The translations under genes and the position numbers were made by a program. This document shows positions 1 through 64,000 of a stretch of 64,000 nt of DNA, piece by piece; the first letter of the stretch is position 1; each line of letters opens with the position of its first letter. The stretch comes from Rubellicoccus peritrichatus (GTDB lineage: Bacteria > Verrucomicrobiota > Verrucomicrobiia > Opitutales > Cerasicoccaceae). The stretch is from the NCBI RefSeq assembly GCF_033100135.1, contig NZ_CP136920.1, forward strand, positions 5,203,001 through 5,267,000. The letters run 5' to 3'. A model generated the notes under the pieces. That model was given only the letters and a program-made list of their open reading frames with translations, was not told the origin of the DNA and made no database searches.

Positions 1-2968
1 AGAGTTTCTCTCTCGCCTCTATTGGAATCCCGATACCGGTATCCTTGACTTTGAATGTTACAATCTCATGAGCCGCAGAGATAGAAAAACTGACATTACC
101 TGCGGGAGTGAACTTCACTGCATTGCTGAGTAAGTTAAAAATGATCTGTCGAAGCCTGATCGGGTCTCCCTCAACTTCTTTCGGAACGGAATCGGCAATC
201 TGCAACTCGAAATCCAGATTTTTAGTCTTCGCCTCCATTAAAAACAGATTTGCTGCATCAGTGAGCAATTCATGCAGATCAAATCGCTCATAATGCAGTG
301 ACAGCTTGCCTGCTTCAATTTTTGCGAGATCCAATACGTCATTGATCAGGGCACGTAGCATTTCTGAACACTTCACAAGCTGCTCAAGGGAATCCTCCTG
401 ATCATCATCAAGTTCCGTGTCTCCAATCAGTGAAGCGTAACCCAGGACACCATTTAGCGGCGTGTTCAGCTCGTGTGACATATTGGCCAGGAATTGAGTC
501 TTGGCATCATTAGCCGCCTCGGCTTTTTCCAATGCTTCATTGATTGCATGAGTCTTCTGCTCAATCAACTGCTCAAGCTTATCCTGACGACGCTTGAGCG
601 TAAGCATCCGGGCCCGGTGGACCAAATAAACAACCAACGCCAGTAATAGGACACAGAGTAGCCAAAAAAGAGGATGCTCATAAAACCTGTGCGGCAGGCG
701 AAATGCATATGACGCTCCTTTAAGGTTCCAGACACCATCATCATTGGCTGCACGCACGCGAAAAGTATAATCTCCCGGAGATAAGTCTTCATAATTGATC
801 TCCCGGCGATTACCCATCTCACGCCATTCCTCATCGTATCCCTCCAACATTGCCTGGACGCGTAATTCTTCAGGATTGCTCAGGCTTGGAACGGCAAAGT
901 TAAAACTGATATCACGAACACCTGTTGGAAAAATAACAACCCCGGATTCTATTTTATCAGACTCCGGCTCAACTGAATCCACAAAAACTGGTGGTGGATT
1001 TTGATTTACTTCCATTTTGTCTGGATCCACTTGAACGATCCCGGCCAAAGTGGGTATCCACATCTTACCATCACTGTCGGTCAAGGCTACAGAAGGTGCA
1101 GAAACCTCACGAGTCCTCATACCGTCATCTTCTGAAAACAAATGTGGACGCAGATCCACGACCTCACCATTTGCAACACTATCAAGACCGGATTGATCAA
1201 TAGAGTACAGACCGATATTGGAACCGATCCACACTCGCTCATAACGATCTTTGAGCATAAAGAAAACGGGTTCTCCGGGTAATCCATGGCGCGAAGTAAC
1301 AACATCAATCTTTCCATTTCTAAGACGTGCCAAGCCATTGCCCGTAGCCAGCCATGTAGCATTCGGTCCATCATGATAGACATCAAAGACCAAACCGGAT
1401 GGTAAACCATCTTCAGGAGTGATGCCTTTCCACTCTCCATTGGCATACATGACCGCACCGGAACCATTTGTTCCCACCCATAAAATGCCATCCGGGGTTT
1501 CTTCAATGAACAGAATCGTATGGGCCAAAAGTGAATGCTCACTGGCAAGTGTTATGATCTCATCATCTACGATCACTGCCAGTCCTTCTTGAGTTCCTAT
1601 AAGTACGCGACCAGACGAATCGACATAGATTGCCCGAACCCGATTGCTGGGAAGCCCATCCGCCTCGGTGAATACAGTAAACTTCTCTCCATCCCAACGG
1701 GCAATTCCATTGTTAAATTCACCAACCCATACATTTCCATCGTCATCTACGGCTACAGCTCGAAGTTCAGCCCCAGGCAAGCCATCTTTAAGCCCCCAAA
1801 AACGCGGTTCCTTTGTTTTATTGAGCAACCAAAGTCCGCCTTTTCCAGCCACCCAATAATTGTTACCATCCTGAGCAACAGAGAAGATTTGAGTCTCCAG
1901 GGGTTCATCATCCAAATCAACCATGTCGAACTTGCCGCGCTTTAGACGATGTAAACCATCGCTATATGTTCCAATCCAAAGGCCATCTTCTCGTCCAAAG
2001 AGCAGCGACCTGATTGAGACATCCTTATGTTCCTCGTCCATCTCGAATTTCTGCGCCCCGAATTTATTAAAAGCAACAAGCCCATTATCGCCTCCCACCC
2101 AAACAGTGCCATTGGCATCCTCGGCAATTGCGTGCCAATTGTTGCTTTCAACCTCATCCCAGAAATGAGGTCGTTTGAGTTCTTCACCATCCAACACCCA
2201 GACTCCGTCCTCCTGCGTCGCAATCCACAAGCAATCTCCATGATCAAAATGAAGTGCCTGGACTGACACGCCCGCCAAACTTCCAACGCTATCAGGAATC
2301 TTAACGACTTCGTTTTCCAATCTGGCCAGACCTTCATTAGTCCCCATCCAAACATTACCATCCGATGCGACTGCGACAGCATAAACCTCACGCCCAGGAA
2401 GGCCGTTATCTGGAAAAACACCAGTCACATCACGGTCTTTTATTTTTGCAGCGCCAAATCGAGTACCAGCCCACACTTCATTGTCAGGCCCTTCAGCCAG
2501 ACTCAATACAACGGTATTGGGCAAACCTTTCGCAGTGGATATCGATGAAAACTGGCCATTCTTATAGACTGAGATACCTCCACCATTTGTCCCAATCCAT
2601 AAAGAACCATCCGAGTGGGCCAACAAGGACCATACACCGCTATTATGCAACCCGGGAATGGTATTAGCCATGAACACCTTAAAATCCACACCATCAAAAC
2701 GAACCAGCCCATGGTAAGTCCCCAACCAAAGGTAACCGTCACTGGATTGAGCAATAGACAGAACTGCCCTTGAAGGCAAGCCATCACGCACTCCCCACTC
2801 CTCATGAACATTACGATTACCAACCGGTGATCCTTCGGCAGTAGGAAGGACATTAAAAGCGTGGCTTGTATTTTGCCATGGAAGGCTACCTACCAACAGC
2901 AGTTTAATCATGACCAACAGTGTATGGCCATTCAGTAGATTTCCTTTTCTAGGTGCGTCGAACATCAT
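1..2968 (-). CDS. Propeller-type sensor histidine kinase, C-terminus cut by window edge
   Basis: Membrane sensor kinase open through the left edge; 989 codons are visible and the frame is uninterrupted where I translated it. A signal-like hydrophobic stretch (about residues 17-33) is followed by many two-component-regulator propeller repeats with the recurring WxGTxxG pattern (about 45-640). Then come a Y_Y_Y-type beta domain (about 690-755), one membrane helix (about 763-783), a short coiled linker and a HisKA domain with SHELNTPLNG, where phospho-acceptor His832 is encoded at 473-475. The ATPase domain shows the N box (NLLSNAVKF) and the G1 box DTGIGIP before the edge; a receiver domain could lie outside. 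Such sensors in PVC bacteria and Bacteroidetes often sense oligosaccharides. The ligand here is unknown. Start chosen at the first of two adjacent ATGs; an internal ATG at 2911 would also leave a signal peptide. Confidence 0.9.
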   Translation of the reverse strand, partial: MMFDAPRKGNLLNGHTLLVMIKLLLVGSLPWQNTSHAFNVLPTAEGSPVGNRNVHEEWGVRDGLPSRAVLSIAQSSDGYLWLGTYHGLVRFDGVDFKVFMANTIPGLHNSGVWSLLAHSDGSLWIGTNGGGISVYKNGQFSSISTAKGLPNTVVLSLAEGPDNEVWAGTRFGAAKIKDRDVTGVFPDNGLPGREVYAVAVASDGNVWMGTNEGLARLENEVVKIPDSVGSLAGVSVQALHFDHGDCLWIATQEDGVWVLDGEELKRPHFWDEVESNNWHAIAEDANGTVWVGGDNGLVAFNKFGAQKFEMDEEHKDVSIRSLLFGREDGLWIGTYSDGLHRLKRGKFDMVDLDDEPLETQIFSVAQDGNNYWVAGKGGLWLLNKTKEPRFWGLKDGLPGAELRAVAVDDDGNVWVGEFNNGIARWDGEKFTVFTEADGLPSNRVRAIYVDSSGRVLIGTQEGLAVIVDDEIITLASEHSLLAHTILFIEETPDGILWVGTNGSGAVMYANGEWKGITPEDGLPSGLVFDVYHDGPNATWLATGNGLARLRNGKIDVVTSRHGLPGEPVFFMLKDRYERVWIGSNIGLYSIDQSGLDSVANGEVVDLRPHLFSEDDGMRTREVSAPSVALTDSDGKMWIPTLAGIVQVDPDKMEVNQNPPPVFVDSVEPESDKIESGVVIFPTGVRDISFNFAVPSLSNPEELRVQAMLEGYDEEWREMGNRREINYEDLSPGDYTFRVRAANDDGVWNLKGASYAFRLPHRFYEHPLFWLLCVLLLALVVYLVHRARMLTLKRRQDKLEQLIEQKTHAINEALEKAEAANDAKTQFLANMSHELNTPLNGVLGYASLIGDTELDDDQEDSLEQLVKCSEMLRALINDVLDLAKIEAGKLSLHYERFDLHELLTDAANLFLMEAKTKNLDFELQIADSVPKEVEGDPIRLRQIIFNLLSNAVKFTPAGNVSFSISAAHEIVTFKVKDTGIGIPIEAREKL

Positions 2969-3099
2969 CAAGTAGCAGCGTCTCTAAGATGACTTCCGGA
3001 GTGGTTTCCGTGCAATCTGCAAATTCATGTAATCATTCGTGTCATCCGTATATTTTAGGGGCAAGCCATGGATTGTGAGTTTATAAAAATAACATTTAA

Positions 3100-5355
3100 T
3101 TAACCTTGCTTCGGCTCTTGTCGCATTAGTTTTTTCACTTCGCGAAAGATTTTTTTGTGGTCAGGGCGTTCCTCGGCAGGGCCAAAACGCAATCGCTCAA
3201 GGTGCTCAAACACACCGCGCCAACGTTGTTTCTCTTCACTATTCAAGCGTCCTTCAGAACGTGCCCATACAGGGCGAAACTTCACGAGTAATTTACCAGC
3301 ACGTTTACGAATGGGATCTCCGCCCATAAGCGTAGTGATCGTGCCGCTACGTGATGCCAATTTCCGCAACCAAACCCATAGTGAACGAATCGCAATAATC
3401 CCAAAACAAAAAATGGAAATCGTCAGTAATATCCTAATAATTTTTTCACGATCCCATCCGCTTAATAACCACTGCTTAAAGTCATTCCAATAAGACAAAA
3501 GCTCACGTTTAAAGCTTTCATAAAAAGCAACTGAGTAATTCTTGATATCATCGGCCATCTCGATCTGATCAGACTGATCAAAATTAACAACGCGACGGTA
3601 CCAAACCATACGCAAACTATCAACCCAGGCAGACCAACCAGCGATCGTTTGAATACTACCTACAGACTGCGATAAAGATTGTAGCCCGGCTATGCCAGCC
3701 GCAGGAGTTGGATCAACTCGGAACCAGTTTCCCTGACCATCATAAGTCTCTGCCCACGCATGACCAAAGCTGTTGTTCACAATAAGATAGTCCTCGTAGT
3801 CATTCCAATTCGCTCCGGCAAAACCTGCGATCGCACGAGTAGGAAAACCAGCCGTTCGGCAAAGTAGAACGTATGCACCAGTAAAGTGCTCACACCAGCC
3901 TCTCTTGGCATCCTGCATCCATGCAATCAAGGGGTCACCTTCGACTTGAGTGACTGAAGTTTGCGTATCATAAGTATAATTTTCAGCTAACCAAACACGG
4001 GCGCGCTGCGAGAATTCATGCGCATCAATGACTTCTCCTTGCGTCAGTTCATCAACCACTCCCTGCAGGTATTCATTGATCTCTGGATTATTCGGGACAA
4101 CAAGCGTGGTCAACGGGTATGCAACTGGTGGCTTACCGCGAGGTTGTGGAATTGGCCCGGAGGTATTATCCAAAACAGCTCGATCGGCATTCGTGGTCGG
4201 AATACGATCACTCGGACGCATCCCTGAAACACTGTAGCCAAAGACATTGGAAGGAACCTGTTCAAGCATGATCACCTCAGTCTGTATATATGGCCAGAAC
4301 TTGGCTTTCTTGGCGAAACGGATCACATCAAACGAACCTAGGAGTGGAAGATAACGACTGGTGTCTCCTTCAAGATAAAACACCCAGTCATCTTCTATGG
4401 AACGCGTGGCTCGCCCTGTCAGCCTTTCAGGATACATCGTTCCCTCCATTGCAATGCGCCCCGCCTGCTTCAGGGAATTCGATACCTGAAATGCACCGTC
4501 ACGGTATTCATCCAGAACCACCATGCGCCAAAAAGGTCGCGATGGAACATTGTCAAGGTCCGGAACCTGAACCCGAAGGGCAATACTGTCGTCAGCAGAA
4601 AGGCTGTTCACATCGCCAATCTTAATATGCTCACTGAAGCCGATCTTACCGCTGCCTTCGATCTGCAAAAATGGAAGTGCCTGATCCATTCGAAAACGTG
4701 GCATCAAAACAAAGATCAGACTACTGATGGAAACGAGACCAACGAAAAGCCCACCCGCAAAGGCGATCAAACGAAAATCAAGACCATGAGCCAGACGAGA
4801 AAGGAATCTGGACCAACGAAAATGCTTAAAGTCCTCAGCACCTAAAAGTCGCGTCTTACTCGTCTCAAGCAAATTGATCAGAAACAGAAGTGCCATCGCC
4901 GCAGGTGTGAAGATCAACATCTGGAAGGCGAAGAGCAGCGACACCGTCATAACACCTTTTACAACAAGAGTGAACAGACAGAGTAGGACCAACTGTAAAT
5001 CCTCACGCGCTTTTCGATATTGAAAGGCCCGAAAAATCGTCAAGAGCATGACCATGCGGACCATTGGCTTGAGGAACTCAACTCCATGCAGCACGAAGTC
5101 TCCGATGATAAAAACAATTAACAATGGGTTGGCAAACTTCCAAAACGTTTCCGGCAGACGACTTGGCAGCCCTGGCCAGAGCATGGAGGCAATCAACATC
5201 AAAGAAAAGGCGAGCAAGACCGGTTCCGCGCTCATCTCCAAACCAAAGAGCGCCCAGATCGCAATCAGAGAAATGAACTGGCCAAGGAGCCACTTCAGCT
5301 GGTGCAGCTCGTCAGTGTTGAGCCGTACCCGCGATTGTACTGCTGATGATAGCAT
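3100..5355 (-). CDS. TgpA-like membrane transglutaminase/protease (DUF3488-Transglut_core-DUF4129)
   Basis: 751-aa polytopic inner-membrane protein. The N-terminal ~220 residues hold several hydrophobic helices (DUF3488 type). The papain-like transglutaminase core follows, with a complete Cys488 (RGWCEHF), His532 (FGHAWAE), Asp548 (RVDPTPA) triad. A further membrane helix near 650 precedes a charged C-terminal tail of DUF4129 type. It is the third gene of a MoxR-DUF58-transglutaminase cluster, a recurrent arrangement in which the AAA+ and vWA-like partners are thought to act on membrane-associated proteins. The substrate is unknown. Its start overlaps the end of the DUF58 gene by 44 bp, which suggests translational coupling. 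Confidence 0.92.
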   Translation of the reverse strand: MLSSAVQSRVRLNTDELHQLKWLLGQFISLIAIWALFGLEMSAEPVLLAFSLMLIASMLWPGLPSRLPETFWKFANPLLIVFIIGDFVLHGVEFLKPMVRMVMLLTIFRAFQYRKAREDLQLVLLCLFTLVVKGVMTVSLLFAFQMLIFTPAAMALLFLINLLETSKTRLLGAEDFKHFRWSRFLSRLAHGLDFRLIAFAGGLFVGLVSISSLIFVLMPRFRMDQALPFLQIEGSGKIGFSEHIKIGDVNSLSADDSIALRVQVPDLDNVPSRPFWRMVVLDEYRDGAFQVSNSLKQAGRIAMEGTMYPERLTGRATRSIEDDWVFYLEGDTSRYLPLLGSFDVIRFAKKAKFWPYIQTEVIMLEQVPSNVFGYSVSGMRPSDRIPTTNADRAVLDNTSGPIPQPRGKPPVAYPLTTLVVPNNPEINEYLQGVVDELTQGEVIDAHEFSQRARVWLAENYTYDTQTSVTQVEGDPLIAWMQDAKRGWCEHFTGAYVLLCRTAGFPTRAIAGFAGANWNDYEDYLIVNNSFGHAWAETYDGQGNWFRVDPTPAAGIAGLQSLSQSVGSIQTIAGWSAWVDSLRMVWYRRVVNFDQSDQIEMADDIKNYSVAFYESFKRELLSYWNDFKQWLLSGWDREKIIRILLTISIFCFGIIAIRSLWVWLRKLASRSGTITTLMGGDPIRKRAGKLLVKFRPVWARSEGRLNSEEKQRWRGVFEHLERLRFGPAEERPDHKKIFREVKKLMRQEPKQG

Positions 5356-6475
5356 TGACTTCGCCGCCCACTCCCGGACGGAAGGTTATGAGATTACGCC
5401 CTCCTGTGTCAGGAGAGGGAGAATAATGATCTGCTGTCTCGATAATGGCAAGATGCTCCAAAAAATTCTGCAAATCGTGTAACCGCTTGAGTGGCTGTAG
5501 AGGTTCATCATTGACCGCGACTGCGAGCAAACGACCGTCACGGAATAAATCTTCAGCTAAACTCGCAACAAACGAGCAGAGCAATTCGAACTGCGGCTCA
5601 GTTGTCCAAAGCGACTTTGATGTTTCCATGAAAAGAACAAAACCGTCACGATTCTCTTCCGCCATCTGCCTGACAACGAGCTGCTTTTGCCGGGCACTGG
5701 CTTTCCAGTGAACCAGACGCTGGGGATCACCACGGTGGTAACGCCGAATATTGATCAATTCATTCCCGGCGCCAGGACGGCGATTTGTCTCGCCCGGGAT
5801 ATGAGAATGGTGACCGCCGGGAGGCTCAAAGTCATACTCAACCCGACTGGGCAAAACTACGACATCGCGTTTGATCCCACCCCCGACTGTCTTACGCAAA
5901 AAACCAAAGGGAAATTGGGATTCCAAACCGGATATCTTAATCGTTTCATGACCACGTTTCAAAGGATGAAACATCCAGTCCAGAACAATGTTTTTGCCCG
6001 GATTCAAACGGTCTTCCAAATGAACGCGATCGACACCCTTGGTTTCTTTTGTCGTGACATTGAACCACAAGCTGTAAGTCGGCAGAATTTTCTTTGAATT
6101 ACTCAGCTCGATTTGAAGGAGAGCAGGATCATTCGCCCGAAAGTGCGGAGGCTGGCGCAGCCTCCATCGCGTTCCCTTGAAATTCAGCCAGGAAAGAAAG
6201 CCACTCAGAATCAGGCTGGAAAGCAGGAGCGACAAGGCCATGAAAAGAATATTGCTCGATGTATTGTAAGCCGCAGAGCCGAGTCCAAGCGCAACCAGAA
6301 TCAACACATAACCTGCAGGTGTTGGCACAATCCGGTGCCCCTCAGGGGGAACCAGCATCAACCAGAGGAGCCGCCAAAACTGTCCACCCTTACCTAGTCG
6401 CTTAGAGAAAAACCCCGGGTCCGCCCAATCTCCGGCGACTTGTGGTGGCTTCGGATTTATTGCAGTCGCGGACAT
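5312..6475 (-). CDS. DUF58 domain protein, membrane anchored
   Basis: 387-aa partner of the MoxR ATPase. Two hydrophobic segments (about 55-95) place it in the membrane. The DUF58 hallmark lies at about residues 235-262, with the GAGNELINIRRYHRGD and HWKASAR elements; this region belongs to a vWA-like fold in known family members. It lies 9 bp downstream of the moxR-like gene and overlaps the transglutaminase gene, so the three genes form one transcription unit. Its exact biochemical role is not known. Confidence 0.92.
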   Translation of the reverse strand: MSATAINPKPPQVAGDWADPGFFSKRLGKGGQFWRLLWLMLVPPEGHRIVPTPAGYVLILVALGLGSAAYNTSSNILFMALSLLLSSLILSGFLSWLNFKGTRWRLRQPPHFRANDPALLQIELSNSKKILPTYSLWFNVTTKETKGVDRVHLEDRLNPGKNIVLDWMFHPLKRGHETIKISGLESQFPFGFLRKTVGGGIKRDVVVLPSRVEYDFEPPGGHHSHIPGETNRRPGAGNELINIRRYHRGDPQRLVHWKASARQKQLVVRQMAEENRDGFVLFMETSKSLWTTEPQFELLCSFVASLAEDLFRDGRLLAVAVNDEPLQPLKRLHDLQNFLEHLAIIETADHYSPSPDTGGRNLITFRPGVGGEVNAIISSTIAGTAQH

Positions 6476-6484
6476 AGCGGCGAA

Positions 6485-7462
6485 TCAATCCGGAAGCTTA
6501 ACCGTATCCAACAGCTTGTTTAAAATGCCTTCCACAGCGCGGCGCTCCTCCAGTGGATCGGAACTCTGACGCCGTAAACTCAGGCGGTGGGTAAATACGG
6601 GTTTGAGGACGAATGAAACATCTTCCGGCACAACAAAACCCCTTCCCTGATAAAGTGCATAAGCTTGCGATGCTGCTTTCAGCGCAATGGTCCCACGGGT
6701 ACTAACCCCGTTCAGAAATTCACTTTCAGTCCTTGTTGCGGTGGCAAATCGAAGCATGTAGTGAAGGATGCTTTCTTCGACGAAAACCTGCGGAGAAAAA
6801 TGCTGAATCTCAGCGACTTCCTGGCGTGTCAGAACGGGCTCAATATCGATGGTGTCATAGCTTTGGCGACTGACGCGGTTGGCCAGAATTTCCATTTCAA
6901 ATTGATAATCTGGATACCCCATTTGCAGGCGCATCAGAAAGCGGTCCATCTGGCTCTCCGGCAACGGAAAAGTGCCCTCATAATCAACCGGATTTTGTGT
7001 AGCAAATACAGTAAACGGCTGCCCAACGTTGTAAGTCTGGCCATCGACCGAGACCTTGCCACGGTCCATGACTTCTAGCAATGCACTTTGCGTCTTGGGG
7101 GTGGTTCGATTGATTTCGTCAGCTAGAACCACATTTCCGAAAATTGGCCCTTTCTTGAAAACAAACTCCTTCATCTGCTCATCGTAAATCGAGACGCCAA
7201 TCACGTCACTAGGAAGCAAGTCACTGGTAAACTGGATTCTGGAAAATGAGCAATCAAGCGAACGAGCCAGACAGTAGGCCAGAGTGGTCTTCCCAAGGCC
7301 GGGAAGGTCTTCAATCAGAACATGCCCTCCTGCAACCAGACTGACCAGAACCTGGTCGATTACCTCATCCTTGCCCCGAATCACCTTGGCGATGTTCGAT
7401 TTGAGTTTCTGCATCGACTCCTTAATGCGCGGAGCAGGGATTGGGCGTGTCGTCTGACTCAT
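6485..7462 (-). CDS. MoxR-family AAA+ ATPase
   Basis: 325-aa AAA+ ATPase. Walker A GLGKTT is at residues 55-60, Walker B VVLADEIN with Asp115-Glu116, and the sensor-1 region [11 protein letters not shown] near 155. The length fits the MoxR family. As first gene of the unit it probably drives conformational or assembly work on the DUF58 and transglutaminase partners, as proposed for MoxR proteins elsewhere. About 250 bp of AT-rich intergenic DNA upstream (7463-7719) should hold the promoter; I see no further gene there. Confidence 0.95.
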
Positions 7463-7719
7463 ATTTGGTTCTAATTATAACTACAATATCACCTAATTGT
7501 TCCGTCAAAATCCATGACGAACCGCAAAGCATACCTCAAATCCGCATATTCGCACTTATTATCGGCCTATTTACAATTTTCTGAAATCCAAAGTTGTGTG
7601 CGATCAACATGAGCTTTAGGAGGAAAAACCCTATTATTGCCATACTCCAAAGCGATTGCAAGCCGTTGAATAGCAAACTTTAACGTAGAGTGAACTGGAA
7701 GCTTGTTCTACTTTTCTCC

Positions 7720-8610
7720 TCAAGAGTCCTTTTCGAGCAATTCGATCAATTTTTTGTCAGTTGAAGCGTCCCATGAAGCAACTCCCTCTTCTGAAAACAG
7801 CTCACGCGGCAGCTCCTCATCGAAAACTGAATAAACCCGAACCATAACGGTCATGGAACCATCCTGTAAATCGACAATCTCCAGGCGACGCGGGCGAATT
7901 CTGGGAACGCCATCATCGCTGCCCACATTCTCATGGTGAGCGGCATTGACTGTTTTCACCATCGTTCCAGTGCGGTCGTAATAATCGGAACGAAGGAAAC
8001 GTTGATTATCTTTGGCCAGGTAAACGCGGCGCTTTGAGTAAATGCTCTGGTCTCGAAGCGTCGGGTCATCGTAGCGGCTTTCAATCACGATTGTTCCGAC
8101 ACCCCGCACCATTGCACTCCCGATCTTACGATGACTCCAATCGTGCTTATCATCGTCGTAAATATCCTCCATATTCCAGTCACTTGGCCCAAAAGCCCGG
8201 CGCCGGGCCATTCCATCAACTTCCTCCAAGGCGCCATCTTCACCCGATTTCAAAAAGAGCTTAGTCGCTTTGCCAGGTTGCTGGATGCTCAGCAAAGTCG
8301 TCGACTCATGGCCATAACGAGGAAGTATTCGCCAAACACCCCGAGTGTCCTGATCATCGTATTCATACATCAACAGCCATTGGTCAGTATGGATTTCGCC
8401 ATTTTTCTCCACACGGACCATGACATAGAGCTCAGCATGGCTGTTGACCTGAAAAGCGCTCTCGACACCGCGCACGACACTCTCCGCGCTTTGTGGAAAC
8501 GGACGAAATCCGCTGAACAACACCAGCATAAGTATGATGGTGGAAGCAGTAATGAAACGATGAGACTGGCTGTTTTTCATGCTAATGAAAAATGTGGCTA
8601 TTTTCGCCAT
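7720..8610 (-). CDS. Exported LolA-like / outer-membrane lipoprotein-sorting-family protein
   Basis: 296-aa exported protein. A signal peptide covers the first ~45 residues (MKNSQSHRF, then a hydrophobic run ending before AESVVRGVE). The body resembles the LolA-like family annotated as outer membrane lipoprotein-sorting proteins (a beta sheet with DQWLLMYEYDD, WRILPRYGH and FGPSDWNMEDI segments). The family often sits beside RND/MMPL transporters and TetR regulators. Here a TetR gene is divergent but no transporter is present. Start taken at 8610 because a GAGAG ribosome-binding stretch lies about 8 nt upstream; an ATG at 8643 is in frame. Family assignment is moderate. Confidence 0.7.
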   Translation of the reverse strand: MAKIATFFISMKNSQSHRFITASTIILMLVLFSGFRPFPQSAESVVRGVESAFQVNSHAELYVMVRVEKNGEIHTDQWLLMYEYDDQDTRGVWRILPRYGHESTTLLSIQQPGKATKLFLKSGEDGALEEVDGMARRRAFGPSDWNMEDIYDDDKHDWSHRKIGSAMVRGVGTIVIESRYDDPTLRDQSIYSKRRVYLAKDNQRFLRSDYYDRTGTMVKTVNAAHHENVGSDDGVPRIRPRRLEIVDLQDGSMTVMVRVYSVFDEELPRELFSEEGVASWDASTDKKLIELLEKDS

Positions 8611-8770
8611 GGTCAAACTCTCTTCTGAATTATTGGCGTCCACAAGAATTGCACGTCATAGCTCTCAGACAAACAGCCACCCCTTCTTTAGAAAGGAAAA
8701 AATATATTTAGAAAATTCCAAGGCACAACGTAATGAACTTTTTAGATTTACAATTTCTGAGAAAAAGAGC

Positions 8771-8799
8771 TTGACCGACCGGTCGGACTAGAGCATTAT
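8771..8799 (+). promoter_or_regulatory. Putative tetR promoter overlapping its operator
   Basis: TTGACC (8771-8776) and CATTAT (8794-8799) are separated by 17 bp, a good sigma70-like pair. The predicted start site near 8806 is about 2 nt before the tetR ATG at 8808, so the message would be leaderless or nearly so. The palindromic operator fills the -35 edge and spacer, a layout that fits autorepression. Inferred from sequence only. Confidence 0.45.
8775..8786. promoter_or_regulatory. TetR operator O1
   Basis: Perfect 12-bp palindrome CCGACCGGTCGG in the divergent LolA-like/tetR intergenic region, 21 nt before the tetR start. The same 15-mer TGACCGACCGGTCGG recurs at 9419-9433 before the hydrolase operon. 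The duplication around a TetR gene makes it the probable binding site. Confidence 0.75.
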
Positions 8800-8807
8800 C
8801 TCAAACT

Positions 8808-9380
8808 ATGCCCACAAGCACCGCCAACACAAACAAGCGCAATGAGATCATTGAAGTAGCATCCAAGCTCTTCTATGAGCAGGGTTACCATCGGACAGGC
8901 GTACAACAGATAATCGAAGGAGCCGGAGCTGCCAAGGGCACTTTCTACGCGCACTTTAAGTCCAAAGAAGAACTTGGAGTAATTTGGCTGAGAACCCGTC
9001 ACACAAAGTGGAATACGTCGCTGGTTGAATTCTTGAAGGACAAGGATGTTGCTAGCGAAAAAATTCTCGCCGTATTCGATTTTCTTGGCAAATGGATGAA
9101 AGATTGCGACTTCCGTGGCTGCGCTTTTCTTAATACACTTGCTGAAACTCCCGATCCGAATAATCCACTTCGCAATGAGATTGCTGGGCATAAACAAAAA
9201 TTACTTGAGCTTTTTCAAAGGCTAATCGCGGAGCATCAAACCAAGCTCCCCAAGGACAAATGTCAGAATCTGGCAGCCAGTGTTTTCCTTCTTTTCGAAG
9301 GCACGCTGGTTGAGATGCAAAACTTTCGCGATACGTGGCCACTTGAAGCTGCCAAATCCCAGCTTGCGCGGATGCTTTGA
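8808..9380 (+). CDS. TetR/AcrR family transcriptional repressor
   Basis: 190-aa regulator. The N-terminal helix-turn-helix (about residues 10-55) carries typical TetR features: ASKLFYEQGYHRTGVQQI, then GAAKGTFYAHFKSKEELG. The C-terminal ligand domain contains FRGCAFLNTLAE, which resembles the YxaF/LmrA-like branch. It is flanked by two near-identical palindromes, one over its own promoter and one before the operon downstream. It therefore probably represses itself and the hydrolase-DUF1348-PPOX operon until an inducer binds. The inducer is unknown. Confidence 0.92.
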   Translation: MPTSTANTNKRNEIIEVASKLFYEQGYHRTGVQQIIEGAGAAKGTFYAHFKSKEELGVIWLRTRHTKWNTSLVEFLKDKDVASEKILAVFDFLGKWMKDCDFRGCAFLNTLAETPDPNNPLRNEIAGHKQKLLELFQRLIAEHQTKLPKDKCQNLAASVFLLFEGTLVEMQNFRDTWPLEAAKSQLARML

Positions 9381-9420
9381 ATCAGAAAATGAACTGACTC
9401 TTTTTTTTTGACCAACAATG

Positions 9421-9434
9421 ACCGACCGGTCGGT
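9421..9434. promoter_or_regulatory. TetR operator O2
   Basis: Perfect 14-bp palindrome ACCGACCGGTCGGT in the 98-bp gap between tetR and the hydrolase gene, 44 nt before the hydrolase ATG. It shares TGACCGACCGGTCGG with O1. A TTGACC at 9408-9413 could be a -35 box, but I find no well-spaced -10 element. Confidence 0.75.
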
Positions 9435-9478
9435 TTTATGCATTTCTTGTATAAACAACAATCGAATCAAACATAAAA

Positions 9479-10426
9479 ATGACCACTAAAACCAAAATCA
9501 CAAAAGTCGCAGTCTCGAGCCTCGCCCTCGCAAGTACGGCATTGGCCGAAACTAATTTAAGCCAAGTCCGTTACGGCACGGAAAAAGTCGAGGATCTCGA
9601 CATTTTCTATCGCGAAGCCGGAGACCCTTCCAAACAAGCAGTTGTGCTGCTACATGGCTTCCCCACTTCATCCCATATGTATCGCGAAGTGCTCGCAGAA
9701 CTCGGTGACGAGTTTTATCTGATCGCACCAGATTACCCAGGCTTTGGTAACAGTAGCTTCCCGAGTGGCGATGATTATACCTACAGCTTCGACAATATAG
9801 CAGAATCAATCGACCAGTTCCTCGTCCAACGCAAAGTCACAGATTATGTCCTGATGATACAGGATTACGGCGCACCAGTCGGCTACCGCATAGCCCTCAA
9901 GCATCCAGAAAAGGTCAAGGGATTCGTTGTAATGAATGGCAATGCCTACGAAGAAGGACTTTCACAAGAAGGCTGGGGTGTGATCTTTGATTATTGGAAA
10001 AACAAAACACCTGAACTCGAAGCACAAATTGCCAGTCATGTTTTCACGCTTGAAGGACTCAAGTGGCAATACACACACGGCACTCGCAACCCCGACGATA
10101 TACTTCCTGATAACTGGAATCTGGACTTCATGAAATTCGAGCGGCCCGGTCAACATCGCGTCCAACTTGACCTCTTTTACGACTACCAAAACAACCTGAC
10201 GCACTACCCTGCCTGGCAGAAGTTCCTTCGCGACACCCAACCGCCAATGCTGATCGTCTGGGGTAAGAACGACGCCTTTTTTCCAGCGAGTGGAGCCGAG
10301 GCCTACAAACTCGATGTAAAGGACATCGATTTCAACCTTCTCGATACCGGTCACTTCGCCCTTGAAGAGGAAGCACCATTTATCACCTCGAAGATGCGGA
10401 CCTTCTTAAGGGAGAAAATCAAATAA
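9479..10426 (+). CDS. Exported alpha/beta hydrolase, dehalogenase/epoxide-hydrolase type
   Basis: 315-aa alpha/beta-fold hydrolase with a signal peptide (about residues 1-23, ending ALA). Oxyanion-hole motif HGFPTSS is near 59-65. The nucleophile elbow reads IQDYGAP, placing an aspartate (Asp129) where esterases carry serine. Asp265 (GKNDAFFP) and His292 (DTGHFALEEE) complete a triad. An Asp nucleophile is characteristic of haloalkane/fluoroacetate dehalogenases and epoxide hydrolases, which form covalent alkyl-enzyme esters. Substrate unknown. First gene of the TetR-controlled operon, with O2 44 nt upstream. Export of such an enzyme is less usual. Confidence 0.88.
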   Translation: MTTKTKITKVAVSSLALASTALAETNLSQVRYGTEKVEDLDIFYREAGDPSKQAVVLLHGFPTSSHMYREVLAELGDEFYLIAPDYPGFGNSSFPSGDDYTYSFDNIAESIDQFLVQRKVTDYVLMIQDYGAPVGYRIALKHPEKVKGFVVMNGNAYEEGLSQEGWGVIFDYWKNKTPELEAQIASHVFTLEGLKWQYTHGTRNPDDILPDNWNLDFMKFERPGQHRVQLDLFYDYQNNLTHYPAWQKFLRDTQPPMLIVWGKNDAFFPASGAEAYKLDVKDIDFNLLDTGHFALEEEAPFITSKMRTFLREKIK

Positions 10427-10492
10427 TCAGTGCTCTCCACAGTAGAAAACACCGAATTTCGCTCACTTTCTCAAACCAATCAACAAGCTAAT

Positions 10493-10930
10493 ATGTCACA
10501 AAAAGTTATAACTCCTGAAATCACCCGCCCACCCGTTCCTCCATTTACAGAGGAAACAGCTCGTGCCAAAGTTCAGGCCGCCGAAGACAGTTGGAATAGT
10601 CGCGATCCGAAGAAAGTCGCACTTGCCTACACCGTCGATACCATCTGGCGCAACCGCAACCAGTTCATCAATGGACGTGTAGAAGTAGAGGCTTTCCTCA
10701 CCGCAAAATGGCGTAAGGAACTCGATTACAAACTAAAGAAAGAGCTCTGGAGCTACACCAAAAACCGAATTGCTGTGAAGTTTTTCTATGAATGGCATGA
10801 TACTCAAGGCCAATGGTACCGCTCCTACGGCAATGAACTCTGGCAGTTCGCACTCAACGGCCAGATGCAAAGACGCGAGGCGAGTATCAATGATCTATTG
10901 ATCGAAGCTGCTGATCGCCAGCTTGTCTAA
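10493..10930 (+). CDS. DUF1348 / NTF2-like (SnoaL-fold) protein
   Basis: 145-aa protein of the DUF1348 family (nuclear transport factor 2-like fold). Recognisable family segments include [51 protein letters not shown] and REASINDL. No enzymatic function is established for the family. It lies between the hydrolase and PPOX-fold genes, a company in which DUF1348 genes are commonly found near TetR regulators. ATG at 10493 is preferred; an in-frame GTG at 10430 would add 21 residues unlike the family. Confidence 0.9.
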
Positions 10931-10955
10931 AACATCACACATAATAACTAACCGT

Positions 10956-10978
10956 CGGGCACTCACCATGAGTGCCCG
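10956..10978 (+). other. Intra-operon hairpin
   Basis: Perfect 10-bp stem CGGGCACTCA / TGAGTGCCCG with a 3-nt loop, between the DUF1348 and PPOX genes. No T-tract follows, so it is not a classical terminator. It could stabilise or attenuate the transcript. Its position argues that the PPOX gene starts at 10999 rather than at the GTG inside the hairpin. Confidence 0.6.
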
Positions 10979-10998
10979 GCAACCAACCCTCAAAGGCC

Positions 10999-11577
10999 AT
11001 GAACAAAAACTTCACACGATTTGCCTTCACTGATTCCGTTCGAGCTGTGCAAGAGGAATATGGCTCTCGCAAAGCCTATGCCAAAGCCGAAACAAACGGC
11101 GATCGTTACCGGCTAACCTCTCGGGAAATCCAATTCATAGAAAACTCTGACGGCTTCTATCTGAGTACTGTTGGCGAAAACGGCTGGCCATACATTCAGT
11201 TCCGCGGCGGCCCAAAAGGTTTCCTAAAAGTACTGGACAATGAAACGCTCGCCATGGCTGACTTCAGCGGTAACCGGCAATACATTAGCACCGGCAACAT
11301 CAAATCCATGGGTAAAGCCATGCTTTTCTTCATGGACTACGCCAAGCAGAGTCGCCTGAAAGTCTGGACAGAGGCCGAAGTAATCGACGTGGATGCAAAC
11401 CCTGAACTCCTCGAAACTGTTAGTCTCTTTGGTTACAAGGCCCGCATCGAACGCATCATCCGCTACCGTATCCAAGCTTATGACTGGAACTGCCAGCAGC
11501 ACATCACACCTCGCTATACTATTCCAGAGATCAAGCAAATGATCACCAACGAATCCAATTCACAATTCATCAATTAA
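10999..11577 (+). CDS. Pyridoxamine 5'-phosphate oxidase-fold flavoprotein
   Basis: 192-aa protein of the PPOX-like split-barrel family. Diagnostic stretches are DGFYLSTVGENGWPYIQFRGG, FLKVLDNETLAMADFSGNRQYISTGN, and MDYAKQSRLKVWTEAEV. Members bind FMN or F420 and are often redox or detoxification proteins; the reaction here cannot be assigned. Third gene of the TetR-controlled operon. ATG at 10999 has an AAAGG just upstream and avoids the hairpin. The 135 bp after it hold only a short inverted repeat (CAGAGT...ACTCTG). Confidence 0.88.
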   Translation: MNKNFTRFAFTDSVRAVQEEYGSRKAYAKAETNGDRYRLTSREIQFIENSDGFYLSTVGENGWPYIQFRGGPKGFLKVLDNETLAMADFSGNRQYISTGNIKSMGKAMLFFMDYAKQSRLKVWTEAEVIDVDANPELLETVSLFGYKARIERIIRYRIQAYDWNCQQHITPRYTIPEIKQMITNESNSQFIN

Positions 11578-11712
11578 AAATAAAATGAAACGTCAGAGTA
11601 CTAACACTCTGAACGTTGCTAGAAAAGCTTTAAGCTATACAGGAGAAAACACTGGTTAATATTTCCTTTCGAAAGCTTGCACGAAATCCGGCAATGTTCA
11701 ATCTGACAGCGA

Positions 11713-11997
11713 ATGGCAGTTCAGAAAAAGAAAAAGGTCGATCGTGCGGCTCTGAGTTCATCTTTCATGCGAATTCCTCGTATGAAGGTCGAAGTTGCGC
11801 GTAGCCTGATCGACGCGGGGGTCAGTGAGATTTTTCAGCTCGAAGGCCGCTCCCCGGAAACACTCTTTGCGGAACTGAAAAAGAAGCGGGATGATGTTCC
11901 TGATGAGCATTTGGCCTACTTTCGCATGGCCGTCTACTTTGCTGAAAACCAGCCACCCGACCGGAAAATGATGCATCCGAGTTGCTGGATGGACTGA
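11713..11997 (+). CDS. Helix-hairpin-helix protein, Cdd1 ('pathogenicity locus') type
   Basis: 94-aa basic protein. ARSLIDAGVSEIFQLEGRSPETLF matches the helix-hairpin-helix part of the Cdd1 family, and the C-terminus ends with the family-like HPSCWMD. The family name is historical and implies no virulence role. HhH motifs usually contact DNA backbone. A lysine-rich N-terminus (KKKKVDR) supports nucleic-acid binding. It stands alone, convergent with the GreA/B-like gene 25 bp downstream. Confidence 0.8.
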   Translation: MAVQKKKKVDRAALSSSFMRIPRMKVEVARSLIDAGVSEIFQLEGRSPETLFAELKKKRDDVPDEHLAYFRMAVYFAENQPPDRKMMHPSCWMD

Positions 11998-12022
11998 GCA
12001 AAAGAATCAGAATCAAAGCAGC

Positions 12023-12493
12023 TCAGTGAATCCCTTTGACCTTGGCTGGAGCACCATTGGGAAGAGAAAAAGCAGCACCTTCGCTTTTTCCATAGAGCTG
12101 GCTACCAATTGGCGACTGCTGTGTGATGACGGTAACCTCCGTCCCTTCAATATCCAGTGCTTCTCCACCGCCAGCAGGAGCGAGATAGAACCACTCGGCG
12201 AAACCATTCAAATCACACTCGACCAAGGCACCCCGCAGGGCAGTATCACGAGGCGATGTGAGTTCGATTTTCAAGCTGTGAAGTTGCTTGATCGAATCAG
12301 CCAACTCATGTGCTTTGGCTGCCTGCCCGGCCGCAAGATAAGAGGCTTCAAGTCCCTGGGTGTCCCATTTCGACTCAGCTCGAGACTCTTCATTGGTCGC
12401 ATAATCAGCCGCCTCTTTGGACGCCCCGACGGTAACATTCAGCTCCTCGGTAAGCTTTGCAATCAACGCTTCGTAAACGACCTCTTTGTCCAT
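12023..12493 (-). CDS. GreA/GreB-family transcription factor
   Basis: 156-aa protein. The N-terminal half is a helical coil (EALIAKLTEELN; EASYLAAGQAAKAHELADSIKQLHSLKI). The C-terminal half has the Gre/FKBP-like domain with GALVECDLNGFAEWFYLAP and the family ending VTVITQQSPIGSQLYGK. This is the short 'GreA/GreB family elongation factor' form common in proteobacteria and PVC bacteria. It probably binds the RNA polymerase secondary channel. The acidic tip residues typical of GreA are not obvious, so cleavage activity is uncertain. Confidence 0.85.
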   Translation of the reverse strand: MDKEVVYEALIAKLTEELNVTVGASKEAADYATNEESRAESKWDTQGLEASYLAAGQAAKAHELADSIKQLHSLKIELTSPRDTALRGALVECDLNGFAEWFYLAPAGGGEALDIEGTEVTVITQQSPIGSQLYGKSEGAAFSLPNGAPAKVKGIH

Positions 12494-12556
12494 AAAAGCA
12501 GGATTTTGAAGATCTCATTGATGAGGGCAAAGATATTTCACGACGTCATTTTGAGA

Positions 12557-12617
12557 GAATTAACAGAATTTATGGAATTTTACAGTAACCCAATTCTGTT
12601 AATTCCATAAATTCTGT
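12557..12617. repeat. Overlapping inverted repeats forming two exclusive hairpins
   Basis: Left arm 12557-12570 pairs perfectly with 12592-12605 (14 bp), and 12563-12579 pairs perfectly with 12601-12617 (17 bp, ACAGAATTTATGGAATT). The arms run in parallel order, so only one hairpin can form at a time. It lies in the intergenic gap between the divergent GreA/B-like and ABC-F genes and resembles small AT-rich dispersed repeats of PVC bacteria. Confidence 0.8.
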
Positions 12618-12727
12618 CAAAAAACTGCTCTACGAATTTGTTTGGTAAAATCTTTGGTCAGGAGAAGTATTTGTCATTTTACATTCGTCATTTCTGATTT
12701 CTCATTCTGAATTCCGCCTCAGCGTTT

Positions 12728-14671
12728 ATGCTTCAAGTCTCACAACTCAGCAAGGCTTACGGTGGCCAACAACTCTTTGAAGATGTCTCCTTTCGCATCG
12801 AGCGGACCAATCGCGTAGCTTTGGTTGGCCCCAATGGCGCCGGAAAAACCACGCTTTTCTCACTAATTCTGGGAGAAGGAGAAACCGACTCAGGTGAGAT
12901 TGTGATGGAACGCAATGCCTCGCTTGGCCATCTACCACAGGAGACAGCTCCAAAAGGAGACGAGACTGTGATTGAGATTGCGGCTGGAATCACACCGGAA
13001 CATGCCAAAGCACGGCGCATAATCGGCGAGCATGAGCGCAATGGCCAAACCGACTCCGAAGAGTATCACGAAGCAGTGGCGCGTTATACAGAACTGGGTG
13101 GCTATCAAACCGAACCCAAAGCCAAACGCATACTCGCTGGCCTTGCCTTTCGAGACACTGACTATGATCGTCCGGCATGCGAACTCAGTGGTGGCTGGGT
13201 TATGCGGGCCTACCTTGCACGACTGCTTACGGCTGAGCCGGATTTGTTGATGCTCGACGAGCCAACAAACCACTTGGATCTGGAGTCACTGGAATGGTTT
13301 CAGAACTACCTGCGCAATTATCCGGGAGCCATCTTTCTCATCTCACACGACCGTGCCTTCCTCAATGCACTGGTTGATGGTATTCTCGAAATCCGCCATC
13401 ATCGGGTTCACACCTATAACGGAAATTACGACTATTATGTTGAGGAAGCTGCCGCCCGAGATGCCCAGCATGAAGCGGCTTACAAGAGCCAGCAGCGTAA
13501 GATCCAGCAACTTGAGCGCTTTGTCGAACGTTTCGGCGCAAAGAATACCAAGGCAACTCAAGCCAAGTCGAAGCAGAAGCAGATCGATCGCATGGAGAAG
13601 ATCGACGCTCCACTGACAGCGGAAAAGACGATTCATGTCAAATTTCCGCAGCCTCCATCCAGCGGCCAGCGTGTTATCACCCTCGAAGGTGTCCACTTCG
13701 CTTATGGAGACCATGTAGTTTACCGAGGTATCGATTTCCAGGCACAGAAGAATCAACGTACCGTTCTGGTCGGCCCGAATGGTGCCGGAAAATCAACTCT
13801 GCTAAAACTCCTGGCTGGAGTCCTGAAACCCAATCAGGGAGAATGCACGCTCGGCCACAATGTACAGCCCGGTTATTATGCACAAAGTCGGCTGGACATG
13901 CTCGATCCTGACACATCTGTCCTCGATGAAGTCCTGAGCATCAACAAACCAATCACCGAGGTTACCGCACGAACCGTCCTCGGATCGTTTCTCTTTCGTG
14001 GTGATGCCGTTTTCAAGCGTGTCTCTGTTTTGTCTGGTGGTGAGAAATCGCGTCTCGCTCTGGTCAAACTGCTACTCGACCCACCGAATCTCCTTCTCAT
14101 GGATGAGCCGACGACCCACCTCGATATGGCGAGTATCGATGCGTTGATTGCTGCATTAAAAGACTACACGGGGACGCTCATCTTCATCAGCCACGACGTC
14201 TACTTCATTCGGCAGCTTGCCTCCACCGTTCTGCGCATCAGTGCCGGAGAACTGACTGCCTACGCTGGTGACTACGACTACTATCTTCACAAGTCGGAAT
14301 CAACCAATGCACGAGCCGCTCTCACCTTCGGGGACAAGCTCTCCAATCTCCGCCCGGAAGATGCCGTTAAGCAGAAGGAGAGCGGTAGTCAGGCAGATCC
14401 AAATTTTAAATCTAAAGAACAAAAACGCGCGGAAGCCCAGGCAAGGCAGGCACGGGCAAAGATTCGTGCTGAGGTCGAGGAATTGGAAAACAAAATTTGC
14501 AAGTTGGAAGATCAGCAGAAGGCTTTGACCAATCAGCTAGAAGATCCGGATTTATACGATTCCAATCCCGGAAAAGTCATGGAGCTCAACCGCGAACTCG
14601 TGGCGGTCAACGAAGACCTGGAAGTGCTCAATGAGCGCTGGATGGAAGCAACAGAAAAACTGGAAGCGTAA
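12728..14671 (+). CDS. ABC-F family ATPase
   Basis: 647-aa soluble protein with two ABC domains and no membrane segments. Domain 1 has Walker A GPNGAGKTT (34-42), signature LSGGW (153-157) and Walker B LLMLDEPTNHLD (172 on). Domain 2 has GPNGAGKST (349-357), LSGGE (435-439) and LLLMDEPTTHLD. The region between carries the lysine-rich helical linker of ABC-F factors, and the C-terminal ~75 residues form a coiled coil (EELENKICKLEDQQKAL). ABC-F proteins bind the ribosomal E site and aid translation or antibiotic tolerance. The subtype (YheS/Uup-like) is not fixed. Confidence 0.95.
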   Translation: MLQVSQLSKAYGGQQLFEDVSFRIERTNRVALVGPNGAGKTTLFSLILGEGETDSGEIVMERNASLGHLPQETAPKGDETVIEIAAGITPEHAKARRIIGEHERNGQTDSEEYHEAVARYTELGGYQTEPKAKRILAGLAFRDTDYDRPACELSGGWVMRAYLARLLTAEPDLLMLDEPTNHLDLESLEWFQNYLRNYPGAIFLISHDRAFLNALVDGILEIRHHRVHTYNGNYDYYVEEAAARDAQHEAAYKSQQRKIQQLERFVERFGAKNTKATQAKSKQKQIDRMEKIDAPLTAEKTIHVKFPQPPSSGQRVITLEGVHFAYGDHVVYRGIDFQAQKNQRTVLVGPNGAGKSTLLKLLAGVLKPNQGECTLGHNVQPGYYAQSRLDMLDPDTSVLDEVLSINKPITEVTARTVLGSFLFRGDAVFKRVSVLSGGEKSRLALVKLLLDPPNLLLMDEPTTHLDMASIDALIAALKDYTGTLIFISHDVYFIRQLASTVLRISAGELTAYAGDYDYYLHKSESTNARAALTFGDKLSNLRPEDAVKQKESGSQADPNFKSKEQKRAEAQARQARAKIRAEVEELENKICKLEDQQKALTNQLEDPDLYDSNPGKVMELNRELVAVNEDLEVLNERWMEATEKLEA

Positions 14672-14686
14672 AAGCCCCTTAGCCGA

Positions 14687-15181
14687 TTAGCTGGACTGGG
14701 TTTCAGCGATCTTCTCGACGGCGTAGGTTGACTTGAATTTTAGAATTCGGTCACCCGTATCAATAATGAGAACGATTCTGCCCTTATCTTTATTCTTCGC
14801 GCTTGGGAAAATTTCACAGGAAACTTCACGGCATTCATCAGCCTCGTCGGCTTTAACGCCAATGCCCTTCATCATTCCACCATCCTGGCGCAGTTCAGAA
14901 ATCTGCTTGGCAAAAGTAAGATCCAGACGGCCAACCTCATTGTTGTCGCTAAACATCGGCACTTTCATATCGTAGCTGCCGGTAAGGCGCCCTTCTTCCA
15001 GATGAAGTTCAGTAATCTTGAGATTAACCTTGGCAATGCTGACCCATGTGCTGGCGTCGGCAATCTTGAGTCGCATGGTTTCGCTGCAGTAACTCCAGCC
15101 TTCTTGGGAAGCCGTTGATGCGGAACTAAATGAAGCCGCAACAAGGAGGGCGGACATGACCAGAGCTGTTAATTTACGCAT
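14687..15181 (-). CDS. Small exported protein of unknown function
   Basis: 164-aa protein that I do not recognise. A signal peptide is clear (MRKLTALVMSALLVAASFSS). The mature part has three cysteines (SYCSET, DECREVSCEIF) and alternating beta-like segments (ITELHLEEGRLTGSYDMKVPMF, GRIVLIIDTGDRILKFKSTY), suggesting a small periplasmic beta-sandwich. Convergent with the ABC-F gene, 15 bp apart. The 274 bp between it and the divergent TonB receptor gene are AT-rich and hold no recognisable riboswitch or convincing Fur box. Confidence 0.7.
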   Translation of the reverse strand: MRKLTALVMSALLVAASFSSASTASQEGWSYCSETMRLKIADASTWVSIAKVNLKITELHLEEGRLTGSYDMKVPMFSDNNEVGRLDLTFAKQISELRQDGGMMKGIGVKADEADECREVSCEIFPSAKNKDKGRIVLIIDTGDRILKFKSTYAVEKIAETQSS

Positions 15182-15455
15182 AATCTTATAACTGCTGTAA
15201 GAAGCAATAATCAGACTAGAATTTAAAAAATATACAAAAAAAGCAAGGTTTTCTTACTTGTATCAATTTAACTGTCAAATGGTATCCCGATTATAAGCGA
15301 AGTCTTAAAGTCATCAAAAGATGAGTAGATTAACACTTGGACTCAGTCTCAATTTAGAATCATTCCAATCTTGAGATTTACTCTCATAAAGATGTTGACG
15401 CATTGAAAGAAGCCCTTATCGAGTCTGGATCTCATTTTCATAGAACGAAAATCTA

Positions 15456-17600
15456 ATGACTGAACTGAAAAAAATACACATGCGTACTGCTCTCCTGACA
15501 GCCCTGGCTCTGCAAATGGGGTTTGCCAGCAGCTACGCTCAGAATAACGCGGAAAACAGCAATACAGCGGCTCAAAATCTACCTGAACTCGAAGAGATGC
15601 AGGCTGAAGAAGCTGCGCCAATCTCTGAAACTTTCTATTTGCCAGAAGTTGAAGGCACTAAAGTTTACGCTGGAAAAAAGACCACTGTGGCTGTGCTGGA
15701 TCAGATGCCACCAATCGTAGACCAGGATCTTCGCGAGACATTTGTGACGATTCCAGGAATCAATGTCACTGAAAGGGCGATTCCATCAAATGTCAGTATT
15801 AGTTACCGCGGACTGGGAGATCCTCACGAGTCCGAAGACGTCTTGACCATGCAAAACGGTATTCCGCTACAAAGCGATTGGTTTGGCTACTCTGCGGTTT
15901 ACTATACACCGCCGATCGAATCCGTAGAGAAAATCGAGTTCATCCGCGGAGGCGGTGCATTGTTATACGGCCCACAGATCGGGCCTGTCATTAACTACGT
16001 GACTCCATTACCACGGACTGACACTGATTTCTCAAATACCAGTCAATTCATAGGAGGCTCCGCAGGGCTTTACTCCATTTATACTGCTTTCAGCGGAACG
16101 ACAAACGATCTGGGCTACTTTGCTGATTTCTCAGTTAAAGGCGCAGACGGAAAACGGGCGAATGCCGACTACCTCGTCTTCTCCGGTAACTTGACAACGA
16201 CTTATCCGCTGAGCGATGACTCACAGATTCGTTTCGACTTCACTGGTTACTCCAGCAACAGCGGTGAAGCGGGTACTCTTAGCCAGGCCCAGTATGATGC
16301 AGATCGTTACCTAACGACTACACCAGTAAACCGCATCTGGATTGATCGCTACTTTCCTACCCTGACCTACAACAAGGAATTCAGCAATGATGCCCTGCTC
16401 GAAGTAAAAACCTGGGGTGGTTATCAGGACCGCTTCAGCCGCCGTGCCAGTGCAGGTTCACTCAACACCAATCTCGACCGCCGCGAATTCTACTTCTATG
16501 GACTCGATACACGCTATCGCCGTGACTGGGTCGGAGCAGGAAGCGACGACAATACACTGACTGCAGGCTTCACTTTCTACTACGCTGATGCACCTCGCAC
16601 ACGTGAACGCGGCTTCAGCACAGGAACCACTGGCACTGATGTATTCAAAGTAGCAAACAGTACTCTCTATGGCGCAATGTTCGCAGAGAATGTATTTCGT
16701 TATGGCGATTTTGCTGTCATACCTAGCTTTCGCCTGGATGTTTCTTCACTTGAATCCAAGGAGGAGTTCAACACCGGTGTGACCCGTCCTTTGTTTGATA
16801 GCAGTGAAACCGCAGTCGTTCCACTGGGCGGTCTGGGATTTACCTACGATTATACCGAGAATAATCAGGCTTACCTGAATCTCTCAACATCCTACTCACC
16901 AAAAGATTATGGTGACCTCGGAAACCCAACAAGCAACACGGCCAGAGTCGCAGACGATGGCACGGCCTATAACTTTCAGGCTGAGCTTGGAACCCGTGGC
17001 TCTCCGACTTCATATTTGCAATATGATGCCAGCATTTTCTTCATGAGGCTGACAGATATCGTCGAGAGCCAGACATTGTTGAATGGTGACCAATTACAAG
17101 CCAACGCCGGTGATGCCAATTACTTCGGTGCCGAAGCAGCGGGTAGTTTTGATCTGATTGGCTTCATTGACGAGCAAAACGATACCAATTATGTCGATCA
17201 AATTGGCAGCTTCAGCCTCTTTGCTAATACATCCCTTCTGAGTGCTGAGTTCACCAGTGGCCAGTTTAATGGCAACACTCCAAGCCATGCGCCAGCAATG
17301 CTCTGGAAATGGGGTGGAATCTGGGATTGGAAAGATCGGGTCCGCCTTTCAATCACAGGTCAGTTCAACTCCAAGCAATATTGGCAGGATTCAAATACCA
17401 GTAACGGCACCGTACCGGATCAAATTCCTGCATACATGGTGTGGGACATGAGTGCTGAATTCATTGTGACTGAGAATATTTCTATTCTAGGTGGCATTAA
17501 TAACCTCTTCAACGCTAATTACTATTCCCGCATCCGTAGCAACGGGATCGATCCACTCGATCCACGTAATTTCTGGTTGGGTGCAAGAGCCTCTTTTTAG
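15456..17600 (+). CDS. TonB-dependent outer-membrane receptor
   Basis: 714-aa receptor. The signal peptide lies in the first ~29 residues (hydrophobic ALLTALALQMGFA, cleavage after SYA); an internal ATG at 15480 is an alternative start. The plug domain shows LRETFVTIPGINVTERA, SISYRGLGDP, QNGIPLQSDWFGY and VEKIEFIRGGGALLYGPQ. The remainder is a beta barrel ending in a terminal phenylalanine (LGARASF), the outer-membrane insertion signal. The plug resembles FecA/iron-siderophore receptors, but no iron genes are adjacent, so the substrate is open. Transcription ends at the terminator at 17632. Confidence 0.92.
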   Translation: MTELKKIHMRTALLTALALQMGFASSYAQNNAENSNTAAQNLPELEEMQAEEAAPISETFYLPEVEGTKVYAGKKTTVAVLDQMPPIVDQDLRETFVTIPGINVTERAIPSNVSISYRGLGDPHESEDVLTMQNGIPLQSDWFGYSAVYYTPPIESVEKIEFIRGGGALLYGPQIGPVINYVTPLPRTDTDFSNTSQFIGGSAGLYSIYTAFSGTTNDLGYFADFSVKGADGKRANADYLVFSGNLTTTYPLSDDSQIRFDFTGYSSNSGEAGTLSQAQYDADRYLTTTPVNRIWIDRYFPTLTYNKEFSNDALLEVKTWGGYQDRFSRRASAGSLNTNLDRREFYFYGLDTRYRRDWVGAGSDDNTLTAGFTFYYADAPRTRERGFSTGTTGTDVFKVANSTLYGAMFAENVFRYGDFAVIPSFRLDVSSLESKEEFNTGVTRPLFDSSETAVVPLGGLGFTYDYTENNQAYLNLSTSYSPKDYGDLGNPTSNTARVADDGTAYNFQAELGTRGSPTSYLQYDASIFFMRLTDIVESQTLLNGDQLQANAGDANYFGAEAAGSFDLIGFIDEQNDTNYVDQIGSFSLFANTSLLSAEFTSGQFNGNTPSHAPAMLWKWGGIWDWKDRVRLSITGQFNSKQYWQDSNTSNGTVPDQIPAYMVWDMSAEFIVTENISILGGINNLFNANYYSRIRSNGIDPLDPRNFWLGARASF

Positions 17601-17631
17601 TCAGCAGCTAAAGTAGTATTAGTTATCGTAT

Positions 17632-17664
17632 AAAAAGGCGGCCGACGAACTCGGTCGCCTTTTT
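17632..17664 (+). terminator. Rho-independent terminator after TonB receptor gene
   Basis: 14-bp stem (AAAAAGGCGGCCGA / TCGGTCGCCTTTTT, one G-T pair) with a 5-nt loop CGAAC, starting 31 nt after the stop codon and ending in a T run. The A and T runs make it potentially bidirectional. Confidence 0.9.
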
Positions 17665-17732
17665 GATTTTTAAAAGAGGCAGGTCATTTTTGCGTAGCCA
17701 CGCAACCTCCACCACTATTTGATAAAGCAAAG

Positions 17733-18230
17733 ATGGTGGAAAAAAACCTGATTACCATTGTTTGTACCGCAAATATCTGCCGAAGTCCAATGGCAGAGGT
17801 GTTGATGCGGCACGCTCTCCAAGCAGAGGAGGAGCCGTTAAAATCGCTTGAAGTGGCATCTGCTGGTGTTTCCGCCTATTCCGGTGAGCCAGCTTCAGTA
17901 AATTCAGTCCGCGCCGTAAAAAGCGTTGGTCTTGATCTGAGTCACCACAGCAGTCAGTCAATCAGTCGGTCGATGATAGAGCGGTCTTTCGCTATTTTTG
18001 GGATGACTCAAAGCCATCGCATGACGATCGAAATGCAATATGGTGAAAAACTGCCAAATCTTTTTCTGCTTCGTGAGCTGATGCCAGAAGGCTCATCGAT
18101 TGAAATCCCCGACCCATTCGGCCAGAATCTAAGTGCTTATGAAGCCTGCCGGGACAGTATGGTCGAAGCCGTACCATCAATTCTGGCGTGGTTGCGTAAA
18201 AATTATCCTCAAACGATCAAGAATTCGTAA
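17733..18230 (+). CDS. Low-molecular-weight protein tyrosine phosphatase
   Basis: 165-aa cytoplasmic phosphatase. The P-loop CTANICRS (Cys11 to Arg17, CX5R) is at the N-terminus as in all LMW-PTPs, and the general acid lies in IPDPFG (Asp127). Family members dephosphorylate tyrosine kinases such as those of exopolysaccharide export, or act as arsenate reductases. No kinase or ars gene is nearby, so the partner is unknown. A weak hairpin (ACCTCT/AGAGGT near 18275) follows in the 178-bp gap before the RseP-like gene. Confidence 0.93.
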   Translation: MVEKNLITIVCTANICRSPMAEVLMRHALQAEEEPLKSLEVASAGVSAYSGEPASVNSVRAVKSVGLDLSHHSSQSISRSMIERSFAIFGMTQSHRMTIEMQYGEKLPNLFLLRELMPEGSSIEIPDPFGQNLSAYEACRDSMVEAVPSILAWLRKNYPQTIKNS

Positions 18231-18408
18231 ATATTCACATTAATTTCTGGAAATTTCTTCATGATCTGGAACCTCTGAGAACGAAGAGGTCTTAATTTTT
18301 AGGGTTCCCAAACCTTGTTACGGTAAAGCCAAACCGTTAATTTACCTGATTTAACTTATATCCACTAAAGACTTTCCGATACTGCACACGTTTATAGAGC
18401 ATTGAATT

Positions 18409-20208
18409 ATGTCCGGACTCGCTGATTTACTCTCAAATACCTGGGGCTTGATCCTCGTGGTCGTCTTTTTTTGCGGGGCGATCTTTTTCCATGAGTTGGG
18501 ACACTTCCTCGCGGCAAAATGGCGAGGCCTTAAAATAGAGCGTTTTTCCATTGGTTTCGGCCCAAGGTTGTTTGGCTGGAAAGGCAAAGATGGAGTCGAC
18601 TATCGCGTTTCACTGCTTCCACTTGGTGGTTATGTCGCGCTCCCGCAGCTTGCAGATATGCGCTTGATTGAGGGTGAATCCGAAACACCTTCAGACAAAC
18701 TACCACCAATCGGCTACTGGGACAAGATGATCGTGGCTGTGGCTGGTCCGGCGTTTAACGTCATTCTCGCCACATTTCTTGCGATCATTGTCTGGATTGT
18801 TGGTTTTCCCAGCTCAGTCCAGATGCAGTCCCGTACCATTGGCTATGTTTTTCCAACCTTGACAATTGATGAAGATGTCACCGTGTTGGGGCCAGCAGCA
18901 CAGGCCGGGCTCAAAGCAGGTGATGAAATTCTGGAAATTGACGGTAAAGAAGTCGATAACTGGTCGGATATCACCAAATACATTGTTACCGGCAGTGGCC
19001 GGGACAGCCTCGATAATCCCGAAGTAATTCTTAAAATACGTCGTGGCGATGAGATCATGGATGTGAATGTCAGTCCTGAGCTCAACGAAATCAACGCACG
19101 CTCTGGTAAGCAGATACGGGCAATTGGCATCTATCCAGGCTCTCCGCTTCCACTTGGTTGGATCAATCCAAATTCTCCGGCAGAGAAAGCAGGCCTTAAA
19201 GTTGGCGATATTGTAGAAACAGCCAATGGCAAACGCGTTTACTCGACTCCGGATTTAAACGACATTATCGAACCAATGGGCGGCAAAGAGGTCGTCCTTG
19301 GAATTGTCCGAGATGGCAAGACCATGGACATTACCGTAGTTCCGGAAGTCGTCCCAGTAACAAAAGCATTGTTGCAATTAACCGAAAGCAACAGTGAATC
19401 GCCTGCTGTATGGGAATTTTTGCCAAAGTATCTGGATGAGAACGCAGAAGAAACCTCACTCACCGCCAAGGCGAATATTGTTGTTTTTGATGCTCCAATT
19501 TCAGGTAAATATCATGAAATGCTCCCAGTGGGTGCTGTAATCAGTAAAGTAAATGGTCAGCCAGTTGACTCACTTGAAACCCTCCAAGCTGCCTTGGCTG
19601 CTGACCAAGGTGAAACGACAGAAATCGCTTTCACACGTAAAGGTGTAGAAGGCGTTGCATCACTTGATGGAAGTTTCAAAGAGGAGATCATTCCGCCAAC
19701 AACAAGAACCTTAATTGGTTTTTCTGTCGATCCTGGCACCGTCATCACTTACCCAAATCCAGTTTCTCAAGTTCGTGACCAAATCGAAATGACCTTCCTC
19801 TTTATTGGAAGTTTACTGAGTCCCAATTCAGACGTTGGCATCAACCAACTGAGTGGGCCGGTCGGTATTGGACGTGTGCTTCATACATTTTCCCTGCAAG
19901 ACCTGAGATTGGCGATCTGGTTCTCAGTTCTTCTGAACATCAACCTTGCCATTTTGAACCTCATGCCGATCCCCGTTCTTGATGGCGGCCATATGACCAT
20001 TGCCACAATCACTCGGATCATTGGAAAAGCTCCTCCAATCAATGTCGTTGGAGCGATTCAAGGCGCTGTTATGCTCATGCTTTTCGGCCTGATGTTTTAT
20101 GTGATGTTCAATGACTCCATGGACTGGCTGGGAGACCATGAAGCCGAACAAAACTATTTACGTGATAAGGAGTATCAAATTCCGGTCAATTTCAGCGGCA
20201 AGCAGTAG
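18409..20208 (+). CDS. rseP: RseP-type site-2 intramembrane metalloprotease
   Basis: 599-aa inner-membrane zinc protease. HELGH (His28-Glu29, His32) sits in the first helix, and the third zinc ligand is in the LDGGH motif (Asp525). Between them lie three PDZ-like segments: AAQAGLKAGDEILEIDG (about 163-180), SPAEKAGLKVGDIVETANG (about 255-273) and a degenerate one (MLPVGAVISKVNGQPV, near 370). The protein is about 150 residues longer than E. coli RseP, through this enlarged periplasmic part. RseP cleaves anti-sigma factors and signal-peptide remnants. No dxr, bamA or uppS neighbours are seen, unlike the usual context. Confidence 0.93.
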   Translation: MSGLADLLSNTWGLILVVVFFCGAIFFHELGHFLAAKWRGLKIERFSIGFGPRLFGWKGKDGVDYRVSLLPLGGYVALPQLADMRLIEGESETPSDKLPPIGYWDKMIVAVAGPAFNVILATFLAIIVWIVGFPSSVQMQSRTIGYVFPTLTIDEDVTVLGPAAQAGLKAGDEILEIDGKEVDNWSDITKYIVTGSGRDSLDNPEVILKIRRGDEIMDVNVSPELNEINARSGKQIRAIGIYPGSPLPLGWINPNSPAEKAGLKVGDIVETANGKRVYSTPDLNDIIEPMGGKEVVLGIVRDGKTMDITVVPEVVPVTKALLQLTESNSESPAVWEFLPKYLDENAEETSLTAKANIVVFDAPISGKYHEMLPVGAVISKVNGQPVDSLETLQAALAADQGETTEIAFTRKGVEGVASLDGSFKEEIIPPTTRTLIGFSVDPGTVITYPNPVSQVRDQIEMTFLFIGSLLSPNSDVGINQLSGPVGIGRVLHTFSLQDLRLAIWFSVLLNINLAILNLMPIPVLDGGHMTIATITRIIGKAPPINVVGAIQGAVMLMLFGLMFYVMFNDSMDWLGDHEAEQNYLRDKEYQIPVNFSGKQ

Positions 20209-20240
20209 TTCAGTTACATCTACTGACAGTAGAAAAGGTA

Positions 20241-20312
20241 GCGTCCAGCGTCCTCGCTGGACACTTGCACGAGCAGCCCAAATTACACATGTCCGGCGGG
20301 GACGCCGGACGC
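20241..20312. repeat. Inverted pair of REP-like hairpin elements
   Basis: Two 22-bp elements, 20241-20262 and the reverse complement of 20291-20312, agree at 19 positions. Each folds into a perfect 8-bp stem with a 4-nt loop (GTCCAGCG-TCCT-CGCTGGAC and GTCCGGCG-GGGA-CGCCGGAC). They lie between the converging rseP and uxaC genes, like a small BIME. They are GC-rich against the surrounding sequence. They may act as transcript ends for both genes. Confidence 0.75.
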
Positions 20313-20345
20313 ACCCTAATCAATTCAAATTAAATTTGATATAGT

Positions 20346-21758
20346 TTACTTTGCAACTTGCAGACCAAAGAAATTCCGAGCATTGTCGTAACAGATATTT
20401 TTGACCATCGGCGCGTATAGATCCCACTCTTTCGGGATAAGCCCGGCTTCCACATCCTGACCGATCAGGTTGCAAAGGATACGACGGAAGTATTCATGAC
20501 GTGGATAGCTGAGGAAGCTGCGAGAATCAGTAAGCATTCCAACGAAGCGACTGAGTAAGCCAAGGTTTGAAAGTGCGTTCATTTGCATCTCCATCGCTTC
20601 CTTCTGGTCCAGGAACCACCAGCCACTGCCAAACTGAACCTTCCCGGCAACCGAACCATCCTGAAAGTTACCAATCATGGTACCAAAGAGATAGTTGTCC
20701 GACGGGTTCAAATTGTAGATCACTGTTTTAGGCAGGCAATCATCCTGATCCAAGCGATCAAGGTAACGACTCAAAGCCTGCCCCTGAGTATAGTCACCAA
20801 TGCTGTCAAAACCAATATCGGGGCCAGCCTTCTTAAGCAACCGCGTGTTGTTATTGCGCATCGCTCCAAGGTGAAGCTGTTTGGTCCAACCTTTCTCTGC
20901 ATCCAATTGGCCAAAGAAAACCATCATATAACTGGCAAACTTGCGTTGCTCTTCAGGAGTCACGCTGATTCCGCCACGTACTTTGTCATAAATGGTGGAT
21001 GCTTCCTTTTCACTGCAGAAATCAGCATAACAGGATTCCAGGCCGTGATCGGAAAGGCGCCCGCCAATCGAATGAAAGAAATCATGACGCAGTTTCAAAG
21101 CATCACAAAAACCGGAAAATAACTCAGTCCCCTTGTCAGCCCTTTCAGCTAAAAGATCAGCCCATTTGCCAAACGCAATATGGTCATCAATCTTTAAAGC
21201 CTTGTCAGGCCGGAAGGTGGGATAGATGTGCGTCTTTAAGTCAGGATCTGCCGCAATTGCCTGATGGGAAGCCAGGTCATCGGTAGGATCATCCGTCGTG
21301 CAAACGACACGAACATCGAACTGCTTGAGGATACCCTTTGCGGTAAATTCCGGCTCGGCCAGCTTTGCATTGGCAGTGTTCCAGATATCTTTTGCCGTAT
21401 CTTCGCTGACAAGACAGTCGATCCCAAAGTAGCGCACCAGCTCAAGATGACTCCAGTGATACAGTGGATTACGCAAAGTTTGCGGCACTGTTTTACACCA
21501 TGCCAGAAACTTATCATAAGGATCCGCATCACCAGTACAAAGGTCTTCCGAGACGCCATTAGTCCTCATCGCACGCCACTTGTAATGGTCGCCCTCCAAC
21601 CAAATCTCAAAAAGATTGGCAAACCGACGATCCGATGCGACATCCTCAGGGGGTAAGTGACAATGATAATCATAAATCGGCTCATCCTTCGCGACTTCGT
21701 GAAAAAGCCGGACAGCCGTTTTATTTTGCAGGAGAAAGTCGTCGTTGATGAAAGACAT
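20346..21758 (-). CDS. uxaC: Glucuronate isomerase
   Basis: 470-aa cytoplasmic isomerase (EC 5.3.1.12) converting D-glucuronate to D-fructuronate and D-galacturonate to D-tagaturonate. Family landmarks are the N-terminal metal-site region YDYHCHLPPED, LFEIWLEGDHYKWRAMRTNG, LVRYFGID, CTTDDPTDDL, LHLGAMRNNN and FVGMLTDSRSFLSYPRHEYFRR. Length is typical. It is the last gene of the uronate block. About 110 bp separate it from the SDR gene upstream, so it may have its own promoter. Confidence 0.97.
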   Translation of the reverse strand: MSFINDDFLLQNKTAVRLFHEVAKDEPIYDYHCHLPPEDVASDRRFANLFEIWLEGDHYKWRAMRTNGVSEDLCTGDADPYDKFLAWCKTVPQTLRNPLYHWSHLELVRYFGIDCLVSEDTAKDIWNTANAKLAEPEFTAKGILKQFDVRVVCTTDDPTDDLASHQAIAADPDLKTHIYPTFRPDKALKIDDHIAFGKWADLLAERADKGTELFSGFCDALKLRHDFFHSIGGRLSDHGLESCYADFCSEKEASTIYDKVRGGISVTPEEQRKFASYMMVFFGQLDAEKGWTKQLHLGAMRNNNTRLLKKAGPDIGFDSIGDYTQGQALSRYLDRLDQDDCLPKTVIYNLNPSDNYLFGTMIGNFQDGSVAGKVQFGSGWWFLDQKEAMEMQMNALSNLGLLSRFVGMLTDSRSFLSYPRHEYFRRILCNLIGQDVEAGLIPKEWDLYAPMVKNICYDNARNFFGLQVAK

Positions 21759-21869
21759 GATTATACTGTTCTAAAATTCAAGAGTGCTTGTGATCTATGA
21801 TTTCATGAGTTCATCCATCCGAGAGTAAAACAAAGCAACCCTTAAACACTCGAACTCAGGAACATTTCA

Positions 21870-22649
21870 CTAAATTGTCATACAGGCATAACCACCATCG
21901 ACGATCATTTCAGTTCCGGTGATAAATGAACCAGCATCCGATGCGAGGAGTAAAGTTGCTCCAATCAATTCACTGGATTCGCCAAAGCGCTTCATCGGAG
22001 TATGACCCATAATCTGAGCAACACGTTCCTCGGTGAGCACCTTACGGTTTTGTTCGGCCGGGAAAAAACCAGGCACGAGGGTATTCACGCGAATCTTCTG
22101 AGTCGCCCATTCGCGAGCAAGGTTCTTGGAAAGATTATGGACAGCTGCCTTGGTTGCAGAATAAGTAAAAACTCTCGAAAGCGGAATGACGCCCGACATC
22201 GAGCCGACATTGATCATGCTCCCGCCCTGCCCGCGCTCGATCAGATAACGACCAAAAACCTGGGAAGCCGAAAATACCGCCTTGAAGTTGACATTGAGGA
22301 TATTCTCCAGCTCCTCCTCGGTTATCTCAAGAAAAGGTGTCGGGCTATTCACACCGGCACCATTTACAACGATATCAATCTTGCCGGACTTGTTAACCAC
22401 CTTCTCTACCAGCTCTTCAAGGCTGTCACGTGAAGCAACATCACATGCTTCAAAGTAACTCTTGCCATGAAAGCGATGTAACTTCTGAAGACGCGCATTC
22501 GCCTTGTCAGGATTGCGCCCAACGAGAACAACCTCCGCACCAGCACCAGCCAGCCCTTCAGCCATCGCCCCGCAAAGCTCACCAGTGCCACCAATGACAA
22601 CTGCAGTTTTTCCTTCGAGTGAAAAGAGATTTGATAGGTATTCGTTCAT
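21870..22649 (-). CDS. SDR oxidoreductase, mannonate oxidoreductase-like
   Basis: 259-aa classical SDR. The cofactor motif [15 protein letters not shown] is near residue 19, NNAG-like VNGAGVN in the middle, and the catalytic Ser plus YSATKAA (Tyr-x-x-x-Lys) follow. The C-terminus [15 protein letters not shown] is typical. The glycine-motif form and neighbourhood with uxaC and the KDG kinase resemble the B. subtilis YjmF-type D-mannonate oxidoreductase (fructuronate reductase). KduD-like activity is the alternative. ATG at 22649 chosen; the in-frame extension to 22709 runs into the repeat and lacks family similarity. Confidence 0.85.
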
Positions 22650-22671
22650 AATAATATTGATAAAATATTCT

Positions 22672-22711
22672 GGGTCACAAAGGACACGAAGCAGGCACAA
22701 AGAACACAAAG
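22672..22711. repeat. Left inverted repeat of the GxxExxY unit
   Basis: About 40-bp arm made of CACAAAG/CACGAAG-type words. It matches the reverse complement of 23111-23149 at 35 of 39 positions. Its inner end is 1 nt from the stop codon (22713-22715) of the GxxExxY gene. The same sequence family recurs at 25517-25556 and 25582-25621. Confidence 0.85.
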
Positions 22712-22712
22712 T

Positions 22713-23099
22713 TCAAAGAACTACCCGTTTGATTCCTTCTTTTAATGTTTTGGCCTTGAAGTTTAAAAGAAGTCCAAGGCCTTTATTCTGAAAACGCAAA
22801 TAAGTTAAAAGCTGTGCAGTATGGACAGGAAGCAATTCGTCTACTGCTTTCAGTTCAACTATCAGACTGTTGCCAATTAATAAATCGATACGATACGCAC
22901 GCTCAATAGTATGCCCTTTATAATTTATTGCGACATCCACCTGGCGCTGATGAGTAATTCCTCTCAAAGTCAGTTCATGAGACAGACATTCCTCGTAAGC
23001 AGTTTCAAGCAGCCCTGCCCCAACCTCACGATGCACTTCAATTGAAGCACCAATAACAGCATTGGCTAATCCTTCAGCATGCTCGACATCATGGATCAT
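22713..23099 (-). CDS. GxxExxY family protein (PDDEXK-like)
   Basis: 128-aa member of the GxxExxY family. The naming motif appears as GLLETAY near residue 29, and the nuclease-like core as RIDLLIGNSLIVELKAVDEL with a D...ExK arrangement; the ending LNFKAKTLKEGIKRVVL is typical. Function is unknown; a PD-(D/E)XK fold is assumed for the family. The gene is bracketed by ~39-bp inverted repeats that start 1 nt past its stop and 11 nt before its start. It splits an otherwise coherent uronate gene block, which suggests insertion as a unit. Confidence 0.9.
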   Translation of the reverse strand: MIHDVEHAEGLANAVIGASIEVHREVGAGLLETAYEECLSHELTLRGITHQRQVDVAINYKGHTIERAYRIDLLIGNSLIVELKAVDELLPVHTAQLLTYLRFQNKGLGLLLNFKAKTLKEGIKRVVL

Positions 23100-23110
23100 A
23101 TTAGGTTAGG

Positions 23111-23149
23111 CTTTGTGATCTTTGTGCCTCCTTTGAGTCCTTTGTGACC
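23111..23149. repeat. Right inverted repeat of the GxxExxY unit
   Basis: 39-bp arm, the reverse complement of the arm at 22672-22711 with four mismatches. A more degenerate copy in the same orientation follows at about 23157-23185 (TGTGCCTCCTCTGTGAGC). These words also appear at 25.5 and 31.6 kb, so they are a dispersed repeat family. Confidence 0.85.
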
Positions 23150-23199
23150 TAAAACGCTGTGCCTCCTCTGTGAGCTCCGTGTCCTAACTGCAAAACCAT

Positions 23200-24297
23200 C
23201 TATCTTACAACACGAGCACCGCCGCCGCCCATGACCTTTTCCACTTCCTTGAGCGAAGCCATGGAAGTATCACCCGGTGTCGTCATGGCAAGTGCACCGT
23301 GAGCAGCACCGTAGTTAACAGCCTTGTCGGGGTCGTTGGAAGCGAGGAAGCCATAGATCAGGCCACTGGCAAAACTGTCACCACCACCAACACGATCCAT
23401 AATCTCAAGCTCTGGATACTCACGTGACTGATGAAAACCACCATCATGCCAAACAATAGCACTCCAGTCATTGACTGTTGCAGTCTTAACCGCGCGCAAT
23501 GTTGTCGCAGTTGCTTTGAAGTTCGGGAAAGTCTTCACCGCCTGCTCAATCATGCTCTTAAAGCTGTCGATCTCGATCTCGGAAATATTCTCGTCAACGC
23601 CTTCTACTTCAAAGCCAAGGCATGCCGTAAAATCCTCTTCGTTGCCAATCATGACATCAACATATTGAGCGATCTCGCGATTCACTTCCTGGCAACGCGC
23701 ATGTCCACCAATCGATTCCCATAATGATGGACGGTAGTTCAAATCATAAGAAACGATCGTGCCGTGCTTCTTTGCAATTTTAACCGCCTCGATAACAACA
23801 TCAGGAGTCGCATCACCCAAGGCAGCAAAGATACCACCAGTGTGGAACCAACGTGCGCCAAGCTTTCCGAAAATATGCTCCCAATCGATATCACCAGGCT
23901 TCAGTTGGCTGGCAGCGGTATTTCCGCGGTCCGGAGTTCCAACCGCGCCACGAATACCAAATCCGCGCTCAGTAAAGTTAAGACCATTGCGCACGGTACG
24001 ACCGATTCCATCGTATGGAGTCCATTTGATGAACTGCGTGTCAACACCACCTTGAAGAATAAAATCCTCAACCAGACGCCCTACCGGGTTATCTGCAAAA
24101 GCTGTCACCACAGCAGTGCGAAGACCAAAGCAACGGCGCAGGCCACGGGTTACGTTATACTCGCCGCCACCTTCCCAGGCAGTGAATTGACGCGCGGTAT
24201 GAACGCGGCCTTCGCCCGGGTCGAGACGTAGCATGATTTCGCCGAGCGAAATACAATCGTAGTGGCAGGATTCAGCGGATTTGATTTCAATAGCCAT
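23200..24297 (-). CDS. kdgK: PfkB-family sugar kinase, probable 2-keto-3-deoxygluconate kinase
   Basis: 365-aa ribokinase-fold kinase. The N-terminal segment ISLGEIMLRLDPGEGRV and GGGEYNVTRGLRRCFG are typical of KDG kinases. The C-terminal PfkB signature DRVGGGDSFASGLIYGFL supplies the catalytic Asp. The context (uxaC, SDR, LacI regulator) supports phosphorylation of 2-keto-3-deoxygluconate to KDPG. Neither mannonate dehydratase nor KDPG aldolase, the steps before and after, is in the window. About 100 bp upstream separate it from the Ldh_2 gene. Confidence 0.88.
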   Translation of the reverse strand: MAIEIKSAESCHYDCISLGEIMLRLDPGEGRVHTARQFTAWEGGGEYNVTRGLRRCFGLRTAVVTAFADNPVGRLVEDFILQGGVDTQFIKWTPYDGIGRTVRNGLNFTERGFGIRGAVGTPDRGNTAASQLKPGDIDWEHIFGKLGARWFHTGGIFAALGDATPDVVIEAVKIAKKHGTIVSYDLNYRPSLWESIGGHARCQEVNREIAQYVDVMIGNEEDFTACLGFEVEGVDENISEIEIDSFKSMIEQAVKTFPNFKATATTLRAVKTATVNDWSAIVWHDGGFHQSREYPELEIMDRVGGGDSFASGLIYGFLASNDPDKAVNYGAAHGALAMTTPGDTSMASLKEVEKVMGGGGARVVR

Positions 24298-24403
24298 AAG
24301 ATTTTTAATTGGTCGGTTTTTCTAATACAATTTTTTAGATATTAAGAACACAAGAGCAGTTCAGTTCGCTCTTAGTTCTCTATGCCTCTGTGGCAAATTC
24401 TCT

Positions 24404-25498
24404 TTATTCAGCAGTCTTAAAGTCAGCTAAGCTCCATTCAGCCTCTCCACATTCCTGGGCGATCTCATTAAAACCATGCACTTCGGCTTCGGAAAAAAGA
24501 AGGCCACCAGCCGCGTCGCTCTTCTTTGCAGCGCGTGCTTCGAATTCACCTGGCAGGATACAACCATCATTTCCGTGACCAATCACATCGTCGATCACTG
24601 CCTTGACATTTTCGGACTGACTACGCCCAAAAGAAAAATCTCCGCCTGACATCGCTTCAGGATGAATCACTTGAAAGTAAAAAGCTGGCGTGTGTTTCTC
24701 TTCCGGCACTTGGTCCCAGCGTGAACGAAGCGTTGGTAAACTGCCGCCGATGTAAGCTCCAACAAGCTCGTTGATCAGTGAAAGACCATACCCCTTGTGT
24801 GCCCCAAAAGTCGTCAAAGCAGCAACTTTTGCCGGATCTGTTGTGACATTACCATCGGAATCAACAGCAGCATTCGGTGGCAATTGGCTTCCCTCGCGGG
24901 CCAGTTGCTGAACACGCCCCATCGCAATCACACTGGTTGCCCAATCAACGACAACCGGAAACCCAACGGCATCCACTGTAGGGAATCCCCATGAATGCGG
25001 ATTCGTTCCAAGAGTTGGGAATTTCCCGCCGAATGGCACAACTTCAGCCAAAGCCGCAGTACAATTCGTGTAAGCGATATAACCGCGGGACGCAGCCTCC
25101 ATCACATAACCACCGCCCCAAAGATAATGGAAGGCATTATCTACAGAAACCTGACCAATCCCATGCTTATCAGCTAAGGCGATACATTCGTCCATCGCCT
25201 CGTAAGCCGTAGCCTGGCCAAGCTTTTTGTTCGCATTCCAAATCTCGGCAGCCGCAAAGCGGTTTTCCTTTTTCTCAATCTCGGCCTTTGGAACACAACC
25301 ACCAGCAGCCGATCCAAAGAGATGATCCAAATGCAAGGCCTTAAGCGCGTTGTGCGTGCGGATACCATGACGCGATGCGTGGGCGGAAAACTTTGCAGCA
25401 GCCGCCGCCTCTGCTTCATCAAATCCACGGGCTAAATATGCTGCAGCAACGAGGGCGTTGTGCTTTTCCGTGGGGACTACGTAGAATGTTTCTGACAT
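24404..25498 (-). CDS. Ldh_2 (malate/L-lactate dehydrogenase type) oxidoreductase
   Basis: 364-aa NAD(P)-dependent oxidoreductase of the malate/lactate/ureidoglycolate dehydrogenase fold. Visible family features are SAHASRHGIRTHN (ligand-binding His/Arg region), FGGKFPTLGTNPHSWGFPT, VDWATSV and FGAHKGYGLSLINELVGA. Relatives in sugar-acid clusters reduce 2,3-diketogulonate or similar 2-keto acids (YiaK/DlgD, YjmC). The precise substrate is not readable. It lies in the same-strand uronate block between the D-2-hydroxyacid dehydrogenase and the kinase. Confidence 0.9.
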   Translation of the reverse strand: MSETFYVVPTEKHNALVAAAYLARGFDEAEAAAAAKFSAHASRHGIRTHNALKALHLDHLFGSAAGGCVPKAEIEKKENRFAAAEIWNANKKLGQATAYEAMDECIALADKHGIGQVSVDNAFHYLWGGGYVMEAASRGYIAYTNCTAALAEVVPFGGKFPTLGTNPHSWGFPTVDAVGFPVVVDWATSVIAMGRVQQLAREGSQLPPNAAVDSDGNVTTDPAKVAALTTFGAHKGYGLSLINELVGAYIGGSLPTLRSRWDQVPEEKHTPAFYFQVIHPEAMSGGDFSFGRSQSENVKAVIDDVIGHGNDGCILPGEFEARAAKKSDAAGGLLFSEAEVHGFNEIAQECGEAEWSLADFKTAE

Positions 25499-25516
25499 AA
25501 TTATATTAAGATTTTT

Positions 25517-25621
25517 GGGTCACAAAGAACACGAAGCAGGCACGAAGATCACAAAGCAAAAAGCAATTCCTTGTAAGCATACTTTGAGTTCTTCGTGCCT
25601 GCTTCGTGTTCTTTGTGGCCC
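25517..25621. repeat. Gene-less inverted-repeat element
   Basis: Arms 25517-25556 and 25582-25621 (40 bp each) are reverse complements with three mismatches, around a 25-bp spacer. They belong to the same repeat family as the arms around the GxxExxY gene. It fills most of the gap between the Ldh_2 and D-2-hydroxyacid dehydrogenase genes and would form a very stable hairpin in RNA. Confidence 0.9.
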
Positions 25622-25629
25622 AATACAAG

Positions 25630-26610
25630 CTAGATAATAGCAGTCGGGATTGGTGCGTCGTTAACCTGCGCAAGAGGCTTCTCACCTTTCAGCATGTTGA
25701 TAAGATTCTGTGTCGCCATTACGGCCTGACGTTCAACTGATTCATAAGTGCGGCTGCCAATGTGAGGCGTCACAATGCAGCGTGGTGCCTTAAGCAAAGG
25801 ATGATCTGCCGGTGGAGGCTCTTCATCGAGCACATCAGTGCCATAGCCACCAACCTTACCGGATTCAAGTGCAGCTGCAATATCAGCGGTATTAACCAGT
25901 TCGCCGCGCGCGCAATTCAGAATAATGACTCCATCCTTCATGTTCGCAATAGAGGCAGTGGAAATCATGTCACGCGTTTCTTCGGTCAAGTTTGTGTGCA
26001 GACTGATCACATCGGATTTCCCGAAGAGTTGGGTTAAACCATCTGCTTTCTCAATACCATACTCTTCAGCAAACTCAGTGGGCCAATAGAGATCATAGCC
26101 AACGATCTTCATCCCGAAAGCCTTGGCACGAATAGCAACTTCCTTGCCGATGCGCCCCAGTCCTACAATACCGATCGTTTTGCCCATGACCTCGTGTCCG
26201 GTCAAACGTTTCCAGTTCCCTTCGTTGACGAAGTTCACCTCGTCAACCAGATGGCGGAAGAGCGCAAGCATAAGGGCGAATGAATGCTCGGCCACTGTGG
26301 TGTGATTCACCCCGGGGCAAAAGCTCAACGGAATGCCCATCTCGGTCGCAGCCGCAACGTCGATCTTGTCCACGCCAATGCCATACTTAGCAAGAATCTT
26401 GAGACGCGGCTGGGCTTTTTCCAGAACCGCACGCGTGATCGCGTCATCTCCACAAAGGAAAGCGTCAAAGTCACCTGCAAGCTCCAACATGCGCTCTTCT
26501 GGAAGCGGCCCACGCTCGCGAACAATCTCGGCACCAGTGCTCTCAAGGAGGGCGTGATGCGGACCGGGTGTATCCTGATAGGATGTGGTGGTAAGAAGAA
26601 TTTTAGCCAT
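25630..26610 (-). CDS. D-isomer-specific 2-hydroxyacid dehydrogenase
   Basis: 326-aa NAD-dependent dehydrogenase of the phosphoglycerate/hydroxypyruvate type. The Rossmann motif GLGRIGKEVA is near residue 150. Catalytic residues are visible as Arg in NCARGELVN, Glu in DVLDEEPP and His in VTPHIGS. It is the first gene after the LacI operator (palindrome 22-43 nt upstream of its ATG), so it probably leads the regulated transcript. In uronate blocks such enzymes may act on a 2-keto acid by-product. Substrate unassigned. Confidence 0.9.
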   Translation of the reverse strand: MAKILLTTTSYQDTPGPHHALLESTGAEIVRERGPLPEERMLELAGDFDAFLCGDDAITRAVLEKAQPRLKILAKYGIGVDKIDVAAATEMGIPLSFCPGVNHTTVAEHSFALMLALFRHLVDEVNFVNEGNWKRLTGHEVMGKTIGIVGLGRIGKEVAIRAKAFGMKIVGYDLYWPTEFAEEYGIEKADGLTQLFGKSDVISLHTNLTEETRDMISTASIANMKDGVIILNCARGELVNTADIAAALESGKVGGYGTDVLDEEPPPADHPLLKAPRCIVTPHIGSRTYESVERQAVMATQNLINMLKGEKPLAQVNDAPIPTAII

Positions 26611-26631
26611 GATTTTGAAGGGGCTTGCAAT

Positions 26632-26653
26632 AAAACCTACACGTGTAGGGTTT
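26632..26653. promoter_or_regulatory. LacI-family operator
   Basis: 22-bp palindrome with 10 of 11 base pairs matching and a perfect 14-bp core CCTACACGTGTAGG (26636-26649), centred on CG as usual for LacI-family sites. It lies between the LacI gene and the D-2-hydroxyacid dehydrogenase gene. I saw no second copy in the window. Confidence 0.75.
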
Positions 26654-26685
26654 CGTCAAGCGTTTTCGAAAAAACCGATTAATTA

Positions 26686-27699
26686 TTATTGCTCCCTGAT
26701 CGTAGAACCAGGATTCCAGGAACCTTCAATGAGGTGAGTCATCGGGTTCTCGGGACAGCCTAATTCTCGATTCATGGTTTCCATGTGCAGTAAACTGACC
26801 GCCTGTGCTCCGGAAAACTCTGACTTCATTTGAATCCCCGAAATGTCGCTCCTCCCTTCGAGACAGAGACAACAGAAGCCAATGTCATCGGGCACACGCA
26901 TACCCACTTCTTTCATGAATGCGTAGGGGGCAAATTCGTTACTGACAACAACATCGCAACGGCTCTCCTTCAACCAGTCCAGAAATGAGCCTTTCTCCAT
27001 CTGCTGCGGCATATACGGATGCATCTCCATACTGGCAGAAAGTTCGTATTGCTTCGCCAGGTAGGATGCCACCCAACGCCAGCGATGAACCCTGTTCGCA
27101 CCCTCTGTCACGGCCAGGCCAATCCGCTTGTAATTCATTCTATTAAGATGGAAACCCGCAAGGTGCATCGCGCCATAATGATCATGAGTCACCGTATTGA
27201 CGATTGGCCAATGCAGCGTCCGCCCAACCTGAGTCACAGAAAAATCCGAGAAGTCAAAACTCATTCGATCCACTTCAGGTGGCTGAGGCAGTAAGAGTAT
27301 CGCCTTGATTCCACGATTATAGAGGATCGATCGGGTTCGCTCCTCTCCCCCAAGCTCGGGCATCCAGAATTCTTCAAGCTTATACCCCATTTGCTCAGCC
27401 ATACCCAATGCGCCATTCCAATAATTCATTATGGTTTCATTGGAACGCCAGGCTGCCTTCGTCTCCCAGTTTGTAATAACTGCAATCGTTGTATTTCGCT
27501 CTCCCACATCGGTTTTACTCCGGTAAGAAGAAAGCGATGAAAGCCAGGGATCGGGCGCATAGCCCATGCTGGCGGCAAGTTCCTTTATCCTGTCAACGGT
27601 TTCCTGCGGTATTCGCGGATGGCCACGCAAGGCAAGTGACACCGTGGATATAGAGACATCGGCCTGCTGCGCGATGTCTTTTAGGGTAACCCGCTTCAT
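26686..27699 (-). CDS. LacI-family transcriptional regulator
   Basis: 337-aa regulator. The N-terminal LacI helix-turn-helix reads VTLKDIAQQADVSISTVSLALRG, followed by the hinge region and a periplasmic-binding-protein-like effector domain. It lies directly upstream of the dehydrogenase-kinase-SDR-uxaC block, with an operator palindrome in the gap, so it probably controls that block in response to a uronate-derived ligand. ATG at 27699 (MKRVTLKDIA) is chosen because it places the HTH at the usual N-terminal position; an upstream in-frame start at 27735 adds 12 residues. Confidence 0.93.
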   Translation of the reverse strand: MKRVTLKDIAQQADVSISTVSLALRGHPRIPQETVDRIKELAASMGYAPDPWLSSLSSYRSKTDVGERNTTIAVITNWETKAAWRSNETIMNYWNGALGMAEQMGYKLEEFWMPELGGEERTRSILYNRGIKAILLLPQPPEVDRMSFDFSDFSVTQVGRTLHWPIVNTVTHDHYGAMHLAGFHLNRMNYKRIGLAVTEGANRVHRWRWVASYLAKQYELSASMEMHPYMPQQMEKGSFLDWLKESRCDVVVSNEFAPYAFMKEVGMRVPDDIGFCCLCLEGRSDISGIQMKSEFSGAQAVSLLHMETMNRELGCPENPMTHLIEGSWNPGSTIREQ

Positions 27700-27786
27700 G
27701 CTATCGAAACATAGCTTCAGCGACATACGATTCAAGGATGATCTTTAAAAGCAAGCCCCACCAAATGCATCATTCGAAATGCCAGC

Positions 27787-30700
27787 TCACATGAGTTCAA
27801 CACACTTGATCCAGTATAAATTGCCAGGCGCACCGACAACTTCCACATTCACCTTGGTGTCGGGATCAACGACTGCGATCTCGGTCTCGGCAATGGGATT
27901 CGACTTACTGACCTCCAGCTTGATTGGGCTGTTGTTCCCATAGGATACAACGGTATCCAGTGTATCCACATAAGAGTCCGCCTTTAAGGAAATCATGTAA
28001 CGCCCTGGTTCCACTTCGAAACTAAAAACCTCTCCGTTCACTTTGACGGAATCCCGGTCCAGTTTCCTGTCGCGCAGATACTTCCTGTCATCGGTAGACT
28101 TTGCTTCCGTGTTAAAACCGTATCCTGTTTCATCGCTCCAGAGGGAATCATTCTGAACAGCAATAAAAGGGGTCTTGATACTTTCCATCCTCAAAGTCCC
28201 CACCTGGTCCTCATGCCCAAAATCAAACAGGTATTTGTTTAGCGCGGCCACATCTCCAAGGTATTTCTGGTAAGCAACCTCCTGCGCAAGATACTCCCCT
28301 TTGAGGAAATCAATTTCGCTCAAATTCTTAAAGCCATTCATATAGACTGGATAAATGCCCAACTCAAATCCTTCGGTTGAATCCAAAGCCGTCTTGCTTC
28401 CAAATGCATCCGTCATCACGCAAGGCCCCAAATCGATGTCGAGCTTTGCGCTACCATTCACCGTCCAGGCTGTCACCATGGGCGCTCCCCCATTATCCCA
28501 AAGCAGCAGCCACACATTCTCATCCTCATAAGGCAAACGAATGGCCCCACCCTTAACATCAACAAACTCACGGATTAATGTTCCATAAGTATACCAGGAT
28601 GGCTTCTTCGAATAATCATTCCGAAGGAGACCAGAGGCCGCATGCTTCGACGGAGTGCTGCCTGCTTCACGATAAACAAAAACTTTTTCCACACCATTGG
28701 CCAGGCAGAGCATCACCTGTCTTGGCAGACGAGCCGCCTGGATTGTTTCATTCGTCCCAAAAGGCCCCGCCGTATCATAGCCAGTCTCCGTCATCCAGAT
28801 AGGTTTTCCCGGTACATAACGATCACGCCACTCACTCAGTTCACGCATGTTCTTAGCAAAAGTCTGTCCCGTCGACTTGCGCACATTACCATCCGTAGTT
28901 GAAGTCTCAGGCGCTTCATGCCCGGAGTAATAGTGGACATTAATGATGTCAATGAAATCGATGGGATGCTTTCCATCCGCATAAGTATAAGTCCGCATTG
29001 GATCAACCACATCGACCGTCGCCCCGGCATAAGCCGTACTGGTTATGATGGCATCGGGATCAGCAGCCTTAACCCCCTCAGCCCCAAAACGCATCATTTC
29101 ATAAAAGTCACTCATTGGCGCAGCCCACGCCCCCCAAGTCGCCTTGGGACTGGGATTCATGTTCGGCTCGTTATACATTTCGTAATAATTAATGAGATTG
29201 AGGCCGCTTACCTTGTCCTCGGTTTTCAACACTTCGGGAGGATGCTTCTTACTTCCATAACGCGCCACCGTTTGAAAACAAAACTCGCCATAGTCTGCCA
29301 GGTTTTTCGGACGCTGCGTCAGTAACATCCGCTCGGGAACATCCGGTCCCGGCTGACTCGACCATTTCGGAATCAAAAACATATAAGGCAGGATTTCGAT
29401 GCCATGATCTTTGTAATCCTTATAAAGGTCATCAAAACGAATCGCCCAGGGCTTCACTCCGGGATTGTATTGGTATTTGTGTGGTTCTGATGAAACAAAA
29501 GGCCATTTCATATTCTCAAAGCGCACCCATCCGCTTCCAAGTTCAGCAATCTTAGGAACCAGTTCAGGGCGGGATGTATTGATGACAACACGCGCATCGG
29601 GATTATGCAGAAGGCCCGGCTTATCAGCGAGTGCGGTAAACACATTGCGATACTCCACCTGATGAATCCCCTCGCCTTTCACATCGACTCCCAGCAAGTA
29701 AACACCCCCTTCGATTGGAGTGAAGAAATCAAGAAACTCGGTTGCGAAAGATCTCGCTGGAACCGTCACGACCGCACTTCCACTGTCAACGATTTCACCA
29801 ACATCGGGAATGCCCACCGTTTCATCATCAACGCCATCCAGAATCATGATCTCCGACGGGAAATGAATCGTATTTACTTTTTCCCCTTTCGTCCGGTAAT
29901 GAAACTTCACCCAGCGAGCGTCAAAAGGCTCAAACTCAGGAAATTGGTTAATGCCCCATTTCGCATGCTGGTCGACGCCTTGTAATTCCGCGACTTCATA
30001 AAAGTCCTCACCATCCATCGAAGCCATCACATCAACAAACCAGGTCTTATTGGCATCGCCACTTCTCCACTTCATTTGTCGAATCGTGCGCAGCTTTTCC
30101 AAATCAACGATGACATCTGCTGAGGAATAATGTTTGGGTTTTCCCGGAAGCGAGGACGTCGTCCACATCTTACCATCCATACTTTTGTCGTCATCAATCC
30201 GCTCGCCATTCACTTCAACCCAGGTCTGCCCTTCCGGCGCATGATTGGAGCCGTAAACAGGATCACCCAGTGGGTCGTTAAAGAATCTTGGATTACGTTG
30301 CAGGCTATAGTCAACCGTCAGCTCAACATCGGAATCGCTGTAGTTCGTGAAATAAGCAAAAGCCTGCAATACATCACCTGCTTCAACTTCATCCGGGGCC
30401 TGAATATCGACCTTCACTTGACCATCGAATTTGTTGTCGAGCTCAGTCACCGCCGTCAGTCCATCAACCGTCACTTCGGTGGGGCCATCGTGTTCGGAAA
30501 ACCAGGAAAAGTGGACATTGCGAATCGGAAAATCAATGGCGGAATTTTTACCAGCTTGAGGATAAGTCTGCGTAACGGGAAAATCTTCCAGATCGAATTC
30601 CACTGTCTTCCACCCAGTCCAGTCAGCCGGAACATGGAGCTGTAAAATCTCGCCTTCATTATCCCTTACCTGAAGTCCCAAAGTGCTGACATTCGCGTCG

Positions 30701-31032
30701 TCAGTTAGATGCACAAAGATCGCAAACTGCTTTGTCTCTCCCGGAACCAATCCGCTGAGAGAGAAGTCGCCCTTCCCCTTGTTTCTTTTGACATTCCCCC
30801 CGAAGGTCAAAGCAGCCGCCCCCATCTGCGGTTCCACATTCTCGGCCACTTCAATATAAGGATCCGTCATATTCCAGGCCCCTTTATGGATATCAGCTCC
30901 CGGCTCCAAGGGATTGACCAAAACATGCTGCAACGATCGATCCGAATCACTCACAATAGCCCCCAAACATGGCAGGCCAATCAGCAAGGTCACAGGCAAC
31001 ACTCTTCTCTTCAAAAAGGCGGGTATATTCAT
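27787..31032 (-). CDS. Exported clan GH-A-like glycoside hydrolase with beta-sandwich modules
   Basis: 1081-aa exported protein (signal peptide ending CLGA, about residue 25). The N-terminal half has carbohydrate-binding-like beta modules, including a discoidin-like segment (TIRQMKWRSGDANKTWFVDV...ARWVKFHYR, about 330-400). The central domain looks like a TIM barrel, with a probable acid/base Asn621-Glu622 (YEMYNEPN) and nucleophile Glu749 (WMTETGYD). The 127-residue spacing and NE/TE motifs fit clan GH-A (GH39/GH5-like). The C-terminal ~250 residues are further beta domains. It precedes the LacI gene by 87 bp, suggesting that it supplies substrate for the uronate block. Exact family and substrate unknown. 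Confidence 0.78.
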   Translation of the reverse strand: MNIPAFLKRRVLPVTLLIGLPCLGAIVSDSDRSLQHVLVNPLEPGADIHKGAWNMTDPYIEVAENVEPQMGAAALTFGGNVKRNKGKGDFSLSGLVPGETKQFAIFVHLTDDANVSTLGLQVRDNEGEILQLHVPADWTGWKTVEFDLEDFPVTQTYPQAGKNSAIDFPIRNVHFSWFSEHDGPTEVTVDGLTAVTELDNKFDGQVKVDIQAPDEVEAGDVLQAFAYFTNYSDSDVELTVDYSLQRNPRFFNDPLGDPVYGSNHAPEGQTWVEVNGERIDDDKSMDGKMWTTSSLPGKPKHYSSADVIVDLEKLRTIRQMKWRSGDANKTWFVDVMASMDGEDFYEVAELQGVDQHAKWGINQFPEFEPFDARWVKFHYRTKGEKVNTIHFPSEIMILDGVDDETVGIPDVGEIVDSGSAVVTVPARSFATEFLDFFTPIEGGVYLLGVDVKGEGIHQVEYRNVFTALADKPGLLHNPDARVVINTSRPELVPKIAELGSGWVRFENMKWPFVSSEPHKYQYNPGVKPWAIRFDDLYKDYKDHGIEILPYMFLIPKWSSQPGPDVPERMLLTQRPKNLADYGEFCFQTVARYGSKKHPPEVLKTEDKVSGLNLINYYEMYNEPNMNPSPKATWGAWAAPMSDFYEMMRFGAEGVKAADPDAIITSTAYAGATVDVVDPMRTYTYADGKHPIDFIDIINVHYYSGHEAPETSTTDGNVRKSTGQTFAKNMRELSEWRDRYVPGKPIWMTETGYDTAGPFGTNETIQAARLPRQVMLCLANGVEKVFVYREAGSTPSKHAASGLLRNDYSKKPSWYTYGTLIREFVDVKGGAIRLPYEDENVWLLLWDNGGAPMVTAWTVNGSAKLDIDLGPCVMTDAFGSKTALDSTEGFELGIYPVYMNGFKNLSEIDFLKGEYLAQEVAYQKYLGDVAALNKYLFDFGHEDQVGTLRMESIKTPFIAVQNDSLWSDETGYGFNTEAKSTDDRKYLRDRKLDRDSVKVNGEVFSFEVEPGRYMISLKADSYVDTLDTVVSYGNNSPIKLEVSKSNPIAETEIAVVDPDTKVNVEVVGAPGNLYWIKCVELM

Positions 31033-31211
31033 ACTACGAAACTAGGATCCAGACCACCCCAGGCCAAGCGCGATCGCTCACAAGTCCGGTCAAACATTTG
31101 ACCATAATCCGTCTGGAGTGACAGCAAAACAACCACGGTCACCAAGAACGTCGCACTTGGCGATCTGGCCGACGTGAGGACACGCCACTGGAATCATCGG
31201 ACCAGCCACCG

Positions 31212-31469
31212 TTGTTGACCGTAACCAGTGAAGGACCGGGAGATGTCAGCCTGTCCTGACAAAAGCCGGAAACCGGTGGACAACCTGCATCCTACCGCGT
31301 GGAGCGCCGCCTGCAGGGAGAGGACATCTGGACGATCGCCGACATGGCCCTGGATACAACCATGACCCTGATCGAACAACAACAGGGTGAGTCACTGGAG
31401 TATCGCGTCCTGACTGCCAACAAGGCGGGCACATCGCCTGCCTCCAACGCTATTGCTGTCGTCCTCTAA
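31212..31469 (+). pseudogene. Relic of a fibronectin type III protein, C-terminal end
   Basis: The plus strand keeps one continuous frame from LLTVTSEGPGDVSLS through QKPETGG and YRVERR to EYRVLTANKAGTSPASNAIAVVL and a TAA at 31467. This is a textbook fibronectin III domain, but a TGA at 31257-31259 stands where the conserved strand-B tryptophan (TGG) is expected. Upstream, back to 31033, only broken frames remain (for example WSDSKTTTVTKNVALGDLAD around 31115-31180). The stretch is visibly richer in GC than its neighbours. A strong terminator follows. It is read as the decayed 3' end of a secreted-protein gene, isolated between minus-strand genes. Confidence 0.7.
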
Positions 31470-31494
31470 ACGGACCTGAACAGCAAACCATCCG

Positions 31495-31530
31495 AAACGG
31501 CTGTGGGATTCGTTCCCACAGCCGTTTTTT
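31495..31530 (+). terminator. Rho-independent terminator behind the fn3 relic
   Basis: Perfect 14-bp stem AAACGGCTGTGGGA / TCCCACAGCCGTTT with a 5-nt loop and a T run, 25 nt after the relic's stop codon. It retains its structure although the gene is broken. Confidence 0.88.
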
Positions 31531-31619
31531 CTTACAAAGCAAAAGCGATTTTCGTTTCCGAGTTCTCTTTGAACAGGGTCTAATACCTTTTTGAACTCGC
31601 TTTGATAAAATGATTTTTT

Positions 31620-31682
31620 ACCACGAAGTTCACGGTGACACGGAGTTTAAGTCTCTGTGCCTATATGGCCTCCGTGGTGAAC
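31620..31682. repeat. Degenerate CACGAAG/CACGGAG inverted repeat
   Basis: The left part (ACCACGAAG...GACACGGAG) and the right part (CTCTGTGCC...CCTCCGTGGT) form a loose inverted pair of the same word family as the repeats at 22.7, 23.1 and 25.5 kb. It lies just after the stop codon of the PEP-CTERM gene and could end its transcript. Confidence 0.6.
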
Positions 31683-31692
31683 ATCATCATTC

Positions 31693-33246
31693 TTATTTAG
31701 AATGGGTATAAGATATTCTTCGGCGAAAAAGGCTGACCATAAAAGCGATTGCACTGGCAATCACGACACCATGAAGCGGCTCCGGAACGACAACGGCATC
31801 GGTGAAGGTTTCGAATTGAGAAAAAGGGAACAGTCCTGAGCCAGGAATAAATACGGAACCAAACAAGCGCGCTTCAACACTGGTTGTTCCGATACTCAAT
31901 GGGTCATCCGTTGTCAGACGAAACTGAAAAGCAAGCCCATCCTTGAGATTAACCGGGCTGGACCCATCGCCTGGTATATAATAAATGACTTCAGTAGTTC
32001 CTCCAAAGCTGGATTGCTGAGTTTGCCAGCCCACAGGCGTATCAATCTCGAAAAAGGTGAATTCATCTGAAAAGATAAAACGAATGTGGTCGGAAATGAC
32101 AGCACCCGTCGTTTCGCGAATCAGAATAGGATTCGCATCCGCTGCCGCCTGGATGAAATCATACTGGTTTTCATTTCCATTGGTTTCCCTGAAAATACCA
32201 AGACCGGAATCCGGTGGTGTAGCCAGGGGTGCCATTGGTGTTGCAAGTGCTTTGCTTGTCGTTGTTCCATCTTGAGCGATAGAGCAATGCTCCAACTTAT
32301 CTTTATCTTCATCATCGCAATCGGAGCCTTCTAAAACAAAGTACTCCATATTCGAAGGGGCTGCTTTCATGACGGCAGATTCCGAAACACTATCCTGCTG
32401 TGAGGTTTCTCCAACGTTTCCGCTGCCTAGTAAATTTCCATTCCCCAAGCCTGAGCCCATGCGTGCACTCAATGCGCGCCTATCATACTTGTCAGGTTTC
32501 CAAACATAGGCATGAGGAAACATAGATCGGTTTGGAGTTCCCATTGGTGGTCTCACATGATTACCTTGAGTGTATCCTGAGCCATAGGAGCCTGCCTTTC
32601 TCGTATTGCCCACAACGGGAGCATGACGCCCTACATACACAACAGGACCAATCGATCGACCATTCCTTTGATGGCTTTCACGATCTGTTGCCAGTGGTAA
32701 ACCAACGACCGGCTCCAAGGAAAGATTGGACCTTCGAATCGACACACTGGAATCAAGGAAGTGGGTTGGAATCCCTTGAGTAAACGTTGGCTGCAGAAAG
32801 CCAAGTGCATCGCCTGGCAATGCATAGGGTGCGACACGGGCATTTGCCTCATCATCATCTTCATCAACATCATCATTCTCACCATAAACGACAATCGCGG
32901 ATGGAAGCAACATCGTCCCCATCTGCTCAGCAAAAACAGCGATTGGTTCCTGGTTCGCGTTTGGCCAATCAACAATAGCTCGCGACTGAGCATCTCCTTT
33001 GGGAATGAAGAACGGTAACGTATCGTCTGATACCGTTGTGGGGGATGTCAGATACTGTAAAAAAAAGCCTGAATGAGTCGCACCATTTTGCTCATGCGAA
33101 AGCCATACACCCTTTTCATTCGTCAGTGGATCACTTTCAATGCCCCAGTGGTGATCCTTACCAAGCTCAACTGCAACGATTCCCAATCCAAAACATTCAA
33201 CGTGGAATGATAAAAGAAGGGCAAGAGAGAGCACCCATAGTTTCAT
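31693..33246 (-). CDS. Exported PEP-CTERM-like protein, last gene of giant-protein cassette A
   Basis: 517-aa protein. The signal peptide is MKLWVLSLALLLSFHVECFG. The C-terminus has the sorting layout: VVPEPLHG, a hydrophobic helix (VVIASAIAFMVSLF) and an RRR stop-transfer, matching PEP-CTERM proteins recognised by exosortases and attached at the cell surface. The middle is low-complexity, with an acidic run (NDDVDEDDDEAN) and Gly/Asn-rich segments. The rest I do not recognise. ATG at 33246 gives a normal signal peptide; an in-frame upstream start at 33333 does not. It lies about 96 bp after the 1202-aa gene, likely the same operon. No exosortase is in the window. Confidence 0.8.
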   Translation of the reverse strand: MKLWVLSLALLLSFHVECFGLGIVAVELGKDHHWGIESDPLTNEKGVWLSHEQNGATHSGFFLQYLTSPTTVSDDTLPFFIPKGDAQSRAIVDWPNANQEPIAVFAEQMGTMLLPSAIVVYGENDDVDEDDDEANARVAPYALPGDALGFLQPTFTQGIPTHFLDSSVSIRRSNLSLEPVVGLPLATDRESHQRNGRSIGPVVYVGRHAPVVGNTRKAGSYGSGYTQGNHVRPPMGTPNRSMFPHAYVWKPDKYDRRALSARMGSGLGNGNLLGSGNVGETSQQDSVSESAVMKAAPSNMEYFVLEGSDCDDEDKDKLEHCSIAQDGTTTSKALATPMAPLATPPDSGLGIFRETNGNENQYDFIQAAADANPILIRETTGAVISDHIRFIFSDEFTFFEIDTPVGWQTQQSSFGGTTEVIYYIPGDGSSPVNLKDGLAFQFRLTTDDPLSIGTTSVEARLFGSVFIPGSGLFPFSQFETFTDAVVVPEPLHGVVIASAIAFMVSLFRRRISYTHSK

Positions 33247-33342
33247 CGCCTGGGTATGTTTTAAAGTTCGCCTCGAAAAAGGTATATATAACAAAGGCAG
33301 GAGATGATAAACTATGTTAGAAGATTGATACATGCATTGTTG

Positions 33343-36300
33343 CTATTGAAGCGTCACATTGCGAAGTGATGCTCCCCAATTTGCCACAGCCCCCTCAGAA
33401 GATTGCCGGGCAAGCTCCCATGAAACCGTATGGCGCCCTTCCTCTGTAATATTCAAGACAACCGAAGTCCAGTCTGTCTCCCCTGCAGTCAGAACCTGGT
33501 TCTCTTCTCCGTTAACAAGCAACCTCAAAGTATCACCAGCTCCCAGGCTGGCAGTCCAATCAAAGTCCAATCGGAAAGGCCCGGTTACGTTACTGACGAA
33601 ATCAACCGTCTCACCGGAAGCGAGTCGTGGAGCTTTAAGGACTGGTGAATCAATTGCCGGAACCCAGGCCGGCCCTTGCGCAAGTAACGAATTCTCAAGA
33701 TCCGCTAAAGGTGCGCTGGCGGGGCTTTCGATAAAAAGCGGTTCAGTCAGATTCATATCAAGAACCCACATCAAACCACCTGTAAAATCGACACCCTGCT
33801 TTGAGAGATAACGCAGCTCGACAAAACCATCGCTCAATCTTTCCAGACTTAAAGTAAAGAGATCTTCGACCGGAATTGTATTGAGTGGGTCGGCAATAAA
33901 GTAAGCCAATTCATAACCAACATCTGCCAAGCCTTCCCGAACCTTGGCCGTAACCAGGACTCGTCCATTTTCAACACTGGTTACATCCAGGAATTGTGAC
34001 AAGGGGTCGCTAACCGATGAGTCACTGCCACGGATGTATTCTTCCAAAGCGGTTCGGAAATCACTGTCATCATCCACATCCTGAAGGATAGCCAAATCAG
34101 CGAGCTGCGCTGGTGTAAAGTTTTGGGTGCTGGCCCACTTGCTAATCGTAGTTGGTTGGCTTGTAAAACCATCCAAAATCGAAACTGCCGCCGACCAGGG
34201 ACTGGCTGTGATATATTGGGATTGATCTACTTCAACACTCAATTGAGCCAGCTTGGGCTCCAGCACCTTGACTCCCGACAGCGGGCGCACTTCAATTTCT
34301 TTAACTGCCTCTCCGCTATCGAAAATGACCTGTGGAGAAATAGGCTCGTAATCGATACCATTGATTGCCGTTCCTGCCAGGTTAAGATTCACTGTCATAG
34401 GCGCATCGAGAGGACCGGACCTCGAGACTTTAAATCTCCCCGGAACCGGACCGACTCTTTGAGCGTATGGGACCAATGCCTCGACCGTGACGACCGGGGC
34501 ATCGTCAAGGGTGATCTCCAGCTCTGGAACATTACCGAGCTCACTTCCAATTAAAGGCAGGACAGAAATATTGATTACTTCTGATTCCTCCCAGAGATCC
34601 TGCTGAGGTGTTATCGTAAAGGTAGTCGTGTCTTCTCCACGCTCAAAGTAAACCCAGTGGACCAGTCCGGCGGACTGCAGATCTGCCAATTCAAAATCCT
34701 CTCCATCATCAGCAGTTCCGCCAAAACTCAGATAGGCTCCAAGGGAAGAATCCAAATTGCCCTGACGGGTAATCGTGAATGTCCTTGCGACCGCTGTTTC
34801 GATTAACTCTGTTTCAATACCGGCAAAGAACAAATCCGTTGTATAGCGAAGCCCACCCAATTGAAGATAGCCCTCGCCAACCAAACGCGGTAGATCTGCG
34901 TTCTGCCAGACGATATTCGTAAGTGCGATTTCCTGATCGACAACACCATCCACTTCAAAATCAAGCTCTACAATCGTATCCAGTCTTGGGATGTTATTTT
35001 CCCGGACAATCGCAACTCGTAGATTCACATAAGGCTCAGGAGTTCCGCTATGATCCTGAAAGAGCGCACTTAGATCCAGATGATCACCCTCGCTTTCACT
35101 GAAGTCACTGATCCTGTCGTTACCATCGCCCATGAATATCTGGAAGCGGTCTGCACCTGCATTCCCGGTAAAAGTATCATCGCTTGGACCACCGCGAAGC
35201 AAGTCATCCAGTTCGGCACCAATGAGATTATCTTGTCCCCATCCACCATTCAGCGAATTACGAACACCGTTAAAACCAGTCAGGCTAAGCGGGACTGTTT
35301 CATCACGGTGATCCCAAAGGACGAGAGATTGCCAGCGTGACATTTGATAATCTTCGATACGTGAGAGTGTTTCCGCATCCAGAACCTCGTCATAGAAAAT
35401 GACTTCATGGATTGCACCCGACAATAAGTTCTGAGGATCAGCTTCGCCGATGACATGAGCCCCACCAATCGTTGGAAACGAAAAGTCGAATCCGATATGA
35501 TTGAGAACAGAGAAAAAAGGCACACCACCCGCTTTACGCAAAACCGAACGATTGGCTGCGCTAAACCATGAAAGCTGAGATACTTCACTCGCCATAATAA
35601 CCGGACCGATAAGTTCACGACCTGTGCTTTCCCTTACTCTCAGCGACTGCATATTCGTGACACTGTCAGAACCGCCCAAACTGATTTCCAATCCTCCTCC
35701 ATAAAAGAGAACCTGATCATCGGGACCGAAAGCGTTGGTTGAGAAAGCAAGCAATCCAGTCCCGCTATCGAGCGCCAGTTGCTGATCATCGAGGTAAAAC
35801 AAATCACCGCCATCAAAATCAACGAAGGGCAACGAAGGTGTGTTTCCGGAATCGTCATCAAAAGCTGGTTGATCTGCAACCACACCTTGAAAGCCGTCAC
35901 GATTATTACCTGAAAGATCTGCCCACACTTCCAAATCACCAGGGGCGGATAGACTGGTTGCATTCAACCAAAGTGCAGGTTGAATCACGGCATGTGTGGC
36001 TGGTGAAAGCGGCCTCACAATGACATCTCCGCTAGCATTGTTCATGGCAAGATCTGTGGCTGTTACCGAAATCGTTGTATGACCAACGAATCCTGGCTGT
36101 GCCACCAACATAAGCTCTCCATTTAAAACCTGGGCATAAGTGAAAGTATCATTGACGGTATCGAAGGCACCGCTGCTGTCGTGAATCATGACTTTGGTTT
36201 CGTCGATGGTATCCACCTGAATCGTGATATCAGCAGGATCGTCATTCGCGTCTACGATATTGATCATCAAACCCGAGTAACCATTATAAGCCAGAAGCAC

Positions 36301-36951
36301 ACTGGAGGCGATGACCTCCGGCTCGGAGTTATCCACAGTTGGATCGGTACCACCGAGAAACTCTGCCAAGGCAGTCAAAGTATCATTGTCGATATCGGAT
36401 GAGGCATCGTTAGGATCATTGGGATTAAGCCCGAAAAGATTCTCCCACCAGTCCGGCATGCCATCGCCATCCGTATCAACTTCATCGAAGCTCACTTTCA
36501 AGTCCAAACGATGCTCTCCAGCCCGATCATTAAAGGTGACGGACAGCGTGGATTGTGCCGTGTCTAAAAAGTCGGCAGGATTCCCATCCAAAGTAATACT
36601 CGCAATCTGAAAATTACGCGCATTGCTGCCAATGCTCAGATAGTCATCCATCTTCAGAGCATCAGGCAAATACATCTGAGGGATATCCAACTCGTAAGAA
36701 AACGCATTGCCGGCACCAAGCGGAGCAAGCTGTGTGGTCAGTGTTACCTGATTCTCAACATTGTCAGCATCATAGATGACAACACTTAATTCTCCGGCAT
36801 AAACCTGATAACTGGTCCCTGCCCCCAGATGAATAACCTTCCCGTATAACCGTGTCGGCGGTTCGGTAAAATTGGCAAGAAGAGGGTTGCTCAATAAAGT
36901 CACAAACAAGAATGACGCCCAAAGTCCAAAAGAAGTATTGTGTGTATTCAT
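33343..36951 (-). CDS. 1202-aa exported TSP3/RTX-like/Calx-beta protein (cassette A)
   Basis: Large exported protein with signal peptide (to about residue 26). A calcium-binding thrombospondin-3-like segment DTDGDGMPDWWENLFGLNP follows at about 157-205, then a cadherin-like strand region. A LamG/concanavalin-like domain lies at about 315-530 (LWLNATSLSAPGDLEVWADLSGNNRDG). An RTX/serralysin-like segment is at about 565-640 (GGWGQDNLIG, NAGADRFQIFMGDGNDRISDFSESEGD). Two Calx-beta-type repeats follow (TADDGEDF, TAINGIDYEPISPQ). Its closest relative in the window is the 1209-aa protein of cassette B, with the same domain order. It lies 21 bp after the parvulin gene. Probably a Ca2+-stabilised surface or secreted protein; ligand unknown. 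Confidence 0.82.
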   Translation of the reverse strand: MNTHNTSFGLWASFLFVTLLSNPLLANFTEPPTRLYGKVIHLGAGTSYQVYAGELSVVIYDADNVENQVTLTTQLAPLGAGNAFSYELDIPQMYLPDALKMDDYLSIGSNARNFQIASITLDGNPADFLDTAQSTLSVTFNDRAGEHRLDLKVSFDEVDTDGDGMPDWWENLFGLNPNDPNDASSDIDNDTLTALAEFLGGTDPTVDNSEPEVIASSVLLAYNGYSGLMINIVDANDDPADITIQVDTIDETKVMIHDSSGAFDTVNDTFTYAQVLNGELMLVAQPGFVGHTTISVTATDLAMNNASGDVIVRPLSPATHAVIQPALWLNATSLSAPGDLEVWADLSGNNRDGFQGVVADQPAFDDDSGNTPSLPFVDFDGGDLFYLDDQQLALDSGTGLLAFSTNAFGPDDQVLFYGGGLEISLGGSDSVTNMQSLRVRESTGRELIGPVIMASEVSQLSWFSAANRSVLRKAGGVPFFSVLNHIGFDFSFPTIGGAHVIGEADPQNLLSGAIHEVIFYDEVLDAETLSRIEDYQMSRWQSLVLWDHRDETVPLSLTGFNGVRNSLNGGWGQDNLIGAELDDLLRGGPSDDTFTGNAGADRFQIFMGDGNDRISDFSESEGDHLDLSALFQDHSGTPEPYVNLRVAIVRENNIPRLDTIVELDFEVDGVVDQEIALTNIVWQNADLPRLVGEGYLQLGGLRYTTDLFFAGIETELIETAVARTFTITRQGNLDSSLGAYLSFGGTADDGEDFELADLQSAGLVHWVYFERGEDTTTFTITPQQDLWEESEVINISVLPLIGSELGNVPELEITLDDAPVVTVEALVPYAQRVGPVPGRFKVSRSGPLDAPMTVNLNLAGTAINGIDYEPISPQVIFDSGEAVKEIEVRPLSGVKVLEPKLAQLSVEVDQSQYITASPWSAAVSILDGFTSQPTTISKWASTQNFTPAQLADLAILQDVDDDSDFRTALEEYIRGSDSSVSDPLSQFLDVTSVENGRVLVTAKVREGLADVGYELAYFIADPLNTIPVEDLFTLSLERLSDGFVELRYLSKQGVDFTGGLMWVLDMNLTEPLFIESPASAPLADLENSLLAQGPAWVPAIDSPVLKAPRLASGETVDFVSNVTGPFRLDFDWTASLGAGDTLRLLVNGEENQVLTAGETDWTSVVLNITEEGRHTVSWELARQSSEGAVANWGASLRNVTLQ

Positions 36952-36972
36952 ATCAAATGTATCTCACTAGGG

Positions 36973-38091
36973 TTATTGGCTGACTGGAGTCTCAAAGGTG
37001 GAAGATTTAGTGCTCAATAGAGGTAATGGTTGCATCGTACCACGTAATGTATCTTCAGGCATGGGGACATTCATCAAATGTGTTTCCCAAATTTGAATCT
37101 TGGATGACGCCAAGGCCTCATTCAACAAAGCGGCTTCCTGAGCCTTCCGTTGGTGCGTTTTCCATTCACGTGCCAACAAGTCCGCAACGGATTCAAAGGG
37201 AGCGAAGCGTTGATCCTTCTGATCCATCAGGCGCACTAGAAAAATACCATCCGGCGTTGTCACTACGGAACTGATCTGCCCGGGGGTTTCCAGAGTATTC
37301 GCAACATCAAGAACCGCTTTTCGCATACCATCGTAAGAAGCATCTTGTCTCAGCCATCCAATAACTCCGCCTTTGAATCTGGTGGGTGCATGCTCGGAAT
37401 AGGTCATCGACCAGAGACCGAACCCATCTTCGGCAGCAAGACTGTCATCGGCAATAATTTCAGCACGCGCTTTTTCAAGGACTGGCTGATAGCGCTCGAC
37501 TAACTCAGGGCGGCCTCTGGTTTGAAACCATAATACGGCCACCTGTGTTTGTGCAGGTTTTGAAAATCGTTCCTCCTTGACCTCATCATAATAGGCGCGC
37601 AATGCATCGTCATTTAGATGCTTCAGCTCTGTTTGCTCACGGCTCACTTCTTTCAGTCGTGCAATGATCAGGCTGTCGATTGCGCGTCGTAACTCAGGAT
37701 CTTGATCGAGGCCTGCTGATCGCGCCTGTTCAACCAGAGCAGCACGCTCTATAATATGTTGTAAAAGCTCCTGACGCGCCTCTGGTCCATCCGATGAGGC
37801 ACGATTTCGCTGACACCAGTATTGAAACTCGTCGGCTGTAATTCTGCGATCATTGACTTGGGCAAGGACATCCTTATCCGGTGCAATCGTCTCCTGTTTG
37901 GAGCATCCATAAAACATCACCCCAATAACCAGTACAAGCAATGGCGCAAACAGGCGCCTGACACATTTAGCAACTGATGCCGTAGAGAACTGCTCTCTAT
38001 GTATTTTAGATTCCACTTTGCGCGTAGGTTTGGAAGAAGATTTGGATGTCGGAGACATTCTCGACAAATTCACCAATAGCGAAGTCATCAT
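36973..38091 (-). CDS. Lipoprotein-type parvulin peptidylprolyl isomerase/chaperone
   Basis: 372-aa SurA/PrsA-like protein. A hydrophobic segment ends in lipobox-like VMFYGC (Cys63), suggesting lipid anchoring. A SurA-N-like helical part follows (VLAQVNDRRITADEFQYWCQRN, ERAALVEQARSAGLDQDPELRRAI), then a parvulin-type domain (GGVIGWLRQDASYDGMRKAV, PGQISSVVTTPDGIFLVRL). The gene starts inside the 3' end of the 4027-aa gene (86-bp overlap from 38091; ATG at 38058 also possible), which implies coupled translation. A dedicated folding factor for the giant protein is the natural inference. Cassette B shows no such gene. Confidence 0.85.
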   Translation of the reverse strand: MMTSLLVNLSRMSPTSKSSSKPTRKVESKIHREQFSTASVAKCVRRLFAPLLVLVIGVMFYGCSKQETIAPDKDVLAQVNDRRITADEFQYWCQRNRASSDGPEARQELLQHIIERAALVEQARSAGLDQDPELRRAIDSLIIARLKEVSREQTELKHLNDDALRAYYDEVKEERFSKPAQTQVAVLWFQTRGRPELVERYQPVLEKARAEIIADDSLAAEDGFGLWSMTYSEHAPTRFKGGVIGWLRQDASYDGMRKAVLDVANTLETPGQISSVVTTPDGIFLVRLMDQKDQRFAPFESVADLLAREWKTHQRKAQEAALLNEALASSKIQIWETHLMNVPMPEDTLRGTMQPLPLLSTKSSTFETPVSQ

Positions 38092-41000
38092 CGGAATGGA
38101 GCGTGCTCGCTGGAATGATCAGAACCCAGCGGGTATTCCAGACCGATCGACCAATCAGGCGACTATCCGTGGTTAACTGATCCGAATCAAAGCTGGTGCC
38201 TGTCGGCGATGGATAAGCCCGAAAATCGGCAAAGCGTTTGATCTCGGCGAACGATTCATTGACCGTCTGCAGTGACGGCACATAGCTAGGCTCACTGAGG
38301 TCATTGTTATTGAGGGCGAACGGAGCGGGAATCGTTTGCTCAACCACATCCCAGGCTCGAACCTCAGGAAAATTACTATTGGAAACCCGCATCACATCGG
38401 AACCTGCTGGAACGAGATAAACTCGCGGTGATGTGGATAATGCAGCATCTTCATAGTTCTCAAACCAGACACCGACGGAATTAATCTTGGTGGCAAAGTT
38501 ACTGATGCTGTAAGCGTGATCTTCACTACCCAGTTGACGGCCAAAGACATTCAGCCTGTTATTGATCTCCGTTGAAAATGGAATGACAAAAGCAGGCGCA
38601 GCACCATCAGCAGGTGTCCCAAGCGGACGACAGTATTTGCGGTAAACAGGATCGTCCCAGAGATTCTCAACATAATGAGCAGCCAGGGCCTGTTCCCAGC
38701 GTTCATCACTGAACTCATTGTCACTGGCGATACGAAACAGCTCATGTCTCATCGAGATGAGACCTGTTTCATCCTGTGGGTTATTAATGCCAAGCTGTCC
38801 TTTGAGATGTTCGAAGTTGATCTTCATCTTGGCCAATATCTCGGCTAAACCACCCTGCCCGATCGACGGTTCACCTTCATTCCAGTAACCCAATTGACGA
38901 GTGCGAATGAGTTCTTCCAGCAATCCGGAAGCCGCAAAAGCATCCCCTTCCGACAGGCCAGTCTCATAGTCATAAGCTTTGGCTGCCAGCCAGGCGTACT
39001 GCAGTGCGAAGTTGAAGGCATTCTCATATTTACTAAGTGCCTCATTACGAGAGATACGATAAATCATATCCGAATACCGATTCTGCTGTGCCGCTTCCGC
39101 CATATAGATGTTTTTCAGTTCCCGTTCCTCCATAATACGGAAACCTTCAGCGATAAGAGACTGGATCTCCTGCTCTTGCTGCACCAGGGCCTGGAGGGTG
39201 ATACCCACATCATCAAGGAAGACATCACCAGCATTTTGAAGGACGGATAACTCCTCGGCCAGATCGAGCATATCCGTGTAGTATTCCAGGCGTATCTGGG
39301 AGCGATCATAGAGCGCCGTGGTAATGGTAAGCAAATTATCAGTCAATTTCTCGAGGCGCCGATTAAAAAGGACAAAACTATCACGAGTCGTTGTAGCAAC
39401 ACCTGCCAGACTATAGATCGCAGCCCTAATTGGTGCACTAATATCAAACGCAAGGCCTGCGGCTCTTGGATTGGAATCAGCGGCATTGAGTGACGCCCTG
39501 ATCGCTGATTTACCAAAAAAATCCGCAACCTGCGTTATTCCATTCAAAGCCAAACGAAACCCTCTTAATCCAATACGAATAGTATCTGCATTATCAGTGA
39601 TTCCCACTCGGTTAATATTGACATTCAATTCATATTCAAGGCGTTGGGCTTTATCGATTACGCTTTTTCGCCATGCAAGATAAGCACCTTCTGCCCGCTC
39701 AAACTCTATCTGGCGAAGAAGCAGTTCTTCCAAGGCTGCCTGTATTTTTCCGTAAGCCGGTCTAGCACCCCATTCGCTTGGTGCCTGAAAAGCGTATTCA
39801 TCGGTTTCTACCAGAACGGGCGCATTGTAGGACACATTATTGATCGCACCATAACTCTGATCATCTAATCTGAAGGCCTCAAAGACGGCATCGACGGCGG
39901 CGAAATCATCAGTGAGGGAAAACGGTGTCACTCTCCACGCATTACCATCGTAAATAGATTGAGATCTTTCTACAAAATCAGCCGCCATATTAGCGAACTC
40001 ATTACTGACAATTGTTATATTGCCAGTGCCATCGTTCGTCGGAATAACACTACTCGGATTGATTCGGTCGATATAGCGATAAAGCAAGTTATCCGGCCCT
40101 TCATAACCTTCATCATAAGGTTGGCCAGGCCCAACGACACCGTTGTAGGGGCGACCAAAAATATCAATTAACCGATTGCGAAATTCCAGATCCTGAAGCA
40201 AAGCAGCCTTTTTCAATTCATTGGTATCATTCACTACATGACGAATTTTGGTGTTGGCGTCATGGGCGATTTCCAAAGCAGCATAAGCATTCAAACCAGC
40301 GAGGACGGCCTTTTCAAAGACTTGTTCAAAATGCGTGACTTTGGCTGATCCAAACGCGGGATTGAAACGCGCTGGTTCGATGTCGAAGACGACTGCATCA
40401 CTATCTAGCCCAAGTGGATTTAATCCCTGACCGGCTTCATCCAAGGTGGTTTGCAAACCATAAATTGCCTGAGCAATCCGGCCCAGCTCAAGTCGGTTTG
40501 CCACGCGGTCAAGTGTGTCCAGATTCTCAACATCGGAGCCAGCCGCGTCATCAGCATTTCGCGGGACCAGAGCATTACCTACTGCCCAATCGAAGAGCGC
40601 TCCATGTGTCGCGCGCTTACCCCATTCCGAGACTCCCCAGGCTCTCGCTGTATCCGTATCCTTGTATCCCTGCCATTGGCCATCCGGGTCTTCCGTGTAG
40701 GAAAGGCGGTAGGTGCTTTGCACGATCTCCAGACCTGTTTGTGCTTTCTCTGCCGCAATGCGGGAGAAAGTACGTTCATCCAGATAATCCACCTCCAGTA
40801 AGTTATCCAGAAGAGCGTAAAACTCACTTCGGCGCTGCCAGTCAAAAGCAGGATCCCGCAGGAGCTCGTAGTGCATCTTTTCAGCCGAGAGGAAGTGACC
40901 CCAGGCATCACCATGCCCCTGAGGATAAAGCTCAGCCGCATCGAACTCGTTGATGAAGCCATCCGCATCCACATCGAAGATTTGGTAAGTCGAATTGTAG

Positions 41001-44000
41001 GCTGCTTCCCCCTCGCCTTTGACATAGTTCCAGAAAAGGCGGTTATAAACCGGGTAAGCTTTCAGAAAATCAATCCCCCGCAACAAAGCCAGCTCCTCAT
41101 GCAGCAGACTCGCCTCCTGATTATAGAAGGCATGGACATACGGAGATAACTTGGTGTCGAAAATCTCATCGCCAATCGCAATGACTGAGTCCTGCTTATC
41201 GCTGTATGCCTCTAGAGCAAAGAGCTCATACAGGAAAGCCAGACGGGTGGCTGCCAGCAGGAGCGCCATATCAGTGCCGTCACTGGCGTTGTTGACTTCA
41301 AGCGTCAGGTCTTTGGCTCGCTTAAGAACTGTTTCGTAAAGTTCGATCAGCCCAACATTCTCAATGACATCCTTGTCTGAATTGAGCGCCACTGGTCCGA
41401 TAAAGGGTGCACCGGCGATCTGCAACTGACTGCTGAAGATCGAGGGGCTTTCATTATTAAAGAAATCGGAGAAGCGCGCCTCGTAGGGATTAACGCGATC
41501 GAGCACACGCTTTACCCAGCCCATGATTAATTGAGGCAGGAAGCGGAAACTGCCATTCGCCTGCAATTGTGGGGAGTTAGCTGCACCAGCCCATTGGAAA
41601 GGCACACGATTATTCGGACTGTCATCCGCCGTGTAAGTATCTCTCGTGTCATTGATATCGACCAGACGCCAGGTTTCATCGGATACCGTATTCGTCGAAG
41701 TGTTATTGCCCAGGCTGGTGCCACTGTCATTGGCTGCCGATTCGATTTCATCCTTTTCACCATAGCGGACGTAAAAGAATTTATCTGCCAGAGAGATATC
41801 CGGCCGCCCTTTGAATTTTATACTGTGCAAGCCAAGCCCCTGAGTATAGAGCTGCCATTCCGAATCGAAATTTTCGTCACCAATGCTCTGTCCCGGCAAC
41901 CCAATGGATTCAATACTCGCGACATCGCGCACATACCATTGGTAGTAGATTTCCTCAGTGTTCGCACCAAAGTCTCCCGTGTGGGCGACGTTTACTTTTT
42001 CGTCAAAGACGTCCTGTCCTTCGATCAACTTGATCCCGCCACGGTAACGGTCTGTGCCAATCTCAATCACATGGAGGGTGATCGCACTGTCAATGGCCGC
42101 ATTGTTGTTTTCAAACAAAGTGATGTATCGTGGTCGGTTGGAAGCAGCGGTTAATAATTGCGGTTTTGGTGTTAGCGCACCGCCGGCGCCCAAGCTGTTC
42201 AAGTGTTGGTAGTCCCCATAGAGTGCCTTCAGCACCGTGAGATCACTCAAGTCGGTAACATCAATGGCATTGACGTTATATTGGTCAACTGGCAGACGTA
42301 CATAATAGGTATCGAAACCGACACCGTCCAAATCACCGATACCAAACTGCCCCGGCTGCAGGGCCGTCAGGGTTGCATTGTAAACCAACTCAGTCGAACC
42401 CCAGAAAACAGGTACAGTGTCATCCACACCCAGCGTATCCAGATCATCTAAAGTATTACTATCGATCGCAATAATATCTCCATCGAAATTATCATCGGAT
42501 ATATCAGATGTTATATCACCCGTGCTGGAATTCAGGGTAACTGCTCGTGTTTGTACCTGATTTCTCCCCAACTTACGCTGCGTGCGTGCAAAATTACGAT
42601 TCAACTCAGCACCATTAATGGTTACCACATATTCATCACTGGAACTTCCAAGAAGCAATGGATCCTTACTTAAGCGTAGGTAGATAGTCTCAAAACCAAG
42701 GGAATTTGCATCCATATAGGTCCATTGATCGACGAGTAACCCGGCCGGATCTGCAATGGAAACTCGCGTCAGAGTCTTTGTTGAAAAACCGTTCTCACCG
42801 GCTTCACTCAGGGTATCAAAAATATTGGCTGGAAAACCCGGATCTCCACCGAGTGAATCCGTTGCATAGTAGACATCTGTTCCGGATATATTGACCCATG
42901 AGTAATTACTATTATTGACAATGATTTTATTGAAAAGACCCGTACCTTCCCCGAGATCGACTAGAATGTCCTGAGTCAAATTCAAATCCAATTTCGTTGG
43001 AACCACATCCGGGTCCAAACTCGCTTTGAGGATTAAGGTGACACCTCCAACAACATCCGTTAATGTGGTATATTCGTCATCAATGATAACCGAAACGGAT
43101 TTATTTGGGTAGGTCACCACAATCATATCGAGATTCGTATAATCGCTGACAGCAGTAGAATAATAGATACCACCCGGCAAAGATGAAGGCGACCATATGA
43201 AGCTGTCGGCGTCGCTGTTGGTAACAATACCGTCAATGGTTAAGTCCATATCTGAAGCATCTGGATCGGCATTGTAGGATGCAGGGAACAGCTCGTAATT
43301 ATCATTGTAGCTGAGTGGTTGAGCCGTGATGTAACGATCGCCATTTTTATCCTCTTCGGTAAAGTCAATGGCTTGCATACCGGATAAGAACACATGCCCA
43401 GTGTGATTGCTGGAATCGTCATCCGCTGGATTTTCATCATCGACCAATATGGTAGTCGGATTCTGTGAAAGTTCATAGAGCGATTCCACTGCTGCTCTGA
43501 AAAGATCACTTCCGCCAAGGCCTATATCATCGGTCAACCAATCGTCTGTAATCTCATCGTACTCGATCGCAGTCATGACATTGGGCTCAAGTACGTAGAG
43601 TGAAATCGGTGTGCTGGTGACCTGTGGATCACCACTCTCATAATCATTTAAACGACCACGGAAAATCAGCTGATTCGTCAGCGAGTTGTAATAAAGCCGC
43701 TTCTGCAACGAGCCGGTTAGACCTTTAAAATAATAACGCTCCCCCACTGTCATAACATTGTCCGTCGCAGCAGGGCGCAACTGGGTCGGCAAATCTTCCA
43801 GCGCAAAATCAACCACGTAGAGATCCAGCGAGCGAACGAAACGGGCAGAATACTGGGGCAGGCTGTTCTTATCGAAAAACATGTCAGGATTGGCAGTGTC
43901 GAAGACGATTTGGCCAGCGGCCCAGGCAACGGCGCCCGGCAGGCCTTCCGCACCAGGATTCTCCGCAGCATACTCACCGCCGGGATAGGTCAGGGTTTCA

Positions 44001-47000
44001 CCGCGTTTCAAAACAGGGTAATCCGTGCGCCAGTAGGTATCGTAATTGACCGGAACCGAATCGGTCTGATTGATGTTCAGAAACTCATAATCGCCTGAGG
44101 TATCCGCCTCCGGCAGCCAGGCAAAAGGCGTGCCTACTGCAATATCGTTGATTCCGTCGCGAGTGCCACTTTCATACCAGAAGTCACTGCGAAAGGGATA
44201 CCAATAGCGCTGGAAAAAACGCCCTTCTCCTGAAACGCACCAGGTAAAGCCGTTGACATCATTCCAGATGGTACGCTGCTCCTGTCCTAAAGCATTCAAA
44301 AGATTGCCGCCAGAAGTTTCATCAACAATGGCCGCACCAATGACTATGTTGATTGGATAAGGCGGAATCAAAAGGTCACCGGCAAAATAAGCGTAGTTAA
44401 ATTGATAGGCCGGATTGGATGGTTGAGTAACAGGTTCTCCAAGTGAGTTTGTAGGCAGGTGCGTATCATCATCCAAAGCCGGGAAGAGGCCTGTTCCGGA
44501 TCGCTCTGCCTCAACCTTATAAGCACTCATGACGGTTTCACCCAAAGAGACATCACCGTATTGAGTAAGGACCCAAGCATCCGAAGTGTAGGTAGAAGCA
44601 TCGCTCTGGTCATCGACATTAAGATCCTTCTGGAGGGCAAAGGCGGCATTCTGGTTCAGATCGAAATCGGTGTTTCCTGTTAACAACGCCTTGATTGATT
44701 CTGCAACGAATGCGTGTTCCTCATTCGGGTTGTAACCCGTCTGCGTTGGATAAGGTTGATTATAGACAGTCAGATTCTGGTATAAGCTCGAATCAAAAAC
44801 AAGCTGATCGTTACTATTGACATCAACGCCTTCTGTCCCGAGACGGCTTGAAATATAAATGCGCTTGTCGGCGTGAGGTCCAAAAGCAGGATAATCGACC
44901 TCGTCATAATCCACGGCAATCCAGGGCCAGGCTACATTTGGATGAAGCGGGTCGGTTTGTGTCACAGGAATGACGAGAAAAGGATTTTCATAGTAGGCAA
45001 TACGCAACGTATTGGTGCTGTCATCCGTATAGAGACCACTCCAGTTCACAGGATAAATGCTCCCCCAGTTTCCCACTCCCTCGGCTCGGTTATATATGGA
45101 TGGGTTATAATTGGAGACTTCGTTGACAGTGTAGCCGGAACCGAAACCTGCCGTATCCAGCTTGGAGTAAACACGGGTAGCAACCTCAGTATAAAAGTCC
45201 GCATCCTGGTCCAGAACGACCGATCTCCCATCAACACTCTGTTCATCTGTCAATAAGGCCTGACCATCAACAGGTGTCCGTGATGCATCTTCGAGTGCTC
45301 CAAAGGCGCCAAAACTGCCTTCGTTCTGTATGGTTGAGCCAACAATATTGGTTGGATCATCAAAAGTGAATTTGAGAAAAACATCATTGACCGTAATAGT
45401 TGTCACCAAATCTATGGGATCCAGCATCGTGGTTGGCGTGAAGGTTCCATCGATAACCTCTTGGATTTGAGCCTCACTCAAAGCACCGTCTATCCGCCAA
45501 TAATCATCGATGGATCCGATAAGATTGCTTCCGGGTATGAATGTAGAGCGTCCCAAAGCGTGATTTGGAAATATGGTCGGATCTCCAGTGTAAGTGAGAG
45601 GCCCCGTGGTATAAATCAGTGAACCGTTCAAATAAAGTCTAGCCTCACCCATAGCACCGTCATTGACCATTGTGTAGTGTTGTGTTTGCTGATCGATATT
45701 GACCCCGGTCACGGTAAAACTCTGGCCGACAACACCCAAATTGATATCCTGATAGACATCGAGAAAGAGTTTGCCAGGATCCGTGGGATGGCCGGGGCCC
45801 CGAAATCCTATCACGAGTCCAGTAAAGAAAAGTTCATCTGCGTAACTGAAAGCAACCCGATCCGTTACGCTGGCAGCATCCGCCAGGGTATCCAAAGTGA
45901 CTCGAAAAGCGATAGTGAAATCACCCGATGGATCGAGTAACATTGGGTTTACCAAACCCGGACCGGCCGCGAATATGATTAGTGCAGGGTCCGTATCCGA
46001 AAGGACGGACAGCGAGCTGAAACCGGTCGAGTCCAGGTTAATTAAATCCCCGTTGGCAACAACATCACCTTCGTTGGTTATAACTGCCCCACTGATAAGA
46101 GAACTGTCATCAAAGGTGAATTGGAGTAGATTGTCCGTTGAAACCGGATACTCTATGCCTAACATGAGGTCTTGAATCTCGGTTGATGTCAGTGCCTGAC
46201 CAATAATATTGATATTATCCATCCATCCATTCAAACTGTAATCGCCCGAGGTTGCTAAACCGGTTGAATTTCCCAAAGTATGCTTAGCGGTAATCCCTGT
46301 GCTAAAAACGTACGGTGCGTTCGTATCATTTTCCAAAACGAGAATACCATCCATGTATAATTTAGCTACACCTGCATCGTTAACATAGGCGTAATGATGC
46401 CAATTTTGATCGACCGTGATATCGGCCGAATTACTCTGACCAAGATCTCCTGTTCCGGCTTGGGAATAAAAATCAAAAAAGAGCGCATTCGGATCGGTAG
46501 CATGATCAGGACCGCGAAATCCAATGGCAATGGATTGGCCATTATTTGACAAATATTCAAAAGCGATACGATCCTGCGTATTGTCCTGGACAGCCAAATC
46601 ATCGAGCTTTGCCCAAAACGCCACCGTAAATGGAGCAGCACTATTCAGATGTAAGCGGCGATCAGCCATCAGAGTTGGATCCATTGGATCAGGAACAAAG
46701 TCATCAACCATTTCGACCTGAATGCGTCCACCGGTGGTGGAGTCTGCATACAAGGCTTGTCGTTCTCCGTCACTCAGGGTGGTGTCATTCGAAAGCGCTG
46801 AGCCTACGGAAACGGATTCTGCCACACGGACCATGAATTTTTCACTGAATATATCGCCATTGGCAGCAACGCCGACGTCTTCCCGATAAGAATAGAGCAT
46901 GCTAGTCCGAGATGTACCCGTTGCTCTAATGGTCTTACTGTTATCGTCGAAAGTGATTGGACCTGCACTGAAGCCGGTGCCGTGCAGGTAAATACGATCG

Positions 47001-50000
47001 GAATCATTAGCATCCAACTCAACCGGAGACTGCTTATTCGTATCCGCATGGTAAAAATAACGATAGTTGGCCGAAGGCGCGCCTGGAAAAGTTTCTGTCA
47101 CATCAGCCATCGTAATTTGAGTCACATAATTCCCTGAAAGCAATTCCCGAACTCCATCATCATCCTCCCGCTCCCAGGAAATGTCTTTGGTGTTTTGGGG
47201 AAAGTCCGTGGCAATATGAATGAAATAACTTTCCCCATTGTTTTTGTCCTGCCATTCGTAGGTATATTCCCCTGGACGAAGTGGCAAAAACTGTTGGCCA
47301 TAGGCATCCCAGAAAACTGGATCGGAGATGGTCCCGGACCTGCCGCCAGAACTGAGTTGTAGATCATCAAGGCTATTAGACAAACTGGGAGCCTGATTGA
47401 TACTCAATTCACCGCCATCACATAAATTTGGAACGATTTGAGCATTCAAAGCTGATGTACTGGAAAAATCCAGTGCCTGTCCAAGGGGAATTTCAGCGCG
47501 GAAGAGCGTCTTCCCATACTGCCAAATGGTGGAACCGGCATTGGCGACGGATGCAACCTGATACTCGCGTGTCACAGCACCATCATAAGTCCCATCGATC
47601 AGGTCACTGTCATTAAAGTCCAAGAACAAGCCCGACTGATTCAGTTGATCATTCATGGTGAAGCAACGATCGTCGGTACGATATTGTGTACCGATACGAA
47701 TAGATGTGTCTTCCCTGATCCACCATTCTAATTCCCCAGGGATTTGTTCAATGTTATCCTCATTCTCTCCGGTAGCAGCCACGACAAAAGGCATCGCATC
47801 AAGGGCGGGCGTTTCGTTAGTTTCAGCGGCAAGCACGGTACTTACACTGATCCGATATTCTTTGTCCCAGCTATAGATAATTTTCAGCCAGTCCTCCACC
47901 GTAACTGCACCTGGGCTAATTCTATCAACCCCCAATCCATCGTCACTAAAAAGTTCAAAAGTTGGAAGCAGCGCTTTTTCGAAGACACTACTGTCAGCCC
48001 CTGACGGAAAATGGGAAGAAATTTCCTCAAATGTGACCGTGTAAGTCGCCGAAGTATCGATCGCGCTTGCAGGTGAATCATAGTATATTGTTATATTATC
48101 GTTTATTGAGTCATATGGATCGATTGCATCATCAAAGGTCAAATCTATGACCGGGAGTGGAGCGGAATCACCAAAGATGTAGTTTGTTGTCTGACTGGCT
48201 ACCTCGAGCTGGTCCTCAGCCAAGGCGACTTCCCAGATACGAAAATTATCGAGTTGGCCATTAAAAACATTAGAACCCAAACCTATCAGGTTTCCTAAAA
48301 CAAATGTATCAACATTATTTCGTTGAACACCATTGGTCGAGTCCACATAGCTGAAAATCTCCTTACCATCACGGTAGACCCTGACCGTATCCTCGCTGAC
48401 ATCCATCACGACCGCCCAGTGATGCCAGTCGAAATCATGGAAATCTCCCTCAAAACTAATATGGGTATTGTTCGCTTGTTTCACTCGAAATCGACTAGTA
48501 TCGGGCTCGTATCTAAAACTCCATCGCGCATTGTCACCACCTGTATTATTTGAGTCATAAATCGCCCAGATTGTTTGAAAATTCGTCAAATCCGTCGGCT
48601 CAAACTTCATCCACCATTCGACTGTCCAGTCGGAGCTGTTATTCAAAACAGGCATGTTTGATGTGGATTGAATAAACCCAGTGCTACCTGATAAAACTGC
48701 ATAATTGCCCACGCTGTCATCCGGCGTATTTTCGAATCGATAACCGATGGCCGTGAGGCGGACGTTTGGATCGTTGTTCGTGCCGACTAGAACAGAGCTA
48801 TCCACCGAGGTTGAAATGGCACCATTGCCACTAACCCAGTTGCGTCCAATGAAACCATTGGCATTACCCGCAATCTGGATGCTTGGATCGCCGGTGTCCG
48901 GACCGACCTCAAGGTCGCCTGTTTCGAAGTCGATAATTACAGCGTATTCCAATTCCCAAGTCCACTCAACATCAATTCCATCGCTTAATGTATAATCAAA
49001 GGAGCGCTCATCGGTGGAGGCAAATTCCGTGACGTTACCGTCAAGTTTATAACCAGTCAGCTTAGCGCGATAGTAGGACTGATCGATGAAGCTGTTAACA
49101 TCGCTATCATCACTCGTACCCAACTCGTTTCCAAAGCGATCCAGATAAACAAAAAGCGGCGCTGAAAAAGTGACTTCATCATTCTTGAGAAACTCAATGT
49201 CGGTCCCTGCATTCGGAAATACAGTAGCGGCCCCATAGGCCGTAGTCACATCAATCCGCACACCTTCCTGCGGTTTGTCGATAACATCAACAAAGGTTGT
49301 GGCGACCGGCAGGGTACGAATACCAATGGCAAGATTTCCAACCGGTTCATCATCAATAACAGTCGGCCGCCCGGTGCTGTCATTATCGCAGGAAAAATAG
49401 GCATTCACAAAGCCACTAGGAGTCAAATCCAGCTCACTGGCACCGAATCGGCGAAACTCATCAGCTGATAAAGGGACTGAGGCATCGTTTTCCCAATAGA
49501 TGATATCATCGATAACGAAATTGGATGGCGTAGGATTCTTGACAAAGAAACCTGCATTGGGGACCGCAACGGTCCCCAGGCCCAAAAGTCGATTGGACGA
49601 ACTTATTCCAGTATCCGTCTGATCGGGTGTACCGTCCGTAACAATATCGAGAAAAAGCTGGCCTTGAATTCCACCGGATGTAGTGACTCGTATTAAGGCA
49701 AAGTGCCACTCGTCCTCAGCTCCAAAATCAGCCAGTGTAAACCTTATACTCTTGTAGTCGAAAACAATTTCAGAGCCAAGTGGAGGATCATATACACCCG
49801 ATCCATAGTCTGCTTTAATCCAAAAGGATATATAAAAATTGTCGCCGAGTTCATCCGGTATTTCAGTTGCAATCATAGTTCCGGGAAAATCGAACGCATA
49901 AGCCGCATCAGATGTATCCGGGGTCAGAAACGTGCGATCAAGACGAATGGCCCGGTCCGTCTGTCCATGCGCGATAGAGATTCTCAGTAAGCCAGCTAGA

Positions 50001-50089
50001 ATAATAAAACTGGCTATCAACCGATACATCAAAAAATTGAATGTCTTTTTATGTGTAACTCGAAGAAAAGTTGAAGGAGTCGTTTTCAT
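38006..50089 (-). CDS. Giant exported LamG protein, 4027 aa (cassette A)
   Basis: Signal peptide in the first ~42 residues (a hydrophobic run in MYRLIASFIILAGLL). Four LamG/concanavalin-like domains lie near residues 80-235, 470-630, 1150-1310 and 1380-1545 (for example WHHWAVVMDVSEDTVRVYRDG). From about 2050 to the C-terminus it is homologous to the giant of cassette B. Shared landmarks are an EF-hand-like DVDADGFINEFDAAE followed by YPQGHGDAWGHFLS (near 3050), WGVSEWGKR, NALVP, GLNPLGL, a long helical segment (about 3450-3710) ending AAKAYDYET, and a C-terminal beta part with LIGRSVWN and WVLIIP. An AGAAAGG-like ribosome-binding stretch precedes the ATG, 15 bp after the 645-aa gene. No catalytic motif recognised. 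Inferred role: surface or secreted adhesin-like structure. Confidence 0.85.
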   Translation of the reverse strand: MKTTPSTFLRVTHKKTFNFLMYRLIASFIILAGLLRISIAHGQTDRAIRLDRTFLTPDTSDAAYAFDFPGTMIATEIPDELGDNFYISFWIKADYGSGVYDPPLGSEIVFDYKSIRFTLADFGAEDEWHFALIRVTTSGGIQGQLFLDIVTDGTPDQTDTGISSSNRLLGLGTVAVPNAGFFVKNPTPSNFVIDDIIYWENDASVPLSADEFRRFGASELDLTPSGFVNAYFSCDNDSTGRPTVIDDEPVGNLAIGIRTLPVATTFVDVIDKPQEGVRIDVTTAYGAATVFPNAGTDIEFLKNDEVTFSAPLFVYLDRFGNELGTSDDSDVNSFIDQSYYRAKLTGYKLDGNVTEFASTDERSFDYTLSDGIDVEWTWELEYAVIIDFETGDLEVGPDTGDPSIQIAGNANGFIGRNWVSGNGAISTSVDSSVLVGTNNDPNVRLTAIGYRFENTPDDSVGNYAVLSGSTGFIQSTSNMPVLNNSSDWTVEWWMKFEPTDLTNFQTIWAIYDSNNTGGDNARWSFRYEPDTSRFRVKQANNTHISFEGDFHDFDWHHWAVVMDVSEDTVRVYRDGKEIFSYVDSTNGVQRNNVDTFVLGNLIGLGSNVFNGQLDNFRIWEVALAEDQLEVASQTTNYIFGDSAPLPVIDLTFDDAIDPYDSINDNITIYYDSPASAIDTSATYTVTFEEISSHFPSGADSSVFEKALLPTFELFSDDGLGVDRISPGAVTVEDWLKIIYSWDKEYRISVSTVLAAETNETPALDAMPFVVAATGENEDNIEQIPGELEWWIREDTSIRIGTQYRTDDRCFTMNDQLNQSGLFLDFNDSDLIDGTYDGAVTREYQVASVANAGSTIWQYGKTLFRAEIPLGQALDFSSTSALNAQIVPNLCDGGELSINQAPSLSNSLDDLQLSSGGRSGTISDPVFWDAYGQQFLPLRPGEYTYEWQDKNNGESYFIHIATDFPQNTKDISWEREDDDGVRELLSGNYVTQITMADVTETFPGAPSANYRYFYHADTNKQSPVELDANDSDRIYLHGTGFSAGPITFDDNSKTIRATGTSRTSMLYSYREDVGVAANGDIFSEKFMVRVAESVSVGSALSNDTTLSDGERQALYADSTTGGRIQVEMVDDFVPDPMDPTLMADRRLHLNSAAPFTVAFWAKLDDLAVQDNTQDRIAFEYLSNNGQSIAIGFRGPDHATDPNALFFDFYSQAGTGDLGQSNSADITVDQNWHHYAYVNDAGVAKLYMDGILVLENDTNAPYVFSTGITAKHTLGNSTGLATSGDYSLNGWMDNINIIGQALTSTEIQDLMLGIEYPVSTDNLLQFTFDDSSLISGAVITNEGDVVANGDLINLDSTGFSSLSVLSDTDPALIIFAAGPGLVNPMLLDPSGDFTIAFRVTLDTLADAASVTDRVAFSYADELFFTGLVIGFRGPGHPTDPGKLFLDVYQDINLGVVGQSFTVTGVNIDQQTQHYTMVNDGAMGEARLYLNGSLIYTTGPLTYTGDPTIFPNHALGRSTFIPGSNLIGSIDDYWRIDGALSEAQIQEVIDGTFTPTTMLDPIDLVTTITVNDVFLKFTFDDPTNIVGSTIQNEGSFGAFGALEDASRTPVDGQALLTDEQSVDGRSVVLDQDADFYTEVATRVYSKLDTAGFGSGYTVNEVSNYNPSIYNRAEGVGNWGSIYPVNWSGLYTDDSTNTLRIAYYENPFLVIPVTQTDPLHPNVAWPWIAVDYDEVDYPAFGPHADKRIYISSRLGTEGVDVNSNDQLVFDSSLYQNLTVYNQPYPTQTGYNPNEEHAFVAESIKALLTGNTDFDLNQNAAFALQKDLNVDDQSDASTYTSDAWVLTQYGDVSLGETVMSAYKVEAERSGTGLFPALDDDTHLPTNSLGEPVTQPSNPAYQFNYAYFAGDLLIPPYPINIVIGAAIVDETSGGNLLNALGQEQRTIWNDVNGFTWCVSGEGRFFQRYWYPFRSDFWYESGTRDGINDIAVGTPFAWLPEADTSGDYEFLNINQTDSVPVNYDTYWRTDYPVLKRGETLTYPGGEYAAENPGAEGLPGAVAWAAGQIVFDTANPDMFFDKNSLPQYSARFVRSLDLYVVDFALEDLPTQLRPAATDNVMTVGERYYFKGLTGSLQKRLYYNSLTNQLIFRGRLNDYESGDPQVTSTPISLYVLEPNVMTAIEYDEITDDWLTDDIGLGGSDLFRAAVESLYELSQNPTTILVDDENPADDDSSNHTGHVFLSGMQAIDFTEEDKNGDRYITAQPLSYNDNYELFPASYNADPDASDMDLTIDGIVTNSDADSFIWSPSSLPGGIYYSTAVSDYTNLDMIVVTYPNKSVSVIIDDEYTTLTDVVGGVTLILKASLDPDVVPTKLDLNLTQDILVDLGEGTGLFNKIIVNNSNYSWVNISGTDVYYATDSLGGDPGFPANIFDTLSEAGENGFSTKTLTRVSIADPAGLLVDQWTYMDANSLGFETIYLRLSKDPLLLGSSSDEYVVTINGAELNRNFARTQRKLGRNQVQTRAVTLNSSTGDITSDISDDNFDGDIIAIDSNTLDDLDTLGVDDTVPVFWGSTELVYNATLTALQPGQFGIGDLDGVGFDTYYVRLPVDQYNVNAIDVTDLSDLTVLKALYGDYQHLNSLGAGGALTPKPQLLTAASNRPRYITLFENNNAAIDSAITLHVIEIGTDRYRGGIKLIEGQDVFDEKVNVAHTGDFGANTEEIYYQWYVRDVASIESIGLPGQSIGDENFDSEWQLYTQGLGLHSIKFKGRPDISLADKFFYVRYGEKDEIESAANDSGTSLGNNTSTNTVSDETWRLVDINDTRDTYTADDSPNNRVPFQWAGAANSPQLQANGSFRFLPQLIMGWVKRVLDRVNPYEARFSDFFNNESPSIFSSQLQIAGAPFIGPVALNSDKDVIENVGLIELYETVLKRAKDLTLEVNNASDGTDMALLLAATRLAFLYELFALEAYSDKQDSVIAIGDEIFDTKLSPYVHAFYNQEASLLHEELALLRGIDFLKAYPVYNRLFWNYVKGEGEAAYNSTYQIFDVDADGFINEFDAAELYPQGHGDAWGHFLSAEKMHYELLRDPAFDWQRRSEFYALLDNLLEVDYLDERTFSRIAAEKAQTGLEIVQSTYRLSYTEDPDGQWQGYKDTDTARAWGVSEWGKRATHGALFDWAVGNALVPRNADDAAGSDVENLDTLDRVANRLELGRIAQAIYGLQTTLDEAGQGLNPLGLDSDAVVFDIEPARFNPAFGSAKVTHFEQVFEKAVLAGLNAYAALEIAHDANTKIRHVVNDTNELKKAALLQDLEFRNRLIDIFGRPYNGVVGPGQPYDEGYEGPDNLLYRYIDRINPSSVIPTNDGTGNITIVSNEFANMAADFVERSQSIYDGNAWRVTPFSLTDDFAAVDAVFEAFRLDDQSYGAINNVSYNAPVLVETDEYAFQAPSEWGARPAYGKIQAALEELLLRQIEFERAEGAYLAWRKSVIDKAQRLEYELNVNINRVGITDNADTIRIGLRGFRLALNGITQVADFFGKSAIRASLNAADSNPRAAGLAFDISAPIRAAIYSLAGVATTTRDSFVLFNRRLEKLTDNLLTITTALYDRSQIRLEYYTDMLDLAEELSVLQNAGDVFLDDVGITLQALVQQEQEIQSLIAEGFRIMEERELKNIYMAEAAQQNRYSDMIYRISRNEALSKYENAFNFALQYAWLAAKAYDYETGLSEGDAFAASGLLEELIRTRQLGYWNEGEPSIGQGGLAEILAKMKINFEHLKGQLGINNPQDETGLISMRHELFRIASDNEFSDERWEQALAAHYVENLWDDPVYRKYCRPLGTPADGAAPAFVIPFSTEINNRLNVFGRQLGSEDHAYSISNFATKINSVGVWFENYEDAALSTSPRVYLVPAGSDVMRVSNSNFPEVRAWDVVEQTIPAPFALNNNDLSEPSYVPSLQTVNESFAEIKRFADFRAYPSPTGTSFDSDQLTTDSRLIGRSVWNTRWVLIIPASTLHSDDDFAIGEFVENVSDIQIFFQTYAQSGI

Positions 50090-50104
50090 AATTGCATGCC
50101 TTTC

Positions 50105-52042
50105 TTATTCGAGAGTTCCCACTCTACTGATTCGCCTTAGTTCAAAGCGACCCGCCATGGTGATGTCATCATTGATGAGCCCGGAAATCGTTTCCTGATA
50201 GTCTCCGGTCAATGCACCAGCTGGCTGGTTGGCATCGAAATTTAACTGAAAACTTCTTTCGACCCCATAACCCGCTCCATGTTGAGGATGAAAAGCGTGA
50301 CGGAAAGGATTGCTCCGATGGAAGGCATCCAGACTGAGTGGCTGGCTGGCATTCGTTTCCACCCTAGCCAATGGTCCAATACCTCCGTCCAAAGTCCAGC
50401 TTTTGTAATAGTCTTCTACCAGATCGGATGGCCGCAGGCTCTGTGCATTGATAAAGGTTAAGACTTCAGACTCCAGAATGTTGTCAGGATCAGCAGCAGC
50501 ACCTGCGTCGACTACCAAGTCTTTGATCGCGGCCTGCGTGACAATGTCCGCCTTTCTCGGCATATCGTAGGCTCCACTTTCCAAGCGCAGACCAACCCTC
50601 TTATTACCACGATTCTCGATACCTTCGAAGAGTGGAATTTTCTCCTCATTGACAACAAGGACGTAGTCAGGCTCTTCGTCAGCATCCACGACCTTCTCTT
50701 GCATTACTATGACCTCGGAAAGCAAGGAAACCGCCCCGGATGCATCGACATGAAGCAGGATACGAAGAGGTGCAACTGAAGTCGTCGCATCAACAGGGTT
50801 TCCCGTCTCTGTAAGGCTGCTGACCCGATCCAGAAGGACATCACCTACCCAGAGTCCAACATAGGCTGGATCATCAGAACCCACTTCAGCATCGATGAGA
50901 CTGTCATTTTCAGCACTCATTGGTAACCAAAAGTACTGTGAGCCGACAACGAGTCGGTACAGGTTTTCACGCCCCCTATCACCAGAGGACCAGTTAACAT
51001 GTGCGCCCAGAGTGACCGTATCAGTCTCATCTGCTGGCAAAGTGGCAATAGGGGTATCAGTGATCTGACTGCCAATAGCATAGTCCAAAGAGTCCAACTG
51101 AGGAGTCATCAGATAAATGCGCAAATCATCAGTCATTACATCTGGGCCCGAAGTCGATGGGGCGACCTTATGCAGAGATACCGTTTGTTCAACATCGGTT
51201 TCATTTCGTAGCGTTAGTTCTGCTAAACTAACTAAGATAGTACCGGTTCCTCCATCTGGATCGTCCACCTCGTTCTCTCCCGGGCCTGCACCAAAATACA
51301 AACCACTCGCATCGTCATTTCGGACAGCAATCGGGCCAACGTAATCTGAAGGGCCATCTGCATAAATCCAATAGGCTTCACCTGGTTGCATTAAATCCGT
51401 GTCGAGCACACCAACCCAGTCGCCATTCGCCTCAAGTCGAAAGATTTTGTTAACCGGTAACTCACCATCCGCTGGAGCAAAAAAACTGGAAAAAGTCACT
51501 GCCTGGGTTAAACTAAAGCCAACCAGATTGTAATTGTAAGCCACCCATGTCGGCGTGAAAAACGCGACATCACCTGTAATTGAAAGATTTACCGGACCGG
51601 AACCATCAACATGAACCAAATAGGGTTGATTACCTTCCACATGAACAAGTGTGTCAAAATTCAATTCTGAATCTCGCCTCCAAACCCACCAATCAGCCTG
51701 GTTGTATTTCTCTTCAAATTGATCAGCTATGAATTCGGCTGTGCCCAAAGCCAGTTTGGGACGAGCAACTCGCTCAATATCCGGATCATTAAAGACATCT
51801 TCAGTCTTTTGCGGAAGCCCAGCATCATCCCCGGAAGTATATACCGGCTGGACCTCGAGCCAGACTGCATTCCAACCGGGTTGAAGAGTCAGGTCTTGAG
51901 TGGTTGACGCCGCTTGTAATCCAAATGCAGCCCCTAACATGGAGAGGGTATAAAAAAACCGCTCCAATCTATTGGAACGGTTTCTTAGTAGAAAGAAAGC
52001 AATTACTGTGGCAAAGATCAGAACTGTATTCAGTAATTCCAT
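50105..52042 (-). CDS. 645-aa exported 'two-half' beta protein, first gene of cassette A
   Basis: Exported protein (hydrophobic segments at the N-terminus, cleavage probably after GLQA). The N-terminal half (LQPGWNAVWLEVQPVY, PGEAYWIYADG, GLYFGAGPG) is homologous to the 323-aa protein of cassette B (LDAGWNAIYPNVVPT, SGNAYWFYHED, TLYLGTGY). The C-terminal half (YVGLWVGDVLLDRVSS, RSNPFRHAFHPQHGAGYGVER, ALTGDYQETISGL) matches B's 253-aa protein (NTGLWVGTVILDRVSE, STNPFYHRYHNMHQDG, VLEGDYYEVINGL). It is thus a fusion, or B a split. ATG at 52042 preferred over a TTG at 52129. Function unknown; the conserved pairing with the giants suggests a subunit of the same assembly. Confidence 0.82.
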   Translation of the reverse strand: MELLNTVLIFATVIAFFLLRNRSNRLERFFYTLSMLGAAFGLQAASTTQDLTLQPGWNAVWLEVQPVYTSGDDAGLPQKTEDVFNDPDIERVARPKLALGTAEFIADQFEEKYNQADWWVWRRDSELNFDTLVHVEGNQPYLVHVDGSGPVNLSITGDVAFFTPTWVAYNYNLVGFSLTQAVTFSSFFAPADGELPVNKIFRLEANGDWVGVLDTDLMQPGEAYWIYADGPSDYVGPIAVRNDDASGLYFGAGPGENEVDDPDGGTGTILVSLAELTLRNETDVEQTVSLHKVAPSTSGPDVMTDDLRIYLMTPQLDSLDYAIGSQITDTPIATLPADETDTVTLGAHVNWSSGDRGRENLYRLVVGSQYFWLPMSAENDSLIDAEVGSDDPAYVGLWVGDVLLDRVSSLTETGNPVDATTSVAPLRILLHVDASGAVSLLSEVIVMQEKVVDADEEPDYVLVVNEEKIPLFEGIENRGNKRVGLRLESGAYDMPRKADIVTQAAIKDLVVDAGAAADPDNILESEVLTFINAQSLRPSDLVEDYYKSWTLDGGIGPLARVETNASQPLSLDAFHRSNPFRHAFHPQHGAGYGVERSFQLNFDANQPAGALTGDYQETISGLINDDITMAGRFELRRISRVGTLE

Positions 52043-52949
52043 AATTATTGAGAGGTTAAATGTATCAAAACGAGATCGAACTCTTAAAATTAAACTCACG
52101 CATACAGGGAATACCGAACGCTTCAGCAACTACCTCTATCTCCCTGTCTCCATGGTAATCGTGAAATTCCTTACCGGACACTATTCTCAGCAATTGCTCC
52201 TGAATAATCTCGAATGGAGAGGTATTAATACCAATGTGGAAATGGGGCAGACTACAGCCCCAAAGCTGCCTGACTGGTATATAAAACATAGAAGCGCAGT
52301 GGGAGTTGATGTGCTTATTCACATCAGTAAATACGAGAGTTAAGTGAGAATTTCGCTCTATAGTAGAAAAAACGAAACAGTTCGTAGACAGCTGGCACCA
52401 ACACGTCTAAGACGCGGACGTAAGTAATCTGGAACTGTGAGCTCTCTCAATCAACAACGATAGATAGCTAAAAATAGAGTAGGCAATTTAGGTCAACATA
52501 ACCAAATAACTGTTTTTCATAGTAGTGTGTTTAATTCATTTCCATAAAGCCTAAGCTTTTGTTATTTTGAACTAATTATTAGGGGTAAGTAAATACAAAA
52601 TACATTAATCGGAATATTACAATTAACATTAAGTATTTTTTTAAAGATATTTCAAACCTTAGAATACCCTAAAATTTAAGTGTCCTATAAGGCTTATCGA
52701 CTGTGGTTTGAGATTTTCAGTCATTGACCAATTAGACTAATGAAATCTGAATTTCCATCTATTGGATTCGATTTCCAATAGTTTCGTAACTCACTACCAA
52801 ACAGCTAGTTCATAACACTCACAACAACCTCAAACTATTCACAAAGACCTTTAAAGTCACACTCGTGCAATCTCTCGAGAGCCTCAATGAATCAACGGCA
52901 AATAATATAAGCTACTCTTGAGGAAATTGCGACGAGGAGAGTGCCCAGG
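52043..52949. other. AT-rich intercassette region, no convincing gene
   Basis: About 900 bp between cassettes A and B. The first ~280 bp contain a GTG-started minus-strand open frame of 85 codons (52065-52322, ...KEFHDYHGDREIEVVAEAFGIPC...) that I cannot assign and that overlaps the likely cassette A leader. From about 52440 to 52950 the DNA is strikingly AT-rich with stop codons in all frames. A hairpin CTATTGGA/TCCAATAG lies at about 52760-52785. The region should hold the cassette A promoter and the cassette B transcript end. I see no clear terminator. Confidence 0.5.
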
Positions 52950-55900
52950 TCACTCAACCAATTCTACAAGCAGGCGATAAAAAACAGAATCATCAGGGTT
53001 CAACTCGGCATCGTAAACATGGTAATCCATATCAGCCCGTACATCCTTTCTTAGAGATACGAGGCTGGATTCGTTCCAATTACCATCGAGGTTCAAAGAA
53101 GATTGTAATCTAAGATCGACACCAACAGCACCGGGATAATATGGCACCCAAAGCTCAAGGTTTTCGTTGATTCCCTGCTGAAAGAAAATCCCCGATTTCG
53201 AGCTGTCCACTTCATTCGGATTCATCCCGAGAGAATAGGCCAGGAGATTCGAGACACCACTGTTGTTGGACACTTGCGTCGCCCAAACATCCAAATCATC
53301 AATTGCCTCATCACTATTAGCTGCAGCCCATGATGCAAAGTCTCCTACAATATAGAGTGTCACTTCGTTACGTTCACCAATTGAATAAAGCGAACCGCTG
53401 AGTGGATCTCCAAGGCTCACATCAACCGTCTTCCGACTCCCCGCAAGATTAACGCTGCTATTCGGAACAAGCTTCAGAATACAATAAGTTTCCCCAGGCA
53501 GCAGGAAGACATTACCACTTCTCGTTACTGAATCGATGGAAACTGGTAATTCCGTTCCCAGAGTATTGATTGCGCTGACAGAGTAATCTGATAAATTGGT
53601 ACTGCCATGAAATTCAATTGGTACCATCGTGACATTACTTGATGGCGGTCCGGAAAGCTGCAAAAAGATTAATGCCTCGGGATTACCATCACTCAAATTA
53701 GCCTTTGGCTGTACCGCATCAATGTTTACAACAATTGTCTGCGTCATGAGTATCATTTGGGCTGTGGTTGATGACTCAAGCTGATAATCCACACCTGGCT
53801 CAAGACGGAGGGCAATCACATTAGTACCTTCACTTTGGGCATAACGCAGAGCAGTTATCGGAATCAGAATATCTTCCGTGCCACTTGATAAAGTATGCTG
53901 AGTAGACACATAGCTATAGTCAGTTCCATTGGTTGCCGTGCCTTGCATCACAACATCAAATGTTAAAGGCACATCGGTGACACCGCGACGACTAATACGG
54001 AATCCTTCTCCAGTGACTGTTGGGTCTGTTTCATTAACTGTGGGTTCGATGAGCAAATAAGGCAGGCCATCGATGATATGCACTTCGGAGGATGCGAAGG
54101 CTTCATCAATAGTAAAGCGGTTGGGCTGTGGCACAGGATCCACAACAATAGGACGCACAGCCTGGCTTTGCTGATTGCTTACAGGTTGGACTGAAAGCTT
54201 GATATTGGAATCACCAGAATCGAGGCTCACTGGCACCCTGTAATCATAAAGCTCGGTTGTTTCATAAGCACCTGTATTCGCATTATAGAGATCTGCAAAA
54301 AGCTGGAAATCTTCTCCCAAGACCAGATCCGTATCAAGATTGAGATGCACAAGCTTACCCTCAGGCCAAGCTGCGCCACTAACATTCAGGTGAATCAGAG
54401 CTGGGTCGTCATCCACTTCAACCGCCTCTGCATCCACAGTAATCATCTGTAGCTCTAGTGCGGGACGAACATTACCGCAATCGAGAGCCCCCATCGCATA
54501 GAGTGAAGCCAAGTGGCTTTGATTTAAATCACTTCTGTCCAGCAAACGAACAATCGCATCAGGCACATCATTAGTATCACCCTTCAAGTAGATTTCTACC
54601 AATGAATCCAAACCATCTGCACGAATATTAACGAAACTATCGATGTCATCTGAGACAAGTCCGCTGAACAAATACTGAAAGTCCAGAACATCGCCTTCAT
54701 CTTCAACAAAATCTGCAATAACCTGTTCCTGACCACCTACGATATATACGAAGCGGTCTGCCCCAGCTCCACCGGATAACCAACTATCTCCTCCCCCAAC
54801 CCAGAACTCTTCGTCGGCAAAGCCACCATACACCGTCACGTTACGGTTCCATCCAAGCACAACATGAGAAACGGCTTCTCCATAGTCAGGAACAAAATCA
54901 TCTGTATATTCACTATCAGTCAATAAGGCTGAGGGTGCCATAAAGAAAAGCGGCCGAGGCGATTGCAAAGCATCGACCACAATAGAATCTTTCCACCGAG
55001 CCATAAGATAAGCCTGCTGATCCGCAAAGTCATACCCGGTCAATACTTCGGGAAACACGAGCAGTTCATGCAAACCACCCTCAAAATAGTGATCACCCAG
55101 ATTGCTACCGAGAATATCGACACCAGGCAGATCAGAGACACCATCTAACTCGAAAACTCCTGCCGTACTGGAACCATTAACGGAAAATAGCTTTTCTCCA
55201 CCATTCAAACTGGCATTAAGGAGTACCAAATCGCCCACAACAGTGGGTGATTCACTAACCAGAGTCCGGTCAGTCCCAGTCAACTCCAGATGACCTGGAA
55301 AACGCAAATCGTCTGCGGCAAAAATTCCAATCCCACCATAAGGGGTATCCAAGAGCTGTTGCTGCTCTGTCGAGTCACTGGTGAACGCTGCAACAATATG
55401 CCAGCCATCGTCTGCCATCCATTCCTGGCTTGCTGCCGAGTAGTGTGTACTACCATCAAAGGGAACTACTGTTTTCCCACCAACCACACTGGTGCTTACC
55501 GATGTGCCGAAGATATCGACTAACGCCGAACCAGAATCAATCCATGCAATTAGGTCATCACCTTCCGGGCCGGCTGGGTTCCAGACATAAATTGGAATGT
55601 CCGCTGAATCGACTGCATTGGAGGAGTCCGTAACGGTAATCGAAATGGAACCAGTGGAAGCATCCGAGCCGTCATGGGTCAAAAGAACTGCACCCGCAAT
55701 AAGCTGCGCCAATGTAAATGAATCACCAATTACAAGCGGCTGATAGGAGTCCCTGCCCACACCAAAGGCAGCTGTCTTTTGCTCCAACGAGAATTGTGAA
55801 GAGATCGCATCCAAAGTAATCGTAAGGCCAGCTTGCTGAGATAGATCAGGCAGGCCAGAACCAAGTGCAGGGTTATCATCGAGGTCGGCAATATCGAACC

Positions 55901-56579
55901 GTAATATTGTAGCTCCGCCAAAAATGGCGTTCAATCCATCCGATAAAATGCTCGGAGCACTATCCGCAACCGAGGGGTCCGTCTGGCCGAGATATTCGTC
56001 GCCGTTGCTTACTGTATCATTATCCAGATCATCGTCCGCATCGGCAACCAGTTTATCCAGTCCAGAGTATGCATCTTCATACTCATCCGGCATACCATCA
56101 CCATCTGTGTCAAGCTGCGGCAAATGCACTTCGAGATCTATCCGAAAATAACCACCGCGATTAATCTGTTTCAGCTTCAATGCATCACTGGAATTACGCT
56201 CGATAGTAACCGGATAAACAACCCCCAGGTATTCCAATGAAATGGTCGCTGTCGCGTATCGCTCCACTTCGACGCCAAGATCCACGGTCGTATCAGCGGG
56301 AAACAAGGGGAAACCAACTTCAGCGGGAATCTCGATATCGTAAGAGAAATCAGTGTCCGAATCCAGATCAGCGAGATCAACTTCGAAGTCCAAGCTCTTA
56401 TCCGGCCCATCAAGATTCCATCGCAAGGTGCCTTCATCAATGGTCGTCGGCTGACTGCCGCTCGTATCGGTGATGTTCCCGTAAACAATGAAGTCGGGTT
56501 CAGGAATCCCTCCGGGCACCCAATGGATAGGCATCAGAATCGCTGCCATACAGAACCATGCTATTGAGTGTTGATGCAT
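52950..56579 (-). CDS. 1209-aa exported TSP3/RTX-like/Calx-beta protein (cassette B)
   Basis: Paralog of the 1202-aa protein of cassette A with the same order of parts: a signal peptide (to about residue 22), a TSP3-like DTDGDGMPDEYEDAYSGLDK (about 163-205), a cadherin-like strand region (LDAISSQFSLEQ..., SISITVTDSSNA) and a LamG-like domain (about 340-540). An RTX-like segment follows at about 583-630 (GGFADEEFWVGGGDSWLSGGAGADRFVYIVGG), then a Calx-beta-like domain (RISRRGVTDVPL, TATNGTDYSYVST). The C-terminus ends FYRLLVELVE, a verrucomicrobial secreted-protein style ending. Last gene of cassette B, 19 bp after the 253-aa gene. Probably Ca2+-binding and extracellular; function unknown. Confidence 0.82.
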   Translation of the reverse strand: MHQHSIAWFCMAAILMPIHWVPGGIPEPDFIVYGNITDTSGSQPTTIDEGTLRWNLDGPDKSLDFEVDLADLDSDTDFSYDIEIPAEVGFPLFPADTTVDLGVEVERYATATISLEYLGVVYPVTIERNSSDALKLKQINRGGYFRIDLEVHLPQLDTDGDGMPDEYEDAYSGLDKLVADADDDLDNDTVSNGDEYLGQTDPSVADSAPSILSDGLNAIFGGATILRFDIADLDDNPALGSGLPDLSQQAGLTITLDAISSQFSLEQKTAAFGVGRDSYQPLVIGDSFTLAQLIAGAVLLTHDGSDASTGSISITVTDSSNAVDSADIPIYVWNPAGPEGDDLIAWIDSGSALVDIFGTSVSTSVVGGKTVVPFDGSTHYSAASQEWMADDGWHIVAAFTSDSTEQQQLLDTPYGGIGIFAADDLRFPGHLELTGTDRTLVSESPTVVGDLVLLNASLNGGEKLFSVNGSSTAGVFELDGVSDLPGVDILGSNLGDHYFEGGLHELLVFPEVLTGYDFADQQAYLMARWKDSIVVDALQSPRPLFFMAPSALLTDSEYTDDFVPDYGEAVSHVVLGWNRNVTVYGGFADEEFWVGGGDSWLSGGAGADRFVYIVGGQEQVIADFVEDEGDVLDFQYLFSGLVSDDIDSFVNIRADGLDSLVEIYLKGDTNDVPDAIVRLLDRSDLNQSHLASLYAMGALDCGNVRPALELQMITVDAEAVEVDDDPALIHLNVSGAAWPEGKLVHLNLDTDLVLGEDFQLFADLYNANTGAYETTELYDYRVPVSLDSGDSNIKLSVQPVSNQQSQAVRPIVVDPVPQPNRFTIDEAFASSEVHIIDGLPYLLIEPTVNETDPTVTGEGFRISRRGVTDVPLTFDVVMQGTATNGTDYSYVSTQHTLSSGTEDILIPITALRYAQSEGTNVIALRLEPGVDYQLESSTTAQMILMTQTIVVNIDAVQPKANLSDGNPEALIFLQLSGPPSSNVTMVPIEFHGSTNLSDYSVSAINTLGTELPVSIDSVTRSGNVFLLPGETYCILKLVPNSSVNLAGSRKTVDVSLGDPLSGSLYSIGERNEVTLYIVGDFASWAAANSDEAIDDLDVWATQVSNNSGVSNLLAYSLGMNPNEVDSSKSGIFFQQGINENLELWVPYYPGAVGVDLRLQSSLNLDGNWNESSLVSLRKDVRADMDYHVYDAELNPDDSVFYRLLVELVE

Positions 56580-56598
56580 AACAAACTGGATTTAAGAG

Positions 56599-57360
56599 TT
56601 ATTGGGGAATACCAAGTTGGGAGGCCGATGAAACTTGCACGATCGTGAGCGTGCCTTGCATGATGATCGAACTGTCTCGGGTCGTGGTGTCCGTATTGGT
56701 ATTGGCCAATCCGTTGATCACCTCGTAATAATCGCCCTCAAGCACGTTATAAGCACTCACCGCAGAGTCAGATGCATCGGCTAAGTTTGTGATCTCAATG
56801 TAGCGGGTGACTGCGCGACCATCTTGGTGCATGTTGTGATAACGATGGTAAAATGGGTTCGTTGAATGAGTGGCAGAGAGTTCGATCGTTCCATTTAAAC
56901 CATCAGCAACAGTACCGCTCATGCTGAGTTCACCGCCATCGGGCCAATCATAATGAGCGGTTGAAAAGCGACGACCAATCGGGCGATTACCGTCAGTTGT
57001 ATATCCGACTACGCCGGAAACGTAAAAGTCATCCTCATCAATAACAATAATCTCTTCAATTGAACTGTCATCGCCAGGCGTAGTCTGATAGTTCATCAAG
57101 GTCGCCCAACGCAGCATGGACGCCGAACCATTACTATTGACATAAATTATAATACGGATTGCCAGTGGATCGGCGACGGGCGTCGGTGTCTGGCTAACGG
57201 AATCAGTCGAAGGCGTGATCTCTGAAACTCGGTCAAGGATCACAGTCCCAACCCAAAGACCGGTGTTATCCGCCCATGATTTGGTTGTAAGATTTAATGA
57301 GCATAGCGCTCCCAAAATCAAGAAAGTGAAATGGTGTCGAATGTGCCTGAATATGTTCAT
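56599..57360 (-). CDS. 253-aa exported protein, matches C-terminal half of cassette A's first protein
   Basis: Signal peptide MNIFRHIRHHFTFLILGALCSLNL, cleavage about after SWA. The mature part starts NTGLWVGTVILDRVSE and carries STNPFYHRYHNMHQDG and VLEGDYYEVINGL, all with counterparts in the C-terminal half of the 645-aa protein. It looks all-beta. It lies 11 bp after the 323-aa gene and 19 bp before the 1209-aa gene, so the three are co-transcribed. No known domain recognised. Confidence 0.82.
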   Translation of the reverse strand: MNIFRHIRHHFTFLILGALCSLNLTTKSWADNTGLWVGTVILDRVSEITPSTDSVSQTPTPVADPLAIRIIIYVNSNGSASMLRWATLMNYQTTPGDDSSIEEIIVIDEDDFYVSGVVGYTTDGNRPIGRRFSTAHYDWPDGGELSMSGTVADGLNGTIELSATHSTNPFYHRYHNMHQDGRAVTRYIEITNLADASDSAVSAYNVLEGDYYEVINGLANTNTDTTTRDSSIIMQGTLTIVQVSSASQLGIPQ

Positions 57361-57371
57361 TGAAAATAAAA

Positions 57372-64000: not shown

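Follow-up and report, generated by a model that had tools for sequence, protein, structure and literature searches.

We found that a small GxxExxY gene of Rubellicoccus peritrichatus lies alone between two inverted arms, each built of tandem 7-mers. The first-pass annotation of this DNA had tied the arms to the gene. That link held for nearly all GxxExxY genes, but arms of this kind are also common without a gene, and equivalents surround genes of the S23 family. We consider it an even call that the arms and the putative nuclease between them make up a minimal mobile unit and that this unit gives rise to the gene-less hairpins. The earlier interpretation as a whole is partly supported.

A GxxExxY gene lies between inverted arms of tandem 7-mers

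We analyzed a 64,000-nucleotide stretch of the R. peritrichatus genome, referred to here as the window. The features of the locus are given in Table 1. GxxExxY is the sole ORF between the arms, and its neighbors, an SDR gene (21870-22652) and kdgK (23200-24297), flank the unit and are on the same strand as the GxxExxY gene. This agrees with the first-pass annotation, which had placed the unit within a kdgK-SDR-uxaC block and had given the gaps between arms and gene as 1 nt at the stop codon and 11 nt at the start codon. It had also described arms at 22672-22711 and 23111-23149 that match in inverted orientation at 35 of 39 positions. We confirmed this 39-nt core (90% complementary) and found that the full arms extend to 44 nt, over which they are 86% complementary. 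Each arm contains four 7-mers with a spacing of 9, 11, and 9 nt, and both arms read inward to the gene; the words of the left arm are CACAAAG, CACGAAG, CACAAAG, and CACAAAG. The inverted-repeat score at this gene was 30.8, compared to a median of 8.0 and a 95th percentile of 11.1 for control ORFs. The arms are real, and chance is excluded as their source. In alignments, the remnant outside the right arm matches the arms of the copy in another genome, G008, better than it does the present right arm.

Table 1. Positions of the GxxExxY gene, its arms, and related repeats in the window
Feature	Position	Strand	Basis or class
GxxExxY gene, 128 aa, putative Cas4/RecB-type PD-(D/E)XK nuclease	22713..23099	-	TIGR04256, PF13366, catalytic residues, AlphaFold model, PDB matches
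Left arm, 3' side of gene; 7-mers at 22676-22682, 22685-22691, 22696-22702, 22705-22711	22668..22711	+	Inverted repeat I1
Right arm, 5' side of gene; 7-mers at 23111-23117, 23120-23126, 23131-23137, 23140-23146	23111..23154	-	Inverted repeat I1
Remnant of another arm, CACRGAG type, same internal spacing, outside the right arm	23158..23187	-	Direct repeat D1
Gene-less hairpin, same arm family as the arms of the gene	25515..25623	.	Inverted repeat I2

Inverted arms surround GxxExxY genes in related genomes

In 14 genomes of the order, we scored how similar the two 150-nt flanks of a gene are in inverted orientation, with a threshold score of 12. Inverted arms were present at 61 of the 66 GxxExxY loci and at 11 of 274 control ORFs taken from these loci (Fisher p 1e-49), with three of the five top control scores being GxxExxY arms counted a second time. 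Thus, the arms are not equally common around unrelated genes, a possibility that had been raised earlier. Arms were absent or unclear at about 8% of the GxxExxY loci in the order.

The common design is a T-rich edge followed by three or four tandem CRCRRAK-like 7-mers, which are spaced 8 to 11 nt apart and run inward from both sides. One 7-mer word is repeated in both arms of an element, and the word varies between elements; among those seen were CACAGAG, CGCAAAG, CACGGAT, CGCGGAT, CACGAAT, CGGGAAG, and CACAAAA. Six full GxxExxY genes and one fragment occur in the window genome, and by eye each full gene lies closely between inverted arms, whose sequences differ from gene to gene. The idea that the same arms would flank GxxExxY genes in relatives therefore stood for the architecture and fell for the sequence. 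A single arm sequence recognized by all GxxExxY proteins is ruled out because the sequences vary by copy.

Similar arms occur beyond the phylum, in Geobacteraceae, Fibrobacterota, Desulfaltia, Bacteroides (at a radA junction), Bernardetia, and Sphingomonas (between fabD and fabG). Clear arms were not found at the Persicobacter, Fusobacteria, and Prevotella copies of GxxExxY, and those of the Treponema copy were borderline. At four GxxExxY loci (L130, L131, L110, and L125), we also observed outward-pointing 7-mers, which are possibly the arms of adjacent hairpins.

The GxxExxY protein resembles Cas4/RecB-type nucleases

The window protein matched TIGR04256 (E 4.5e-42, 143 bits against a cut-off of 35) and PF13366 (E 4.5e-41, 140 bits against a cut-off of 22), and its profile matches were limited to GxxExxY and PDDEXK_3 profiles. 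In all 70 aligned GxxExxY proteins, E32, Y35, and D72 were invariant, and K84 (99%), Q96 (99%), E82 (94%, with D in four proteins), and Y100 (89%) were nearly so. These residues fit the E-D-(D/E)xK-QxxxY pattern of RecB and Cas4 nucleases. The AlphaFold model of the window protein had a pLDDT of 87. Its closest structure was Cas4 SSO0001 (4ic1; Z 9.0), with the LHK and lambda exonucleases and Hjc resolvases ranking lower. Since the Foldseek E-values were weak (best, 6e-3), the motif pattern bears part of the nuclease assignment. On the basis of the motifs and the predicted fold, the window protein is a putative PD-(D/E)XK nuclease of the Cas4/RecB type, as had been suggested in more general terms by the first-pass annotation.

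Two other candidate identities were rejected. Sequence hits in the PDB were short matches to designed toroids, which are not relatives, and a defense-system identity had only a weak match to an RT-associated PDDEXK (E 0.054). We also observed double GxxExxY proteins, with tandem PF13366 matches in single ORFs of 271 to 284 aa (G051:C1:424071-424805 and G054:C17:13390-14121).

The arms and the gene are inherited together and can move as a unit

We built a tree of 70 GxxExxY proteins and labeled 67 of them, with the unit labels assigned by eye from the arms. The last base of the unit (G, T, or A) required 4 changes on this tree, compared to a mean of 18.6 and a minimum of 15 for shuffled labels. 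In contrast, genome of origin required 53 changes on the same tree. Thus, arm type follows the protein and not the host. The arms and the gene are one inherited unit. Co-inheritance is sufficient for arm type to track the protein clade, and the tracking is no proof of recognition.

The annotation had also suggested that the gene travels with, or acts on, the repeat, and two copies 2.3 kb apart in one genome (G016) support travel. The two copies closely resemble each other over precisely the span between the outer ends of their arms, and their flanks are unrelated. Because the likeness ends exactly at the arm ends, the unit moves whole; this pair also defines the ends of the unit. G006 has a similar-looking pair that is older, and we count one clear recent case of whole-unit movement (G016) and one older case (L089). 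No transposase or integrase was found inside the unit. By eye, no target-site duplication was seen in G016 or around the hairpins, where a closely related empty site for comparison was lacking.

At the kdgK-SDR junction, we found a GxxExxY unit in five genomes of three genera (G000, G001, G002, G006, and G008). G004 has a decayed unit consisting of a C-terminal piece and one arm, and an S23-type hairpin is found instead in G005, G007, and G009. In G003, G010, and G012 there is no unit; these are orthologous blocks of the unoccupied kind that had been anticipated. Four of the five GxxExxY proteins at this junction form one clade. Because the G001 protein is on a different branch, outside this clade, the junction was probably filled more than once. 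The presence of units in five genomes of three genera rules out a recent insertion at the window locus. Thus, the earlier picture of a mobile-like unit is retained for the movement of the whole unit, as in G016, and dropped for a recent arrival at this locus. Most unit copies within the family look vertically inherited.

A second junction, between pheS and pheT, contains an S23 unit in G007 and a GxxExxY unit in G005. In G009 it contains a gene-less hairpin, an SGNH-like gene, and a GxxExxY unit, and the flanks in G007 and G009 are 95 to 96% identical. The left arm of the G009 hairpin continues into the first 11 nt after the left arm of the neighboring GxxExxY element, and for this reason, the hairpin looks like an internal-deletion derivative. 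Its loop is the only one in which element sequence is clearly retained. The SGNH/GDSL-hydrolase-like gene inside pheS-pheT (L122, about 3340-3950) is absent in the two sister genomes compared.

Gene-less hairpins match the arm type of genes in their own genome

The gene-less hairpin in the window lies between two other genes. Its arms (25515-25556 and 25582-25623) are 93% complementary and enclose a 25-nt loop, and its DNA fold has a z of -12.7. We searched the window genome (5.8 Mb) with the element or with the hairpin (25500-25640) and obtained about 40 matches each, at about 25 to 30 sites. The window GxxExxY gene is at only one of these sites; the rest are gene-less hairpins or single arms. 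The loops of these hairpins are about 15 to 80 nt long, and their sequences are apparently unrelated to one another. We sampled 800 kb of the window genome at even intervals, and about half of the 27 strong hairpins in this sample were of the tandem-unit type, with several types of unit. No RNA family scored above the gathering score, and two plant-miRNA matches on the hairpin were rejected as chance stem matches. The window genome also has a separate, REP-like hairpin family, GGTAGGGCGCAGTCTCCAGACAAGCCG, without tandem 7-mers and with about 9 copies in the 800-kb sample (for example, at L191:14522, L166:11412, L199:19490, and L176:7568).

We aligned 42 gene-less unit hairpins from eight genomes to the GxxExxY and S23 arms and permuted the genome labels. 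The best alignment to arms of the same genome had a mean of 16.4, compared to 12.7 after permutation. The hairpin's own genome was best for 16 of the 42 hairpins, compared to 5.3 after permutation, and 0 of 5,000 permutations reached 16 or a mean of 16.4, with the precision of the test limited by ancestry shared between sister genomes and by the inclusion of a few non-unit hairpins. We concluded that gene-less hairpins match the arm type of their own genome's genes. For several hairpin types, such as ACAGAATTAACGGAATT in G000, the genome contains no gene that matches.

We also compared how the repeats change. Between the orthologous arms of G000 and G008, AAG is changed to GAG in all eight units, in both arms. 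Double changes that preserve pairing numbered 44, compared to roughly 12 expected, by a rough estimate in which the pairs are not independent and the arms were selected for complementarity. In G000, arms belonging to a single hairpin resembled each other slightly more than arms taken from different hairpins did (permutation p 0.015). Together with the single CACRGAG-type remnant outside the right arm in the window, these differences suggest replacement of arm pairs as whole pieces and not base by base. Because the units within an element change in concert, each nuclease lineage may have its own repeat specificity.

S23 genes have similar arms with a different period

Inverted arms were also found at 87% of the loci for S23, a four-helix-bundle protein (n = 46). 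The unit period was 7 in 29 of 40 S23 arms, compared to 8 to 11 in 54 of 59 GxxExxY arms (p 9e-14). Of the 79 genomes of the phylum, 56 contain S23, frequently more than once. The 23S rRNA intervening sequence of Coxiella carries S23 and has a 28-bp terminal stem, which RNase III cleaves; three tandem heptamers lie next to the S23 start (PMC4990558).

Two S23 genes in G016 (L137 and L149) have arms of CACAAAG(G) units with a period of 8. This unit is otherwise typical of GxxExxY arms, and the two genes may represent an exchange of arms between the S23 and GxxExxY classes. Intergenic tandem TAACTGA heptamers of unknown origin, mostly direct repeats, were described in Beggiatoaceae and cyanobacteria without mention of S23 (PMC4679880), and their 7-nt period recalls the S23 arms.

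A proposed mechanism and its alternatives

The design of the unit can be seen directly in these genomes, whereas its chemistry is what we infer. We propose that the unit is a gene for a Cas4/RecB-type nuclease of about 130 aa between inverted arms that are short arrays of near-identical 7-mers and that the gene would be expressed by read-through from the host operon. The nuclease would bind the 7-mers of its own arms, probably when the arms extrude as a hairpin or cruciform during replication, and would cut or trim at the arms. Intergenic sites would then receive new copies of the whole unit, or of the arm pair alone, through host repair. By analogy with REPINs and RAYTs, the gene-less hairpins would be non-autonomous and would be mobilized in trans. 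S23 genes with period-7 arms would make up a parallel class, and the 23S rRNA intervening sequences would be its known special case. Besides the results on inheritance, movement, and hairpins given above, this reading draws on the conserved catalytic residues, on the purifying selection on the protein, and on the orientation of the gene, which mostly follows that of its operon. Speaking against it are the failure to see a transposase, an integrase, or a target-site duplication, the age of the unit at the window locus, the mostly vertical inheritance, the small number of whole-unit moves, the hairpin types that match no gene, the loci with no clear arms, and the single loop that retains element sequence.

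The strongest rival, which we nevertheless judge unlikely, treats the unit as an intervening sequence that RNase III removes from RNA. According to this model, the arms pair in the operon mRNA, RNase III cuts the stem, excision spares the host genes, and the nuclease has some other role. Consistently with this, S23 genes show the same arm design, and the Coxiella S23 stem is an RNase III substrate (PMC4990558). The element is also predicted to fold as RNA with its arms paired (z -4.9), and the two element types alternate at the operon junctions kdgK-SDR and pheS-pheT. Gene direction follows the operon, with the GxxExxY gene aligned with a co-directional neighbor pair in 33 cases and opposed in 6 (p 1.4e-5). 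However, arm mismatches showed no G-U excess on the gene strand (57 versus 81), and selection for an RNA stem is thus weakly disfavored. The predicted fold is that of a DNA nuclease, and excision from mRNA would not by itself spread hairpins or units.

We regard as less probable still that GxxExxY is a host-domesticated nuclease of repair or replication, working at unit hairpins throughout the genome, with the arms of its own gene being a regulatory or self-targeting site and not transposon ends. The protein is under purifying selection, and its catalytic residues are retained; dN/dS between orthologs was 0.05 to 0.17 (pairs with unsaturated dS). It is also nearly absent from phages and plasmids: we found no phage match, an IMG/VR scan gave none, and of the 8 plasmid records with GxxExxY, several are large replicons. 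A phage or plasmid origin was therefore rejected. These findings would fit a resident enzyme, as would the vertical persistence at one junction across several genera and the match between hairpins and resident genes. A domesticated enzyme accords poorly, however, with a presence as patchy as 34 of the 79 genomes of the phylum, often in several copies and with 1 to 12 diverged copies per genome. It also accords poorly with the whole-unit copy in G016 and with the loss at kdgK-SDR that left the G004 remnant.

Least probable, and in our view improbable, is that the hairpins are independent repeats spread by other means that captured small genes (GxxExxY and S23) in their loops by chance: some hairpins have no matching gene, and GxxExxY and S23 have a common arm design and occupy the same junctions, but unit class tracks the protein clade with only 4 changes, each protein family has its own period, and such arms are rare at unrelated ORFs.

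Comparison with known systems

The organization that we propose for the mobile unit is like that of REPIN-RAYT systems (PMC3116915), in which a chromosomal gene is flanked by palindromic repeats, matching gene-less inverted pairs are dispersed in the intergenic DNA of the same genome, and persistence is largely vertical. The enzyme here is predicted to be a Cas4/RecB-like PD-(D/E)XK nuclease, whereas RAYT is a Y1 HUH transposase. The arms are inverted arrays of 3 to 4 tandem 7-mers, whereas REPs are 20 to 40 nt, and several diverged gene-bearing copies occur per genome. Because the enzyme and the repeat design differ, the unit is REPIN-RAYT-like in organization but not a member of that group.

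Like the S23 intervening sequence of 23S rRNA (Coxiella, Leptospira, and others), the window unit is an element of about 430 nt in which a long terminal stem closes a loop that holds a small ORF and, as in Coxiella, tandem heptamers lie beside the start codon (PMC4990558). Unlike it, the window unit lies between kdgK and SDR and not in 23S rRNA, its gene is GxxExxY, and its unit period is 8 to 11 and not 7.

The putative nuclease shares the E-D-ExK-QxxxY residues and, in the model, the core fold of Cas4/RecB-type exonucleases (SSO0001, lambda exonuclease, and AddB). Unlike these, it has only about 130 aa, with no room for their extra domains, and it stands alone between arms, outside a recognized CRISPR or helicase operon here. 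MITEs and other non-autonomous inverted-repeat elements, such as NEMIS and ERIC, are short, intergenic, and descended from a larger element that bears a gene. The gene-less hairpins are like them in being short intergenic inverted repeats and, in our model, in having a gene-bearing parent, but no transposase or target-site duplication was seen here, and the parent would encode a putative nuclease. We did not find the arm design or the link between GxxExxY and arms in the literature searched, which covered few subscription papers; GxxExxY is named in two of the papers covered, one of them giving no repeat context, and the profile accessions appear in two.

Tentatively, and with somewhat less than even confidence, we suggest a new class of mobile element in which a standalone Cas4-like nuclease and tandem-7-mer arms spread together, with gene-less hairpins as by-products. 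The S23 elements would be a sister class with another protein and a 7-nt period, and the rRNA intervening sequences would be one outpost of it. Our data suggest that two abundant protein families, GxxExxY and S23, belong to hairpin-like genetic elements. Viewing both as cargo of inverted arms with family-specific periods would give each a testable function. It would also explain a large share of the intergenic hairpins in these genomes and place the rRNA intervening sequences, an old puzzle, within a broader group of elements.
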